Positions 1 through 64,000 of a stretch of DNA of 64,000 nt are shown here, in pieces. The notes under the pieces were generated by a model. The model saw nothing but the letters and a program-made list of their open reading frames with translations, was not told where the DNA came from and did not search any database. The translations under genes were made by a program, and so were the position numbers. The number at the start of each line of letters is the position of its first letter. Positions within the stretch are counted from its first letter, which is position 1. This DNA is from Aquitalea aquatica (GTDB taxonomy: Bacteria; Pseudomonadota; Gammaproteobacteria; Burkholderiales; Chromobacteriaceae), in the NCBI RefSeq assembly GCF_013911085.1, contig NZ_JACERN010000046.1:62001-126000 (forward strand). Reading direction: 5' to 3'.

Positions 1-171
1 TTGCCGCATCCGCGCATGCACCAGCGGGCCTTTGTCATGGTACCGTTGGCGGAAATTGCCCCCGGCCAGCAGGTGGGGGAACACGGCCTGGCCGCCGATA
101 TCGCTGCTGCACTGGATTGTGCCGGCGTGGTGCGGCTGGAGTCGTCAGCTCAGCCAAGGAGACAAGCATGA
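1..171 (+). CDS. folK: folK, 3' end (2-amino-4-hydroxy-6-hydroxymethyldihydropteridine pyrophosphokinase)
   Basis: The last 56 codons of a gene that begins before the window. The reading frame opens at base 1 and carries an HPRMHQRAFVMVPLAEIAP segment, which is the conserved C-terminal part of HPPK (FolK), the enzyme that pyrophosphorylates the pterin precursor of folate. The stop codon TGA at 169-171 overlaps the ATG of the next gene (ATGA), so the two are translationally coupled. Placement beside dgk and panBCD matches the usual betaproteobacterial cluster. The catalytic half of the protein is outside the window. Confidence 0.85.
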   Translation: MPHPRMHQRAFVMVPLAEIAPGQQVGEHGLAADIAAALDCAGVVRLESSAQPRRQA

Positions 172-809
172 GTCAGAGTCATTTGCGCTATGTAGTGGTG
201 GAAGGGCCGATCGGCTCCGGCAAGTCGGCGCTGGCACGCCGTCTGGCCAACTACTGGGGTGTGCAACTACTGGCGGAAGACCCGGCATCCAACCCTTTCC
301 TGCCGCGTTTTTACCGCAATGTGGCTTCGCATGGTCTGGCCACCCAGCTGACTTTTCTCATGCAGCGTGCCGACATGGCCCGTGGCATGTTGCTGGGCGA
401 TAGCCTGGCCAGCCCGGTGGTATCGGATTTCCTGTTTGAAAAAGACGCCCTGTTTGCCCGGGTGAATCTGGACGAGCAGGAACTGGCCCTGTATCAGCGC
501 CTGGCGCAGCAATTGCTGCCGCAATACCCGGTGCCAGACCTGGTGATTTACCTGCAAGCCTCCGAGCAGGTCTTGCTGGATCGCAGTGCCGCCCGCGCCA
601 GCGAGCTGGAACAGAACTTCCCGGAAGGCTATTTGAAGCGCGTGCATGCCGCTTACAGCGAGTTCTTCCATCAATACGAAGCAGCCCCCTTGCTCATCGT
701 CAATACCGACCACCTCGAGCTGGTTGATGGTAACGAGGATTTCGAGCTATTGTTGCGCTGCATCAGCGAGATGCGCGGACAGCGCAGCTATTTCAACAAG
801 AGCGTCTGA
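168..809 (+). CDS. dgk: Deoxynucleoside kinase (deoxyadenosine/deoxyguanosine kinase family)
   Basis: A 213-residue P-loop kinase of the dNK family, which phosphorylates deoxynucleosides for nucleotide salvage. The Walker A loop GPIGSGKS lies at residues 13-20, and a DRS-like segment plus a LIVNTD strand near the end fit the family. I chose ATG 168 rather than the upstream in-frame ATG at 117 because it gives the ATGA overlap with folK, has an AAGGAGA ribosome site just upstream, and places the P-loop at the usual distance from the N-terminus. It sits between folK and panB, a common arrangement in this group. Substrate preference cannot be told from sequence alone. Confidence 0.85.
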   Translation: MSQSHLRYVVVEGPIGSGKSALARRLANYWGVQLLAEDPASNPFLPRFYRNVASHGLATQLTFLMQRADMARGMLLGDSLASPVVSDFLFEKDALFARVNLDEQELALYQRLAQQLLPQYPVPDLVIYLQASEQVLLDRSAARASELEQNFPEGYLKRVHAAYSEFFHQYEAAPLLIVNTDHLELVDGNEDFELLLRCISEMRGQRSYFNKSV

Positions 810-857
810 ATACAAGTGACGCCTTGCATTTCCCGACCACACCGAGGAAGTACAGGT

Positions 858-1649
858 ATGAAAATTACCGTCAACACCCTGCAGAAGATGGCCGCCGAAG
901 GCCAGAAGATCGTCATGCTCACCAGCTATGACGCAAGCTTTTCCACCCTCCTCGATCAGGCGGGTGTGGAGATTCTGCTGGTGGGTGATTCACTGGGCAT
1001 GGTGATCCAGAACCGCGATTCCACGCTGCCGGTCACCATGGAAGAAATGGTTTACCACACCCGCTGTGTCGCCGCCGGCGCCGGCGATGCCATGGTGCTG
1101 AGCGACCTGCCGTTCGGCAGCTATCAGGAAAGCCCGCAGCAGGCTTTCGCCAATGCCGCCCGCCTGATGCAGGCCGGTGCGCACATGGTGAAGCTGGAAG
1201 GTGGCCGTTTCATGGCGGAAACCACCCGTTTTCTGGTGGAGCGCGGCATTCCGGTCTGTTCGCACATCGGCCTCACCCCGCAGTTCGTCAACACCTTTGG
1301 CGGCTACCGGGTGCAGGGCAAGAGCGAGAGCGACGCCGAACGCCTGCTGGATGACGCCCGCCAACTGGCCGAAGCCGGTGCCAGCCTGGTGTTGATGGAA
1401 TGTGTGCCGGCCGATCTGGCCCGCCGCGTGACCGAAACGGTTGCCGTACCCACCATCGGCATTGGTGCTGGTGCCGAGGTCAGCGGCCAGGTACTGGTAT
1501 TGCACGATATCCTCGGCGTCTATCCGGGCAAGAAAGCCCGCTTCGTCAAGAATTTCATGAATGAGGCAGGCAGCATCCAGGGTGCGGTCGAAGCCTATGT
1601 CAAGGCAGTCAAGGCCGGCAGCTTCCCCGCTGCCGAGCACACCTTCTAA
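858..1649 (+). CDS. panB: 3-methyl-2-oxobutanoate hydroxymethyltransferase
   Basis: A 263-residue PanB, the first committed enzyme of pantothenate synthesis: it adds a hydroxymethyl group from methylene-tetrahydrofolate to ketoisovalerate, giving ketopantoate. The conserved LTSYDASFS start, VGDSLGMV metal-binding segment, and [14 protein letters not shown] near the C-terminus are all present, and the length is normal. An in-frame ATG at 844 or earlier gives a longer protein, but ATG 858 matches the family N-terminus ([11 protein letters not shown]) and follows a GAGGAAG site. It is the first gene of panB-panC-panD. Confidence 0.97.
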
Positions 1650-1666
1650 GCCAAAAGGGTAAGGAA

Positions 1667-2500
1667 ATGGAAATCATCCGCAGCGTGGCAGCCATGCGTG
1701 CATGGCGTCGCCAGGCCGGCAAGCTGGCTTTTGTCCCCACCATGGGCAATCTGCACGAGGGCCATCTGGCTCTGGTCGAGGCGGCGCACCAGCACGCCGA
1801 CAAGGTGGTGGTCAGCATTTTTGTCAATCGCCTGCAATTTGGTCAGGGCGAAGATTTCGACGCGTATCCGCGTACCTTTGAATCCGACTGTGCCAAGCTT
1901 GAGGCGGCCGGGGTGGATGCGCTGTTCTTCCCCACCGAGCAGGAGCTGTATCCGCGCGTGAAGCAGGATTTCAATGTCGAGCCGCCGCATATCCAGGACG
2001 AGCTGTGCGGTGCTTTCCGCCCCGGTCACTTCCGTGGCGTGGCTACCGTGGTGAGCAAGCTCTTCAATATCGTGCAGCCTGATGTGGCCTGCTTCGGCAA
2101 GAAGGACTTCCAGCAGCTGCACGTGATCAAGGCCATGGTGGACGACCTGAATATTCCGGTGGCGGTCATTCCGGTAGATACCGGTCGTGCAGAAGATGGT
2201 CTGGCCTTGTCCTCGCGCAATGGCTATCTGACGGCAGAAGAACGTGCCGAAGCGCCGCGCCTGTACCGCAACCTGTCCGCCATGCGTGCAGTCCTGCTGG
2301 CTGGTGATAGCGATTACGCCACGCTGGAAGCCAAGGCCAGTGCCGATCTGCAGCAGGCTGGCTGGGTAGTGGATTATGTCGAAGTACGCCAGGCCGATAC
2401 CCTGGAAGTGGCCCATGCCGGCGAAAAACGCCTGGTGGTACTGGCTGCTGCCCGCCTGGGGCGTACCCGTTTGATCGATAATGTGGAAGTGTCCCGTTAA
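1667..2500 (+). CDS. panC: Pantoate--beta-alanine ligase
   Basis: A 277-residue pantothenate synthetase that adenylates pantoate and joins it to beta-alanine. The HIGH-like nucleotidyl-transferase motif is [11 protein letters not shown] near residue 27-37, and FGKKDFQQL and the KMSK-like LSSRNGYL are in their family positions. The start ATG follows AAGGAA by a few bases, 17 bases after the panB stop, so it is co-transcribed. The product of PanD, encoded next, supplies its beta-alanine. Confidence 0.97.
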
Positions 2501-2524
2501 GCCGGGCAAGGAAAGACCAGTACC

Positions 2525-2905
2525 ATGCAACGCATCATGCTCAAGTCCAAGCTGCACCGTGTTACCACTACGCATGCCGAACTGCATTACATCGGCTCCT
2601 GCGCCATCGACGAAAACCTGCTGGAAGCAGCGGATATTCGCGAATACGAAGAAGTGCAGATCTGGAACGTCAACAACGGCGAGCGCTTTGCCACCTATGC
2701 CATCAAGGCCGAACGTGGCTCCGGTGTGATTTCGGTGAATGGCTCGGCCGCGCGCCGCGCCGCGCCTGGCGATCTGCTGATCATCGCCTCTTTTGCCCAG
2801 TACGAAGATGCCGAGCTGGCCAATCACCAGCCCAAGCTGGTGTTCGTGGACGAGCGCAACCAGATGACCGCGCTGGACAACAAGACCCCGACCCAGCCCG
2901 CCTGA
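2525..2905 (+). CDS. panD: Aspartate 1-decarboxylase proenzyme
   Basis: A 126-residue pyruvoyl-dependent enzyme that decarboxylates aspartate to beta-alanine for PanC. The self-cleavage site is visible as Gly24-Ser25 in YIGSCAID; Ser25 becomes the pyruvoyl group. [10 protein letters not shown] and [12 protein letters not shown] are the other family blocks. The first ATG ([13 protein letters not shown]) matches the normal N-terminus and is preferred over the internal Met5. It ends the pan operon and is followed by a clear intrinsic terminator. No separate PanZ maturation factor is seen in the window. Confidence 0.97.
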
Positions 2906-2931
2906 GCGCTGGATAAGCAGGCAAATCTGGC

Positions 2932-2959
2932 AAAAGCGATGCTCCGGCATCGCTTTTTT
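2932..2959 (+). terminator. Intrinsic terminator of the pan operon
   Basis: An 8-bp stem AAGCGATG/CATCGCTT with a CTCCGG loop is followed directly by a run of T, 27 bases after the panD stop. Confidence 0.85.
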
Positions 2960-3101
2960 CATGCATGTTTCAGGAGTGTCAACTGGGCAAAGGCCTGCCG
3001 TAGTCCAGGCTTTGCATCGTTGTTTATAACTGTCTATAGTTTCTAATGAATTGCCGCACCAGCCCGGCCGGCTGGTTCGCCTGCCACAACGGGAGCATGA
3101 C

Positions 3102-3509
3102 ATGAGCAGCATTCTGCATGGCGGCTGTCTGTGTGGTGCCGTGCATTACCGGGTGCATGGCCAGCCCTTTCACGTGACCCACTGCCATTGCGTCAGTTGT
3201 CGCAAGGCCAGCGGCGCGGCCTTCGTCACCTGGTTCACCGTGCGGCTGATCGAGCTGGAGTGGCTGGGCGAGAAACCGCTGTTCTACCACTCTTCGACGG
3301 CGGCCATGCGCGGATTTTGTCCACACTGTGGTGCCACGCTCAGCTACCAGCACGAATCCGACCCCGACGACATCGACCTTACGGCCGCTTCGCTGGATAT
3401 GCCGGAGGTGTTGGTGCCGGAATTCCATATCTGGTGGCAGGACCACATCAGTTGGGGCGAACCAGAGCAGCAAGCAGCCTTGCCGGTGCATGCGCGCAGC
3501 CGTGACTGA
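3102..3509 (+). CDS. GFA/CENP-V family zinc protein
   Basis: A 135-residue protein of the glutathione-dependent formaldehyde-activating (GFA) fold. The zinc ligands are visible: GGCLCGAV near the N-terminus, HCHCVSCRKASG about residue 27-38, and FCPHCGATL near residue 70. Many family members have no proven formaldehyde activity, so the substrate is open. ATG 3102 follows a GGGAGC site; an upstream in-frame ATG (3051) lacks one. It stands alone, convergent with rraA, whose stop lies only 20 bases away. Confidence 0.85.
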   Translation: MSSILHGGCLCGAVHYRVHGQPFHVTHCHCVSCRKASGAAFVTWFTVRLIELEWLGEKPLFYHSSTAAMRGFCPHCGATLSYQHESDPDDIDLTAASLDMPEVLVPEFHIWWQDHISWGEPEQQAALPVHARSRD

Positions 3510-3529
3510 GCACGGCTGCATTGCTGTCT

Positions 3530-4009
3530 TTACAGCAGCGGTGTGGCAGAGACGATCACACCATCTTCATCGGCATACAGCCATTCGCCCGGCACGAAGG
3601 TGACGCCAGCAAAGCTCACCGCCAGGTCACGCTGACCTTCGCCACGTTTTACCGATTTGAGCGGGTGGGTATTCAGTGCGCGAATGCCCAGCGGCAGCTG
3701 GTTGAGCGCCACCGAATCGCGGATGCAGCCGTAGATCACCACGCCGTCCCAGTGATTGGCCACCGCCAGATCGCCGATCTGGTCGCCCAGCAGGGCACAG
3801 CGCAGCGAGCCGCCGCCATCCACCACCAGTACCTTGCCGTGGCCATCCTGCGCCAGGGTTTCCCGGACCAGGGTGTTGTCTTCAAACAGTTTGAGGGTGA
3901 CGATCTGACCATAAAAACGCTGATGATTGCCATAGCGCTGGAACAGCGGTTCCAGCACGCGGACACGGCCTTCGTTGGCATCGCACAGATCGGTTGTCAG
4001 AAAACTCAT
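3530..4009 (-). CDS. rraA: RraA family protein (RNase E inhibitor / HMG aldolase fold)
   Basis: A 159-residue RraA-like protein. [18 protein letters not shown] and [10 protein letters not shown] carry the family's substrate/metal-site residues (GD and RD pairs). In E. coli RraA binds RNase E and slows RNA decay; relatives are class II HMG/oxaloacetate aldolases with the same fold. The length and the absence of an extension favour the RraA-type assignment, but the aldolase cannot be excluded. ATG 4009 is preceded by GGAGAAAGAG. The longer frame upstream runs into the degP terminator and is not used. Confidence 0.88.
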
Positions 4010-4054
4010 GCTCTTTCTCCTTGGCAGTTTATGGTTATGCCGGATGGCGGACGC

Positions 4055-4076
4055 AAAAAAGCCGCCTCGCGGCGGC
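4055..4076 (-). terminator. Terminator of the DegP-like protease gene
   Basis: Read on the minus strand, a GCCGCC stem with a GCGA loop is followed by six T, 13 bases past the protease stop. Confidence 0.8.
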
Positions 4077-4088
4077 TTGTTGCATGCA

Positions 4089-5567
4089 TCAATCCAGGCG
4101 TAGCGGTACAAACAATGTACTGTCCTGGCGGCGTACCAGCAGGGCGATATTGCCGCGCGCACTGGCTAGTGCCTTTTCAAAACTCTTCACCGTGGTGATT
4201 TCATTCTGGTTCAGGCCCATGATGATATCGCCATGTTGCAGGCCGGAGCGGGATGCAGCACCCTGTGCTTTCTGCACCAGCAGGCCGCCGTTCAGGCCCA
4301 GTTCGCTACGCTGCTTCGCGGTCAGCTCGGTGACGGTCAGGCCGAGCTTGCCAAACTGGAAATTCTGCGGGGCGGCTTCATCTTGCTGCTTGGCCTGCGG
4401 TGCAGCTTCCGCTGCCAGCTCGCCCAGCGTGGCCTGAATGGTTTTTTCTTCGCCCTTGCGCCATACCGATAGTTTTACCTTGGCACCCGGCTGCAGCGAA
4501 CCCACCATCATCGGCAGATCCTTGGAGCTTTCGATGGCACGGTCATCCAGCTTGAGGATGATGTCCCCGGTCTGCAGGCCGGCCTTGCCAGCAGGGCCTT
4601 GCGGATCCACGCGCACCACCAGTGCGCCACTGGGGCGCGGCAGGCCGAAGGATTGTGCCAGCTCTTGCGACACTTCCTGAATATTGATGCCCAACTGGCC
4701 ACGGCTGACCTTGCCCTTGGCTTTGATCTGTTCGGCCACGTTCATGGCCAGGTCGATCGGAATGGCAAAGGAAATGCCCATGAAGCCACCCGAGCGGCTG
4801 TAGATCTGCGAGTTGATGCCGACCACTTCACCCTTCAGATTGAACAGCGGGCCGCCGGAGTTACCCGGGTTGATGGCGACATCGGTCTGGATGAAGGGCA
4901 CATAGTTTTCATCCGGCAGGCTACGGCCCTTGGCCGAGACAATGCCCGCAGTGACGGTATTTTCGAAGCCGAAGGGTGCACCGATGGCAGCCACCCATTC
5001 GCCAACCTTGAGCTGTGACGGACTACCCACCTTGACTACCGGCAGGCTGGAAGCATCCACTTTCAGCAGCGCCACGTCGGTGCGCTTGTCCAGGCCAACC
5101 AGGCGGGCCTTCAGCTCGCGCTTGTCGGTCAGCATGACCTTGATCTGGCTGCCACCATTCACCACGTGCGCGTTGGTCATGATGAAACCGTCATCACTGA
5201 TAATGAAGCCAGAACCGAAGGAGATGCTTTCCTCCGGGGTCTGGTCCTGCTGATTGGGCTGATTGGGAATAAAGCGTTTGAAGAAGTCGAATAGTGGATC
5301 GTCTTCCGGCACCGGGAAGGGCATTTCACTTTGCTGTGGCGCCGCATCGGTGCGATTGGCCTGAATGTTCACCACGGCCGGCCCATCGCGTTCGACCAGC
5401 TGGGTGAAGTCAGGCAGCAACATGGCGACGCGACCGTCCGACTGGGCAGGGACCGCGACCGGAGCCGGCTGGTTCTGCTTGTGGAACAGGCTTTCGATCT
5501 TGTCGCAACCCGAGAGCAACGACGCAGCCAGAAGGGCGCCGACAATGGTGCGAAGATACGGAGTCAC
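4089..5567 (-). CDS. DegP/MucD-type serine endoprotease, predicted lipoprotein
   Basis: A 492-residue Do-family periplasmic protease/chaperone. The trypsin-like domain has the full triad: His134 (TNAHVV), Asp164 (RTDVALL) and Ser237 (GNSGGP). Two PDZ domains follow, roughly residues 285-380 and 400-490. The N-terminus is a lipoprotein signal: hydrophobic stretch then LLSGC with Cys21 as the lipidation site, followed by Asp22. In enteric bacteria Asp at +2 retains lipoproteins in the inner membrane. The start is GTG at 5567 with AAAGGA seven bases upstream. Most DegP/MucD proteins are soluble, so the anchor is a difference worth noting. It is monocistronic, with its own terminator. Confidence 0.93.
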
Positions 5568-5669
5568 AGAGTTATCCTTTCGGGGAAGCTTTCAGACGGA
5601 TATAGGGGCGATCCGCTGTATTTCCAGGTCATCCAGCCTGAAGGGTCATCAGGCACAGACTGTTTTCAA

Positions 5670-6302
5670 TCATACCGGTTTTGCCGGATATTCGCAGAGA
5701 TCGACAATCACACAGTGCTGGCAGTCCGGTTTGCGAGCCTTGCAGACATAGCGTCCATGCAGGATCAGCCAGTGGTGGGCATCGACCTTGAATTCGGCTG
5801 GTACATATTTCAGCAGCTTGTCTTCCACCTCGCGTACGTCCTTGCCGGGAGCCAGCCGGGTGCGGTTGGCTACCCGGAAAATATGGGTATCCACGGCGAT
5901 GGTGGGGTGGCCAAAGGCGGTGTTCAACACCACATTGGCCGTTTTGCGACCAACACCGGGCAGTGCTTCCAGCGCTGCCCTGTCATCCGGTACCGCGCCA
6001 CCATGCTTTTCCAGCAGCAGGCGACAAGTGGCAATGACGTTTTTGGCCTTGGTGCGGAACAGGCCGATGGTCTTGATGTAATCGGATACGGTCTCTTCCC
6101 CGAGCGCCAGCATGGCGGCCGGGGTATTGGCCACGGCATACAAGGGGCGGGTGGCCTTGTTGACGCTGACATCAGTAGCCTGGGCCGACAGCAACACCGC
6201 AATCAGCAACTCGAAGGGCGTGCGATATTCCAGCTCGGTGGTCGGCTGGGGAGTGTGCTCGCGCAGGCGGCGGAAAATTTCGTAGCGCTTGGTGGCGTTC
6301 AT
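5670..6302 (-). CDS. nth: Endonuclease III
   Basis: A 210-residue DNA glycosylase/AP lyase that removes oxidised pyrimidines. The helix-hairpin-helix LPGVGRKTANVVL carries the catalytic Lys120, and Asp138 (VDTHIFRV) is at the same position as in E. coli. The [4Fe-4S] ligands are Cys187, Cys194, Cys197 and Cys203. ATG 6302 matches the standard N-terminus (MNATKRYEIF); longer readings are unsupported. It lies downstream of the rnf-like operon on the same strand with a 117-base gap, the same order (rnf then nth) as in gammaproteobacteria. Confidence 0.97.
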   Translation of the reverse strand: MNATKRYEIFRRLREHTPQPTTELEYRTPFELLIAVLLSAQATDVSVNKATRPLYAVANTPAAMLALGEETVSDYIKTIGLFRTKAKNVIATCRLLLEKHGGAVPDDRAALEALPGVGRKTANVVLNTAFGHPTIAVDTHIFRVANRTRLAPGKDVREVEDKLLKYVPAEFKVDAHHWLILHGRYVCKARKPDCQHCVIVDLCEYPAKPV

Positions 6303-6419
6303 GGCATGTCGGCTTGGGACTGGTTCGGTACAGGGGACGGCAGCGCATAGGCTGTGCAGCAGCGAGCGGCCTGCCTCATTGTAACGCAGGCCACTGCCGA
6401 CTCGCATGCGCTGCGGTTT

Positions 6420-7202
6420 CTACGTGCGGCGGCCAGGCGACAGGGTCAGCTTGTCCAGCAAGGGGGCGGTGGCACTGAGCAGCAGCAGGCTGGCCGCCAG
6501 CGTCACGCCGGCATCCGGGCTGGTGGTCAAAGTGACCAAGCTGATGCACAGCATGCCGGCAGCCTGGCCATAGATTAGCCGGCCACGGGGCGTGATAGGC
6601 GTGCTGCTGCCATCGCTCATCACCCAGCCGGCCAGCAGCCACAGCGCACTCTGCCCAAGCAGCCAGCCACTGCCTACCGGCAGGGCAATCAATACCACCA
6701 GCACTAGCCCGAGTGGCGCTTGCCAGCGCAGGAGGCCGCGCCAGAGCAGCCACAGGCCGCCGGCCAGCAAGGCTAGCGTCAGCGGGAGGTTGGCATGGGG
6801 CAGGCTGGCTGGCAGCCAGAGGCCAGCCAGCAGCAGGCCGCCAGCCACCGGGTGAAACAGGCTGCTGCCGCTGCCGCCAAACAGCTGGCGTAGCAGCAGA
6901 ATGGCTGCACCAGTACACATGCACAGCAGCGGCAGTGTTGCGGTGGGCAGCAGCAGGGTTAGCAGTACTGCCGACAGCACTGCGTCGCCCTGGCGCAGGA
7001 CCGGCCATATGGCCTGTCGGCGCAGAGCCAGACCCAGGCCATCGGCTAGCAGGGCGCTGACCGTGGCCAGCAGCAGCGCCAGCAAGAGCTGTGGCCCCAG
7101 CTGCCAAAACAGGATGGCGATGGCCGGCAGCAGCGCCAGCAACTGCTGGCGGTTACGGCTTGCCAGGGTTGGGGCTAGTCGTATCAAGGGTGTGCTCATC
7201 AT
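6420..7202 (-). CDS. rnfD: RnfD-like membrane protein, shortened and without the flavin-attachment loop
   Basis: A 260-residue membrane protein, about 90 residues shorter than usual RnfD/RsxD. Family blocks that remain are SALLADGLGLALRR (about 49-62), RQLFGGSGSSLFHP (105-118), GGLWLLWRGLLRW (148-160) and TPRGRLIYG (204-212). Between GLWLP and the GGLWLLW block only about ten residues remain where a canonical RnfD has roughly ninety, including the Thr that carries covalent FMN. The SGAT loop before the ITDP-like segment is also reduced, to GQSALWLLAGWVMSD. The frame is open and the start overlaps the rnfC stop (ATGA), so it is translated, not decayed. It probably still sits in the inner membrane; redox function is doubtful. 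Confidence 0.8.
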   Translation of the reverse strand: MMSTPLIRLAPTLASRNRQQLLALLPAIAILFWQLGPQLLLALLLATVSALLADGLGLALRRQAIWPVLRQGDAVLSAVLLTLLLPTATLPLLCMCTGAAILLLRQLFGGSGSSLFHPVAGGLLLAGLWLPASLPHANLPLTLALLAGGLWLLWRGLLRWQAPLGLVLVVLIALPVGSGWLLGQSALWLLAGWVMSDGSSTPITPRGRLIYGQAAGMLCISLVTLTTSPDAGVTLAASLLLLSATAPLLDKLTLSPGRRT

Positions 7203-9022
7203 TTTTCCTGCTCTCCGGCATCGCGTGCGGCTTTCTGGGCTGCGGCGCGTGCCATGGCGGCGGCAATCAAGGCTTTCTTGTCTTCATCCATGGCGGCGGG
7301 GCTGTTGGCAGTGGCAGCTGTCTTTTGGGCGCTGGCCCGTTGCATGGCCGCTTGAATCAGCGCTTGCTGCTGTTGGTTCAGGCCTGGTGCAGCGCTGTTG
7401 TTGGCAGGGGAATCCGCTGCGGCTGCTTTGGCAGCATCTTGTGCGGCCTTGCGTGCGGCGGCGCGTGCCATGGCCGCGTCGATAGTCGCCTGACGGTTGG
7501 CGGCAATGGCAGCATCTCGCTCACTGGTGCTGGCAGAGGGCGCGGTATCCGGACGCTGTTGCTGCCGCTCTGCCGCACGCGCCATCGCGGCGGCGATGGC
7601 CGCCTGTTTGTCTGCGACTACTGCTGCCGGCTCTGTGCTGCTGGGGGCCGCAGCCTGTTGCTGTGCCAGCTTGGCGGCTTGTTGTGCCGCACGTTCGGCC
7701 AGCCGCTGGGCTTTCTCCTGCTTGTCGCGTTCCAGGCGGAACTGGCGGAAGCGATGGCGCTGGCGGGCTGCGTCGGCGGCGCTCTGTTGCTGTTCGGCTA
7801 GCAGCAGTTGCTGGCTGGCCTGGCGGAAGGTGTCGAGCAAGGGCAGCTGGCTGGGGCAGACCGCACTGCACAGGCCGCACTGGCTGCAGTCGGCCAGCCG
7901 CCAGTGTTGTGCTTGTTCCAGCTGTTGCTGGCTGCAATGCCAGTACAGCTCTTGTGGCTGTAACTGGCTGGGGCAGATGCTGGCGCAATCGCCACAGCGG
8001 ACGCAGGGCTGGGCAATCAGCTCAGCCTGATCGGCTAGGGCCAGCAGGCAATGGCTGTGCTGGTGTATGCCAATGGCAGTATCGGGCAAGGCAAAGCCGC
8101 GCAGGCCGCCGCCATGGACGATGGCATGCCGCTGTGGCGGCAGGCCGGCGCAGGCTAGCAGATCGGCCACCGGGCTGCCGAGCAAGGCGAGGATGTTCTG
8201 CGGCTGCTTGACGGCACCGCTGACGGTGACGATGCGGCTGATGCAGGGCTCGCCATGCAGGATGGCCCGTCCGGCCGCATAGACGCCGGCTAGCGGCAGG
8301 CACAGGCTGTTGCTGCTTTCTTCGGGCCGTGCCAGTGACTGCAGCAGAGGTGCGTCATCACCAGCGGGGTAGGGGGCTTGTATCACTTCCAGCTGCCAGC
8401 TTTGGCTAGCGGCCAGGCTGCGCAGGGCATTGATGGCCGCTCCCTGTTCTTGCTGGATGGCCAGTACCAGCCGCGCTGGCTGCAGTATGCGCCCCAGCAT
8501 GGCCATGGCGTCGGCTACCGCAGCGGCTTGTTCGCGCAGCAGCGTACTGTCGGCCTGCAGAAAAGGTTCGTTTTCTACAGCATTGATGATGAGCAGTGCC
8601 GGCGGTGGCGCGGCTGCGGCCCAGGCCAGCGGCAGTAGCGGGCCGTGCTGGCCCATGACTCCCATGTCTTGCAGCCGGATGGCCAGCGCCAGTGGTGACA
8701 GTGCTGGCCAGTCGGTATTGGCTTGCAGGGGCAGTGCTTCGTCCTGCCCGTCTGGCTGCAACTGCAGGCCATCCCGCAGCGGCGCATCGGGCAGGGCCTG
8801 CGGCAGCGGGCCGATGGCACGGATATGGCCGGAGGTCGGGGCATGGACGGCCGCGCCAAACTCATTGTCGGCCTGTGCCAGCAACTGGTGCTTCAGTACG
8901 CGCTGGCCCACTTCGACACAGCAGCGACTGCCTTGCAGCCACAGGTTTAGCTGGGCTGGCAGCGGCAGGGTGGTGAGTGGATGGCTGCTGGCAGCAGCCG
9001 GTAAGCGGGTCTGGCGGCTCAT
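7199..9022 (-). CDS. rnfC: RnfC-like subunit with two 4Fe-4S motifs and degenerate FMN/NADH loop
   Basis: A 607-residue RnfC homologue. The N-terminal barrel ([11 protein letters not shown] about 57-67), the SLBB-like middle and the ferredoxin part are recognisable. Cluster ligands are complete: Cys340/343/346/350 and Cys379/382/385/389. In canonical RnfC a GMGGAGFPT loop binds FMN/NADH; here the matching place (about 121-132) reads [12 protein letters not shown], so most glycines are lost. Another block normally reading like RSADIGVLMQNVGTA is replaced by [15 protein letters not shown]. The tail (470-600) has four Ala-rich repeats. ATG 9022 overlaps the rnfB stop (ATGA); upstream in-frame starts would lie deep in rnfB. 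Confidence 0.85.
7217..7612 (-). repeat. Four Ala-rich 18-residue repeats at the RnfC C-terminus
   Basis: Residues 471-488, 510-527, 551-568 and 581-598 of the RnfC-like protein each contain a (A/L)I-x-AAM-x-RA core (for example [16 protein letters not shown]), separated by Ala/Ser/Pro-rich linkers. Such tails are common in RnfC; the DNA is correspondingly repetitive and may vary in copy number between strains. Confidence 0.8.
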
Positions 9023-9600
9023 GCAGCAGTACCTGGCTTGACGGCCTTGATGGCAATGACCGGGTAGCCCCAGCGCCAGTCGGCAGGCAGGCTGGTGGCC
9101 GGGCGCATGCTGATGCAGTCCACCGGACAGGGGGCCAGACACAATTCGCAGCCGGTGCATTCATCGGCCAGCACGGTATGCATTTGTTTGGCCGAGCCCA
9201 GAATGGCATCCACCGGACAGGCCTGGATGCACAGGGTACAGCCGATACAGGTGGCTTCGTCTATCAGTGCCACTGCTTTGGGTTTTTGCGGTGGGGCATC
9301 GGCGGCAAAGGGCAGATAGTCAGTGTGTAGTAGTGCGGCCAGCTTGCGTATGCCGTCCTCTCCGCCGGGAGGGCAGCGGTTGATGCTGTCTTCGCCGCGA
9401 GCCAGAGCCTGAGCGTAAGGCTGACAGCCGGCGTGGCCGCATTGACCGCACTGGGTTTGCGGCAGCAAGGCATCGATGCGCTCTGCCAGCGGCGGCAGGC
9501 TGGCGGCGGCAGGGCGTAGCTTCAGTGCGCTGCTGCGCAGGATTTTTCCCAGCAGCCAGATGGCCAGCCATAGCAGCAGCAAACGGAGAACAAGGGTCAT
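9019..9600 (-). CDS. rnfB: RnfB ferredoxin-like electron transfer subunit
   Basis: A 193-residue protein with one N-terminal membrane helix (residues 4-20). The RnfB-type cluster domain has Cys51, Cys54, Cys59 and Cys76 (CGQCGHAGC then CPPGG). Two ferredoxin clusters follow: Cys118/121/124/128 and Cys148/151/154/158. All twelve ligands are present, so this subunit looks fully functional, unlike its partners. In Rnf/Rsx it passes electrons from ferredoxin or to SoxR-type acceptors. Start overlaps the stop of the upstream gene and its stop overlaps rnfC, both as ATGA. Confidence 0.93.
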
Positions 9601-10151
9601 GACAGGCGGGCTCCAAGGCTATGCAAGGCCAGTGCGATGATGAGGGCGCAGGGCAGCAGGGCGCGCTGGCCGTGCAGCCATGCGGGCAGGGCGCAGCGTT
9701 GCAGGCGTGCTGGCAGCGTGGCGAACTGGGCCAGCAGCAAGGTGAATAGGGCTGTGCTTAGCACGCAGGCGAACAGGGATGTCAGCGGGCCGCTGGCAGA
9801 TGGCAAGTAGTACAAGGGCAATCCCGCCGCCAGGCTGTTTAACAATAGCCTGGTCCAGTGCAGTCCCAGCTGCATCGTCGGGCCGGCAGCAAGGCGCTGC
9901 AGGGCGCTGGCCAGCAACAGGGCGCTGCCCGTTTGCAGCATGACGGCAAGCAGGGCTAAGGGCAGGACGATGCCCAGGCTGCCGGCGAGGGCCAGCAGGC
10001 CGCCACCGAGCAGCAGCATGATGGCGGTGGCCAGCCCCATGGCGATGGCCGCCGGCAGTGCCTGCGCAGCAGCCTGGCTGTCAGCGGGGCGGCGGCAGTG
10101 ATTGCACAATGCCAGCCCGACAAGCAGCGGCAGATAGAGCCCAAAATTCAT
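9597..10151 (-). CDS. RnfA/RnfE-like integral membrane protein, highly divergent
   Basis: A 184-residue, very hydrophobic protein with about six predicted membrane helices, first gene of the rnf-like operon. Position, length and topology suit RnfA (or RnfE). Yet canonical RnfA has a NN-x-VL-x-x-FLGLCPF block and a TTNCAVLG block whose cysteines hold a membrane [2Fe-2S] cluster. Here the first place has [10 protein letters not shown] and the second has no cysteine ([11 protein letters not shown]). So the family call rests partly on context. ATG 10151 was chosen because earlier in-frame starts give a polar, non-conserved leader. The stop overlaps the rnfB ATG. Confidence 0.6.
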
Positions 10152-10250
10152 GGCCGGATCATCCAGAAAGCAAAACCGCAAAATTATCCGGGTTTCCCGT
10201 CCAGACCACAACCTCGCTGCCAAGAGGGCGGGGCGGCTTTGCCTGCTGGA

Positions 10251-12095
10251 TTAAGGCAGATACTGTGCCAGCCAGGCTTGCAGCTTGCGTGCCTGGCGCA
10301 GGGTTTCTTTCAGGATGCGCGCATCCAGCGTGCCGAGCTCTGCCGGGTGGATCAAATTGTCCAGCCGGGAGGCCGACTCCTGGCAGGCCAGTTGGTGGCG
10401 CAGGCGCAGCTCTTGCAGGAATTGCGCACTGTCGGCAAAGGACTGGCAGGCACTGGCGGACAGGCCGGGTAAGCCGGCTGCGGCAGCAAAGCGTTCGCTG
10501 GTGCGGCTGGCGGCCGAGCCGGCGTGCAAGGCCAGGATGCGGGCCGCGTCGACGAAGAAATCGACGGCTGCTTTCAGGTCCAGTTGTTCGTCCTGGTTGG
10601 TTTGCAGGCGTCCGCTCCAGCCCAGTGGTGGCTCATAACGGCGGGCACTGCGGCTGAGTGCACTCAGCACTGCCGGCTGATCGGCGGCCTGACGCAATTG
10701 CCCGGCCAGTTCCAGTCCCAGTTTGTGCTGCCCCCAGGCTGGGCGCAGGTCCAGATACAGGCCGATATGCCCGGCATCTTGCGTCGCATCCTGCAATTGG
10801 TGAATGACCGTATCACTCCAGTCGGCGTAAGACAGGCAATGGCTGGGATTGCCAGCCATCAGTCCGTTGCGACACAGCGGAATGCCACAGGCACTCAGTG
10901 CCGAGTTGATGCGCTGGGCGATGGCCGGTAGTTGCTGCGCCAGTTGCTGCTGGCGCAAGGCATCGCTACAGCGGAAAACCAGTGCGCTGTCCTGATCCGA
11001 GGTCAGGGTATTTTCCTGACGACCACTGCTGCCCAGTTGCAGCCAGCAGATTTCCACCTCTTCCAGTCCGGCTCCGCTCAGGTGTAACTGACATAGCCGG
11101 GTCAGCAACTGGTCATTGAACAGACTGAGCAGGCGGGTGGTGGCATTGGCATCCATGCCTTGCTGAAACAGGGCCAGTACCTGGCGCCGAAAGGTGGCCG
11201 CCACGCCGGACAGGGCTGCCGTGCTGTCGCAGCGGCTCAGGCGTTGCAGCATTTCCTTCATGTCCAGCCGTGACAGGCGGTACAGATCATGCTCGGAGAC
11301 GATGCCCACCAGCGTCATGCCTTCACATACCATGACATGACGTTCGCCACTCTGGGCCAGGGCCAGCATGGCTTCGCTGGCCAGGGCACTGGGTGGCAGC
11401 AGGCAGGCGGGCTGGCGCATCAGCTGCTGTACCGGGGTGTCATCAGCATGACCTGCCAGGTGGGCGTCCAGCAAGTCGCGCAGGGTGAACAGGCCCAGCA
11501 GGCGCTGCTCGGGACTGGTGATGACCACCGAGCCCACCCCTTCCTGTTGCATCAGTTGCAGCAAGGGGCGCAGGGTGGTTTCCGGTCGGCAGCTGACTGC
11601 CGGCCGCTGGATCACGGCGGCAAGCGGGGTGTGCAGGCTCAGCCCCTGCCCGCCCAGCGCAGCCGGGTGTAGTTGGCGGGCGCGCGACAGCAGGTTGGCC
11701 AGCCGCTGGGTGCAGAACAGCTGGAAGGCGGCAGACTGCTGGCACAGTGCGACAAAGGCGGTTTGTGGTAGTTGCAATACCATGCAGTCGCTGTCGGCGC
11801 GGTAGTGATTGGTGACCGGTCGCTGTGCCAGCAGAGCGCCCAGCGGAAACATTTCACCCTGCCCCAACAGGGCAAAGGCCTGGCCACTGTAGATGTCTTC
11901 GGCCAGTACTTGGCCTTCCAGCACGATGAACAGTTGGCTGGCAGGGCCAGCCTGCGGGCTGGTGAGGCTGGCTCCGCGCGGATAGTGCTGGCGGCGCGCC
12001 TTCCCGGCCAGCAGCGCAAGCTGCTCCGCTGGCATGGCGGCAAAAGGTTCGTGCTGGAGCAGGGCCTGCCAGTCGGCCGGAAAGGGGGTTGGCAT
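10251..12095 (-). CDS. cNMP-binding / CBS pair / DUF294 putative nucleotidyltransferase
   Basis: A 614-residue cytoplasmic signalling protein. Domain order: cyclic-nucleotide-binding-like fold (about 15-130), two CBS domains (about 160-285), then a DUF294 nucleotidyltransferase domain with the GlnD-like motif LGSSGRQENTLTSDQDSAL (about 354-372), and a helical DUF294 C-terminal domain. The GS and DQD residues needed for nucleotidyl transfer are kept. ATG 12095 has GGAG seven bases upstream. In many Proteobacteria this gene sits near acetate uptake genes (actP), as it does here, so a role in regulating acetate or carbon use is likely but unproven. The true substrate is unknown. Confidence 0.85.
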   Translation of the reverse strand: MPTPFPADWQALLQHEPFAAMPAEQLALLAGKARRQHYPRGASLTSPQAGPASQLFIVLEGQVLAEDIYSGQAFALLGQGEMFPLGALLAQRPVTNHYRADSDCMVLQLPQTAFVALCQQSAAFQLFCTQRLANLLSRARQLHPAALGGQGLSLHTPLAAVIQRPAVSCRPETTLRPLLQLMQQEGVGSVVITSPEQRLLGLFTLRDLLDAHLAGHADDTPVQQLMRQPACLLPPSALASEAMLALAQSGERHVMVCEGMTLVGIVSEHDLYRLSRLDMKEMLQRLSRCDSTAALSGVAATFRRQVLALFQQGMDANATTRLLSLFNDQLLTRLCQLHLSGAGLEEVEICWLQLGSSGRQENTLTSDQDSALVFRCSDALRQQQLAQQLPAIAQRINSALSACGIPLCRNGLMAGNPSHCLSYADWSDTVIHQLQDATQDAGHIGLYLDLRPAWGQHKLGLELAGQLRQAADQPAVLSALSRSARRYEPPLGWSGRLQTNQDEQLDLKAAVDFFVDAARILALHAGSAASRTSERFAAAAGLPGLSASACQSFADSAQFLQELRLRHQLACQESASRLDNLIHPAELGTLDARILKETLRQARKLQAWLAQYLP

Positions 12096-12218
12096 GGTAA
12101 GGCTCCGGTGAGGGCTGGGCCGAGATGGCAGCCTTAATATAGTGAGCAGAGCGCATGGCCGGTATTGGGGAAATCCGCCCGTAGAGCAGATCCGCAGGTG
12201 CCGTGCCTGGCGACCTGC

Positions 12219-12971
12219 CTAGCCGTTCTGGTTGAGGATTTTCTGGTAGCGACCATCGTGTTTGATGGCTTCCAGCGCTTTGCGGAAGGCGTCTACCGTG
12301 GCGCGCGGTGTGCCTAGACTGAAGGCCATGGACATGCCCTGTGGCAGCTCACGGAATACAAAAGCGGTTTGCAGCAGGCGGCCGGGGTCATCCTGCAGTT
12401 GGCGCACCGTAGAAATAGCGGTCAGCTGATTGGCGGCCCACAGATCAATCCGTCCGGCGCGCAGCATCTGGTAGCCCTGGGTATACGACGCAAACGGTTC
12501 CAGGGCGGTAAATCCATGTGCCAGCAGGTATTTTTCCTGATAAGAGCCACGCAGCACGCCGATGGTGTAGCGGCGGTAGTCGTCCAGCCGGCCATCATTA
12601 GGCAGGTGCTGGCGATTGTCGGCCAGCATCAGCAATACCGGTGGCGAGTGAATGACTTCGCCCACCCACTGAAACAGGTTTTCCCGTTCCGGCGTGCGCG
12701 CCATGGCACAGACCAGGGTATTGGGCTGGTTTTGACCCATGGCATAGACCCGGCTCCACGGAAACAGGTGGATGGGATCGTTCAGGCCAAGGTCCTTGGT
12801 GATCTGGCGGATGATCTCCACCACGATGCCGTGTTCCTGGCCGCTGGGACCGCTGGAAAAAGGCGGCAGATTGTCTTCGCAGGCGATGGTGATGGCGACC
12901 GCCTGTGCCGGGCCGATGTGCAACATCAGTCCCAGGGTGAGGGCCAGCAGGGTAGGGGGCATGGATTCCAT
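12219..12971 (-). CDS. Periplasmic solute-binding protein, family 3 (amino-acid type)
   Basis: About 250 residues. A signal peptide (MPPTLLALTLGLMLHIGPAQA) leads into ITIACEDNLPPFSS, the usual first strand of family 3 binding proteins, followed by GIVVEIIRQI and VLRGSYQEKYLL. It lacks the full set of ligand Arg/Asp signatures I would need to name a ligand. The start is uncertain: ATG 12971 (weak AGTGGA site), ATG 12962, or GTG 13028. No permease or ATPase is adjacent, so it is an orphan that may serve a distant transporter or a sensor. It is divergent from the bestrophin-like gene. Confidence 0.75.
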   Translation of the reverse strand: MESMPPTLLALTLGLMLHIGPAQAVAITIACEDNLPPFSSGPSGQEHGIVVEIIRQITKDLGLNDPIHLFPWSRVYAMGQNQPNTLVCAMARTPERENLFQWVGEVIHSPPVLLMLADNRQHLPNDGRLDDYRRYTIGVLRGSYQEKYLLAHGFTALEPFASYTQGYQMLRAGRIDLWAANQLTAISTVRQLQDDPGRLLQTAFVFRELPQGMSMAFSLGTPRATVDAFRKALEAIKHDGRYQKILNQNG

Positions 12972-13089
12972 CAGTCCACTGTAGATCATGACGGGCATGG
13001 TGCAAGCCGGAATACTATTATTTTGCACTGCAACAAAAACGGCGATGTCTTATCATGCCCAGATCTCTGGTTCTGATAGATATTTGCCC

Positions 13090-14007
13090 ATGATTGTCCG
13101 CTCCCCAGTGTCCTGGTTTCGTTTGCTGTTTGTGTGGAATGGCTCGGTGTTGCCACGTATTTTGTCACGCTTGCTGCTGGTTCTTCTGATTTCCCTGCTA
13201 GCGACGGCTGCGCGGCATTGGTGGCTGAGCAGCCATGCCGATTCGGCCCTCAGCATTCCTACCTTTACCCTGCTCGGCGTATCGCTGGCGATTTTCCTGG
13301 GTTTTCGCAACTCGGTCAGCTACGAGCGCTTCTGGGAGGCGCGCAAACTGTGGGGTGCCTTGCTGGTGGTGAACCGTTCCATTGCCCGCCAGTTGCTGGC
13401 GGTAGCCCCGCAGCATCCGCTGACAGCACAGGCACTGGACCTGATCTGTGCCTTTGCTTATGCCTTGAAGGCACAGCTGCGGGAGGAGGTGGGGTGCGAT
13501 CACATGCCGCGGCTGCTGCCGGCCGACCTGCTGGATGAGGTGAATGGTGCGCGCTTCCGTCCGGCCATCATTTTGCGCCGGCTGGGTCAGCTGATCCTGC
13601 AGTTGCAGGAGGAGGGTGTCATCAGCGAATGGCAATGGCAGGCGCTGGATCAAAAATTGAATACCATGTCGGAGGTGCTGGGTGGTTGCGAACGCATCGG
13701 CAGCACGCCCATTCCCTACACTTACCGGGTATTACTGAACCGCACGGTCACCATCTACAGCCTGTTGTTGCCGATGGGGCTGGTTAGCAGCATAGGCTGG
13801 CTGACACCACCGATAGCCGTGTTCATTGCCTATACCTATCTGGCACTGGAGGTGATTGGCGAGGAGCTGGAGGAGCCATTCGGGCGTGAGGGCAATGATC
13901 TGCCGCTGGCCGCGCTGTGCCACACCATCGAATCCGCAGTCCGGGACATGCAGGGCCTGCCAATGGCCGTGGAGGCACCGAAGCCACAGGGTGTTTATCT
14001 GCATTGA
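13090..14007 (+). CDS. Bestrophin-like chloride channel (YneE/UPF0187 family)
   Basis: A 305-residue inner-membrane protein. The N-terminus MIVRSPVSWFRLLFVWNGSV, the FLGFRNSVSYERFWEARKLWG block and the GCERIGSTPIPYTY block are the hallmark bestrophin-homologue segments that form the pore neck and gate; EELEEPFG near the end matches the cytosolic Ca-clasp-like region. There are about four membrane helices. ATG 13090 matches the E. coli YneE start; an in-frame ATG at 13045 would add 15 residues. Bacterial members form pentameric anion or cation channels; physiological ion here is unknown. Confidence 0.88.
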   Translation: MIVRSPVSWFRLLFVWNGSVLPRILSRLLLVLLISLLATAARHWWLSSHADSALSIPTFTLLGVSLAIFLGFRNSVSYERFWEARKLWGALLVVNRSIARQLLAVAPQHPLTAQALDLICAFAYALKAQLREEVGCDHMPRLLPADLLDEVNGARFRPAIILRRLGQLILQLQEEGVISEWQWQALDQKLNTMSEVLGGCERIGSTPIPYTYRVLLNRTVTIYSLLLPMGLVSSIGWLTPPIAVFIAYTYLALEVIGEELEEPFGREGNDLPLAALCHTIESAVRDMQGLPMAVEAPKPQGVYLH

Positions 14008-14073
14008 GCGGTTTGAGCCGGATATCGCAGGGAGCGAGGAAGTCGCTGCCGGGCTGCCGGCCACTGTGCAGAC

Positions 14074-14101
14074 AAAAAAAAGCCCGGTGAAATCACCGGG
14101 C
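14074..14101 (-). terminator. Terminator of the yjcH-actP-acs transcription unit
   Basis: On the minus strand a nine-base stem GCCCGGTGA/TCACCGGGC with a two-base loop is followed by seven or more T, 34 bases after the acs stop. Confidence 0.88.
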
Positions 14102-14135
14102 GCAAGGTCAGTGTGCTCCTGAATCGATAATCGAT

Positions 14136-16100
14136 TTACAGCGGATTCTGCAATTGGCCGAGAATCTGCGGGTTTTCCAGTGTGGAAACATCCTGGGTGA
14201 TTTCCTCGCCCTTGGCGATCGAGCGCAGCAGGCGGCGCATGATCTTGCCGGAGCGGGTCTTGGGCAGGTTTTCGCCAAAGCGAATGTCATCCGGCTGGGC
14301 GATCTTGCCGATTTCATGAGCCACCCAGTTTTTCAACTCGGCAGCAATTTTCTTGGCGTCATCACCTTCCGGACGAGCACCCTTCAGTACCACGAAGGCC
14401 ACTACGGCTTCGCCCTTCACCTCGTGCGGCTTGCCGACCACGGCAGCTTCAGCTACCAACGGATTGGCTACCAGCGCCGATTCGATTTCCATGGTGCCCA
14501 GACGGTGGCCGGATACGTTCAGCACATCGTCGATACGGCCCATGATCCAGAAGTAGCCGTTTTCGTCACGGTTGGCCGAGTCACCCGCCAGGTAGTACTG
14601 GCCGTTGAATTCGTCCGGGAAATAGGTTTTCTTGAAGCGGTCCGGGTCATTCCAGATAGTGCGTACCAAGGACGGGAAGGGCTTCTTGATCACCAGGAAG
14701 CCACCACGGCCCGGCTCTACCTGAGCGCCGGATTCATCCACGATGTCAGCAATGATGCCCGGCAGCGGCAGGGTGCAAGAACCCGGCTTGGTCGGTACCG
14801 CACCCGGAATCGGCGCAATCATGGCCGAACCGGTTTCAGTCTGCCACCAGGTATCCACGATAGGGCAGCGGCCACCGCCGACTACTTCGTAGTACCACAT
14901 CCAGGCTTCCGGGTTGATCGGTTCGCCCACCGTGCCCAGCAAGCGCAGGCTGGACAGGTCGTATTGCTTGGGCAGGTCGTTGCCCAGCTTGATCAGCGAG
15001 CGGATGGCAGTCGGTGCCGTGTAGAAAATGCTGACCTTGTGCTGCTCGATCATGCGCCAGAAGCGGCCGGCATCCGGGTAGGTGGGTACACCTTCGAATA
15101 CCACCTGGGTGGCACCGATGCCCAGCGGGCCGTAGCAGATATAGGAGTGACCGGTGATCCAGCCCACGTCGGCGGTGCACCAGTACACATCATTCGGTTT
15201 GTAGTCGAAGGCCCAGCGGAAACTGTTGATGGCGCCCAAGAGATAGCCGGCGCTGCTGTGCTGGATGCCTTTCGGTTTGCCGGTGGAGCCAGAGGTATAC
15301 AGAATGAACAGCGGATCGTCCGCCAGCATCCATTCCGGTTCGCAGGCTTCGGCCTGGCCTTCCACCAGCTTGTGCCACCAGATGTCGCGGCCTTCGGTCC
15401 ACTGTGCGCCGCCATTGGTGCGCTGGTAAACCACTACGTTTTGTACCGATTCGCAGCCTTCCAGTGCCATTGCTTCGTCAACGGTGGCCTTCAGCGGAAC
15501 GGTCTTGCCGCCGCGCAGGCCTTCATTTGCGGTAATTACCAGCTTGGCACCAGCATCCTGAACGCGGTCACGCACGGCACCGGCGGAGAAGCCGCCGAAT
15601 ACGACTGAGTGGATGGCGCCGATACGGGCACAAGCCTGCATGGCAACGATGGCTTCAATCACCATCGGCATATAGATGACTACACGGTCGCCCTTGGCAA
15701 TGCCCAGGCTCTTCAGGCCATTGGCAAACTGGCAAACGCGGCGGTGCAGTTCGGAATAGGTGACACGGGTTACTTCGCCATCATCCGCTTCAAAGATCAG
15801 GGCGATCTTGTTGGCATTCAGCGGCAGGTGACGGTCGAGACAGTTGTAGGAAACGTTCAGCACACCATCGTCAAACCACTTGAAGAAGGGGGCATTGCTG
15901 TCGTCCAGAACCCGGGAAAACGGCTTTTTCCAGGTAATCAGCTCGCGGGCCAGATCACCCCAGAAGGACAGGTAGCTGTCGTCGGCCTGTTCGCACAGTG
16001 CGTTGTAGGCCTCCATGCCCGACACGGTCGCCTTGTGGCGGAAGTCGTCGGACGGCGGAAAACTACGGGTTTCCTTCAGAATGGATTCGAGAGTGGACAT
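14136..16100 (-). CDS. acs: Acetyl-CoA synthetase
   Basis: A 654-residue AMP-forming acetate--CoA ligase. The phosphate-binding loop [11 protein letters not shown], the WWQTETG core and the C-terminal [11 protein letters not shown] with the catalytic (and typically acetylatable) lysine are all present; length is normal. ATG 16100 has GGAGAAGG just upstream and gives the usual N-terminus; the longer frame is not needed. It follows actP by 68 bases and probably belongs to the same operon, activating acetate brought in by ActP. A strong terminator ends the unit. Confidence 0.97.
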
Positions 16101-16168
16101 TACCTTCTCCTTGTAAGTCTTGTAGTGCTGTAGCCGCATCCCGCAGGATGCGGCCCCAGGTGAAACGA

Positions 16169-17848
16169 TTAGTGCTTGGAAGCGCCGGTTGCGCCGATAC
16201 CGGTCATGGAGCGGACAAACTGGGCATCAAACTTGGCTTTTTCTTCTGCAGCCGATTTGGATTTGTCAGTGACCGAGAACAACCAGGTGCTGACGAAAGC
16301 CAGGGTGATGGAGAAGATGGCCGGGTTCTTGTACGGGAACAGGGCAGCCTTGTGCTTCATCACATCAACCCATACCGCCGGTCCCAGAACAATCAGGACT
16401 ACGGCAGTGGCCAGGCCGACGAAGCCACCGATGACGGCACCACGGGTGGTCAGACCCTTCCAGAACATCGACAGGAAGAGAATCGGGAAGTTGGCGGAAG
16501 CCGCGATGGAGAAGGCCAGACCCACCATGAAGGCGATGTTTTGCTTCTCGAACACCAGACCCAATACGATGGCAATGACGCCAAGTACAACGGTGGTGAT
16601 CTTGGATACGCGAATTTCGTCAGCCTCGTTGGCCTTGCCCTTCATGATGACGGAGGCGTACAGGTCGTGCGAGACAGCAGAGGCACCGGACAGGGCCAGA
16701 CCTGCTACAACGGCCAGGATAGTAGCGAAGGCAACGGCCGAGATGAAGCCGAGGAACATGTCACCGCCAACTGCGTTGGCCAGGTGAATGGCAGCCATAT
16801 TGCTACCACCGACCAGCTGGGTGATCTGCTTGCCATCCTTGGTGATGGTTTCCATCATGCCCGGCTGGTTCAGTACCAGCATGATGGCGCCAAAACCGAT
16901 GATGAAAGTAAGGATGTAGAAGTAGCCGATGAAACCGGTTGCGTAGAACACCGACTTGCGGGCTTCCTTGGCATCAGACACGGTGAAGAAACGCATCAGG
17001 ATGTGCGGCAGGCCAGCGGTACCAAACATCAGTGCCATGCCCAGTGAGATGGAATCCACCGGATCCGCCTTGCCAGGAGACATAATGGCAGCGTGCTTGG
17101 CGTGTGCGGCAACGGCTTTCTCGAACATCAGTTCCGGGCTGAAGCCCACGGTGGACAGCACCATGAAGGCCATGAAGGATGCGCCACACAGCAGCAGGAC
17201 GGCCTTGATGATTTGCACCCAAGTGGTGGCCAGCATGCCGCCAAACAGCACGTAGCAGACCATCAGGATACCAACCATGACCACAGCGGAAGAGTAGTTC
17301 ATGCCGAACAAGAGCTGGATCAGCTTGCCAGCACCCACCATCTGCGCGATCAGGTACATGGCGACCACGACCAGGGTGGAGGTGGCGGCAAAGCTACGTA
17401 CCGGAGTCTGTTGCAGGCGGTAAGAGGCTACGTCGGCAAAGGTGTATTTGCCCAGATTACGCAGGCGTTCAGCCACCAGGAACAGAATCACCGGCCAGCC
17501 AACCAGAAAACCCATGGAGTAGATCAGGCCATCGTAGCCCTTGTCGAATACCATGGCGGAAATACCCAGGAAGGACGCTGCCGACATGTAGTCACCGGCA
17601 ATGGCCAGTCCGTTCTGGAAACCGCTGATGCCGCCACCGGCTGTGTAGAAGTCGGAGGCGGAGCGGGTACGGCGGGCTGCCCAGTAGGTGATGCCCATGG
17701 TGAAGGCCACGAACACCACGAACATGATGATGGCGTGCCAGTTGGTGGCCTGTTGCTTCACATCACCTTCGATGGCGCCGGAAGCAAAGGCGAGTACCGG
17801 GAAAAGAGACAACGCTGCCAGAGCGAGAGAGCCAGTGCATTTTTTCAT
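16169..17848 (-). CDS. actP: Cation/acetate symporter ActP
   Basis: A 559-residue sodium:solute symporter family permease for acetate and short monocarboxylates. The first hydrophobic stretch (to ALAFASG) is a signal-like segment seen in ActP, followed by [10 protein letters not shown] and about 13 membrane helices; [29 protein letters not shown] is split between family blocks early in the protein. Start overlaps the yjcH stop (ATGA). The yjcH-actP-acs order is common, although E. coli has acs first. Confidence 0.96.
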
Positions 17849-18156
17849 TTTTGTGCCTCCTCGACGATCTCGCGGTTGAGCTGGTCAAACTCGCCGTTGG
17901 CTTTGCGCACGTACAGGCCGGTTAGCACGAAGGCCGAGAGAATGATCAGAATCCCTACCGGGATGCCTACAGTCATGGTCATACCGGGAGCGAGCGGTGC
18001 GCCCAGTGTAGACGGTGAAAATGCCAGAATCATAATGAAGCCATAGTAAATGACCAGCATTGCGATGCTGAGCTGCCAACCCAGGCTTGTCTTCTTGTGA
18101 ACAAGCTCTTTGAACTTCGGGTTGGACTGTACTTTCTTGAGTACGTCCTCGTTCAT
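17845..18156 (-). CDS. yjcH: DUF485 inner-membrane protein YjcH
   Basis: A 103-residue protein with two membrane helices (about 28-48 and 60-82) and a [16 protein letters not shown]-terminus typical of DUF485. It is nearly always encoded with ActP and is thought to assist or accompany it; the mechanism is unknown. It is the first gene of the yjcH-actP-acs unit, with a GGAGG-like site before ATG 18156, and faces a divergent LysR regulator across a 315-base control region. Confidence 0.93.
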
Positions 18157-18471
18157 TGCATCCTCCTTTGTCGTAACGATCGTCTGACCGCTGTTCGAAA
18201 CATAAGGGACGACAGGCTGCTCCTGCTAATCGCTTTTTTTGATTAATAAAATTTGTCAGACGGATGTTGCATTGCAAAAAATCATATTAATCATATGGTT
18301 GCGGTGGTATTTTTACTCCATTTACCACGGTGGTGGTGCGGTTTTTTTTGCAAAAATACCGTGAAATTCTTGTGGTAAATGCTGTAATGACGCCAAAATG
18401 TTGGCAAAGATAAGATCCGGAAAACAGGAAAATGTAGTCACCTTGCTACAGGCAGAGAGAACAGGTCGTAC
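18157..18471. promoter_or_regulatory. Divergent control region between yjcH-actP-acs and a LysR gene
   Basis: A 315-base gene-free stretch that is clearly more AT-rich than its flanks. It holds two interleaved inverted repeats: GGTATTTTT at 18306-18314 with AAAAATACC at 18352-18360, and CATTTACCAC at 18319-18328 with GTGGTAAATG at 18372-18381. ACCACGGTGGT at 18324-18334 is an extra local palindrome. These could bind the LysR product or an acetate regulator; I cannot assign a -35/-10 pair with confidence. Confidence 0.6.
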
Positions 18472-19368
18472 ATGGAAATCTATCAGTTAAGGACCTTTGT
18501 CACTGTGGCCCAGCAGGGCCACCTGACACAGGCAGCAGAATTGCTGCATTTATCCCAGCCGGCGGTCACGGCACAGATCAAGGCGCTGGAAGAAGAAGTG
18601 GGCATGCCCTTGTTCGAACGTACTGCAGGCGGTGTCACCATGACACGCGCCGGACAGGAATTGCTGCCACAAGCGCAGTCCATCCTGGCGTCTGCGCGTG
18701 AAATCATCAACCACGCCAAAGGCTTGAAAGGACAGACCGGAGGCAAGGCCTTGATTGGACTGACCCTGACCCCGGCCACTCTGAAAGCCGGCGAATGGGT
18801 GGCGGCACTGGTGGAAAAATACCCGCTGCTGGACCTGCGACTGCAACACGGGGTAACCGGAGAGGTACTGAATCTGGTCCGCAAGAAGGAGTTGGACGCC
18901 GGTTTTTATCTGGGGAAAAACCCCTATGTCAACGTCAATACCGTGCTGCTCACCAATCTGCCTTTCCGCATCGTACTGCCCAATGGCTGGAAAAACCGGA
19001 TTGACCTGAACAACACCAAGGAGTTGGGGCGTTTGCCGTGGGTTGGACTGTCGCAATTCTCCAGTCTGTCCAAAATCACCGCCGAACTGTGGCGAGAACT
19101 CAATATTTCGCCGAAGAAGGTGACAGAAAGCGACAATCTGGCCGCCGTGCTCGAACTGGTAGCCTGCGGTGTGGGTGTGGCACTGGCTCGCGAGGAGGAA
19201 GCGCTGGAGTGGGAAGCCGCTGGGCGATTGACGGTTGTGCCTGGGGTGCGCAAACTGGCCGAACTGCAGTTTGTCTATCCGTCCGACCGGGTGGGCGATC
19301 CGATTCTGGAGGCCTTGCTGCAGGAATTGATCCGCGTCTGGGCGCTCAGCCCGGATGTCGCACACTAA
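18472..19368 (+). CDS. LysR-family transcriptional regulator
   Basis: A 298-residue LysR protein. The winged helix-turn-helix covers residues 1-60 (QLRTFVTVAQQGHLTQAAELL, then LSQPAVTAQIKALEEEVG in separate helices), followed by an inducer-binding domain (about 90-295). It is divergent from yjcH-actP-acs and shares their 315-base control region, so it may regulate acetate uptake or its own gene. The effector is unknown. It could instead regulate the downstream helical-protein gene, which follows by 26 bases. Confidence 0.9.
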   Translation: MEIYQLRTFVTVAQQGHLTQAAELLHLSQPAVTAQIKALEEEVGMPLFERTAGGVTMTRAGQELLPQAQSILASAREIINHAKGLKGQTGGKALIGLTLTPATLKAGEWVAALVEKYPLLDLRLQHGVTGEVLNLVRKKELDAGFYLGKNPYVNVNTVLLTNLPFRIVLPNGWKNRIDLNNTKELGRLPWVGLSQFSSLSKITAELWRELNISPKKVTESDNLAAVLELVACGVGVALAREEEALEWEAAGRLTVVPGVRKLAELQFVYPSDRVGDPILEALLQELIRVWALSPDVAH

Positions 19369-19394
19369 TCCGCAGCGACCGAAGAGGAATATCC

Positions 19395-19862
19395 ATGGCT
19401 TACGAGTGGTTTGCCAGCGCGTTTCAGCGCTACCTGAGTGCCATGGAGCTGAGTCAGCGCCGCCTGCTGGATGCGCAGCAGGATGCCTGTTTGAGCTGGA
19501 CAGCCGCCTGGCTGCCAGCCTATCCCCTGGCCGAGGGCGAGGTGCAAAGCCGCATTGATGGCAGCCTGCTTAGCGGAGTATCGCTGTTGCAGGCTCAGGC
19601 GGATAACCAGCGCGACCTGATGCTGGCAACGGAAAAGTCACTCAATGAGATGCACAAGCATCTGCTACGGCAACTGGAACAATCCGGCCAGCACCCTTCC
19701 TACGCTGTGATGAAGCAGGCTCTGCAACTTGGGCAGAGCTCCGGCAGTGCCGTCAGCAAGATGAGCCGGCAAGTCGGGCATTTTGCGGCTACCAGTTTTT
19801 CATCCGCCTCACTCAATGCCGCCCGCGATATGCGCCGGGTGTGGAAGCAACAAAAACCCTGA
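19395..19862 (+). CDS. Small helical protein, phasin-like
   Basis: A 155-residue protein with no cysteine-rich or enzymatic motif. It is predicted almost all alpha-helical and amphipathic, rich in Gln, Ala, Ser and Leu (AFQRYLSAMELSQRRLL, then QAQADNQRDLML), with a basic C-terminal end (RRVWKQQKP). Size and composition resemble polyhydroxyalkanoate phasins, but I do not see a decisive signature, so the function is left open. ATG 19395 has GAAGAGGA seven bases upstream. It probably shares a transcript with the LysR gene. Confidence 0.6.
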   Translation: MAYEWFASAFQRYLSAMELSQRRLLDAQQDACLSWTAAWLPAYPLAEGEVQSRIDGSLLSGVSLLQAQADNQRDLMLATEKSLNEMHKHLLRQLEQSGQHPSYAVMKQALQLGQSSGSAVSKMSRQVGHFAATSFSSASLNAARDMRRVWKQQKP

Positions 19863-19908
19863 TCATCCGCTGGTGTTTATCTGTCGGGCACGCGACTAGA
19901 ATCGGGCC

Positions 19909-21369
19909 ATGAGCCCATTTTCTTCCCTGACCTTTGGTCAACGCTTGCTGGAACTGCCACCCGTCTTCTACCGGCACATCCAGCCTCAGCCGCTGAGCGA
20001 ACCCTATCTGGTGGCCGGTAATGCCCAGCTGTGCGCGACATTGGGCATAACAGCCGGTGAGCTGGCCCTGCCCGCCAGTCTGGCCTTGTTGTCCGGCAAG
20101 CAGTTTGTCCCAGACGTGTCTGCACTGGCAGCGCTTTACGCTGGCCATCAGTTTGGTGTGTATGTTCCCCAGCTCGGGGATGGTCGTGCCTTGTCGCTGG
20201 GCGATACGGTCGATACCGAAGGGCATCGTTGGGAATGGCAGCTCAAGGGGGCTGGTTTGACCCCATTCTCCCGTATGGGCGATGGCCGCGCCGTGCTCCG
20301 CTCCACCATTCGCGAATATTTATGTAGTGAAGCCATGCACGGATTGGGTATTCCTACGACACGTGCCCTGGCCATGACCGGCTCGCCCGACCCGGTCTAC
20401 CGTGAGCGCCCGGAAACGGCAGCAGTGTTGACGCGCCTGGCAGAAAGCTTCATCCGCTTTGGCAGTTTCGAGGTGTTTTATCACCGTGGACAACATGATG
20501 AAATCCGGCAGCTGGCCGATTTTGTCATCCGCCACCATTACCCGCACTGCGCCCAGACCGATCAGCCCTATGCGGCACTTTTTGCCGATATTGTCGCCAG
20601 AACGGCGCAGTTGATTGCCCACTGGCAAGCCGTGGGCTTCTGTCATGGCGTGATGAATACCGACAATATGTCCATCCTGGGGCTGACGCTGGATTACGGC
20701 CCTTTCGGCTTCATGGATGGTTTCAATGCCGCACATGTGTGCAACCACAGCGACCATGCCGGACGCTATGCCTACAATCAGCAACCGCAAGTGGGTCTGT
20801 GGAACCTTCATTGTCTGGCATCGGCCTTCTTGCCGCTGGTAAGCGAAGAGCAATTGGTGGAGGCACTCTCCGGTTATCGGGAGCAGTACTCGCAATACTG
20901 GTTGATGTTGATGCGCAACAAGCTAGGTCTGGTGGTGGAACAAGAGGGCGATGAGGCATTGATTGAAGCACTGCTGCTGGCCATGCATGCCCACCATACC
21001 GATTACACCGTGTTTTTCCGCCGCTTGGCAGACTTTGATATGGCGGGTGAAAACCACGCCTTGCGCGATATGTTCCTGGATCGCAGCCTGTTTGATGGCT
21101 GGGCCACACGCTACGCCGCGCGTCTGCAGCTGGAAACAAGGTCTGCGGCAGAGCGCAAGCTGGCCATGCTGGCGGCCAATCCCAAATACATCCTGCGCAA
21201 TTATCTGGCCGAGCAGGCGATACAAGCTGCACAACAGGGAGATTTTTCCCTGATTGCCAGCCTGCATGATTGCCTGAGCCACCCCTTTGACGAACAGCCG
21301 CAATACCAGGCTTTCGCCGGAGAGCCCCCGGGCTGGGCGCAGGAAATCAGCGTCAGTTGTTCCAGCTAA
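19909..21369 (+). CDS. selO: Protein adenylyltransferase SelO (YdiU)
   Basis: A 486-residue SelO pseudokinase, which binds ATP in flipped orientation and transfers AMP to Ser/Thr/Tyr of target proteins during oxidative stress. The QLKGAGLTPFSR Lys region, HGVMNTDNMS catalytic loop and DYGPFGF metal-binding segment are present. The C-terminus ends SCSS; this Cys replaces the selenocysteine of animal SelO and in E. coli pairs with an internal Cys, here in CNHSDHAGRY. Length is normal. It stands alone between the helical-protein gene and a bidirectional terminator. Confidence 0.94.
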   Translation: MSPFSSLTFGQRLLELPPVFYRHIQPQPLSEPYLVAGNAQLCATLGITAGELALPASLALLSGKQFVPDVSALAALYAGHQFGVYVPQLGDGRALSLGDTVDTEGHRWEWQLKGAGLTPFSRMGDGRAVLRSTIREYLCSEAMHGLGIPTTRALAMTGSPDPVYRERPETAAVLTRLAESFIRFGSFEVFYHRGQHDEIRQLADFVIRHHYPHCAQTDQPYAALFADIVARTAQLIAHWQAVGFCHGVMNTDNMSILGLTLDYGPFGFMDGFNAAHVCNHSDHAGRYAYNQQPQVGLWNLHCLASAFLPLVSEEQLVEALSGYREQYSQYWLMLMRNKLGLVVEQEGDEALIEALLLAMHAHHTDYTVFFRRLADFDMAGENHALRDMFLDRSLFDGWATRYAARLQLETRSAAERKLAMLAANPKYILRNYLAEQAIQAAQQGDFSLIASLHDCLSHPFDEQPQYQAFAGEPPGWAQEISVSCSS

Positions 21370-21446
21370 GGCGTCTCAGTTCCGTTTTCTTTGCTGCTTG
21401 CCATATCTGGCAGAAGAGTCCTGTCCTCTGCTGCTGAGAAGGTCAT

Positions 21447-21484
21447 GAAAAAGCCCCGCCAGATATACCTGGCGGGGCTTTTTG
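21447..21484. terminator. Bidirectional terminator between selO and lctP
   Basis: An 11-bp perfect stem AGCCCCGCCAG/CTGGCGGGGCT with loop ATATAC-like, flanked by A5 on the left and T5 on the right, serves the converging selO (+) and lctP (-) genes. Confidence 0.88.
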
Positions 21485-21511
21485 TCTGGCACCGGCTGGT
21501 GCCATCAGGCA

Positions 21512-23176
21512 TTAGTGCAATACCAACAGCGTGAACGGCGGCAGGTAGGCCATGGCGGTGACGACCAAGCCGACCAGGCAGGCCAGGGCCAGCGAATGGA
21601 AGAACACATAGCGCAGGATCACGCCTTCCTTGCCGTAGTACTGGGTGGCGGTGGAGGCGACCACGATGGACTGTGCGTCGATCATCTTGCCCATCACGCC
21701 ACCAGCCGAGTTGGCGGAGGTCATCAGCACCGGCGACAGGCCCAGTTGGGTGGCCGATGCCTTTTGCAGACCACCGAACAGCACGTTGGCCGCGGTATCG
21801 GAACCAGTCAGCGCCACGCCCAGCCAGCCCAGCAGGGTGCCGAAGAAGGGGTAGAGCACGCCGGTGTGCGAGAAGGCCAGACCCAGGGTGATGTCCACGC
21901 CGGAGTAGCGGGTGAGGTAGCCCAGTGCCAGCATGGCCACGATGGTGATCAGCGAGTAGCGCAGCGACCAGAAAGTCTGGCCGTACACTTTGATCAGCTC
22001 GCTGGGGCGATAGCCCATGATCAGGCCGGACAGGATGCCAGCTACCAGGATGCCGGTGCCGGTGGTGGACAGCAGGTTAAGCTTGTAGATAGCAGCTTCA
22101 AGGTGCGGTTTGGCGACAACCGGCGGCATCTTCTGTACCAGGTTGTGCAGGCCGGGCCACTGGATATCCAGGGTGAAAATGGAATCCAGCAGCTTTTTCA
22201 TGCTAGGCGAACCCCAAGCGAAAACCAGGACCGACAGGATCAGCCAGGGCAACCAGGCACGGATCACATCACCAGTGCTGTAGCCATGCTTGGGCTGCAG
22301 GCCGGTGTTGCCAGCGGCTTCGGCTGCAGCGCCAGCCATGGTGCCGGCGGTAGAGGTGTAGACCTCTTTCGGATGCCATACCTTGAGGAAGAACACCAGT
22401 GCAGCGATAGAGCAGACCGAGGCGATGACAGCTACCAGTTCCGGGCCCATGAGGTTGGACACAAGCAGTTGCGGAATGGCGAAGGACAGACCGGCCACCA
22501 GTACGGCCGGCCAGATGCGGATGGTGTTTTTCCAGCCGCAGAAGGCAATCAGCAGCCAGAACGGCACGATGATGGCGAAGATGGTCATCTGACGACCGAC
22601 CATGGAGGAGATCAGCATCACATCGATGCCGGTGACCTTGGCCAGGGTGGTGATCGGAGTGCCCAGCGCGCCGTAGGCAACCGGTGCGGTATTGGCAATC
22701 AGCGACAGGCCGGATGCAGCCAGCGGCGAGAAGCCCAGGCCGATCAGCATGGCACCGGTTACTGCAACAGGCGTACCGAAGCCACCGGCACCTTCGAAGA
22801 AGGCACCAAAGCAGAAGGCGATCAGCAGCAGTTGCAGGCGACGGTCTTGCGTGACGCCGGTAATGCTCTCGCGCAGGATGGCAAACTGGCCTTTGCGCTC
22901 GGTCAGCTGGTACAGGAAGATCACGTTCAGGATGATCCAGCCAATCGGCAGCAGACCATTGGCTGCGCCCATCAGGGTGGCGCTAAGCGCCATGCTGCCC
23001 GGCATGCCGAAGATGCCGATGGCGACGACGAGCGAGGTGATCAAACCCATCATGGCGGCAATATGTGCCTTGATATGGAAAATGCCGAGCGCGCCCAGCA
23101 GCACGATGATCGGCAACGCTGCGCACAGCGTAGACAGCCACGGGTTGCCCAGTGGGTCGTAGACGTGGGACCACAT
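21512..23176 (-). CDS. lctP: L-lactate permease
   Basis: A 554-residue LctP/LldP-family transporter (proton-coupled lactate/glycolate uptake) with about 12-14 membrane helices. FGAFFEGAGGFGTPVAV, GTPITTLAKVTG and SDTAANVLFGGLQ are the typical conserved blocks; SANSAGGVMGKMI near the end is another. ATG 23176 has GGAGAGAA eight bases upstream and gives the usual start (MWSHVYDPLG); longer frames are unsupported. No lactate dehydrogenase gene is adjacent. Confidence 0.95.
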   Translation of the reverse strand: MWSHVYDPLGNPWLSTLCAALPIIVLLGALGIFHIKAHIAAMMGLITSLVVAIGIFGMPGSMALSATLMGAANGLLPIGWIILNVIFLYQLTERKGQFAILRESITGVTQDRRLQLLLIAFCFGAFFEGAGGFGTPVAVTGAMLIGLGFSPLAASGLSLIANTAPVAYGALGTPITTLAKVTGIDVMLISSMVGRQMTIFAIIVPFWLLIAFCGWKNTIRIWPAVLVAGLSFAIPQLLVSNLMGPELVAVIASVCSIAALVFFLKVWHPKEVYTSTAGTMAGAAAEAAGNTGLQPKHGYSTGDVIRAWLPWLILSVLVFAWGSPSMKKLLDSIFTLDIQWPGLHNLVQKMPPVVAKPHLEAAIYKLNLLSTTGTGILVAGILSGLIMGYRPSELIKVYGQTFWSLRYSLITIVAMLALGYLTRYSGVDITLGLAFSHTGVLYPFFGTLLGWLGVALTGSDTAANVLFGGLQKASATQLGLSPVLMTSANSAGGVMGKMIDAQSIVVASTATQYYGKEGVILRYVFFHSLALACLVGLVVTAMAYLPPFTLLVLH

Positions 23177-23539
23177 AATGATTCTCTCCAATGATTGTTG
23201 GCGTTGATCGGGCTGCGCGTCGTGTGACGGGCCCGTTATCGAGCGTTCCGCCTGTTTTTGTGCTGGTGGCGGATGGCGCAACTGTAGTGATTGCGCTGCA
23301 AATCGTCATTTAGGGCTTGCCCTTGCGGGTTTACCCTTAACGGAGGCGTGGACTTGAGGGAAATGCTGAGTGGGTGGGGCGAATAGCAGTAAGGCTTGCC
23401 GTGGGTTGCTACCCCGATGCTTGGCGCCGCTGACAAAATCGCGTAGTGGCCCTGGGGCTAGGCGCGCCGATGCAGACAGTACAAAAGGGTAATGCCAGCA
23501 GGTGCAACGCCGCAGCCGTTTTTTTGTTAATAGTGGCTG
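23177..23539. other. Gene-free region between lctP and lpxH
   Basis: The 363 bases upstream of lctP and downstream of lpxH contain no convincing coding frame, RNA gene or repeat. The lctP promoter must lie in its left part, but I see no clear -35/-10 pair or operator. Confidence 0.5.
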
Positions 23540-24262
23540 TTAGCCTAGTGGCAGAGCGGTAAGGCCGGAGGCATCCAGGCGCAGATAGCCACCCTGCGCA
23601 CCGTGCCAGTCGCGGATGACCCAGCGTTCGGCCTGGCGGCTGCCTTGCTGGTGGCTGTGGGTGGCCGGGCGGTGGGTATGGCCGTGGATCAGCGTTGGCC
23701 AGTCGTACTGCTCCAGCAGTTCCAGCACGGCGCTGTCGGTAACGTCGGTAATGGCGCTCAGGCCTTGTTGCTGCTTGGCGGCCTCACTCTGCATGCGGGC
23801 CTGCGCGGCGATGGCGTGGCGCTCGGCCAGCGGTCTGGCCAGCATGGCGGCTTGCCAGGCCGGATTGCGGCTCATGGCACGGAATTGCTGATAGGCGGTA
23901 TCGGCCGCGCACAGGGCATCGCCATGGCTGAGCAGATAAGGCCGGCCATAGGCTTGCAGCAGGTAAGGGTCTTCCAGCAGTGCGGCGCCGGAGCGTTGGG
24001 CAAAGCCATCGCCCAGCAGGAAGTCGCGGTTGCCACGCATCACGTAGAGTGGGGTGTGGCGGGAAAACTGCTGCATCGCACCCAGCATTGCCTCAAGAAA
24101 GGCTGAGTCATCGTCATCGCCCACCCAGTATTCGAACAAGTCACCCAGAATGAACAGGCTGTCGATCTGTCCTTGCCATTGCTGCAAGGTGTCTACAAAC
24201 AGCTGGCAGAGTGCCGGGGTGTCTTCGCTCAGGTGCAGGTCGGAGATGAAGTGATGGCTCAT
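23540..24262 (-). CDS. lpxH: UDP-2,3-diacylglucosamine diphosphatase
   Basis: A 240-residue calcineurin-like metallophosphoesterase of lipid A synthesis that hydrolyses UDP-2,3-diacylglucosamine to lipid X. Metal-binding motifs are in order: FISDLHLSED (D-x-H), LGDLFEYWVGDDD (GD-x-x-E), MRGNRDFLLG (GNRD), SHGDALC (GD) and HGHTHRP (GH-x-H). The next gene upstream on the same strand is ppiB, the usual LpxH neighbour. Confidence 0.96.
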   Translation of the reverse strand: MSHHFISDLHLSEDTPALCQLFVDTLQQWQGQIDSLFILGDLFEYWVGDDDDSAFLEAMLGAMQQFSRHTPLYVMRGNRDFLLGDGFAQRSGAALLEDPYLLQAYGRPYLLSHGDALCAADTAYQQFRAMSRNPAWQAAMLARPLAERHAIAAQARMQSEAAKQQQGLSAITDVTDSAVLELLEQYDWPTLIHGHTHRPATHSHQQGSRQAERWVIRDWHGAQGGYLRLDASGLTALPLG

Positions 24263-24369
24263 GGTGGGTAGGCAGCGATAAATGAAGGGTGGGTGGCTAA
24301 AGCAAAGCCAGCTGCCTTGCGGCGGCTGGCTGGTGTGGCAAAGCCCGGCGCAGGAGCCGGGCCGGCGGA

Positions 24370-24861
24370 TCAGATGATCTCGGCTTTTTCCAGAACGACG
24401 GCTTCTGCCGGTACGTCCTGATGGCCGCCGCTGCGACCGGTGCGTACGGTCTTGATGCGGTCAACCACATCCTTGCCTTCCACTACCTGACCGAACACGG
24501 CATAGCCCCAGCCCTGGGTGGTTTCGGACTTGAAATCGAGGAAGTCATTGTCGGACACGTTGATGAAGAACTGTGCCGAAGCGGAGTGCGGGTCCATGGT
24601 GCGGGCCATGGCAACGGTATAGGTCTTGTTGGAGATGCCGTTGTTGGCTTCGTTCTTGATCGGATCGCGGGTGTCTTTTTGCTTCATGTCGGCATCAAAA
24701 CCGCCGCCCTGAATCATGAAACCGTTGATGACGCGATGAAAGATGGTGCCATCGTAGTGGCCGCTCTTGACGTATTCTTCAAAGTTGGCTGCGGTAACCG
24801 GAGCCTTGTCGCTGAACAGTTCCAGTACGATTTCGCCAAAATTGGTGGTCAGTTTGATCAT
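24370..24861 (-). CDS. ppiB: Cytoplasmic peptidyl-prolyl cis-trans isomerase B
   Basis: A 163-residue cyclophilin without signal peptide. [15 protein letters not shown] and [18 protein letters not shown] are the active-site segments (Arg and Gln/Phe of the proline-binding pocket). I chose ATG 24861 (MIKLTTNFG) because AAGGA lies eight bases upstream; an in-frame ATG three codons earlier sits too close to that site. It lies between a second, exported cyclophilin and lpxH, all on the minus strand. Confidence 0.95.
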
Positions 24862-24943
24862 GAGGGTCATCCTTGTGTCTGAAGCGAATGCTTGCTGATG
24901 TGGTGGTGTGCGGTCCGGGCTTGCCGGGCCGACTGCTGGCGGG

Positions 24944-25501
24944 TCAGGGTTTGACAACCACCTTCTGAATCACGATGGGTTCGAACGGCACGTCGTCCAT
25001 GCCTTTCATGTTGCCGGTGTGGGTCTTGGCAATGCGATTGACCACGTCCATTCCCTTGCTTACCTTGCCGAATACGGCATAGCCGATACCTTGCGGTGTC
25101 GGGTTCTTGTAATCAAGGAATTCATTATTGGCTACGTTGATGAAAAACTGTGCGGTGGCCGAGTTAGGATCCGCTGTGCGTGCCATGGCAATGCTGCCGA
25201 TGGTGTTTTTCAGGCCATTGGCAGCCTCGTTGGGAATAGGGGCGCGGGCCTGTTTTTGTTCCAGTTTGCCGTCAAAGCCGCCACCCTGGATCATGAAACC
25301 GTCGATGATGCGGTGAAACACCGTGCCGTTATAGAAACCGGCCTTGGCGTAACTCACAAAGTTGGCCACCGTTTTGGGAGCCTTGGCCGAGTCAAGGGTG
25401 ATTTCGATCACGCCTTTGTTGGTGGTCATTTCCACTACCGGTGCGGCTTGTGCCAGCAGCGGCAGCGCGCATAGAGCAAGGCTGGAGAGCAATTTTTTCA
25501 T
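24944..25501 (-). CDS. ppiA: Exported peptidyl-prolyl cis-trans isomerase (PpiA-like)
   Basis: A 185-residue cyclophilin with a signal peptide ([19 protein letters not shown], cleavage before APVVE), so it acts in the periplasm on folding envelope proteins. [15 protein letters not shown] and [18 protein letters not shown] match the cytoplasmic copy 82 bases downstream, showing an old tandem duplication with retargeting. ATG 25501 opens the signal peptide; a longer in-frame start would spoil it. Confidence 0.94.
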
Positions 25502-25618
25502 GGACGTATCGAGTGCTATCGGCAGGAACAATGCCGAATTCTAGCACAGCAGCCGGCCGTGGATGCGACCGGCTCCACCAGCCGGCCAGCATGCTGGCGG
25601 CTGGTTCTGCCCGGGGAC

Positions 25619-26680
25619 TCAGACGCCGAAGCGCATCAGCTTGTCCTCGTCCTCGTTCTGCATGTGCTTGGGTGCGCCGACAATCAGCGGGTCGGCATTG
25701 TGTGCCACGCGCGGGTCTTTGTCGGGATAATCCAGGCTGGCCAGGAAGTGGCGGATGCAATTGAGGCGGGCGCGCTTTTTGTCATCCGATTTCACCACCA
25801 CCCACGGTGCATCGCCGGTATTGGTATGGAAGAACATCGCCTGTTTGGCGGCGGTGTAGTCGTCCCATTTATCCAGCGACTGAATGTCGATGGGTGACAG
25901 TTTCCAGTGCTTGAGCGGGTCGTCGCGGCGTGAGATGAAGCGGCGCAGCTGTTCTTCGCGGCTGACCGAGAACCAGAACTTGAACAGATGAATGCCACTG
26001 TTGACCAGCATGCGTTCCAGCTGTGGGGTCTGGCGCATGAATTCCAGATATTCATCCGGATTGCAAAAGCCCATGACCCGTTCGACGCCTGCGCGGTTAT
26101 ACCAGGAGCGGTCGAAGAACACGATTTCGCCGGAAGCCGGCAGATGTTCGATATAACGCTGGAAATACCACTGGGTGCGTTCGCGCTCGGACGGTTTCTC
26201 CAGTGCCACCACGCGGGCACCGCGTGGGTTGAGGTGTTCCATATAGCGCTTGATGGTGCCACCCTTGCCGGCCGCATCGCGCCCTTCAAACAGGATGACG
26301 ATTTTCTGCCCGGTTTCCTTTACCCAGTTCTGCACCTTCAACAGCTCGATCTGCAGCTCGAGCTTGATTTTTTCGTACTCGGTGCGACGCAGGCGAGTGC
26401 GGTATGGGTAGCTGGCAGGCAGTTCGGCCGTGGTGCTGTCTTCGCTGGTGCCATGCGGCGCTTCGGCTACTTGCAGGGCGACCGGCTGCTGGCTGATGGT
26501 TTCGATGGCCTTGATCGATTCCTGGTGTACCCGTTTGACATTACTTTGACGGCTGCTGCCGCTGCGGGCGGGTTTACGCGCCGGTGCAGGGCTGTGGCTG
26601 ACTACGGTTTCAGGGGCGGCGGCGCTGGCTTCTGGGGTGGCGGCAGGGGTGGCGGGATCAGTATTTTTGTCTTGCGTCAT
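25619..26680 (-). CDS. ppk2: Polyphosphate kinase 2
   Basis: A 353-residue PPK2-family enzyme that moves phosphate between polyphosphate and nucleotides. The Walker A loop is GRDAAGKGG (133-141), then FFDRSWYNRAGVERVMGF with the Walker B Asp and the lid residues. The first 85 residues are a low-complexity Ala/Pro/Ser/Thr extension not found in short PPK2 proteins. Only one kinase domain is present. Whether it prefers GDP, ADP or AMP cannot be read here. It is a single gene, divergent from the SulP gene. Confidence 0.93.
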   Translation of the reverse strand: MTQDKNTDPATPAATPEASAAAPETVVSHSPAPARKPARSGSSRQSNVKRVHQESIKAIETISQQPVALQVAEAPHGTSEDSTTAELPASYPYRTRLRRTEYEKIKLELQIELLKVQNWVKETGQKIVILFEGRDAAGKGGTIKRYMEHLNPRGARVVALEKPSERERTQWYFQRYIEHLPASGEIVFFDRSWYNRAGVERVMGFCNPDEYLEFMRQTPQLERMLVNSGIHLFKFWFSVSREEQLRRFISRRDDPLKHWKLSPIDIQSLDKWDDYTAAKQAMFFHTNTGDAPWVVVKSDDKKRARLNCIRHFLASLDYPDKDPRVAHNADPLIVGAPKHMQNEDEDKLMRFGV

Positions 26681-26896
26681 GGTTTTCCCTCATGCTGAAG
26701 TGGTCATGAAATCATCCTACGCCTGTTGAATTGGGGTGTCGATATGCCTCCGCCATGGCCAGTGCCACGGCCGGAATGCGACATGCAGTCGTGCATCCCT
26801 TGCATGGCAAGGCGCTGGCGTCGATGATGACAAGATAACCCTGCCGGCGGCATGCCCGTGCCTGCCGGCCATCCACAACAATAGAAAGCTGTCGCC

Positions 26897-28564
26897 ATGT
26901 TCAGTTTGGGTTTCCGTCCCCGTGTTCTTGATACCCTGCAACACTACAATCGCAATCTGCTGCGCGATGACGTCATGGCGGGCCTGACCGTCGGCATTGT
27001 TGCGCTACCCCTGGCGATGGCCTTTGCCATGGCCAGTGGGGTGACGCCACAGGCGGGCATCTTTACCGCCGTGATTGCCGGCTTCCTGGCGGCGGCACTG
27101 GGTGGCAGCCGGCTGTCGGTCACCGGGCCGACCGGAGCTTTCATCGTCATCATCTATGGCATTGTCGCCAAGTATGGCGTGGCCAATCTGTTGATCTGCA
27201 CCTTCATGTCAGGGGTGATGCTGGTATTGATGGGGTTGTTCCGGCTGGGGCAGGTGATCCGCTTTTTCCCGCTGCCGCTGATTACTGGCTTTACCAACGG
27301 CATCGCCGTACTGATCTTCCTGACCCAGTTGAAGGATTTCTTCGGCCTGCCGGTGGACAAGATGCCGGCCGGTTTCTTTGCGGTAATGCAGGTCTTGCGC
27401 GAACAACTGGGTAATTTCCACTGGCCCACCTTGCTGCTGTCGGCGGCCAGCCTGCTGCTGATCCTGTTGTGGCCGAAGCGGCTTAATCGTGTGTTGCCAG
27501 CCCCCTTTGTGGCGCTGGTGCTGGCCACCCTGATTACGGCGCTGTTCGGGCTGCCGGTGGCCACGCTGGGTAGCAAGTTCGGCGGCATTCCACAAGGCCT
27601 GCCCAGTTTTGGCGGACTGGATCTGGACCCGACCCATCTGTCCGACCTGCTGGCACCAGCGTTTACCATTGCCCTGCTGGGGTCTATCGAATCACTGCTG
27701 TGTGCGGTGGTGGCCGATAGCATGACGGCGGACAAGCACGACTCCAATCAGGAGCTGATTGGCCAGGGTATTGCCAATATGGTGGCTCCGTTCTTTGGTG
27801 GCATTCCGGCGACCGGGGCGGTAGCGCGCACCGCCACCAATATCAGCAATGGCGGTAAAACGCCGGTGGCTGCCATGGTGCATGCCTTGCTGTTACTGTT
27901 GATTCTGCTGGTGGCTGCGCCCTTGGCAGCGAGTATTCCGCTGGCGGTGTTGGCTGCCATCCTGATTTCGGTGGCATTGAAAATGGGTGACTGGGATATC
28001 CGCAAGGCTTTCCAGTTTCCCAAGCGCGATACTGCCGTGCTGATTGTCACCTTTGTGCTGACCGTGGTGTTTGACCTGACGGTTGCCGTGCAGATCGGCC
28101 TGCTGATGGCGGCCGTGTTCTTTATCCGCAGCATGGCCAGCCATACTTCAGTCAACCGCCTGTTGCCGGAATACGCCCAGTTGTTCGAGCGTCATACCAT
28201 TGCCGGCAAGCATGTGCCGGATGGCTGTGCAGCGTTTCGTGTCGAGGGGGCCTTGTTTTTTGGCGCAGCGGATAGTGTGGAAATCATTCACCAGCAGGCT
28301 GAGCAGGCAAGGGTGATCATTTTGCAATTGCACCGGCTGGTGTTGCTGGACACCACCGGCCTCTTGGCACTGGACAGCCTCAACGACAAGCTCAGGGCGC
28401 AGGGCAAGACACTGATTTTGTGTGGTGCAGCGGATGAAGTGCTGGCTATGCTCAAGGGATCGCGGCTGGCAGATGATCTGGGCGTGGACAATCTGCAGCC
28501 GGACCTGGCAGCAGCCTTGTTGCGCGCCGAGCAGTTGCTGACCAGCGGCGTGGTATGGGGTTAG
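26897..28564 (+). CDS. SulP-family anion transporter with STAS domain
   Basis: A 555-residue SLC26/SulP permease. The membrane domain (about 20-430) includes GLTVGIVALPLAMAFAMASG, SVTGPTGAFIVI and ITGFTNGIAVLIF; the cytoplasmic STAS domain fills about 440-550 with LDTTGLLALDSL. Substrates of the family are sulfate, bicarbonate or dicarboxylates; nothing here decides. Its stop overlaps the stop of the convergent HD-GYP gene by four bases (28561-28564). Confidence 0.92.
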   Translation: MFSLGFRPRVLDTLQHYNRNLLRDDVMAGLTVGIVALPLAMAFAMASGVTPQAGIFTAVIAGFLAAALGGSRLSVTGPTGAFIVIIYGIVAKYGVANLLICTFMSGVMLVLMGLFRLGQVIRFFPLPLITGFTNGIAVLIFLTQLKDFFGLPVDKMPAGFFAVMQVLREQLGNFHWPTLLLSAASLLLILLWPKRLNRVLPAPFVALVLATLITALFGLPVATLGSKFGGIPQGLPSFGGLDLDPTHLSDLLAPAFTIALLGSIESLLCAVVADSMTADKHDSNQELIGQGIANMVAPFFGGIPATGAVARTATNISNGGKTPVAAMVHALLLLLILLVAAPLAASIPLAVLAAILISVALKMGDWDIRKAFQFPKRDTAVLIVTFVLTVVFDLTVAVQIGLLMAAVFFIRSMASHTSVNRLLPEYAQLFERHTIAGKHVPDGCAAFRVEGALFFGAADSVEIIHQQAEQARVIILQLHRLVLLDTTGLLALDSLNDKLRAQGKTLILCGAADEVLAMLKGSRLADDLGVDNLQPDLAAALLRAEQLLTSGVVWG

Positions 28565-29904
28565 GCCAGCTGTCCTTCCGCTCGCAAGACCTGGCTTAGT
28601 GCTTCGAAGCATTGCGGATCGATGGCGCTGTGCAGGTTCTGTCGCATGATGTCCAGGGTTTTGTCCACCGCGGTGGCCGGGTGGTAGGGGCGCTCGGCAT
28701 TGATGGCATCGAAAATGTCGGCGGTGGTGATGATACGGGTTTCCAGTGTGATGGCATCGCCGGCGAGGCCGCGCGGATAGCCTTTTCCATCCAGCCGTTC
28801 GTGATGGGCTGCGGCCACCTCGGCCAGTTCGGCAAAGATGTCCATCCGCCCCAGAATGGCACGGGTATAACTGGCGTGTTTTTGTACCGCTGCCCATTCC
28901 TCGGCGTCCAGTTTACCCGGCTTGTCCAGAATGCTGTTGCTGACGCCCAGCTTGCCCACATCGTGTAGCAGCGCACCGCGTTTAAGCCAGCGCCGGCGGG
29001 CATCATCCATGCCTAGCATGGCAGCAATACGGTCGGCGTAATGGCCTACACGCTGACTGTGGCCGGCGGTGAAGGGGCTTTTCGAGTCGACCACCTGGCC
29101 GAAGCCTTCGGCGATTTCATCCAGATAATCTTCGTCCACCTCGACGTGATGTTGGGCTGGTTCCAGCGCCAGTACCGCCTGATCCACTGCATCGGATTCC
29201 AACACCTGCCAGAAGGCGTCGTCGCCGGCCACACTGGCAAAGCAGGCGACCAACTGCGGGTCGAACCAGCCGCCGGCACGGCTGCTGATTTCGGCCAGAG
29301 CACCGGCGCGGCCACTGGTGATGTGAAACACATCGATCACCTGCGCCAGTAGTGCAATACGTGCATTGAGCGGAATGGCCTCGCCCTGCAGGCCCAGCGG
29401 CCGACCGGAGCCATCCCAGTGTTCGTCCAGCGACTGGATGCCACGTGCCACCTTTTCGTTGAAGCGCAGCTGGCGGGCGATGTCAGCTCCACGGTGGCAG
29501 CGGGTGTGGATCAGTTCGTCGGCAATTTCCTTGCCATTGCGCATGATGTTGACGATGGAGGCCAGGCGGTCGGCCCAGCCGGCGTGGCGGCCGGTGTGGC
29601 TGAACACAAAGCCCAGCATTTGCGGCAGGCCTTGGCCCACTCGTTTGAAGTCTTGCTTGAACTGGCGGTCGTCGGTGAGGTAGAGCTCGCTGATGCGGGC
29701 GGCATTGCTGCTGCAGCCCAGGTCTTTCAGCAGGATGGCGTAGTACAGCTCCCACTGTGACTGGCTGTCCAGGCCGATGGCGCGGCCGATATGCATGCCT
29801 ATCCAGCAGCTGCGCACGCAATGGCCTTCTGGCTGTCCCTCGGTAATATCCAGCGCATAGCTGAGCGAGCCCAGTAGTTCGGCCAGTTTTAGTGAGGCGC
29901 CCAT
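28561..29904 (-). CDS. Tandem HD-GYP protein (c-di-GMP phosphodiesterase, C-terminal domain active)
   Basis: A 447-residue cytoplasmic protein made of two HD-GYP-like domains. The C-terminal domain (about 258-440) is canonical: HD at 314-315 (LLHDVGKLG), HHERLDGKGYP at 367-377, predicting cleavage of cyclic di-GMP. The N-terminal domain (about 15-200) keeps the same helical plan but has KD (60-61) in place of HD and EHWDGSGRP (161-169) in place of HHE-x-DG-x-GYP, so it is likely non-catalytic, perhaps regulatory. No receiver or PAS domain precedes it. Convergent overlap of four bases with the SulP gene. Confidence 0.9.
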   Translation of the reverse strand: MGASLKLAELLGSLSYALDITEGQPEGHCVRSCWIGMHIGRAIGLDSQSQWELYYAILLKDLGCSSNAARISELYLTDDRQFKQDFKRVGQGLPQMLGFVFSHTGRHAGWADRLASIVNIMRNGKEIADELIHTRCHRGADIARQLRFNEKVARGIQSLDEHWDGSGRPLGLQGEAIPLNARIALLAQVIDVFHITSGRAGALAEISSRAGGWFDPQLVACFASVAGDDAFWQVLESDAVDQAVLALEPAQHHVEVDEDYLDEIAEGFGQVVDSKSPFTAGHSQRVGHYADRIAAMLGMDDARRRWLKRGALLHDVGKLGVSNSILDKPGKLDAEEWAAVQKHASYTRAILGRMDIFAELAEVAAAHHERLDGKGYPRGLAGDAITLETRIITTADIFDAINAERPYHPATAVDKTLDIMRQNLHSAIDPQCFEALSQVLRAEGQLA

Positions 29905-29965
29905 TGTGCGTGTCCTGTTTATAAAGCCTGACTGTACTGTAACTGGCGCTGGCGGATTTGCCCAA

Positions 29966-29995
29966 GAAAAACGGCATCGTCATGGACGATGCCGT
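29966..29995 (-). terminator. Terminator of ygiQ
   Basis: On the minus strand the stem ACGGCATCGTC/GACGATGCCGT is followed by T5, 18 bases beyond the ygiQ stop. Confidence 0.85.
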
Positions 29996-30012
29996 GGGCC
30001 GGTGCGCTTGGG

Positions 30013-32301
30013 TTAGCGTTTGGTTTTGTGGCGGCTATTGCTGCTGCCAGCCGTGCCGGCCGGTTTGCTGCCGGGTTTGGCACCTGGACGGCCAGTAGCT
30101 TGCGGGCGGCCGCCGAAGGGCTTGGCCTGCGGGGTGCTGGCTTTGCCTTGGCCAGAGCGCGGCTGGCCGGGTTTGCCGCTGCCCTGGCGTGCGGCCGGCG
30201 CGCCCAGGCGGTGGCGAATGGCGGCTGATTTGTCACCCGGCGGGGTGGGCGGAATCAGGCAGTGCTTGCTGTGGCCGATCAGGTCGCTGCGGCCCATATT
30301 GATCAGCGCGTCGTGAATGATCTGCCAGTTGTCCGGGTGGTGATAGCGCAGGAAGGCCTTGTGCAGCTTGCGACGGTAACCATCGCGTACCACATCCACT
30401 TTTTCCGAGCTGCGCGACAGGCGCTTGAGCGGATTGCGCCGGGTATGCCACATGGTGGTGGCCATGGCCATTGGCGTCGGGGTGAAGGTTTGCACCTGAT
30501 CCAGGCGGAAGTTGTTCTTCTTCAGCCACAGCGCCAGATTCATCATGTCCTCATCGCTGGTGCCGGGGTGGGCTGCAATGAAGTAGGGGATCAGGTACTG
30601 CTCCTTGCCCGCCTGACGGCTGAAGCGTTCGAACAGCTCCTTGAACTTGTCGTAAGCGCCCATGCCCGGCTTCATCATCTTGGACAGCGGGCCGTCTTCG
30701 GTGTGTTCTGGGGCGATTTTCAGGTAGCCGCCCACATGGTGCTGTACCAGTTCCTTGATGTATTCGGGCGAGCGCACAGCCAGGTCATAACGCAGACCGG
30801 ACTGGATGTTGATCTTCTTCACGCCGGGCAGGGCACGCGCCTTGCGATACAGCTGAATCAGATGGCTGTGGTCGGTGCCCAGGTTTTCGCAGATGTCTGG
30901 GAATACACAGGACAGCTTGCGACAGGAGCGCTCGATATTCGGGTCCTTGCACGACAGGCGGTACATATTGGCAGTCGGGCCACCCAGATCGGAGATGTGG
31001 CCGGTAAAGCCCGGCGTCTTGTCGCGGATTTCCTCGATCTCATGCAGGATGGATTCTTCCGAGCGGCTCTGGATGATGCGGCCCTCGTGCTCGGTAATCG
31101 AGCAGAAGGTACAGCCGCCAAAGCAGCCGCGCATGATGTTGACCGAGTACTTGATCATCTCCCAGGCCGGAATGTGCGCATCGCCGTAGGACGGGTGCGG
31201 ATTGCGGGCGTAGGGCAGGCCGTAGACGAAGTCCATTTCCTCGGTAGTCAGCGGAATGGGCGGCGGGTTCAGCCACACATCGCGGCTGCCATGCAGCTGT
31301 ACCAGCGCACGGGCATTGCCGGGGTTGGATTCCAGATGCAGGGTGCGGCTGGCGTGGGCGTACAGCACCGGATCATGTGCCACGGCTTCGTATGCCGGGA
31401 TGCGGATGACGGTTTTGGCGCGTTCGGCACGGCGTTTGGCCAGACGCTCTTCGCGCGACTCGATGCGGATCACCTGCGGTGCGGTCGGGTCGCTGCCCTT
31501 GGTTGCTTCGGCAGCCTGTTCCGGTATTTCCTGATAGGGGTTCAGGTGCGGATCGACATGGCCGGGCAGGTCCACCACGCTGGAGTCCATTTCCTGCCAT
31601 TCTTCATCCGGCCGCCAGCCTTGCTGCACTACAAAGGCCGTGCCGCGTACGTCGCGGATCTCGCTGAGTTTTTCACCCTTGGCGGCACGGTGGGCAATTT
31701 CCACCAGCGCGCGCTCGGCATTGCCATACAGCAGGATGTCGGCCTTGGAGGTGATCAGTACCGACTGGCGTACCTTGTCGCTCCAGTAGTCGAAGTGGGC
31801 GATGCGGCGCAGGCTGGCCTCGATGGAACCGATCATCACCCCCACCCCCGGGTAGGCTTCGCGGCAGCGCTGGGCATACACGGTAACGGCGCGGTCCGGG
31901 CGCTTGTTCGGTTCGGCATTCGGGGTGTAGGCGTCGTCGGAGCGCGGACGACGGTCAGCCGTGTAGCGGTTGATCATCGAGTCCATATTGCCGGCGGTAA
32001 CGCCAAAGAACAGATTGGGCTTGCCCAGCGCTCGGAAGGGCTCGGCCGATTGCCAGTCCGGCTGCGCGATGATGCCTACCCGGAAGCCCTGCGCTTCCAG
32101 CAGCCGGCCTACCAGGGCCATGCCGAAGCTGGGGTGATCGATATAGCAGTCGCCGGAAATCAGGATGATGTCGCAGGAATCCCAGCCCAGCTCGTCCATT
32201 TCGGCGCGGCTCATCGGCAGGAAGGGGGCGTTGCCAAAGCGGCTGGCCCAGTACTTGCGGTAAGAGGTGATCGGTTTTGCGGCGGCTGCTAGTGTCGTCA
32301 T
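30013..32301 (-). CDS. ygiQ: YgiQ-family radical SAM protein
   Basis: A 762-residue radical SAM protein of unknown reaction. A DUF3497-type N-terminal region is followed by the radical SAM core with the cluster motif [12 protein letters not shown] (Cys393, Cys397, Cys400). The basic Ala/Pro/Gly/Lys-rich tail (about 690-762) is low complexity, as in other YgiQ proteins. It is a single gene with its own terminator; the upstream neighbour is divergent. Confidence 0.93.
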
Positions 32302-32596
32302 GCTGATGGAATGCGGTAGTGGCGCTGGTGTGCGAGCAACCCGGCATTATGCCGCACTTTTTGGGTTTTATCACTATAAACAGTTGTTTTTTATGATAAA
32401 TTGTCGTGCTGCAAGTAGGGCTAAGTCTGACAGGGAGTTTTGCTGGGGAATCAGCAGCTTGTCCGCAGCATGCCGACGGGATGTGACCTCGGCCGCAGAT
32501 TGGCGTAACCTGCTGTTTTGTCGCCCGTGGCAAGCGGCATGTTTTCTGTCTGATAGACGCCGTTGCCAGCAGAACCCCACAGAAAGCCCTAGAGAC

Positions 32597-33451
32597 ATGA
32601 CTAGCCAGATTCTACAGCTAGCGGGTAGGCCGCAGCATTCGCAAGTCGCCGCGCTGGAAAGCGGCAAGGTATTGTTTTTGCCGCAGCTGGATTTTGCCAT
32701 CCAGCCCGCCGAGCTAGGCTTGCTGAATCCGCAAGTGGCCGACCCCAAGCGCAAGAACATCAGCCTGGACCCGCAAACGGACGGCAAGCTGCATGGTGTG
32801 GCCGATCCGGCCAATGAAGCGGCGGTACGGGCGCTGATCAGCCGCTACCGCGAATGCGCCTTTGCCCTGGTCGAGCAGTTGCTGCCGGAATACCGTGGCA
32901 AGCTGCGTGCCGCGCCCACCAGCTTGCGTCTGCTGCGGGTGGAAGATCGCCAGACTTCCTGGCGCAAGGACGACAGCCGCCTGCATGTGGATGCCTTCCC
33001 CTCCCGTCCCACCTATGGCGAGCGCATCCTGCGTGTGTTTTACAATGCCAATCCCAATGGCGAACCGCGCGTGTGGCGTGTCGGCGAGCCGTTTGCCGAC
33101 ATGGCGCGGCGCATGTTGCCGCGCATTCCCCGCCAGTGGCCGGGCTCGGCTGCGCTGATGGCGGCACTGAAGATTACCAAGCGCAAGCGCAGTGCTTACG
33201 ATCACCTGATGCTGCATCTGCATGATGCCATGAAAGCCGACATGGACTACCAGCGCACTTGCCCGCAGGAAACCATGCCTTTCCCGCCGGGCTGCGGCTG
33301 GGTGTGCTTCTCCGACCATGCCTCGCATGCCGTGATGTCCGGCCAGTTCATGCTGGAGCAGACTTTCTGGCTGCCGGCAGAGGACATGGCCGATCCGGCA
33401 CGTTCGCCCTTGGCCGAGCTGCAGGCCATCACCGGTCGTCAACTGATCTAG
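32597..33451 (+). CDS. kdoO: Kdo hydroxylase (Fe(II)/2-oxoglutarate-dependent)
   Basis: A 284-residue KdoO-type dioxygenase that hydroxylates the 3-deoxy-manno-octulosonic acid of the lipopolysaccharide inner core at C-3. The metal-binding pair is His130 and Asp132 in LHVDAFPSRPTYG; a distal HAVMSGQFMLEQTFWLP holds the third ligand region. ATG 32597 gives the family length and N-terminus; longer in-frame starts extend into an AT-rich promoter-like region. It suits a betaproteobacterium with modified core LPS and complements lpxH elsewhere in the window. Confidence 0.9.
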   Translation: MTSQILQLAGRPQHSQVAALESGKVLFLPQLDFAIQPAELGLLNPQVADPKRKNISLDPQTDGKLHGVADPANEAAVRALISRYRECAFALVEQLLPEYRGKLRAAPTSLRLLRVEDRQTSWRKDDSRLHVDAFPSRPTYGERILRVFYNANPNGEPRVWRVGEPFADMARRMLPRIPRQWPGSAALMAALKITKRKRSAYDHLMLHLHDAMKADMDYQRTCPQETMPFPPGCGWVCFSDHASHAVMSGQFMLEQTFWLPAEDMADPARSPLAELQAITGRQLI

Positions 33452-33557
33452 TTAGTCCGGAACGGGCCGGTTTTCGTCATGCCGGGGCTGGCCCTCCCCA
33501 TCAAGGGCAAATCGGTTACAATCACCGATTGCTTCCATTTAGTCTGCAGCCAGAATC

Positions 33558-35243
<1,686 letters not shown>

Positions 35244-35270
35244 ACCTGCCGCCAGCCATATCGTGTACAG

Positions 35271-35295
35271 AAGCGGGCCATAGGCCCGCTTTTTT
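35271..35295 (+). terminator. glnS terminator
   Basis: Nine-base stem AAGCGGGCC/GGCCCGCTT with an ATA loop and a T run, 28 bases after the glnS stop. Confidence 0.88.
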
Positions 35296-35450
35296 CATGT
35301 CCGCGGCCCCGGTTACACCGCAGCGCGGACTTTGACAAGCTTCGCCAGCGCAGCATTTGATGCGCGTCGACTTTGGCGTGATGTAATTTGCCTGCTACAC
35401 AAGCGCTGCTTAGCATCAAAACCATCAGTCTTGCTTCGCGGAGAAATGCC

Positions 35451-36668
35451 ATGAACCAGCCACGCCTGCTGTATCTGCAATCCGGCGGCCCCACCGCCGT
35501 GCTCAACGCCTCGGCGCAAGGGGTGATTGAAACCGCGCGTAAGCTGGGCATCTCGGTGTATGCCGCCCGCGACGGTCTGGCTGGCCTGCTGGAAGACCGG
35601 CTGGTGAATACCGATGGTGTGTCCGATCACGACATCGCGCGGCTGGGTTTCCTGCCCGGTGGGCATTTTGGGGTCAGCCGCCGCATGATAGGCCGTTTCG
35701 ACAAATGTCCCGAAGACTGGCTGCGCATGAAAGCGGTGCTGGCGCGTCACGGCATTCATTATTTGCTGATCAATGGGGGTAACGGCTCACTGGGCTGTGC
35801 GGCGCGGCTGGCAGATTTTCAGCGCCACACTGGCCACGCCCTGCATGTCATCGGCGTACCCAAAACCATAGACAACGATCTGGTCGGCACCGACAACAGC
35901 CCGGGCTATGGCTCGGCGGCCAAGTTTCTGGCCAGCACCATGCTGGAAGTGGGCATGGACATGATCAGCATGGGCCGTGGTCGGGTATTCATCATGGAGG
36001 CCATGGGCCGCCATACCGGCTGGCTGGCGGCAGCCCCGGCCGCAGCGCGCATTCATGGCGGGCAGGCACCGCATATCGTGCTGCTGCCGGAGGTGCCGTT
36101 TGAGCAAGACAAGTTTCTGGCTGCGGTGGATGCCAGCCTGGCGGCGCACGGCCAGTGTGCCATTTCGGTGGCCGAAGGGTTGGTGGATGCCTCCGGGCGC
36201 TTTGTCACCGAAGCCAATGCCTCGGCTGTGTATGGCCATGAGCAACTGGGCGGGGTGGGTAGCTGGCTGGCTGGTCTGCTCAAGCGCGAACGCGGCCTGT
36301 CTGCCCATGTGGCACAGGTGGATTATCTGCAACGCGCTGCCGGGCATCTGGTGTCGGCCACCGATGCCGCACAGGCTTACCAGATGGGGCAGAAGGGCGT
36401 GGAGTGGCTGCAGGCTGGCCGCAGTGGCGAGATGGCGGGTATCCGTCGCCTGTCCGATCACCCTTACCGCTGGGAAGTGGCGGCGTTTCCGCTCTCTGAT
36501 GTGGGGGATCTGGAAAAGGCTTTCCCTGCGCACTTCATCTCCGCCGATGGCTATGGCGTGACCCAGGTCTTTCTGGACTACCTGTTGCCGCTGATGGAAG
36601 GCGAGCGCATGCCACCTTTCCGCCAGGGCTTGCCGGACTACCGCCGTATTGAATGGCCGCCAGTGTGA
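35451..36668 (+). CDS. 6-phosphofructokinase, phosphoryl-donor type uncertain
   Basis: A 405-residue PFK of the long bacterial type. The fructose-6-phosphate/catalytic segment is PKTIDNDLVGTD (Asp141 and Asp143) and MGRHTGWLAA is the second substrate block. At the donor site it reads NGGNGS (Asn111, Gly112). ATP-type enzymes have GGDGS with Gly before TIDND; PPi-type enzymes have GGDDS with Lys there. This protein has Gly112 (ATP-like), Lys138 (PPi-like) and Asn in place of the usual Asp103 equivalent. A PPi-dependent role in a Chromobacteriaceae glycolysis/gluconeogenesis is plausible. ATG 35451 follows GGAGAAA. Confidence 0.85.
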   Translation: MNQPRLLYLQSGGPTAVLNASAQGVIETARKLGISVYAARDGLAGLLEDRLVNTDGVSDHDIARLGFLPGGHFGVSRRMIGRFDKCPEDWLRMKAVLARHGIHYLLINGGNGSLGCAARLADFQRHTGHALHVIGVPKTIDNDLVGTDNSPGYGSAAKFLASTMLEVGMDMISMGRGRVFIMEAMGRHTGWLAAAPAAARIHGGQAPHIVLLPEVPFEQDKFLAAVDASLAAHGQCAISVAEGLVDASGRFVTEANASAVYGHEQLGGVGSWLAGLLKRERGLSAHVAQVDYLQRAAGHLVSATDAAQAYQMGQKGVEWLQAGRSGEMAGIRRLSDHPYRWEVAAFPLSDVGDLEKAFPAHFISADGYGVTQVFLDYLLPLMEGERMPPFRQGLPDYRRIEWPPV

Positions 36669-36699
36669 CCCCATCTGTCAGCTTTCGTTGGTCAAGCCG

Positions 36700-36726
36700 C
36701 CGGGCCATGTGCCCGGTTTTGCATTT
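36700..36726 (+). terminator. Probable terminator after phosphofructokinase
   Basis: Stem CCGGGC/GCCCGG with CATGT loop followed by TTTTGCATTTT, 32 bases past the stop. The T tract is interrupted, so it is weaker than others in the window. Confidence 0.6.
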
Positions 36727-36822
36727 TGCGCATCGCTTGTCGGGCAGTGTGCAGGCGCTTCGCGGGGGCTTGACGACTCTGCTACAATTTCCCCTTTTAC
36801 CCAAGCACAGGTTATCTAGATC

Positions 36823-38196
36823 ATGCTGAACGTGTACAACACCCTGACTCGCCAGAAAGAAGAGTTCCACCCCATCGAACCGGGCAAGGTGCGTATGTAT
36901 GTGTGTGGCATGACGGTGTACGACCTCTGTCATATCGGCCATGCCCGCATGCTGGCGGCCTTTGACGTGATCTACCGCTGGCTCAAGGCCTCCGGCTACG
37001 ATGTCAATTACGTGCGCAATATCACCGACATCGAAGACAAGATCATCAAGCGTGCGCTGGAACGCGGCATCACCCCGGACCAGCTGGTAGCCGAAACCAT
37101 TGCCGACATGCATCAGGACGCCGCCGCGCTGAACCTGCTGCCGCCGACACACGAGCCGCGTGCCACCCACCACGTGGGCGGCATGATTGCGCTGATCGAA
37201 CAGCTGATTGCCAATGGCAAGGCCTACCCGGCCCCCAATGGCGACGTGTACTACGCGGTGCGCGAGTTTGAAGGCTACGGCAAGCTGTCCGGCCGTACGC
37301 TGGACAAACTGCGCGCCGGTGAGCGGGTGGAAATCGACCCCAACAAGCGCGATCCGCTGGACTTCGTGCTGTGGAAAGCGGCCAAGCCGGGCGAACCGTC
37401 GTGGGAAAGCCCGTGGGGTGCTGGCCGTCCGGGCTGGCATATCGAATGCTCGGTGATGAGCTGCCACCACCTGGGTGAGCATTTCGACATTCATGGCGGC
37501 GGCGAAGACCTGCAATTCCCGCACCACGAAAACGAAATCGCCCAGTCCGAGGGCGCGCACGGCCACAAGTATGTCAACTACTGGCTGCACAATGGCTTTA
37601 TCAATGTCGATGGCGAAAAGATGTCCAAATCGCTGGGCAATTTCTTCACCATCCGCGACGTGTTGCAGCACTTCGACGGCGAGGTTGTGCGCTTCTTCAT
37701 CGTGCGCAGCCACTACCGCAGCCCGGTCAACTACACCGACAGCATCCTCAACGATGCCAAGCAGGGTCTGACCCGGCTGTACACTGCCTTGCGCGGCCTG
37801 GAGCTGCCGGCGTCCACGGGTATCGACTGGAGCAACCCGTACGCAGCGCGCTTCAAGGCGGCCATGGACGACGACTTCAGCTCCTCCGAAGCCGTGGCTG
37901 TGCTGTTTGATCTGGCCGGTGAGGTCAACAAGACGCGCGATGTTCAACTGGCACGCCTGATGAAGGATCTGGCCGGTGTGCTGGGCCTGCTGCAGCGCGA
38001 GCCGGAGGAATTCCTCAAGGCAGGAGCAGGTGAGGGCGAATTGACTGCCGAGCAGATCGAAGCGCTGATCCAGGCGCGTCGCGATGCGCGTGCCAGCAAG
38101 AACTGGGCCGAATCTGACCGCATCCGTGACGAGCTGATCGCCAAGGGTGTGGTGCTGGAAGACAACGCCCAGGGCACTAGCTGGCGTCGTGCCTGA
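36823..38196 (+). CDS. cysS: Cysteinyl-tRNA synthetase
   Basis: A 457-residue class I synthetase. The HIGH motif is in [11 protein letters not shown], the first zinc Cys in YVCGMTVYD, further zinc ligands in [19 protein letters not shown] and HHENE, and [10 protein letters not shown] is the KMSKS loop. Length and both termini are normal. It is followed by a GGTCAG-type stem-loop (about 38209-38248) lacking a T run, and then by the rpmE promoter. Confidence 0.97.
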
Positions 38197-38308
38197 CATG
38201 AGGCAAGTCGGCAAGGTCAGGCCAGAGTAAAGGGCTGACCTTGCCGATATGATTGGCCACAGCATCGGACCATGCCGGCAACTTGCCACTGTTTTAATCT
38301 TGAGCGAC

Positions 38309-38337
38309 TTGTCAAGCGCAAATAAAGCGCGGATAAT
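38309..38337 (+). promoter_or_regulatory. Sigma-70 promoter of rpmE
   Basis: TTGTCA at 38309-38314 and GATAAT at 38332-38337 are separated by exactly 17 bases, predicting a start near 38344 and a leader of about 55 bases that contains a CCTGTA/TACAGG hairpin-like element before the AAGGAAG ribosome site. Confidence 0.7.
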
Positions 38338-38398
38338 GCGTCCTCTTGACCCTGTAGTACAGGCAAAACCCCTGTACCCGTAAACTAAGGAAGCTCTC

Positions 38399-38614
38399 AT
38401 GCGCGCTGATATCCACCCGAATTACACCGACGTTGCGGTTACCTGCTCTTGCGGTAACACCTTCACTACCAAGTCGACCATGGCCAAGGACGCCTTCCAC
38501 ATTGAAGTGTGCTCCAGCTGCCACCCGTTCTACACCGGTAAGCAGAAGATTGTTGATACCGCTGGTCGTATCGACAAGTTCAACCAGAAGTTCGGCGGCT
38601 TCTTCAAGCGCTAA
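38399..38614 (+). CDS. rpmE: 50S ribosomal protein L31 (zinc type)
   Basis: A 71-residue L31. Cys16, Cys18, Cys38 and Cys41 (CSC and CSSC) are the zinc ligands that mark the C+ form, as opposed to the zinc-free paralogue used in zinc starvation. [15 protein letters not shown] and HPFYTGKQK match the family. It has its own promoter and a strong terminator, so it is monocistronic. Confidence 0.97.
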
Positions 38615-38628
38615 GCTTGTAAGCTTTG

Positions 38629-38658
38629 GAAAAAAGGCAGCCATGGCTGCCTTTTTTC
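38629..38658 (+). terminator. rpmE terminator
   Basis: Near-perfect stem AAAGGCAGCC/GGCTGCCTTT with an AT loop and T6, 16 bases after the stop. Confidence 0.88.
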
Positions 38659-38724
38659 ATTTCCGCTGCCCGCGCTTGCACATTAAAATAGCGTATTACT
38701 TCTACTTGACTGGCGCGCGCCTCG

Positions 38725-40380
38725 ATGCTGACGTACTCCCCGCAAAACGCCACCGTTCCCGTTCCCACTGAAAAACCCTGGGTCTTGCTGCTGCTGTGTT
38801 TCGTCTGGCTGTGGCCCGGCATTATCGGCCACGACCCGTGGAAGCCGGACGAACCCTATGTGATGGCGGTGGTAGAGGGCATGCTGCGCAGCGGCAACTG
38901 GCTGCTGCCCACCCTGCAGGGGGTGCCCTATCTGGAGTCGCCGCCCTTGTATTACTGGGTGGCCGCTGGTTTTGCCAAGCTGTTTTCGCCCTGGCTGCTA
39001 CCCGCGCATGATGCCGCTCGCCTGGCCACGCCGTTGTTCATGGCGCTGGGCCTGACGCTGGCCGGCATGACCGGGCGCGATTTGATCGGCCGCCGTTACG
39101 GCCGCAGTGTGGTGATGATACTGATAGGCTGCCTGGGCCTGATTGTCACCGGCCACCAGATGACACCCATGGTGGCCAGCTTTACCGGTTTTGCCGCCGC
39201 CTTTTATGCCTTGTCGCTGACCCTGCGTTCTCCCGGTCTGGCCGGGGCGATACTGGGGGCGGCCAGCGTCACACTGTTTCTCAGTGCCAGCCTGCTGGAA
39301 GTGATGCTGGTGTGGGCCGTGGTGATTTTCCTGCCGGCCTTTACTGCCTGGCGCAACAAGCGTTACGCCATCACCGTGTTCATGGCGCTGCTGGTGGCTT
39401 TGCCGGTGGCGCTGATCTGGCCGCTGCAGCTGGAGCGCAGCTATCCGGCACTGTTCCGTCTGTGGTGGGAGCGCCATGCGCTGGGCCCGCTGGATGGCTT
39501 TGGCAAAGTCAGCCTGTTCCACGGCTTCGGCTACTACACCTTCAATACCATCTGGTTTGCCTGGCCGGCTTGGCCGCTGGCGGCCTGGACGCTGTTCCGC
39601 AATCGCAAGTACGAACTACCCATGTTGCAGCTGCCGCTGATGTTTTTTGGCGTGGTGCTGATCATGCTGACGCTGTCCGAACGTAAGAGCATGGATTACG
39701 CCATGCCCTTGCTGCTGCCGCTGTCGCTCTTGGCTGCGGTGGAACTGGACAATCTGCGCCGTGGCGCGGCGGCCTTTCTCAACTGGTTTGGGCTGATGAC
39801 CTTCGGCGTGTTCGGGCTGTTGATCTGGGCTGGCTGGGCGGCAATGAACTATGGCTGGCCCGAGCGGCTGGCCGGACGCGCGCAGTATTTCAGCCCCTAC
39901 TATGTGCCGCATGTTTCGGTGCTGGCCGCGGTATTTGCCGTGCTGGCCACCATTACCTGGATCTGGGCGGTAACGCGCAGCCATTTGCGTGGCCGGCAGG
40001 CCATTACCAACTGGGCGGCCGGGCTGACCTTGTGCTGGGGACTGGCGCTCAGCCTGTGGCTGCCGTGGCTGGATGCAGCCAAGAGCTACCGTCCGGTGGT
40101 GGAGAGCATGGTGCGGGCCATGCCGGCAGCCGGACTGGACAAGGCGCAGTGCATCGCGACCGAAAACCAGAACATGGTGGCGCGTATCAGCTGGCATTAC
40201 TACGCGGGCATCGATCTGCTGGCTTATCCAGCGGGGGAGAGCAGTCCTTGCGACTACCAGCTGCTGGTGCGCTCGCGCAATGATGGCCTGGCCGAACCAG
40301 GCTGGACCTTGCTGTGGCAGGGGGCAAGGCCGCGTGAGAAGTTTGAGCTGTTTGGTTTGTTCCGGCGTGCAAACAACTAG
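38725..40380 (+). CDS. ArnT-like glycosyltransferase, GT39/PMT superfamily
   Basis: A 551-residue integral membrane protein with about 12 helices. The first periplasmic loop carries GHDPWKPDEPY, the Asp-Glu catalytic motif of ArnT/PMT-type enzymes that use polyprenyl-phosphate sugars, and LESPPLYYW follows. It likely transfers a sugar to lipid A, LPS core or a protein at the periplasmic face. No arn pathway genes flank it, so the donor sugar is unknown; aminoarabinose specificity should not be assumed. Length matches ArnT. Confidence 0.85.
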   Translation: MLTYSPQNATVPVPTEKPWVLLLLCFVWLWPGIIGHDPWKPDEPYVMAVVEGMLRSGNWLLPTLQGVPYLESPPLYYWVAAGFAKLFSPWLLPAHDAARLATPLFMALGLTLAGMTGRDLIGRRYGRSVVMILIGCLGLIVTGHQMTPMVASFTGFAAAFYALSLTLRSPGLAGAILGAASVTLFLSASLLEVMLVWAVVIFLPAFTAWRNKRYAITVFMALLVALPVALIWPLQLERSYPALFRLWWERHALGPLDGFGKVSLFHGFGYYTFNTIWFAWPAWPLAAWTLFRNRKYELPMLQLPLMFFGVVLIMLTLSERKSMDYAMPLLLPLSLLAAVELDNLRRGAAAFLNWFGLMTFGVFGLLIWAGWAAMNYGWPERLAGRAQYFSPYYVPHVSVLAAVFAVLATITWIWAVTRSHLRGRQAITNWAAGLTLCWGLALSLWLPWLDAAKSYRPVVESMVRAMPAAGLDKAQCIATENQNMVARISWHYYAGIDLLAYPAGESSPCDYQLLVRSRNDGLAEPGWTLLWQGARPREKFELFGLFRRANN

Positions 40381-40407
40381 CGCACGTCGTCACCATTCAC
40401 CAGAGAC

Positions 40408-40433
40408 AGGGCCGGATCGTACCGGCCCTTTTT
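40408..40433 (+). terminator. Terminator of the GT39 gene
   Basis: Eight-base stem AGGGCCGG/CCGGCCCT with an ATCGTA loop and T5, 28 bases past the stop; its right edge touches the stop codon of the convergent hemerythrin gene. Confidence 0.85.
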
Positions 40434-40846
40434 CATGCGCTATGCGCTTGCAGTGCTGCCATGACAGCCGGCAGGCTTTCTGCCAGGACAAACAGCTCGC
40501 GCTCTTCAAAGCGCACATGAGTCGTCATGGCATCGGCAAAAGCCTGCAAGATGGCCGGGCTGGCCAGTTCGGCATGTTGCAATAGGTGGCGCAGGTGGGC
40601 GTGCTGCTCCAGCGTCCGTTCCACCAGTTGGCCATGGCCGGCTTGTGCCAGTGCGGGGAGTAAACTGCGCTCTTCCTCGGCAAAGTGGGCTTGCAAGGTT
40701 TGTGCTGTCTGCTGGCTGATTTTGTCGGCGGCCTGTTGCCACTGCGCAGGATCAGTTGTGCGGGCGGCCTTGCCGGCCTGAATGGCGAGGGACAGTGCGT
40801 GGTGGTGCTCGCGGGATAGAGGGGTAAGGGCTGCGCTGCGTTTCAT
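40433..40846 (-). CDS. Hemerythrin-domain protein
   Basis: A 137-residue four-helix bundle with the di-iron ligands visible as SREHHHALSL (His about 14), HFAEEERSLLP, EQHAHLRHLL and HVRFEERELF. Such proteins bind oxygen or nitric oxide, or repair iron-sulfur clusters (YtfE/DnrN relatives), but this one lacks the ScdA_N Cys region of YtfE. It is monocistronic. A perfect palindrome TTGAGCGCGCTCAA 54 bases upstream of the ATG resembles an FNR/DNR-type box and would fit control by oxygen or nitric oxide. Confidence 0.85.
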   Translation of the reverse strand: MKRSAALTPLSREHHHALSLAIQAGKAARTTDPAQWQQAADKISQQTAQTLQAHFAEEERSLLPALAQAGHGQLVERTLEQHAHLRHLLQHAELASPAILQAFADAMTTHVRFEERELFVLAESLPAVMAALQAHSA

Positions 40847-40900
40847 GCTGTGCTCTATTGCCTGGGGTGATTAGCCTGCATCAAGTGCTGAGGGGCAGCC

Positions 40901-40914
40901 TTGAGCGCGCTCAA
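40901..40914. promoter_or_regulatory. FNR/DNR-like palindrome upstream of the hemerythrin gene
   Basis: TTGAGCGCGCTCAA is a perfect 14-bp palindrome. The FNR/DNR consensus is TTGAT-N4-ATCAA; here G/C replaces T/A at the inner position, a permitted variant in some CRP-FNR members. It lies between aacS (stop 40977) and the hemerythrin start (40846). It could also be the loop of an aacS 3' hairpin. Confidence 0.45.
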
Positions 40915-40976
40915 GCATTCGCGGCTTGCCCCGTGTTGCAGTCGGGGCGGTTACCCGCCCCGAACCGTCTGTCGCT

Positions 40977-42938
40977 TCAGTGTTGCAGCTGTGGCAGATT
41001 GGCAAACAGCTTGAGTGCTTCCGGATTGGCTAGCGCGCTCAGATTATTGACTGCTTCTCCATGAATGACATTCTTCACTGCCAGCTCGACAATCTTGCCG
41101 CTGATGGTGCGCGGGATATCCGCCACGGCGATGATGCGCGCCGGCACATGGCGTGGGCTGGCTCCACGCTTGATCTGCTCGCGGATGCGCATGATGAGTG
41201 CTTCGTCCAGCTGGCAACCCTCGCGCAGCCTGACAAACAGCACCACCCGCTCATCGTCCTGCCAGCGCTGGCCCACCGCCAGGCTTTCCAGTACTTCGAC
41301 AATGCTCTCCACTTGGCGGTAGATTTCGGCGGTGCCGATACGCACGCCACCGGGGTTGAGTACAGCGTCGGAACGGCCATAGATCACCATGCCATCGTGC
41401 TCGGTCAGCTCGGCATAGTCGCCATGGCACCAGATGTTGTCGAAGCGTCCAAAGTAGGCCTGACGGTATTTGCTGCCTTGTTCGTCCTGCCAGAAACCGA
41501 CGGGCATGGACGGGAAGGGGCGGGTGCAGACCAGTTCGCCCTTTTCCTGGCGCACCGGGCGGCCATGGCTGTTGTAGATGTCCACCGCCATGCCCAGCCC
41601 GCGACATTGCAGCTCACCACGGTATACCGGCAGCGTGGCACAACCCAGGGCGAAGCAGGACACGATGTCGGTGCCACCGGAGATGGACGCCAGATTGATG
41701 TCCTGCTTGATATTGGCGTACACCCAGTCATAGCTTTCCGCCATCAGCGGCGAACCGGTGGAAAAGATAGCGCGTAGCGTATCCAGTCGGTATTCCTGTG
41801 CCGGGTGCAGATCGATCTTGCGCAGTCCATCGAGATACTTGGCCGAAGTGCCGAAATGGCTGAAGCGGCAGGACTCGGCATACTCCCACAGCACCCGCCC
41901 CTGTGTAGCAAAGGGCGAACCGTCGTACAGCATCAGCGCTGCGCCGGAGGCCAGCCCGGAAACCAGCCAATTCCACATCATCCAGCCACAGGTGGTGAAG
42001 AAGAACAGGTGGTCACCCTGGTGCACATCACCATGTAGCTGGTGTTCTTTCAGGTGTTGCAGCAGGGTGCCACCGGTGCCGTGCACGATGCACTTGGGTT
42101 TGCCGGTGGTGCCGCTGGAATACAGGATGAACAGCGGATGGTTGAAGCCTACCCGGGTGTACTGCAAGGGACATGCTGCAAACGGGGCGATGAAGTCGCT
42201 CAGAGTAACCGTGCGCGGCAGGCCGGCAGCAAACTCCACGGCATCGCCCAGATAGGGGATGGCGATGAATTGTTCGACCGAGGGCAGGCCGGCAGCCAGT
42301 GCCTGCATCTTGTCGTGGATATCGATCTGTTTGCCGTTATACCAGTAGCCATCCGGGCAGAACAGTATTCTGGGTTCGGTCTGGCCAAAGCGGTCGATGG
42401 CGCCGTCGATGCCAAAATCCGGCGAGCAACTGGTCCACACCGCGCCCAGGCTGGTGGTGGCCAGCATGGCGGCCACGGTTTCCGGCATATTGGGTAGCAG
42501 GCCGGCGACGCGGTCACCCGGCTTGATGCCGGCGGCTAGCAAGGCCTGTTGCAGGCGGGATACCAGCTGACGCAGTTGCTGCCAGCTTAGCTGGCGCTTG
42601 AGCTTGTCCTCGCCCCAGAACACCATGGCCAGTCCGTCACCATCGTGGCGCAGCAGGTTTTCTGCATAATTGAGCCGGGCTTCGGGAAAGAAGCGGGCGG
42701 CCAGCATGTTGTCGCCGTTTTCCAGTGCCGTATTGCCCTTGTCGCCGATGACGCCGCAGTAGTCCCAGACCAGTGCCCAGAAACGGCCGGGGTCGTCCAC
42801 GCTGGCCTGCCACAGGCTGTGGTAGTCGGGCAGCGGGCGGTCATAGGCGGCTTCGGCCAGCCGCTGAAAGGCATGCAGATGGGAGCCGGCCACACGGGCG
42901 GCGCTAGGGTGCCAGATCGGGGTGGTGGAGTGCTGCAT
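40977..42938 (-). CDS. aacS: Acetoacetyl-CoA synthetase
   Basis: A 653-residue AMP-forming ligase. IWHPSAARV, YAENLLRHD, LYSSGTTGKPKCIVHG, FTTCGWMMWNW and TISGKIVELAVKN (catalytic Lys) distinguish acetoacetate from acetate ligases. ATG 42938 gives the family N-terminus. It is the last gene of the liu operon: HMG-CoA lyase releases acetoacetate and this enzyme returns it to acetoacetyl-CoA for thiolysis, so leucine is carried through to acetyl-CoA. Confidence 0.94.
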   Translation of the reverse strand: MQHSTTPIWHPSAARVAGSHLHAFQRLAEAAYDRPLPDYHSLWQASVDDPGRFWALVWDYCGVIGDKGNTALENGDNMLAARFFPEARLNYAENLLRHDGDGLAMVFWGEDKLKRQLSWQQLRQLVSRLQQALLAAGIKPGDRVAGLLPNMPETVAAMLATTSLGAVWTSCSPDFGIDGAIDRFGQTEPRILFCPDGYWYNGKQIDIHDKMQALAAGLPSVEQFIAIPYLGDAVEFAAGLPRTVTLSDFIAPFAACPLQYTRVGFNHPLFILYSSGTTGKPKCIVHGTGGTLLQHLKEHQLHGDVHQGDHLFFFTTCGWMMWNWLVSGLASGAALMLYDGSPFATQGRVLWEYAESCRFSHFGTSAKYLDGLRKIDLHPAQEYRLDTLRAIFSTGSPLMAESYDWVYANIKQDINLASISGGTDIVSCFALGCATLPVYRGELQCRGLGMAVDIYNSHGRPVRQEKGELVCTRPFPSMPVGFWQDEQGSKYRQAYFGRFDNIWCHGDYAELTEHDGMVIYGRSDAVLNPGGVRIGTAEIYRQVESIVEVLESLAVGQRWQDDERVVLFVRLREGCQLDEALIMRIREQIKRGASPRHVPARIIAVADIPRTISGKIVELAVKNVIHGEAVNNLSALANPEALKLFANLPQLQH

Positions 42939-42989
42939 GTTGCTCCTCTTTATTGTTGTCACGGGCGTGGCGGGCCGTGCGCGCAAGCA

Positions 42990-43883
42990 TCAGTGATGGC
43001 GGCCCATGGCCAGAGCCACTCGGGATGCCGGTGCGCGGCCCAGCAGGCCGGAAACGAACCATGCCGTTTCCACCAGTCGTGGCAGGGCGATGCCGCAGTC
43101 CACGCCCAGCCCGTTCATCAGGTAGACCACATCTTCCGTTGCGACATTGCCGGAAGCTCCACGAGCATACGGGCAGCCGCCCAGCCCGGCAACGGAGGAA
43201 TCGAAGGTCCTGACTCCCGCCTGAAAAGACGCATGAATATTGCTGATGGCCATGCCGTAAGTATCGTGGAAGTGGCCAGCCAGCTTGTCGATTGGCACAA
43301 GCTTGCTAACGGCTGCCAGCATGTCCAGCACGCGGTTGGGCGTGCCCGTGCCTATGGTGTCGCCCAGCGAAATTTCGTAGCAGCCCATGTCCAGCAGGCG
43401 GGCGGCGACTTCCGCCACTTTGGCCGGGGCAATGGCCCCTTCATACGGACAATCCACCACACAGGATACATAGCCACGCACGCGGATGTTCTCGCGGCGG
43501 GCGCTGGCCAGCACGCTGTCGAAGCGGGCCAGGCTTTCGGCAATGCTGGCATTGATGTTTTTCTGGCTGAAGCTTTCACTGGCCGCGCCGAACACGGCAA
43601 TTTCGCGCACACCTGCCGCCAGTGCCTGCTCCATGCCCTTGTCGTTAGGTACCAGTACCGGGTAATTCACCGGGCCGGACAGATCCAGCGCTTGCAACAC
43701 TTGCAGGCTGTCGGCCATTTGTGGCACCCATTTGGGCGAGACAAATGCGCCGGCTTCGATGGTGCTAAGGCCGCTGGCCGCCAGGCGGCGGATCAGTTCC
43801 AGCTTGCTGGTGGTGTCCAGTTGCTGCTTTTCATTTTGCAGCCCGTCACGCGGGCCGACTTCGACAATCTTCACACAAGTCAT
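42990..43883 (-). CDS. liuE: Hydroxymethylglutaryl-CoA lyase
   Basis: A 297-residue HMG-CoA lyase that splits HMG-CoA to acetoacetate and acetyl-CoA, the last step of leucine breakdown. EVGPRDGLQNE (Arg and Asp at the active site), GHFHDTYGMA metal ligands and GLGGCPYARGASGN with the catalytic Cys are present. ATG 43883 gives the standard start. It lies 19 bases after liuD and 51 bases before aacS, in one operon. Confidence 0.96.
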   Translation of the reverse strand: MTCVKIVEVGPRDGLQNEKQQLDTTSKLELIRRLAASGLSTIEAGAFVSPKWVPQMADSLQVLQALDLSGPVNYPVLVPNDKGMEQALAAGVREIAVFGAASESFSQKNINASIAESLARFDSVLASARRENIRVRGYVSCVVDCPYEGAIAPAKVAEVAARLLDMGCYEISLGDTIGTGTPNRVLDMLAAVSKLVPIDKLAGHFHDTYGMAISNIHASFQAGVRTFDSSVAGLGGCPYARGASGNVATEDVVYLMNGLGVDCGIALPRLVETAWFVSGLLGRAPASRVALAMGRHH

Positions 43884-43902
43884 CTTGTCCCCTTGTCGCC
43901 GC

Positions 43903-45870
43903 TCAGGCAGCGTCGAAATCCACCAGCTCGTCGCCGTCGCATACCTGCTCACCAGCGGCAAAGTAAAAGCCGCGCAGCACGCCGTCGGCAGGGGCGTGAA
44001 TGGTGTGTTCCATCTTCATGGCCTCTAGAATCAGCAAGGGCTCGCCTTGACGGACAGTCTGGCCGGCCTTGGCCAGCAGGGTGACCACGCGGCCTGGCAT
44101 CGGGGCCTTCAGATGGGTCACACCGTGGACGGTGTCTTCTGTCGCGGCATAGGGATCGACCCATTCCAGCTGCAAGCGTTCTCCCTGTACGAACAGCACG
44201 CGCTGCTGTGCCTGTCGTACCACGCTGCCGCTGAGGACCAGGCCATTCAGGGTCGCCTGCAAGTGGTGGCCGTGCAGACGGGCTTGAACCTCGACTTGCT
44301 GCCCCGCCACCGTAACGACAAAACCATGCTCAAGATAACGCAGCCCGGCTGTATATACATGCTCGCCCTGACGGAACTGCACGCGCTGTTCCAGTACGCC
44401 GTTCAGCCGCCAGCCGGCAGGCGCCGGGTAGGGCGCGGCGGTGTGCAGGGCCTCGGCCACGGCCAGCAAGGCCAGTTGCTGCGCTGTTGGCGCTGCCGGC
44501 GCAGGCAGCAGTGCATCCTGATGGCGGGCAATCAGCCCGGTATCGACCTGGCCACTGGCAAAGCTGTCATGCTGCACGATGCGGCGCAGAAAGGCGATAT
44601 TGGTGCTGACACCGGCAATCTGGTACTGCGCCAGGGCGGCATCCAGCTGTTGCAGTGCGGCTTCCCGGCTTTCTCCCCACACGATCAGCTTGGCAATCAT
44701 CGGGTCGTAGAAGGGGGTGATGCTGTCGCCTTCGCTGACGCCGGTATCAATGCGCAGCTGGGCGTTTTCCGGTGGGGCTTGCAGATGAATCAGCTGGCCG
44801 GTGGCAGGCAAAAAGCCCTTGTCCGGGTCTTCGGCGTAAATGCGTGCCTCGATGGCATGGCCATGGATTTTTAATTCGTCCTGGCGCAGCGGCAGCGGCT
44901 GGCCGGCGGCAACATGCAGCTGCCAGGCCACCAGGTCCTGGCCGGTGATCATTTCGGTAACCGGGTGTTCCACTTGCAGCCGGGTATTCATTTCCATGAA
45001 ATAGAAGGCACCAGGCTGGCCATTGGCTTGCACGTCGACGATGAACTCTACCGTGCCGGCACCGATGTAGCCGACGGCACGGGCGGCGGCGCAGGCGGCT
45101 TCGCCCATGGCCTGGCGCATCACTGCGGGCAGGTGCGGGGCGGGGGCTTCTTCCAGCACTTTCTGGTGGCGGCGTTGCACCGAGCAGTCGCGTTCGAACA
45201 GGTAGACACACTGGCCATGGCTGTCGGCAAACACCTGGATTTCCACGTGGCGCGGCCGTGTCAGGTATTTCTCCACCAGCACCTTGTCGTCACCAAAGCT
45301 GGCACTGGCCTCGCGCTGGCAGGAAGCCAGTGCGGCGGCGAAGTCTTCGCTGCATTCGACTATGCGCATGCCCTTGCCACCACCACCGGCGCTGGCCTTG
45401 ATCAGCACCGGGTAACCGATATGGTCGGCCTGTTGCTGCAGGAATTCTGCTTGCTGCTCGGCCCCGTGGTAGCCGGGTACCAGTGGCACGCTGGCTTTTT
45501 CCATCAGGGTTTTGGCGGCCGACTTGCTGCCCATGGCGGCGATGGCACGGGCCGGTGGGCCGATGAAGGCAATGCCTGCGGCTTCGCAGGCCGCGGCAAA
45601 ATCGGCGTTTTCCGACAGGAAGCCATAGCCAGGATGGATGGCCTCGGCACCGCTGGCGCGGGCGATGTCCAGGATGGTGTCGGCTTTGAGATAGGATTCG
45701 GCAGCGGGTGCCGGGCCCAGTCGCCAGGCTTCATCCGCCAGTTTGACAAAGCGGGCGTCGGCATCGGCGTCGGAATAAACGGCAACGGTGGCAATGCCCA
45801 GCTGGCGCGCGGTCTTGATCACCCGGCAGGCTATTTCGCCGCGGTTGGCGATGAGGATTTTCTTAAACAT
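43903..45870 (-). CDS. liuD: 3-methylcrotonyl-CoA carboxylase, biotin-containing alpha subunit
   Basis: A 655-residue protein: biotin carboxylase (about 1-450, MFKKILIANRGEIACRV start, ATP-grasp loop KASAGGGGKGMR), a linker domain, and a C-terminal biotinyl domain with EAMKMEHT and the biotin Lys619. With LiuB it carboxylates 3-methylcrotonyl-CoA. Annotation as acetyl/propionyl-CoA carboxylase would be possible by sequence alone; the liu context decides. ATG 45870 follows GGGAGA. A second copy of its first eleven codons lies 121 bases upstream (see the remnant entry). Confidence 0.93.
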   Translation of the reverse strand: MFKKILIANRGEIACRVIKTARQLGIATVAVYSDADADARFVKLADEAWRLGPAPAAESYLKADTILDIARASGAEAIHPGYGFLSENADFAAACEAAGIAFIGPPARAIAAMGSKSAAKTLMEKASVPLVPGYHGAEQQAEFLQQQADHIGYPVLIKASAGGGGKGMRIVECSEDFAAALASCQREASASFGDDKVLVEKYLTRPRHVEIQVFADSHGQCVYLFERDCSVQRRHQKVLEEAPAPHLPAVMRQAMGEAACAAARAVGYIGAGTVEFIVDVQANGQPGAFYFMEMNTRLQVEHPVTEMITGQDLVAWQLHVAAGQPLPLRQDELKIHGHAIEARIYAEDPDKGFLPATGQLIHLQAPPENAQLRIDTGVSEGDSITPFYDPMIAKLIVWGESREAALQQLDAALAQYQIAGVSTNIAFLRRIVQHDSFASGQVDTGLIARHQDALLPAPAAPTAQQLALLAVAEALHTAAPYPAPAGWRLNGVLEQRVQFRQGEHVYTAGLRYLEHGFVVTVAGQQVEVQARLHGHHLQATLNGLVLSGSVVRQAQQRVLFVQGERLQLEWVDPYAATEDTVHGVTHLKAPMPGRVVTLLAKAGQTVRQGEPLLILEAMKMEHTIHAPADGVLRGFYFAAGEQVCDGDELVDFDAA

Positions 45871-45991
45871 GGCAGTCTCCCGCGGCGAAATCGCCACGGC
45901 GCAGGCGCGCCGTCAGGCGATGTTGCTGCGCAGCTGCGCAGCCTTGCGGCTGCTGGTCGCCTCTATTCGCAATAAGTATTTTCTTGAACAT
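45863..45991 (-). pseudogene. Remnant second start of a biotin carboxylase gene, upstream of liuD
   Basis: A 42-codon frame that begins MFKKILIANRG, the exact first eleven residues of LiuD, then turns into unrelated sequence and stops just inside liuD. The eleven codons differ from those of liuD at about ten bases, all synonymous, and use codons rare here (ATA, CTT, AGA). AAGGA lies upstream of its ATG, 11 bases after the liuC stop, so it occupies the position expected for the true liuD start. The filler (about 45873-45957) is GC-rich with GCTGCGCAGC-type inverted repeats. It may be translated as a leader peptide, but more likely is a scar of recombination between related carboxylase genes. 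Confidence 0.65.
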
Positions 45992-46001
45992 GGCAGCGTC
46001 C

Positions 46002-46799
46002 TTATTGTTCTTGTTGCCAGGCGGGCGGGCGTTTGTCGAAGAAGGCAGCCAGGCCTTCGCGAGCTTCCTGCCCGCTGCGAGTGCTGGCAATACGGCTGGC
46101 GGTGTCGGCCAGCAGGTCGTCATCCCACGGCGAGCCTTCATGCAGTTCGGCCAGCAGGTCTTTGGCGGCTCCCAGTGCACGTGGTGCGCCTTTGGCCAGT
46201 TCGCTGGCGATGTCGGCGATGCGCTGGTCCAGCATGTCAGCAGCGACAACTTCATGCACCAGCCCGATACGGGCGGCGGTGGCGGCGTCAATGCGCTCGG
46301 CCGACAGGAAGTAGCGCCGTGCCTGCCGCCAGCCGATGGCATCGGCCACATAGGGGCCGATGGTGGCGGGAATCAGCCCCAGTCGCACTTCGGTCAGGCC
46401 GAAGCGGGCGGCTTCGGTGGCAATGGCAATGTCGCACACGGTGGCCAGGCCGGTGCCACCGGCAATGGCCGGGCCGTGAATGCGGGCGATCACTGGCTTA
46501 TGGCTGCGGTAGATGGTCTTGAGCATGGCGGCCAGCCGTTGGGCATCTGCCAGGTTTTCCGCTTCGCTGTAGCCGGCGGCGCGGCGCATCCAGTCCAGAT
46601 CGGCCCCGGCGGAAAAGCTTTTGCCGTGACCTGCCAGCACGATGACGCGCACGTTGTCGTCCAGCTGCAGGGCCTTGAAGGCGGCGGTCAGCTCGGCAAT
46701 CAGCGTTTCGTTCAGCGCATTGTGCAGTTCCGGGCGGTTCATCCACACAGTGGCGGTGCTGCCGTTATGATGGATATCGAGAGTCTGATACTGGCTCAT
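46002..46799 (-). CDS. liuC: Methylglutaconyl-CoA hydratase (enoyl-CoA hydratase family)
   Basis: A 265-residue crotonase. GKSFSAGADLDWM forms the oxyanion hole, and PAIAGGTGL plus EVRLGLIPATIGPYV hold the catalytic Glu region. It hydrates 3-methylglutaconyl-CoA to HMG-CoA between LiuB/LiuD and LiuE. The call rests on the family plus operon position; general enoyl-CoA hydratases look similar. It lies nine bases after liuB. Confidence 0.92.
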   Translation of the reverse strand: MSQYQTLDIHHNGSTATVWMNRPELHNALNETLIAELTAAFKALQLDDNVRVIVLAGHGKSFSAGADLDWMRRAAGYSEAENLADAQRLAAMLKTIYRSHKPVIARIHGPAIAGGTGLATVCDIAIATEAARFGLTEVRLGLIPATIGPYVADAIGWRQARRYFLSAERIDAATAARIGLVHEVVAADMLDQRIADIASELAKGAPRALGAAKDLLAELHEGSPWDDDLLADTASRIASTRSGQEAREGLAAFFDKRPPAWQQEQ

Positions 46800-46808
46800 G
46801 GCGCTTCC

Positions 46809-48407
46809 TTACATGCGGAACACGCCAAAGCGTGTTTTTTCAATGGGCGCGGACAGGGCCGCTTCCAGCGCCAGGCTCAGTACATCGCGGGTCTGCGCCG
46901 GGTCGATGATGCCATCATCCCACAGTCGTGCGCTGGCGTAATAAGGGTGGCCCTGGCGTTCGTATTGTTCGCGTACCGGGGCTTTCAGCGCTTCTTCCTG
47001 CTCAGCGGTAAAGCCCTCGCCCAGTTGTTCTTTCTTGACCTGGGCCAGTACCCCGGCAGCCTGTTCGCCACCCATCACCGAGATACGGCTGTTCGGCCAC
47101 ATCCACAGCATGCGCGGGCTGTAAGCGCGGCCACACATGCCGTAGTTACCTGCCCCAAAGCTGCCACCAATCAGCACGGTGAACTTGGGCACGCTGGCGC
47201 AAGCCACGGCGGTAACCAGCTTGGCGCCATCCTTGGCGATGCCACCGTTTTCGTACTTTTTGCCTACCATGAAGCCGGTGATGTTTTGCAGGAAGATCAG
47301 CGGAATGCCGCGCTGGCAGCACAGTTCGACAAAGTGTGCTCCCTTGAGGGCTGATTCGGAAAACAGGATGCCGTTATTGGCGATGATGCCGACGCGCCAG
47401 CCATTGAGCCGGGCAAAGCCGGTGACCAGCGTGCTGCCGTAGTTCTGCTTGAATTCGTCAAAGTCCGAATCGTCCACCAGCCGGGCGATGATTTCGCGCA
47501 CGTCGAAGGGCTTTTTCGGGTCGGCCGGAATCACGCCATAGATTTCCTCGGCGGCGTGGCGCGGTGGTTTTGCTTCGACGCGGTCCAGCACGCCCTGTTT
47601 GTGCCAGTTGAGGTCGGCCACGATGCGGCGGGCAATGCCCAGTGCATGGGCGTCGTTCTGCGCCAGGTGGTCGGCCACGCCGGAAATACGGGTGTGTACA
47701 TCGCCGCCGCCCAGTTCTTCTGCCGTCACGACTTCACCGGTGGCGGCCTTCACCAGCGGCGGGCCGCCCAGGAAGATGGTGCCTTGCTCTTTGACGATGA
47801 TGGTTTCATCCGACATGGCCGGCACATAGGCACCGCCTGCGGTGCAGCTGCCCATCACCACGGCGATTTGCGGAATGCCGGCGGCGGATAATTGGGCCTG
47901 GTTGTAGAAGATGCGGCCAAAGTGCTCCTTGTCGGGAAATACTTCGTCTTGCAGCGGCAAAAATGCCCCGCCGGAATCCACCAGATAGACACAGGGCAGG
48001 CGGTTTTCTTTGGCGATCTCCTGGGCACGCAGGTGCTTTTTCACCGTCATCGGGTAATAGGTGCCGCCCTTGACCGTGGCATCGTTGGCGATGATCAGGC
48101 AGTCCACGCCGGCAATGCGGCCGATGCCGCTGATCAGGCTCGCTCCTGGGGCATCATCGTTATACATGCCGTGGGCGGCCAGTTGGGACAGCTCCAGAAA
48201 GGGCGCGCCCGGGTCCAGCAGCAGGTTGATGCGCTCACGCGGCAGCAGCTTGCCACGGGCTACATGCTTGGCGCGCGGGCCTTCGCCGCCGCCCAGTGCT
48301 GCCGTGGCGACCTTCTGTTTCAAGTCATCCACCAGCGCGCGCATTTTGTCGGTATTGGCAAGGAAGTCTGGCGCGCGCGGGGAGAGTTTGGATTCGATGA
48401 TTGGCAT
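46809..48407 (-). CDS. liuB: 3-methylcrotonyl-CoA carboxylase, carboxyltransferase beta subunit
   Basis: A 532-residue carboxyltransferase. [52 protein letters not shown] and [16 protein letters not shown] are the acyl-CoA/biotin-binding blocks, and the QDEVFPD form is typical of MCC rather than propionyl-CoA carboxylase. It transfers CO2 from biotin on LiuD to methylcrotonyl-CoA. Normal length; separated from liuA by a 146-base repeat-bearing gap. Confidence 0.95.
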
Positions 48408-48413
48408 GATTTT

Positions 48414-48554
48414 AGGGAGTGGGGAGTAGGGAGTAGCAGGTGACGGGTGGGGAACTCCCCACTCCCGACTCTCTACTCCTGGTGTTAGTGGTCAGTAGGG
48501 TGTGGGGGAGTGAACGGTTTTACTCCCGGCTCCCCACTCTCTACTCCCGGTGTT
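48414..48554. repeat. G-rich (minus strand) repeats between liuA and liuB
   Basis: Two imperfect 32-base direct copies, 48455-48486 and 48523-48554, agree at 28 positions and share CTCTCTACTCC-GGTGTT. A related sequence in the opposite orientation, GGAGTGGGGAGTAGGGAGTA, lies at 48416-48435, so the gap could fold back. The minus (transcribed sense) strand shows GGG/GGGG runs that could form a G-quadruplex. The right copy ends at the liuA stop. No transposase or target-site signature is seen. Confidence 0.7.
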
Positions 48555-49723
48555 CAGCGTGTTTCAGCCATCAGTTCACGACCAATCAGCCAGCGGCGGA
48601 TTTCACTGGTGCCCGCGCCGATTTCATACAGCTTGGCATCGCGCAGCAGGCGGCCGGTAGCATACTCATTGATATAGCCGTTGCCGCCCAGGCACTGGAT
48701 GGCGTCCAGTGCCATCTGGGTAGCGTTTTCGGCGGCATACAGGATGGCTCCTGCGGCATCCTTGCGTGTCTGGCGGCCGCTCTCGCCACGGTCCAGTGCC
48801 TGGCCGACGGCATAGACATAAGCACGGCTGGCGGACAGCTTGACGTACATGTCGGCCAGCTTGCCCTGCATCAGCTGGAAGTCGCCAATGGCTTGGCCAA
48901 ACTGCTTACGGTCGTTCAGATAGGGGACGACGATATCCATGCAGGCCTGCATGATGCCCAGTGGGCCAGCCGCCAGTACGGCGCGTTCGTAGTCCAGCCC
49001 GCTCATCAGCACCTTCACCCCATTGCCTTCGCCGCCCAGCACGTTTTCGGCCGGGATTTCACAGTTGTCGAAGAACAGCGGGTAAGTGTTGGAGCCGCGC
49101 ATGCCCAGCTTGTCCAGCTTGCTGCCATGTGAGAAACCGGCAAAGCCCTTTTCTACGATAAAAGCCGTGATGCCCTTGGCGCCGGCGTTGACGTCAGTCT
49201 TGGCATACACCACCAGCGTGTCAGCATCGCCACCGTTGGTGATCCACATCTTGCTGCCGTTCAGCACGTAGCGGTCACCTTTTTTGTCGGCGCGCAGCTT
49301 CATGCTGACCACATCGGAACCAGCATTGGGTTCGGACATGGCCAGCGCGCCCACGTGCTCGCCGGAAATCAGCTTGGGCAGGTAGCGGGCTTTTTGTTCG
49401 GCCGTGCCGTTTTTCTGGATCTGGTTCACGCACAGATTGGAGTGCGCACCGTAGGACAGCGCCACCGAGGCCGACGCCCGGCTGAGTTCTTCCATCACCA
49501 TCATGTGGGCCAGATAGCCCATATTGGCACCGCCGTATTCCTCTTCGGCAGTGATGCCCAGCAAGCCCATCTCGCCAAATTTGCGCCACAGATCGGCCGG
49601 GAACAGGTTGTCCTGATCGATTTGCGCGGCACGCGGGGCGATTTCGGCGTCGGCAAAATCCTTCACGCTCTGGCGCAACATGTCGTAGGTGTCGCCGTGG
49701 TCAAAACGCAGGCTGCTGTACAT
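48554..49723 (-). CDS. liuA: Isovaleryl-CoA dehydrogenase
   Basis: A 389-residue FAD acyl-CoA dehydrogenase that oxidises isovaleryl-CoA to 3-methylcrotonyl-CoA. [15 protein letters not shown] and [10 protein letters not shown] are FAD contacts; [12 protein letters not shown] and [20 protein letters not shown] close the C-terminal domain. Catalytic Glu lies in the [11 protein letters not shown] region, its placement in IVD differing from short-chain dehydrogenases. It is the first gene of the liu operon, preceded by a LiuR-type promoter. Confidence 0.95.
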
Positions 49724-49794
49724 GGTGTTTCTCCTCGGGTGCTGGTCTTGGCGGCAAGGCCTGACAGGCTATTGTGAAGGTGATGTTAATGATT

Positions 49795-49826
49795 TGAATA
49801 TTGAATTACGCTTACGTTAACGTCAA
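49795..49826 (-). promoter_or_regulatory. LiuR-type promoter/operator of liuA
   Basis: On the minus strand TTGACG (49826-49821) and TATTCA (49800-49795) are 20 bases apart, the long spacing typical of MerR-controlled promoters. The spacer holds TTAACGTAAGCGTAA, close to the published LiuR-type motif as I recall it. It matches the liuR promoter element by element and lies 72 bases upstream of the liuA ATG. Confidence 0.75.
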
Positions 49827-49837
49827 TACGAAATGGT

Positions 49838-49861
49838 AAAAAAACCTGCCACAGGGCAGGT
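49838..49861 (-). terminator. liuR terminator
   Basis: On the minus strand stem ACCTGCC/GGCAGGT with a four-base loop and T7, directly after the liuR stop. It separates liuR from the liuA promoter. Confidence 0.85.
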
Positions 49862-49863
49862 GT

Positions 49864-50268
49864 TCAGGCCGGGGTATCAGACTTGGTAGTCATCTGGTCG
49901 ATCACGCCACGGCAGTGCTGCTCCAAAGCGTCGATTTCCGCCAATACCACATCGATATCGCGGCGTTGCTCTTCCAACTGCTCGCGCCGTGCCACCAGCA
50001 AATGCAGCAGCTTGAGCGACTGGCTGGCTTCGTCGCGCGCCAGATCGTACAGGTCGATGATTTCGCGAATTTCCGACAAGGACAGGCCAATGCGCTTGCC
50101 GCGCAGGATCAGCCGCAGGCGGGCACGGTCGCGGCGGGTGAACACGCGCTGGCGGCCATCACGCTTGGGTTCGATCAGGCCTTGTTCCTCGTAGAAGCGG
50201 ATGGTACGCAGGGTGACATCAAAATCACGTGCCAGATCTGAAATGGTGAAGAGTTCTGCTTCTGTCAT
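49864..50268 (-). CDS. liuR: MerR-family regulator of leucine/isovalerate catabolism
   Basis: A 134-residue MerR protein. The helix-turn-helix is FTISDLARDFDVTLRTIRFYEEQGL, split over residues 7-31, followed by a wing and a dimer coiled coil (about 80-125). The conserved GLI-x-P and RLRLILRGKRIGLSL features match LiuR. There is no metal-binding Cys cluster, so an acyl-CoA type effector is likely. ATG 50268 is used; the longer frame adds residues without homology. It is terminated before liuA and divergent from the acyl-CoA synthetase. Confidence 0.9.
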   Translation of the reverse strand: MTEAELFTISDLARDFDVTLRTIRFYEEQGLIEPKRDGRQRVFTRRDRARLRLILRGKRIGLSLSEIREIIDLYDLARDEASQSLKLLHLLVARREQLEEQRRDIDVVLAEIDALEQHCRGVIDQMTTKSDTPA

Positions 50269-50325
50269 GGTGTCTGCTTTCAGTATTTGTACGGATTGTA
50301 GCGTTTTTCCCACGGCTTCTCATCC

Positions 50326-50357
50326 TGAATGGCACATTACGTTTACGTAATAGTCAA
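50326..50357 (-). promoter_or_regulatory. LiuR-type autoregulated promoter of liuR
   Basis: On the minus strand TTGACT (50357-50352) and CATTCA (50331-50326) are separated by 20 bases containing TTACGTAAACGTAA. The same geometry and core as the liuA promoter. The operator lies 103 bases before the divergent acyl-CoA synthetase start, so it may control both directions. Confidence 0.75.
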
Positions 50358-50460
50358 CTTGTGGGATTAATGCAAAAAAGACCTCTGCACCAGGAGGCCA
50401 CGCGGCCGAACAGGGAAGCGGCTCCACCGGATAAAAGACCACAACAAGGAGACAGTAGCA

Positions 50461-52149
50461 ATGAAGCACGCCAGCTATGTGCACGGTGCCAGCCCGCAAG
50501 TGCTGATCGGGCAAACGATAGGCCAGTTGTTTGATGCGGCCTGCCAGCAATATGCCAGCCAGGAAGCACTGGTCGTGCGCCACCAGGGCATACGCTGGAG
50601 CTATGCCGAATTGCGTCAGCAGGTGGATAGTCTGGCTTGCAGCCTGATTCGCCTTGGCCTTGCGCCGGGAGACCGCATCGGCATCTGGTCGCAGAATAAT
50701 GCTGAATGGGTGCTGACCCAGTTCGCCACGGCCAAGGCTGGGCTGGTGCTGGTGAATATCAATCCGGCTTACCGTCGTTCCGAACTGGAATACGCCCTCA
50801 ACAAAGTGGGCTGTCGCGCTGTGATTGCCTCGCCCAGTTTCAAGAGCAGCAACTACATCGAAATACTGCAGGATCTGCTACCAGAACTGGCCGTATGCCA
50901 GCCAGGCCAGCTCAAGGCTGCGCGCATGCCACCGCTGGAGTGGGTCATCCGCATGGGGCAGCAGGCAACGCCCGGCATGCTGGGATTTGCCGATTTGTTG
51001 GCCGCACCGACGCCGCAGGAGCTGGCTGCCTTGCAGCAGCTAGGCCAGACCCTGCAATTCGACGATGCCATCAATATCCAGTTTACCTCCGGCACCACCG
51101 GTAGCCCCAAGGGGGCCACGCTGTCGCATCACAACATCCTCAACAACGCCTATTTCACCGGCGAAGCCATGCGCTTTGGCGCGAACGACCGGCTGTGTAT
51201 CCCGGTGCCGCTTTATCACTGTTTCGGCATGGTGCTGGGCACGCTCACCTGCCTGACGCACGGTGCCTGCATGGTATTTCCGGCAGAGAGTTTCGATGTG
51301 CTCAGCGTACTGCATACCGTACAGGAAGAGCGCTGTACCGCCCTGCATGGTGTGCCCACCATGTTTATCAGCCTGCTCGATCATCCGCAGTTTGCCGAAT
51401 TCGACCTGTCCAGCCTGCGTACCGGGGTGATGGCTGGCAGTCCCTGTCCGATTGAGGTGATGAAGCGGGTGACCACCCTGATGCATATGGAGCAGGTAAC
51501 CATAGGCTACGGCATGACTGAAACCAGCCCGCTCAGCTTCCAGAGCCGCGCCGACACGCCGCTGGACAAGCGCGTGTCCACCGTGGGGCTGGTGCATCCG
51601 CATGTGGAGGTGAAGATTGTCGATAACGATGGCCGTATCGTGGCGCATGGCGAAACCGGCGAACTGTTGACCCGTGGCTATTCGGTGATGCTGGGGTATT
51701 GGGATGATCCGGCCAGAACTGCCGATTCCATCGACAAATCCGGCTGGATGCACAGCGGCGATCTGGCTGTGATGGACGGGCAGGGCTATGTCAACATCGT
51801 CGGCCGGGTGAAGGACATGGTGATACGTGGTGGCGAAAACATCTACCCGCGTGAAGTGGAAGAGTTTTTCTATCGCCACCCGAAGATTCAAGAGGTACAA
51901 GTCATCGGCGTGCCGGACGACCGCTTTGGCGAAGAACTATGTGCCTGGATCAAGCTGCGCGATGGAGAAACGGCTAGTGTGGACGACATGCGTGCCTTCT
52001 GTCAGGGGCAGATTGCCCATTACAAGATTCCGCGTTACATCGAGTTTGTCGACAGCTTTCCCATGACCATTACCGGCAAGATCCAGAAGTTTGTCATGCG
52101 CCAGCAGATGAAGGAAAAGCTGGGGCTGAGCGATGCCCGTACTGCCTGA
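50461..52149 (+). CDS. AMP-binding acyl-CoA synthetase linked to liu
   Basis: A 562-residue ANL-family ligase. [18 protein letters not shown] is the phosphate loop, [12 protein letters not shown] the adenine-contact core, [12 protein letters not shown] and [20 protein letters not shown] the hinge, and ITGKIQKF carries the catalytic Lys. AAGGAG precedes ATG 50461. The position beside liuR suggests activation of isovalerate or another branched/medium-chain acid entering the Liu pathway; substrate is inferred from context only. Confidence 0.9.
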
Positions 52150-52179
52150 TGGGGGGTGGATCAAGCCTTGTGCGAAATG

Positions 52180-52203
52180 GCCCCGACGTGCCGGGGCTTT
52201 TTT
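52180..52203 (+). terminator. Terminator of the acyl-CoA synthetase gene
   Basis: Stem GCCCCG/CGGGGC with a six-base loop and T6, 31 bases past the stop. Confidence 0.82.
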
Positions 52204-52246
52204 CGATACAATGCGGCCAATTCATTCTGACCGCTAGGAGCGCACC

Positions 52247-52924
52247 ATGACTGATATCGTATTCAATGACGCCGATCTGGCCCGGCTGGAACAGTTGCTG
52301 ACGCCCCTGTCGATCAGTGGCAGTACCATGCGGCCCGACGAAGCCCAGGGTTTCTTCGCCGCATTGGCCAGCGGCCCGGATGCCCCGGAGCGCGCGATGT
52401 GGCTGGCCGAGGTGCTGGGTGATGCTCCTGCCTTTGACAAGCCAGAAGCAAAGGTCGAACTGGAAAACCTGCTGCAAAAGCTGTTCGACGTTACCGCGCA
52501 TGTCCTGGCCGATGGCCGTGAGCTGGACCTCATCCTCTACGCCGACGATGACAGTGATAGCGACGATGACGAAGCCGACTACTGGCCGTGGTGCAATGCC
52601 TATCTGTATGCGCTGGATGTGGTCGACACCGACTGGTTCGAAGTGGCCGACGATGAAGGTTTCGAAGACCTGCTGATGCCGATTCTGGTACTGGGCGGCA
52701 TGTTCGAGGAAGAAGAAGGCGAAGATCTGGTCACCTTTACCGACGAGGAAAAGGACGACTGCAAGGAACAGCTGCCGCAAGCACTGATCGCAGTCTTCAA
52801 CTACTGGCGTGCCAAGGCTCAGGCACCGGAAACCGTGCGCCGTGAAGGCGACAAGGTTGGCCGCAACGACCCCTGCCCATGCGGCAGCGGCAAGAAATAC
52901 AAAGCTTGCTGCGGTAGCAATTAA
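52247..52924 (+). CDS. YecA/UPF0149 family protein with C-terminal SEC-C zinc motif
   Basis: A 225-residue acidic protein. The UPF0149 helical domain (about 8-190) includes [17 protein letters not shown] and has a very acidic loop ([12 protein letters not shown] near 100). The C-terminus [20 protein letters not shown] is the SEC-C zinc motif also found at the end of SecA, where it binds zinc and SecB or ribosome. YecA of E. coli binds ribosomes; a similar role is a guess. Monocistronic with its own strong terminator. Confidence 0.88.
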
Positions 52925-52943
52925 GCCTGTTTGTTTCAAGTAC

Positions 52944-52976
52944 AAAACCCGCATCAGTGACTGATGCGGGTTTTTT
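52944..52976 (+). terminator. Terminator of the YecA-family gene
   Basis: Eleven-base perfect stem ACCCGCATCAG/CTGATGCGGGT with a TGA loop and T6, preceded by A4 so it may also work in reverse. Confidence 0.9.
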
Positions 52977-53040
52977 GTCTTGATAACACCGCATGCAAAA
53001 AGCATGGCAGGTCGGAATGGTTTTGATTAGAATGAAAAAC

Positions 53041-53104
53041 GAGAGTACGAGCTCTCTTTTTTTCATTCCTTTATTCATAAGCCCGGCATGCCGGGCTTTT
53101 TTTT
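53041..53104 (+). terminator. Two further tandem hairpins with T tracts, no gene between
   Basis: GAGAG/CTCTC followed by T7 (53041-53062) and AGCCCGGCATGCCGGGCT followed by T8 (53080-53104). They come after the YecA-family terminator without an intervening open reading frame, so they either back it up or end a short untranslated RNA starting after 52977. Confidence 0.7.
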
Positions 53105-53141
53105 GTCTGGATTTTTCCTGGTCATGGTATCGGCAGCCAAT

Positions 53142-53165
53142 AAAAAAACGGCCCCGCAGGGCCGT
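53142..53165 (-). terminator. Terminator of the long acyl-CoA dehydrogenase gene
   Basis: On the minus strand stem CGGCCC/GGGCCG with a four-base loop and T7, 23 bases after the stop. Confidence 0.85.
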
Positions 53166-53187
53166 ATCAGTGGAGTCGAACAAGCAA

Positions 53188-54972
53188 TCAGAAGGCGAAG
53201 TGTTCCTCATCCAGCGCCATCAGCGGCGCGGCACCGCCCTTGATGCGGGCGAGCAGGGTGTGCACTTCCGGGAAGAGCTTGGCCATGTAGAAGCGGCCGG
53301 TGGCAATCTTGGCCTGGTAGAAGGCATCATCACCCTGGCCCAGGCTGGCGTGCGCCACTTCTGCCATACGTGCCCACAACCAGGCATAGCTCAGGTGGCC
53401 GATCAGGCGCAGATAGTCGGTGGCGGCTGCACCGGCTTCGTCCTTGTTCTGCAGGCTGGCCATGCCAATGCCCATGGTCACCTCCCCTACGTCCTTCATC
53501 AGTTTGGCCAATGGCGCGATGTATTCGGCCAGCTTGTCATTGCCTTCGTTGGCCTGGCAGAACTGGTGAATCTGCTTGGTGAACTTGCGCAGCTTCTGGC
53601 CCTGATCCAGCAATACCTTGCGGCCCAGCAAGTCGATGGCCTGGATGCCGTTGGTGCCTTCGTAAATTTGCGAAATACGGCAGTCGCGTACCAGTTGCTC
53701 CATGCCCCATTCACGAATGAAACCGTGGCCACCGAACACTTGCATACCCATATTGGCGGCCTCATAGCCATTGTCGGTCATGAAGGCCTTGGCCACCGGA
53801 GTGAGCAGGGCGACCAGATCAGCCGCATCCTGGCGGGCAGCTGCATCCGGATGCTTGTCCTCAATGTCCAGCTGCAGTGCAAGCAGGGCTGTCAGTGCGC
53901 GGCCGGCTTCGGTATAGGCTTTCTGGGTCAGCAGCATGCGGCGCACGTCCGGATGCACGATGATGGGGTCGGCTGCCTTGTCCGGACATTTGGCTCCGGT
54001 GAGGGCGCGCATTTGTAAACGCTCGCGTGCATAGGCCAGCGCACCCTGGAACGATGCTTCGCCAATGCCCAGGCCCTGCATGCCACAGCCCAGGCGGGCA
54101 GCATTCATCATGGTGAACATGCAGGACAGGCCCTTGTTGGCTTCGCCAATCAGATAGCCTTTGGCACCATCCAGATTGATCACTGCCGTGGCATTGGCCT
54201 TGATACCCATCTTGTGTTCCAGGCTGCCGCAGGCTACCGGGTTGCGGCTGCCGTCGGCATGGTATTTCGGCACGATGAACAGCGAAATCCCCTTCACATC
54301 CTTGGGTGCATCCGGCAGGCGGGCCAGCACCAGGTGGATGATGTTGTCGGACATGTCGTGTTCGCCGGCCGAGATGAAAATCTTGGTGCCGGTAATGCTG
54401 TAGCTGCCATCGCCATTGGGTTCGGCACGGGTTTTCAGCAGACCCAGATCGGTGCCGCAGTGCGGTTCGGTCAGACACATGGTGCCGGTCCAGCTACCAT
54501 CCACCAGGCGTGGCAGGTAAGTGGCCTTCTGCTCGGGGGTACCGTGGGCGTGGATGGCCGCATAAGCGCCATGCGACAGGCCGGGATACATCGACCAGGC
54601 CACATTGGACGAGCACTGCATTTCCATGACCGGGAAAGCCAGTGATTTGGGCATGCCCTGGCCACCGTAAGTGGGGTCACAGTCCAGTGCCGGAAAACCC
54701 AGCTCGCAATATTGTTTGTAGGCTTCCTTGAAGCCCGGCGGGGTGGTGACTGCCTTGGTGCTGGGGTCGAACTGGCAGCCTTCTTCGTCGGCCTGGCGGT
54801 TCAGCGGGGCCAGTTCGCTCTCGCAAAACTGGGCGGCGGCTTCCAGGTAGGAAGTGAAGATGTCCTGGGTGGCTTCCTCGTAGCCGGGCAGGGCGGGGAT
54901 GATGTCCTGTACCTTGATCAGTTCGTTGAGCACAAAGTCAAAGTCACGCAGCGGGGCTTTGTATGCGGGCAT
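53188..54972 (-). CDS. Long-form acyl-CoA dehydrogenase (DmdC/PA2815-like, FadE type)
   Basis: A 594-residue FAD acyl-CoA dehydrogenase. It starts MPAYKAPLRDFDFVLNEL, has TMCLTEPHCGTDLGLL and ISAGEHDMSDNIIHLVLARL FAD/substrate blocks, a QVFGGHGFIREWGMEQ segment, and an extra C-terminal domain of about 150 residues that shorter family members (such as LiuA) lack. Relatives oxidise long-chain or methylmercaptopropionyl-CoA; fatty-acid beta-oxidation is the likeliest role. A PsrA-like palindrome lies about 85 bases upstream. Confidence 0.9.
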   Translation of the reverse strand: MPAYKAPLRDFDFVLNELIKVQDIIPALPGYEEATQDIFTSYLEAAAQFCESELAPLNRQADEEGCQFDPSTKAVTTPPGFKEAYKQYCELGFPALDCDPTYGGQGMPKSLAFPVMEMQCSSNVAWSMYPGLSHGAYAAIHAHGTPEQKATYLPRLVDGSWTGTMCLTEPHCGTDLGLLKTRAEPNGDGSYSITGTKIFISAGEHDMSDNIIHLVLARLPDAPKDVKGISLFIVPKYHADGSRNPVACGSLEHKMGIKANATAVINLDGAKGYLIGEANKGLSCMFTMMNAARLGCGMQGLGIGEASFQGALAYARERLQMRALTGAKCPDKAADPIIVHPDVRRMLLTQKAYTEAGRALTALLALQLDIEDKHPDAAARQDAADLVALLTPVAKAFMTDNGYEAANMGMQVFGGHGFIREWGMEQLVRDCRISQIYEGTNGIQAIDLLGRKVLLDQGQKLRKFTKQIHQFCQANEGNDKLAEYIAPLAKLMKDVGEVTMGIGMASLQNKDEAGAAATDYLRLIGHLSYAWLWARMAEVAHASLGQGDDAFYQAKIATGRFYMAKLFPEVHTLLARIKGGAAPLMALDEEHFAF

Positions 54973-55056
54973 GGGGTCTCTCCTGTTGGTTGCGCTGCCC
55001 GGGTTTTCCGGGTCGAATAGCCTGTGGTAGCGGTGCGTTTTTATTAATCCGCTTAA

Positions 55057-55074
55057 TTCAAACGCTTGTTTAAA
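55057..55074. promoter_or_regulatory. PsrA/FadR-like operator
   Basis: TTCAAACGCTTGTTTAAA contains CAAAC-N4-GTTTA, close to the PsrA fatty-acid regulator motif (G/C AAAC-N2-4-GTTT G/C). It lies in the 184-base divergent gap between the long acyl-CoA dehydrogenase (-) and the DUF2062 gene (+); the dehydrogenase is the probable target. Confidence 0.6.
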
Positions 55075-55156
55075 TTATTCCGTGGCGTTTGACAACTTCT
55101 TTTGTCGGCCGGTTCATGTCTGTGTGGCTTTACGACAACGGGGAGCAACACCTGCG

Positions 55157-55705
55157 ATGCGAAAATTCCTGCGCCGTGCCAGTGACTATCGACACCAGTT
55201 GTTACATCGTCCTGGGCTTGGCTGGCTGGGAAACTGGCTGGATCAGCCTGCCTGCTGGAGCCTGAACCGGCGCAAGGTGGCACGGGGGGTCGCACTGGGT
55301 TTGTGTACCGGCTTGCTGCCCGGCCCGCCCAAGCGTCTGTCTGCTCTGGTTCTGGGCCTGTTGCTTAGGGTTAATGTGCCGGCCGCCTTGCTGGCCACGC
55401 TGTACAGCAATCCCTTAACCATCCTGCCGATTTATTTTCTGGCGTATTCCTGTGGACTGCTGTTACTGGGCGACCCGGCTGCAGGTACAATGAGCCAGCC
55501 TCCGGCATGGGAAGAGCAGAGCGGGTGGCAATGGGCAGGGCAAATGCTGGACTGGCTGCTGGCACTGGGATGGCCCTTGTTGCTGGGCTTGCTGGTGCTG
55601 GGACTGCTCCTGTCGATCTTGGGCTATGTGGCGGTCATGCTGAGCTGGCGCTGTGCCGTGGCTCGAAACTGGAAGAACAGAAAGGCAGCACGTGGATCTT
55701 GTTGA
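55157..55705 (+). CDS. DUF2062 membrane protein
   Basis: A 182-residue protein with a basic N-terminus (MRKFLRRASDYRHQ) and about three membrane helices. VARGVALGLCTGLLPGPPKR and YSNPLTILPIYFLAY are the DUF2062 blocks, a family of unknown function. ATG 55157 has a GGGAGC site about ten bases upstream. Its 3' end overlaps the Nudix gene by 14 bases. Confidence 0.82.
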   Translation: MRKFLRRASDYRHQLLHRPGLGWLGNWLDQPACWSLNRRKVARGVALGLCTGLLPGPPKRLSALVLGLLLRVNVPAALLATLYSNPLTILPIYFLAYSCGLLLLGDPAAGTMSQPPAWEEQSGWQWAGQMLDWLLALGWPLLLGLLVLGLLLSILGYVAVMLSWRCAVARNWKNRKAARGSC

Positions 55706-56249
55706 AAAGAAACTGCAGTCGGAGCTGGTGTATGAGGGTGGCTTTCTCAAGGTACACAAGGACAAGGTATTGCTGCCGGATGAGTCTCATGCCAGCCGTG
55801 AGTACATTCTGCATCCCGGTGCCGTAGCGATACTGGCGTTGACGCCGGATCGGCAACTGGTGCTGGAGCGGCAATACCGCTATCCCGCCGGACGGGTGTT
55901 TCTGGAAATTCCTGCTGGCAAGATCGACCCCAACGAAGCCCCGGAGCAGACGGCCCGCCGCGAGCTGCTGGAAGAAACCGGCTACCAGGCTGCCAGCTGG
56001 CGCTATCTGGGCACGGCCTATCCCTGCATCGGTTATTCCAACGAGCAGATCAGCTACTACCTGGCCGAAGCGCTGCAAGCTGGTGAACGGCAACTGGATG
56101 AAGGCGAATTTCTCGAAGTGCTGACCCTGCCGCTGGAGCAGGTGATGCAAATGGCGCTGTCCGGTGAAATCTGCGACAGCAAGTCCATCGTCGGCCTGCA
56201 CTGGCTGGCTGCCTATCTGGATGGGAGACTGCCTGGTGCCGCCGTTTGA
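55692..56249 (+). CDS. nudF: Nudix hydrolase, ADP-ribose pyrophosphatase type
   Basis: A 185-residue Nudix protein. The Nudix box GKIDPNEAPEQTARRELLEETGY matches G-x5-E-x7-REU-x-EE-x-GU (shown here only in key residues: Gly, Glu, Arg-Glu, Glu-Glu). The upstream VLERQYRYPAGRVFLEIPAG matches ADP-ribose pyrophosphatases. The best start is GTG 55692 (VDLVEKKL) with GAAAGG upstream, overlapping the previous gene by 14 bases; the first in-frame ATG is 55653, without a ribosome site. Confidence 0.88.
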   Translation: MDLVEKKLQSELVYEGGFLKVHKDKVLLPDESHASREYILHPGAVAILALTPDRQLVLERQYRYPAGRVFLEIPAGKIDPNEAPEQTARRELLEETGYQAASWRYLGTAYPCIGYSNEQISYYLAEALQAGERQLDEGEFLEVLTLPLEQVMQMALSGEICDSKSIVGLHWLAAYLDGRLPGAAV

Positions 56250-56553
56250 CCCCTATCATGAACGCCGTGGTGCGCGCCGCTTGCAGATGGGGTGCAAGGC
56301 CCGCATCCGCTCGCTGCACACAGGCGAAACCCACTATGGCGAATGTGTCGACCTGTCGGTAGACGGCATGGCCTTTCGTTCATCTTACGTCCCGCAGCAT
56401 GGCGAACGCTTGTCGGTCATTGTGCTGGCACCTTCGCTGGGCGGTTTGCCGGGCAAGCCACTGGAAGCGGAGGTGGAAGTGCGCCGCTGCAATGAAGTCA
56501 AGCGCGGGCAGGTGTATGAAATCGGCACGCGCATTATCGAACGTAAAAGCTGA
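56236..56553 (+). CDS. PilZ-domain c-di-GMP binding protein
   Basis: About 105 residues, a single PilZ domain. The c-di-GMP motif is visible as RRGARR (R-x3-R) near the N-terminus and DLSVDGMAF (D-x-S-x-x-G) about 30 residues later. I chose GTG 56236, which has GGGAGA seven bases upstream and overlaps the Nudix stop by 14 bases, the same overlap as between the two preceding genes; ATG 56221 is the alternative. It is a small stand-alone receptor that may read signals set by the HD-GYP protein at 28.6 kb. Confidence 0.85.
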   Translation: MPPFDPYHERRGARRLQMGCKARIRSLHTGETHYGECVDLSVDGMAFRSSYVPQHGERLSVIVLAPSLGGLPGKPLEAEVEVRRCNEVKRGQVYEIGTRIIERKS

Positions 56554-56901
56554 AACATCTGCTTGCAAATTGATACATTTTTCTTCCAGCTTGCTCTGGT
56601 GAGCTGATGTCTTTCTATGTGTATGATTTAAAAGCTTTATTTTATTAAAATGCCAGTGGCGAATTTGACTCCTTAGTTTTTTCTTTGGTCATATCAAGAT
56701 ATTTCTCAATAAAATTCAGCTACTTATCCGGCTAATGTGCCGAAAGTCCTGATTGCCTCGCTTTTATTCTTGCTCTCCAGCGCATGTGCTATACCCAGAA
56801 AAAGAGAACCTGAAAACCAGTCAGTACTCTAAATTTTGCTAGGGGAATGCGGGTGCACCATGCACGCCGTGCGCGCCCCTGCAATCAGCCAGGAGAGAGC
56901 C
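56554..56901 (+). promoter_or_regulatory. AT-rich leader upstream of prkA with an RpoS-like -10
   Basis: The 348 bases before prkA hold no gene. About 56560-56835 is strikingly AT-rich for this chromosome. TGTGCTATACCC at 56785-56796 resembles the extended -10 of RpoS promoters (TGTGCTATACT), which would give a leader of about 100 bases. No good -35 accompanies it, as is common for RpoS. In E. coli the homologous yeaGH operon is RpoS-dependent. Confidence 0.55.
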
Positions 56902-58830
56902 ATGCACCCGGACATCTTGAGCCACTACGCCTCCCGCTACGACAAGACGCGTGAAGAGGAATACACCATTCAGGAGTATCTGGAGATCTGCAAACGAGAT
57001 CCAGCTGCTTATGCCACGGCTTCCGAGCGCATGCTGGCAGCCATTGGCGAACCCGAGTTGGTGGATACCCGCCACGACCAGCGTCTGTCGCGCATCTTTT
57101 CCAACAAGGTCATCAAGGTCTATCCCGCCTTCCGCGAGTTCTACGGCACCGAGGAGGTGATCGAGCAGGTGGTGGCCTATTTCCGCCATGCTGCCCAGGG
57201 GCTGGAAGAGAAGAAACAGATTCTCTACCTGCTGGGGCCGGTGGGCGGTGGCAAATCGTCGATTGCCGAAAAGCTGAAAGAGCTGATGGAGCAGGTGCCC
57301 TTCTATTGCCTGAAAGGCAGCCCGCTGAACGAGTCGCCGCTTGGCTTGTTCAATGTGGAAGAGGACGGCGCCATTCTGGAAGAAGAATTCGGTATTCCGC
57401 GCCGCTATCTCAAAACCATCCCCAGCCCGTGGGCGGTGAAGCGGCTGCATGAGTTCAACGGCGACATCGGCCAGTTCAAGGTGGTAAAACGCTACCCGTC
57501 CGTGCTGCGGCAGATTGCCGTGGCCAAGACCGAGCCGGGTGACGAGAACAACCAGGACATTTCCTCGCTGGTGGGCAAGGTGGACATCCGCAAACTGGAA
57601 AAGTATGCCCAGGACGACCCGGATGCCTACAGCTACTCCGGCGGCCTCTGCCTGGCCAACCAGGGCCTGCTGGAATTTGTGGAAATGTTCAAGGCACCCA
57701 TCAAGGTACTGCACCCCTTGCTGACGGCCACCCAGGAAAGCAATTTCAAGGGTACCGAAGGTTTTGGTGCGATTCCCTTCGATGGCATCGTGCTGGCCCA
57801 CTCCAATGAATCGGAGTGGAAGCAGTTCCGCAACAACAAGAACAACGAGGCCTTCCTCGACCGTATCTACATCGTCAAGGTGCCGTACTGCCTGCGGGTG
57901 ACCGAAGAGATCAAGATCTACGACAAGCTGATCCGCAACTCGTCCCTGGGCAATGCACCCTGCGCACCGGGAACGCTGAAGATGATGGCGCAGTTTGCCA
58001 TTCTGTCGCGGCTGAAAGAAACCGAAAACTCCAGCCTCTTCAGCAAGATGCAGGTGTACGACGGTGATAACTTGAAAGACACCGATCCCAAGGCCAAGTC
58101 GCTGCAGGAATACCGCGACTATGCCGGGGTGGACGAAGGCATGAACGGTCTGTCGACCCGCTTTGCCTACAAGATCCTGTCCAAGGTGTTCAACTTTGAT
58201 AATCAGGAAGTGGCAGCCAATCCGGTGCATCTGCTCTATGTGCTGGAACAGCAAGTTGAGCGTGAGCAGTTCCCGGCCGAGCAGGAGCAGAAATATCTGA
58301 CCTTCCTGAAAGAGTATCTGGCTCCCAAGTATGTCGAGTTCATCGGCAAGGAGATTCAGACGGCTTATCTGGAAAGCTACTCTGAGTATGGCCAGAACAT
58401 TTTCGACCGCTATGTCACCTTCGCCGACTACTGGATTCAGGACCAGGAATACCGCGATCAGGACACCGGCGAAATCTTCGACCGTACCTCGCTCAATGGC
58501 GAGCTGGAAAAGATCGAAAAACCGGCGGGGATTTCCAATCCCAAGGACTTCCGCAACGAAATCGTCAACTTCGTGCTGCGCGCCCGGGCCAATAATGGTG
58601 GCAAGAACCCGACCTGGACCAGCTATGAAAAGTTGCGCACGGTAATCGAGAAGAAGATGTTCTCCAATACCGAAGAGCTGCTGCCGGTGATTTCCTTCAA
58701 TGCCAAGGCCAGCGTGGAAGATGCCAAGAAGCACGAAGACTTCGTTAACCGCATGGTGGAAAAGGGCTACACCGCCAAGCAGGTTCGTCTGTTGTGCGAA
58801 TGGTATCTGCGGGTACGCAAGTCCTCCTGA
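56902..58830 (+). CDS. prkA: PrkA-family serine protein kinase
   Basis: A 642-residue protein with an AAA+ ATPase-like N-terminal domain (Walker A GPVGGGKS, 112-119) and a PrkA C-terminal domain with remote kinase similarity. It phosphorylates an unknown partner in E. coli (YeaG) under starvation; some members act as AAA+ proteases. ATG 56902 has AGGAGAGAG just upstream, so the in-frame ATG at 56836 is rejected. It leads the prkA-yeaH-spoVR operon. Confidence 0.95.
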   Translation: MHPDILSHYASRYDKTREEEYTIQEYLEICKRDPAAYATASERMLAAIGEPELVDTRHDQRLSRIFSNKVIKVYPAFREFYGTEEVIEQVVAYFRHAAQGLEEKKQILYLLGPVGGGKSSIAEKLKELMEQVPFYCLKGSPLNESPLGLFNVEEDGAILEEEFGIPRRYLKTIPSPWAVKRLHEFNGDIGQFKVVKRYPSVLRQIAVAKTEPGDENNQDISSLVGKVDIRKLEKYAQDDPDAYSYSGGLCLANQGLLEFVEMFKAPIKVLHPLLTATQESNFKGTEGFGAIPFDGIVLAHSNESEWKQFRNNKNNEAFLDRIYIVKVPYCLRVTEEIKIYDKLIRNSSLGNAPCAPGTLKMMAQFAILSRLKETENSSLFSKMQVYDGDNLKDTDPKAKSLQEYRDYAGVDEGMNGLSTRFAYKILSKVFNFDNQEVAANPVHLLYVLEQQVEREQFPAEQEQKYLTFLKEYLAPKYVEFIGKEIQTAYLESYSEYGQNIFDRYVTFADYWIQDQEYRDQDTGEIFDRTSLNGELEKIEKPAGISNPKDFRNEIVNFVLRARANNGGKNPTWTSYEKLRTVIEKKMFSNTEELLPVISFNAKASVEDAKKHEDFVNRMVEKGYTAKQVRLLCEWYLRVRKSS

Positions 58831-58992
58831 GCAAGCGCCGGCAGGCGGGTTTCTGCCCGCCGGACCGGCACCGATTCTGGCCCGGACTGTCCAAACAGGG
58901 TGGTCCGGCTTGGCCGGGTCGCATGCCGCGACCGTAGCAAAGGCTGGCGCCCGCAGACCAGCCGGGCCGCAGGAGACAACAGCGAGGTTGCC

Positions 58993-60267
58993 ATGTCCCA
59001 CATCATAGACAGACGCCTGAACGGCAAGAACAAGTCCGCGGTTAACCGCGAGCGTTTCTTGCGCCGTTTCAAGGCGCAGATCAAGGAAGCCGTTTCGCGT
59101 GCGGTGAAGGGGCGCAGTATCACCGATATCGAGAGCGGCGAGAAGGTCTCCATTCCGGTCAAGGATATTTCCGAGCCGGTATTTCATCATGGCCAAGGCG
59201 GGGTGCGTGAGCAGGTGCATCCGGGCAATGAGGAATTCATTCGGGGGGATCGCATTCAACGCCCGCAAGGTGGCGGGGGCGGTGGTGGTGGCGGCAAGGC
59301 CAGCCAGGATGGCGAGGGTGAGGACGACTTCGTGTTCGAGTTGTCGCGCGAAGAATTCCTCAATGTGTTCTTCGACGACTTGGCCCTGCCCAATCTGATC
59401 AAGACCCAGCTCATGGGCGTGGAAGAGCTCAAGCAGGTACGTGCCGGCTATACCAATGATGGCACGCCGGCCAATATCAGCATCGTCCGCTCCTTGCGCG
59501 GTGCACTGGCGCGGCGGGTGGCCATGGCTGCGCCGACCCTGGCCAGCCTGGGCGAGGCCGAGGAAGATCTGGACCAGTTGCTGGAGTCGGATGAGGAAAG
59601 CGCGCTGGAAGTGCGCGACCAGCGCAAGCGCATCCACCTGCTGCGCGAAAAGCTGGCCAGCATCCCCTTCATCGACCCCTTCGATCTGCGCTACAACAAC
59701 CGCATCAAGCAGCCCAAGCCCACCAGCCAGGCGGTGATGTTCTGCATCATGGATGTGTCCGGTTCGATGGATGAGCAGAAAAAGGACATGGCCAAGCGCT
59801 TCTTCATCCTGCTTTACCTGTTCTTGCAGCGGAACTACGACAAGATCGAAGTGGTGTTCATCCGCCATCACACCAGTGCGGTGGAAGTGAATGAAGAAGA
59901 CTTCTTCCATTCGCGTGAAAGCGGCGGGACGGTGGTGTCCTCGGCGCTCAACCTGATGGCGGACATCGTCAAGAAGCGCTACAGCGGCAGCGAGTGGAAT
60001 ATCTATGCCGCCCAGGCTTCGGATGGCGACAACTGGGACAGCGATTCGGCCAATTGCGGCCGCATCATGGACGAACAACTGCTGCCCTATTGCCAGTATT
60101 TCGCCTACATCGAAATCACCGAAGGCGAACCGCAAAACCTCTGGTACGAGTACCTCAAGGTCAAGGAACGTCAGCGGCATTTCGCCATGCAGAAAATCCG
60201 CTCGGCCTCCGATATTTATCCGGTCTTCCGGGAGCTGTTCAAACGCCAGCCAGCCACGCGCGCCTGA
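58993..60267 (+). CDS. yeaH: YeaH/YhbH (DUF444) protein with VWA-like domain
   Basis: A 424-residue protein. The N-terminal basic region is followed by an unusual run of nine Gly (about 93-101), then a von Willebrand A-like domain with the metal-binding DVSGSMD (254-260). This family is almost always encoded with PrkA and SpoVR. Function unknown; the VWA fold suggests it bridges partners of the AAA+ protein. ATG 58993 is the best start; the 162-base gap from prkA has no terminator. Confidence 0.93.
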
Positions 60268-60299
60268 GTGCCAGGGCCGGCCGCCAAGGGGAATGCAGC

Positions 60300-61814
60300 A
60301 TGACACCCATTTCCACCGGGTCCGAATGGACCTTCGACCTGATCGAAGAATACGACCGCGCAATCCGCAAGATCGCCGTGGATGAATTCCAGCTGGATGT
60401 CTATCCCAACCAGCTGGAAGTGATTACCGCCGAACAAATGATGGATGCCTATTCTTCGGTCGGCATGCCGGTTAACTACCATCACTGGAGCTTCGGCAAG
60501 CACTTCGTTGCCACCGAAAAAAGCTACAAGCGTGGCCAGATGGGGCTGGCCTACGAAATCGTCATCAACTCCAGCCCCTGCATTGCCTACCTGATGGAAG
60601 AAAACTCCATGACCATGCAGGCGCTGGTGATTGCCCATGCCGCCTATGGTCACAACAGTTTCTTCAAGGGCAATTACCTGTTCCGCGCCTGGACCGACGC
60701 CTCGGCCATTGTCGACTATCTGGTATTTGCCAAGTCCTACATCAGCAAATGCGAGGAGCGCTATGGCATCGACGAAGTGGAAATGCTGCTGGACTCCTGC
60801 CATGCGCTGATGAACTACGGCGTGGACCGCTACAAGCGGCCGCAGAAGCTGTCGTTGGCCAAGGAGCAGGCACGGCAGGAGGAGCGCGAGCAATATCTGC
60901 AAATGCAGGTCAACGACCTGTGGCGCACCATTCCCAAGCGCGACAAGGACGATGCCAACCGCGAACCAGCGCGCTTTCCGGCCGAACCGCAGGAAAACCT
61001 GCTGTACTTCATCGAAAAATCCGCGCCACTGCTGGAGCCGTGGCAGCGCGAGCTGGTGCGCATCGTGCGCAAGGTGGCGCAGTATTTCTACCCGCAACGC
61101 CAAACCCAGGTGATGAACGAAGGTTGGGCCACTTTCTGGCACTACACTATTCTCAACCGGCTGTACGACAAGGGACTGGTGACCGATGGCTTCATGATGG
61201 AGTTTTTGCAGAGCCACACCAATGTGGTGTACCAGCCACCGGTGACGGCGCGCTGGTATAACGGCATCAACCCCTATGCCCTGGGCTTTTCCATGTACCA
61301 GGACATCAAGCGCATCTGCGAAGCCCCCACGGACGAGGACAAGGCCTGGTTTCCCGATCTGGCCGGTACCGACTGGCGCAGCTCGCTGGAATTCGCCATG
61401 AAGAATTTCAAGGACGAAAGCTTTATTTCACAATACCTGTCGCCCAAGCTGATTCGCGATTTTCGCATGTTCTCCATTCGCGACGACGACCATGAAGACA
61501 AGCTGGAAGTGTCGGCCATCCACGATGAAATGGGTTATCGCGATATCCGCAGCAAACTGGCCGAGCAATACAATCTGGGCTCACGCGAACCGAACATCCA
61601 GGTGTGGTCGGTGAATGTGCGTGGCGACCGCAGCCTGACGCTGCGCCATACCATGCACAATCGCCGCCCGCTGGACGAGGGCAGTGCGCAGGAAGTGCTC
61701 AAGCATGTGGGCCGCTTGTGGGGTTTTGATGTGCGGCTGGAAAGTGCCGATAGCGATGGCAGCATCACCCAGCGTTTCGAAGTGAAGTCCAATCTGGAAT
61801 TACAGCGGCTGTAG
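60300..61814 (+). CDS. spoVR: SpoVR family protein (YcgB)
   Basis: A 504-residue SpoVR/YcgB protein. FQLDVYPNQLEVITAEQMM, NYHHWSFGKHF and FYPQRQTQVMNEGWATFWH are the typical conserved blocks; His/Glu residues in the latter two resemble a metal site. In Bacillus it affects spore cortex; in non-sporulating bacteria it is a stress-linked protein of unknown action. ATG 60300 overlaps a GGGGAATGCAGC ribosome region. Last gene of the prkA operon; convergent with hmuV, four bases away, no terminator visible. Confidence 0.93.
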   Translation: MTPISTGSEWTFDLIEEYDRAIRKIAVDEFQLDVYPNQLEVITAEQMMDAYSSVGMPVNYHHWSFGKHFVATEKSYKRGQMGLAYEIVINSSPCIAYLMEENSMTMQALVIAHAAYGHNSFFKGNYLFRAWTDASAIVDYLVFAKSYISKCEERYGIDEVEMLLDSCHALMNYGVDRYKRPQKLSLAKEQARQEEREQYLQMQVNDLWRTIPKRDKDDANREPARFPAEPQENLLYFIEKSAPLLEPWQRELVRIVRKVAQYFYPQRQTQVMNEGWATFWHYTILNRLYDKGLVTDGFMMEFLQSHTNVVYQPPVTARWYNGINPYALGFSMYQDIKRICEAPTDEDKAWFPDLAGTDWRSSLEFAMKNFKDESFISQYLSPKLIRDFRMFSIRDDDHEDKLEVSAIHDEMGYRDIRSKLAEQYNLGSREPNIQVWSVNVRGDRSLTLRHTMHNRRPLDEGSAQEVLKHVGRLWGFDVRLESADSDGSITQRFEVKSNLELQRL

Positions 61815-61818
61815 CGGA

Positions 61819-62595
61819 TCAGCGCCTAGTGTGCGGGACAAAGGCCCGGATGCCAGCATCCGGGCTGATCAATTCTGCCAGGCGGATACCGTAAATGGCT
61901 TCCAGCCGCGCTTGTTGCATGATGTCGGCGGTGCGGCCAAAGGCGATGCTGCAGCCATCCTGCAGCAGCAAGACGCGGTCGGCATGGCGCAGCGCCAGGT
62001 TCAGGTCGTGCACCACCGCCACCACGCCGATGTGCAAGTCCTGCGCCAGCTGCCGCCATTGCGCCATCTGGCTGTCGGCAATGGCGAAATCCAGCGCGGC
62101 GGTGGCCTCATCCAGCAATAAATAGCGTTCCTTTTGTGCCGATGCCAGTAGCTGGCAGAGCGCGCGTGCCAGATGGGCACGCTGCGCCTCGCCACCGGAC
62201 AGGCTATCGAGCCGGCGTTGCGCCAGCTTGCTGGTGTCGGTCAAGGCCAGCGCCTGCGCCATGGCCGCAGTCTGTTGCCCGGGGGCCGCAAAATAACTGC
62301 CAGCCGCGACCAGCTCGCTCACCCGCCAGCCGGATGGTACGGTGGCTTGTTGCTCCACCACCGCCCGCAAGCTGGCCAGCCGTGCCGCGCTTAGCCCCAC
62401 CGTATCCTGCTCACCTAGCCGGACACGGCCACTGTCCGGACGCAGATAGCCCGACATCACTTGCAGCAGGGTGCTCTTGCCCGCGCCATTGGGGCCGAGG
62501 ATGACGCACAATTCACCGGGAACCGCTTGTAGCGAGACCTGCCAGAGCAGCCGCTTGCCCGCACGCTGCAAGGATACCTGCTCTAGTTCAAGCAC
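61819..62595 (-). CDS. hmuV: Hemin ABC transporter ATP-binding protein
   Basis: A 258-residue ABC ATPase of the FecE/HmuV class. Walker A GPNGAGKST, signature LSGGEAQRAHLARAL, Walker B YLLLDEATAALD and switch His (VVHDLN) are complete. Start is GTG 62595 with AGGAG seven bases upstream, overlapping the permease stop by eight bases. HmuV assignment rests on similarity of the signature and the paired permease; a vitamin B12 or siderophore importer is an alternative. Confidence 0.85.
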   Translation of the reverse strand: MLELEQVSLQRAGKRLLWQVSLQAVPGELCVILGPNGAGKSTLLQVMSGYLRPDSGRVRLGEQDTVGLSAARLASLRAVVEQQATVPSGWRVSELVAAGSYFAAPGQQTAAMAQALALTDTSKLAQRRLDSLSGGEAQRAHLARALCQLLASAQKERYLLLDEATAALDFAIADSQMAQWRQLAQDLHIGVVAVVHDLNLALRHADRVLLLQDGCSIAFGRTADIMQQARLEAIYGIRLAELISPDAGIRAFVPHTRR

Positions 62596-63562
62596 GCGGT
62601 GACTCCTGTTCTCGTCGCAGCAGCCACAGGAAAAACGGTGCACCCAACAGGCTGGTGATGACACCAACCGGCAGCTCTGCGGGTGCCAGCAGACTGCGTG
62701 CCAGCCAGTCGGCGCTGACTGTCAGCCAAGCACCCAGCAGTGGGGCTGCCAGCAACAGGCGGCGGGCATCGCTACCGGTTAGCAGTCGGGTCAGATGAGG
62801 AGCCAGCAGGCCGACAAAACCGATCATGCCGCAGCTGGATACCACTACGCCGGCGGCGATGGACGCGAGGCATACCACCAGCCATGCACCGCGGCGAATG
62901 TCAAAACCCAGATGAAAGGCGGCGGCTTCGCCCAGTTGCAGGGCATTAAGCAAGCGCCAGTGACGGAACAATCCCAGCCAGACCAGCGGCGAGGCCAGCA
63001 GCAATAGCCAGGCCTGCGGCCATTCGGCATTGGCGAAACTGCCCATCAGCCAGAAGGTGATGCTGCGCAGGGCGCCATCCGGCAAGGTGGTGATCAACAG
63101 GGTCAGCAAACTGCCCAGCAAGGCGGAGATGGCCACGCCGGACAGAATCAGCCGGCTGCCATTGCCATTGGGGGAGGCCAGCAGGCGAATCAGCCACAGC
63201 GTCAGCAGGCTGCCGGCAAAGCCGGCCAGCGAAACCGGCAAGATGCCGGCACCCAGGCTGAGCGCCAGCGCAGCGGCCAGAGCCGCCCCGCTATAGATGC
63301 CGAGCAGGCCCGGCTCGGCCAGCGGATTGCGAAAGCGAGCCTGAATGGCGGCCCCGGCACTGCTCAGCAGCATGCCGCTGCAGATGGCGACCAGCAGTCG
63401 TGGCAAGCGTAGCTGCAGCAGTAGCTGTAGTTGCAGTGCCGGCAGTGTTTGATTGCCATGCAGCATGGCCCAGACAATCCCGCTGCCGTGCAGCAGCGAA
63501 CCGAGGCAAGTCAGTAACAGGGCAACCAGCAGGCACTGGCAGAGCAGGGAGAGGCGGATCAT
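62588..63562 (-). CDS. hmuU: FecCD-family permease (HmuU-like)
   Basis: A 324-residue permease with about nine or ten membrane helices. RLPRLLVAICSGMLLSSAGAAIQARFRNPLAEPGLLG, given here by its ends RLPRLL and NPLAEPGLLG, is the family signature and ATPase-coupling region; CGMIGFVGLLAPHLTR is the second. ATG 63562 follows GGAGAGG. The usual periplasmic binding protein gene (hmuT) is not next to it; upstream lies dapB, 44 bases away on the same strand. Confidence 0.88.
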   Translation of the reverse strand: MIRLSLLCQCLLVALLLTCLGSLLHGSGIVWAMLHGNQTLPALQLQLLLQLRLPRLLVAICSGMLLSSAGAAIQARFRNPLAEPGLLGIYSGAALAAALALSLGAGILPVSLAGFAGSLLTLWLIRLLASPNGNGSRLILSGVAISALLGSLLTLLITTLPDGALRSITFWLMGSFANAEWPQAWLLLLASPLVWLGLFRHWRLLNALQLGEAAAFHLGFDIRRGAWLVVCLASIAAGVVVSSCGMIGFVGLLAPHLTRLLTGSDARRLLLAAPLLGAWLTVSADWLARSLLAPAELPVGVITSLLGAPFFLWLLRREQESPRA

Positions 63563-63606
63563 CAGCGGGGGAGGGAGTCGGCCGGGCGGCCAGACTCCCG
63601 CAGGCC

Positions 63607-64000
<394 letters not shown>

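Follow-up and report, generated by a model that had tools for sequence, protein, structure and literature searches.

Work on Rnf and Nqr complexes has treated them as ion pumps, with flavins and the RnfA/E cluster carrying electrons across the membrane. An rnf operon that has lost the genes and residues of this route raises the question of what the remaining subunits do. Such an operon was found in Aquitalea aquatica; coordinates refer to a window of 64,000 nucleotides (contig NZ_JACERN010000046.1, positions 62,001 to 126,000), and all features described lie on its minus strand.

Operon organization and genomic context

Four open reading frames at positions 6420-10151 encode homologs of RnfA, RnfB, RnfC, and RnfD, in this order, and are chained by ATGA overlaps at the A/B (9597-9600), B/C (9019-9022), and C/D (7199-7202) junctions. 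The gene for endonuclease III (nth, 5670-6302) starts 117 bp after rnfD, with no overlap. The upstream neighbor in the Aquitalea loci read encodes a cNMP-binding/CBS/DUF294 protein (10251-12095); operon membership is not implied. Subunit homology, gene order, and the Fe-S ligands of RnfB and RnfC are shared with RnfABCDGE/RsxABCDGE, and the position before nth with the E. coli rnf/rsx locus. The initial annotation had described four ATGA-joined genes upstream of nth, with rnfG and rnfE absent, and all of this was borne out. The link to Nth that it suggested is one of gene order only.

The operon is present in nine of 10 Aquitalea genomes and is free of internal stops in all nine; the tenth (G009) has RnfB alone. 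Among the eight Aquitalea genomes printed (including this one), ATGA was observed at the rnfA stop in seven and at the rnfB and rnfC stops in all eight, in agreement with the proposal that the frames are open and translationally coupled. A pseudogene or an assembly fault was excluded on the agreement of nine genomes, of which three are single-contig assemblies.

Profile searches of the whole genome gave no match to PF02508 (RnfA/RnfE family) or PF04205 (FMN_bind, RnfG), and PF03116 (RnfD family) matched one gene only, in two pieces, with no second RnfD. A second complete rnf or nqr, which might have supplied the missing subunits, was thus not found in the genome by these searches. No ApbE (flavin transferase) was found either. 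The searches for ApbE, RnfG, and SoxR covered 61 genomes of the family; two further genomes discussed below, Parachitinimonas caeni and G072, are outside that set. ApbE is present in all 22 genomes with full rnf vs. three of the 10 with a reduced form (Fisher p 3.6e-5, kinship ignored). In one of the three, G001, apbE directly follows the gene for an FMN_bind protein that resembles NosR; in G002 it is 1.8 kb away from an FMN_bind match, and in G008 (assembly 61% complete) the two matches are on separate contigs. With ApbE lost as well, the genomes give a separate indication that the need for covalent flavin has gone.

SoxR was among the partners suggested by the initial annotation, and a SoxR-reducing system has been proposed for E. 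coli RsxABCDGE, to which the operon is homologous. This function is very improbable here: the best SoxR match in the genome scored 51.7 bits vs. a curated cut-off of 116.9, and SoxR exceeded the cut-off in 0 of 10 reduced, 0 of 22 full, and 17 of 29 other genomes of the family. SoxR was accordingly rejected as the partner.

Cofactor sites lost and retained

RnfA (9597-10151) is a diverged homolog of 184 amino acids with six predicted helices. It was not reported by Pfam; profile comparison gave 94.8% for RnfA vs. 1.0% for RnfE. Confidence in its AlphaFold model is modest (pLDDT 65.6), and no Foldseek match to it reached E 0.001 or better. The assignment as RnfA, not RnfE, rests on the profile comparison, a modest fold match, the position of the gene, and the copy in a relative, G008, which is above the PF02508 cut-off (24.3 vs. 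23.8 bits). The first two of these ruled out RnfE or an unrelated protein. Both [2Fe-2S] cysteine motifs (GLCPF and NCA) are missing in all nine Aquitalea copies, and the cysteines that are present are at different places. The second cysteine block had been described as lost, which is correct, but the first is lost as well. As no RnfE was found, the intramembrane [2Fe-2S] ligands are missing, and there is no RnfG, the known Rnf pump is impossible here.

RnfC (7199-9022) has GQHGPLLP in place of GLGGAGFP (8630-8653), and ECEP is changed to ENEP. We take GxGGAxFP and ECEP, both visible in the aligned full operons, to be the FMN/NADH motifs. The reported loss of this loop (canonical GLGGAGFPTG) was therefore substantiated. 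The dicluster ferredoxin region (7856-8005) retains eight cysteines, ligands for two [4Fe-4S] clusters. A flavin site has also been lost from NqrA, the RnfC relative in Na+-NQR, but NqrA is said to have no redox cofactor (PMC12174285), whereas both [4Fe-4S] ligand sets are retained in Aquitalea RnfC. The long C-terminal tail (7202-7813) scored 71.0 bits against an HMM built on the RnfC tails of 13 full-operon proteins (G041, which yielded no tail by pattern, is absent from this comparison). In relatives with a lone RnfB, the tail of that protein was matched by the same HMM in 11 of 11 examined.

RnfB (9019-9600) has a hydrophobic N-terminus and 13 cysteines, 12 of them in the usual cluster pattern, as ligands for three [4Fe-4S] clusters. 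The counts of 12 in RnfB and eight in RnfC agree with those first noted, and both sets are kept in the nine Aquitalea operons, in G059 (another genus), and in P. caeni.

RnfD (6420-7202) retains the RnfD fold, with TM-scores (by query length) of 0.80-0.85 to four solved RnfD chains. It has 260 amino acids vs. 333-344 in 12 full operons, and the SxATP loop with the FMN-bearing threonine is missing (deletion point, 6777-6818), as the initial reading of the sequence had indicated. An RnfD-like protein without the flavinylated threonine is also found in two-subunit Nqr/Rnf-like systems (PMC8238504; PMC10979944); in those systems, unlike in Aquitalea, RnfD is fused to an NAD-binding domain and is accompanied by an RnfG-like FMN protein. 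A domain search of Aquitalea RnfD returned PF03116 only, with no fused NAD-binding PF00175. Relative to RnfABCDGE, Aquitalea thus lacks G, E, the A/E cluster ligands, the FMN threonine of RnfD, and the FMN/NADH loop of RnfC, and its genome yielded no ApbE.

The retained RnfD fold bears on the suggestion that the complex is a flavin-free conduit. Asn123 and Asp249 are riboflavin-site residues of A. woodii RnfD (PMC11889175). By alignment, the Asp249 position is Asp and the Asn123 position is His in each of the nine Aquitalea proteins; G059 and P. caeni retain both residues, and G072 has His and Glu at these two positions. The loss of the covalent-FMN site in RnfD, the degraded RnfC loop, and the absence of a detectable ApbE agree with the suggestion, but as one of two riboflavin contacts is kept, "flavin-free" is only partly supported. 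The retained Asp may mean that a flavin remains. Such a flavin would allow a ferredoxin:quinone oxidoreductase, in which ferredoxin would pass electrons through the RnfB/RnfC clusters to riboflavin in RnfD and on to the quinone pool, as in NqrB, whose riboflavin hands electrons to quinone (PMC12174285). We regard this as improbable despite the fold and the residues just described. RnfD is described as lacking the N-terminal helices that form the quinone site in NqrB (PMC12174285), the G072 protein carries the substitutions given above, and A. woodii RnfD N123A/D249A variants supported neither growth nor activity (PMC11889175).

Selection on the reduced operon

Values of dN/dS were computed within Aquitalea (nine pairs), and five full-operon pairs were used for comparison. 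The values for rnfA (0.34-0.53) are higher than those of full operons (0-0.11). For rnfB (0.09-0.22), the rnfC core (0.16-0.31), and rnfD (0.15-0.34) they also tend to lie above most full-operon pairs, exceeding four of five for rnfC and three of five for rnfD; the highest full-operon pair (G029/G031) has 0.24 for rnfC and 0.32 for rnfD. All four genes nevertheless have dN/dS below 1 in every pair, and dN reaches dS in at most two of 1000 bootstraps. The four genes are under purifying selection, which is weakest on rnfA. Decay of the genes had been named as one of two outcomes that would overturn the idea of a maintained, altered machine rather than an ion pump, the other being rnfG/rnfE encoded elsewhere, for which the genome searches gave no match; with pump parts missing and all four genes under selection, that idea has held.

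A slower form of decay deserves more weight. RnfB alone might be functional, with RnfA, RnfC, and RnfD in a passing stage toward the lone RnfB with RnfC-type tail that adjoins nth in sister genera. Higher dN/dS across A-D is the pattern that relaxation would give, conservation among the four rnf genes is highest for rnfB, and G009, of the same genus, retains just RnfB. Against this are the bootstrap result, nine operons with no internal stop, the retained coupling junctions, and a similar B-C-D set in another genus (G059). Taken together, we consider slow decay a serious but rather unlikely explanation.

Reduced forms in other lineages

In G059 the order is rnfB-C-D-nth, with RnfC and RnfD of the altered type seen in Aquitalea and no match to PF02508, ApbE, or FMN_bind. 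P. caeni has B-C-D, with RnfD of the altered type, and in G072 RnfB is fused to the RnfC dicluster domain, so that ligands for five clusters are found in one chain. The lone RsxB upstream of nth (NCBIfam PRK06991) resembles the Aquitalea system in its RnfB clusters, its neighbor, and its tail, but has no separate RnfA, RnfC, or RnfD beside it.

A tree of RnfB+Nth was built from seven of the nine Aquitalea (minus G005 and G006), 12 of the 22 genomes with full rnf, and 11 of the 29 others (including G009), with G059 and P. caeni. The nth reading of G005 and the RnfB reading of G046 were faulty and were excluded. G059 was paired with full-rnf G054 (97/94), and a clade with Aquitalea was rejected (p-AU 0.015). 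Transfer of the G059 form from Aquitalea was thus rejected by this tree; in the single-gene trees, one origin of the two forms was not rejected (p-AU 0.19 for RnfC and 0.21 for RnfB). A single RnfC clade of Aquitalea, G059, and P. caeni had p-AU 0.051. Chitinolyticbacter was included in the RnfC tree and left out of the site tables. The reduced genes of P. caeni and G072 both follow what is presumably pyrD, and the two may share one reduction.

A scan of 399 genomes of the order, assumed to be the identical draw for both searches, gave PF03116 in 165 and PF02508 in 151, with PF03116 but not PF02508 in 15. Eight of the 15 have reduced rnf (five Aquitalea, G059, G072, and G285), and in five (G065, G096, G152, G280, and G429) no RnfB/RnfC match was found in the stretches fetched; G128 and G227 were left out of the inspection. 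A diverged set of another kind occurs in G360, where PF02508 is present. In E. coli genomes, rnfC DNA gave a single 31-base chance match.

Proposed function of the reduced complex

Based on the ligands kept and lost, we somewhat favor a maintained, pump-less Rnf derivative that would act, with no covalent flavin, as a relay of five [4Fe-4S] clusters anchored in the membrane. The half that served ion pumping and covalent flavin (RnfE, RnfG, the RnfA/E cluster ligands, the RnfD FMN site, and the flavin transferase) has been discarded, together with the NADH/FMN loop of RnfC. RnfB, with ligands for three clusters, and RnfC, with ligands for two, are still present and would be anchored by RnfD and RnfA. 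A soluble donor would reduce one end of the relay, and electrons would reach an acceptor directly via the RnfB and RnfC clusters instead of by the usual U-shaped trans-membrane path. Assembly of the clusters, a four-protein complex, direct RnfB-RnfC exchange, and the direction of flow are what we infer; the direct exchange is suggested by the fusion in G072. The raised dN/dS described above counts against the relay, as do the retained riboflavin Asp and the single-gene trees in which one origin of the Aquitalea and G059 forms stands. So does the A. woodii complex, where the RnfB and RnfC clusters are >30 Å apart and direct transfer was called unlikely (PMC11889175).

With similar forms in related bacteria, the cut-down Aquitalea operon seems to have been turned into a simpler machine rather than just lost. 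Whether at least two, perhaps three, lineages have each converted Rnf into such a relay, with RnfB and RnfC on an RnfD anchor, is in our judgment evenly balanced. The pattern includes the absence of ApbE from seven of 10 reduced genomes in the two lineages searched, the single fused chain of G072, and the sister genera with just RnfB and an RnfC-derived tail beside nth. If natural forms under selection keep the cluster ligands of RnfB and RnfC but not the pump, RnfB and RnfC would make up a module that works in its own right, perhaps in the same role as the lone RnfB of related genera. Aquitalea and G059 would then be natural cases of separation of function.

Structure of the operon and loss of cofactor sites

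The rnfA*-B-C*-D* operon (6420-10151, minus strand; asterisks mark genes and proteins that have lost their usual sites) consists of four genes with ATGA overlaps between neighbors, and nth lies 117 bp beyond the set. RnfB and RnfC* scored over their NCBIfam subfamily cut-offs (237.9 vs. 68.7 and 268 vs. 245.95, respectively). RnfD* fell under its cut-off (85.7 vs. 207); it was matched by the Pfam RnfD family (PF03116; 107 bits, in two stretches), and its AlphaFold model (pLDDT 84.2) resembled four solved RnfD chains (TM 0.80-0.85 by query). RnfA* gave no Pfam report. It was matched by NCBIfam RsxA (E 0.042, residues 30-176) and A. woodii RnfA (E 0.035), and profile-profile comparison of eight Aquitalea copies returned 94.8% probability for canonical RnfA and 1.0% for RnfE. 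Foldseek with the RnfA* model, which is of modest confidence (pLDDT 65.6), found nothing at E <= 0.001; the top two chains were A. vinelandii RnfA (E 3.5e-3, TM 0.61 by query) and A. woodii RnfA (E 1.3e-2, TM 0.63 by query), both with probability 1.00.

The initial annotation reported rnfG and rnfE as absent, and neither was matched anywhere in the genome (48 contigs, 100% complete); the flavin transferase ApbE was also unmatched there. The described loss of the RnfD FMN-Thr loop and of the RnfC FMN/NADH loop recurs across the genus: the former is deleted in 9/9 Aquitalea copies, and GxGGAxFP and ECEP of RnfC* are altered in the same number and in G059, a genome of another genus. The counts of 12 cluster cysteines in RnfB and eight in RnfC* also hold, and the RnfC tail is retained. 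The second cluster cysteine block of RnfA* is indeed lost, but the loss is not limited to that block, as both motifs are gone in all nine Aquitalea copies. RnfA* retains cysteines at other places, Cys 168 being invariant in eight copies.

A cNMP-binding/CBS/DUF294 gene (10251-12095) immediately precedes rnfA* in those Aquitalea loci that were read, and one likewise lies before the rnfB of G009, which has no neighboring rnfA, C, or D. Its product is possibly a cyclic-nucleotide-linked neighbor.

Maintenance of the reduced operon

As annotated, the frames are open: A, B, C, and D are free of internal stops in nine Aquitalea operons (in G006 the genes are split over two contigs, with C running off one contig's end). 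Nei-Gojobori dN/dS, from pairs that have branches in common, was 0.34-0.53 for A, 0.09-0.22 for B, 0.16-0.31 for the C core, and 0.15-0.34 for D in Aquitalea (nine pairs each), and 0.01-0.06 for nth (six pairs); dN reached dS in no more than 2/1000 bootstraps of any pair. Five full-operon pairs gave 0-0.11 (A), 0-0.11 (B), 0.09-0.24 (C), 0.06-0.32 (D), and 0.05-0.13 (nth). Set against the full pairs, relaxation of A* is at least three-fold, C and D exceed most but not all of them, and B exceeds some. Medians over all pairs with dS 0.1-1.5 were 0.59, 0.18, 0.34, 0.38, and 0.05 (A, B, C, D, nth) in Aquitalea, and 0.18, 0.26, 0.39, 0.37, and 0.18 for full operons, whose genomes are far apart. The elevated values for A*, C, and D are what decay of the operon would produce; however, dN/dS is below 1 for all four genes, none of which looks neutral, and with the nine operons uninterrupted we consider decay rather unlikely.

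Distribution and independent origins

RnfB was present in all 61 family genomes surveyed. A full rnf (two matches to the RnfA/RnfE family PF02508, RnfC >=500 bits, RnfD >300) was found in 22, and a reduced one in 10, namely 9/10 Aquitalea and G059, in whose genus the remaining 12 genomes all have full rnf. Given kinship, these counts amount to few independent events, one Aquitalea lineage plus G059. A marginal PF02508 match in the reduced genome G008 is its own RnfA*. In G023, two PF02508 matches accompany an NqrB-like protein, and no RnfC exceeded the cut-off; 28 further genomes have RnfB and zero PF02508 matches, among them G047 with an RnfCD pair. ApbE occurs in 22/22 full, 3/10 reduced, and 6/29 other genomes. 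A SoxR-linked partner had been proposed, but SoxR exceeded its cut-off in no reduced or full genome; all 17 occurrences among the 61 fall in the 29 others (17/29 vs. 0/32; Fisher p 1e-7, ignoring kinship), so that SoxR and operons with rnfC and rnfD are mutually exclusive in the family.

The G059 locus holds rnfB, rnfC*, rnfD* (284 aa), and nth; A, G, and E were unmatched in the stretch, and PF02508 and PF04205 (FMN_bind, RnfG) in the whole genome. G059 pairs with full-rnf G054 in the RnfB+Nth tree (97/94), which rejects an Aquitalea+G059 clade (p-AU 0.015); RnfC alone (p-AU 0.19) and RnfB alone (p-AU 0.21) allow it. Two separate origins of reduced rnf are thus likely. Parachitinimonas caeni has rnfB, rnfC with GxGGAxFP and ECEP largely retained, rnfD* (308 aa), and nth 2 kb on, with A, G, and E unmatched in the stretch and PF02508 in the genome. 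G072 encodes an RnfA*-like 188-aa protein (assigned by alignment only, no Pfam match) that also lacks both Cys motifs, a fusion of RnfB with a dicluster domain and tail of RnfC type, a DUF6714 protein, and RnfD*; PF02508 was unmatched in its genome. P. caeni and G072 possibly represent a third origin, jointly or separately. The DUF6714 gene (L112 5610-6110) precedes rnfD* in G072, and a 277-aa protein without Pfam match (L017 7494-8327) does so in P. caeni.

Separate two-gene rnfC-rnfD pairs occur in G033, G051, G047, and P. caeni (L056 5512-7847, L057 4295-6621, L058 5655-8044, L114 5365-7740), with GGAGFPTG and FMN-Thr (SATPL/GATPL) motifs intact and rnfA, B, G, and E unmatched in the stretch; G047 has zero RnfA/E-family matches genome-wide, and G052 has a pair judged by position. 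These may be NADH-linked RnfCD units without a pump. G360 (L113 143-5512) carries a diverged Rnf-like set: A, E, G, an RnfD of 280 aa in which the Thr loop is missing, and an unusual RnfC-like protein that lacks the customary Fe-S motifs. An NqrF-like protein comes next; with the RnfC-like and NqrF-like labels assigned by eye, the set may be an Rnf/Nqr intermediate or hybrid.

Lone RnfB

Lone RnfB (L121 3613-4374; others in L136-L147) overlaps nth by 4 bp in 12/12 readable cases of 13 inspected. Its tail past the last cluster is 100-126 aa long (n=11). Against an HMM of 13 RnfC tails, the 11 tails scored 22.7-32.4 bits. Shuffled tails, a control that matters because the tails are Ala-rich, reached 11.7 bits at best in 2200, and 22 RnfB tails from RnfC-bearing operons scored below 0 or were unreported (12 reported, best -0.3). 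From these HMM scores we infer common ancestry of lone RnfB and RnfC tails. Lone RnfB looks like RnfB joined to a former RnfC end, possibly a fusion left after loss of the operon's middle.

Possible function

We found no description of such reduced operons in open-licence PMC literature. Single losses have parallels: RnfD-like proteins without the FMN-Thr are described from two-subunit Nqr/Rnf-like systems (PMC8238504, PMC10979944), and NqrA as an RnfC relative without cofactors (PMC12174285). The combination of losses is, as far as seen in that literature, a new variant.

Electrons in the solved Rnf complex pass from RnfB via RnfA/E, RnfG, and RnfD to RnfC; with >30 A to cover, a direct step from RnfB to RnfC is considered unlikely (PMC11889175; for cofactors also PMC12174285). 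In Aquitalea all stations between RnfB and RnfC are gone, save perhaps riboflavin, at whose site in RnfD* the Asp is retained and the Asn is replaced by His. The retained Asp would suit a quinone reductase, which nevertheless seems to us improbable. Since the intermediate stations are gone, the remaining clusters, if working, would have to pass electrons to one another directly or act for partners outside the complex, and G072 carries five clusters' worth of ligands in one fused chain. On these two grounds we lean toward a pump-less [4Fe-4S] relay of RnfB and RnfC*, anchored by the membrane proteins RnfD* and RnfA*, as the best explanation of the Aquitalea operon.
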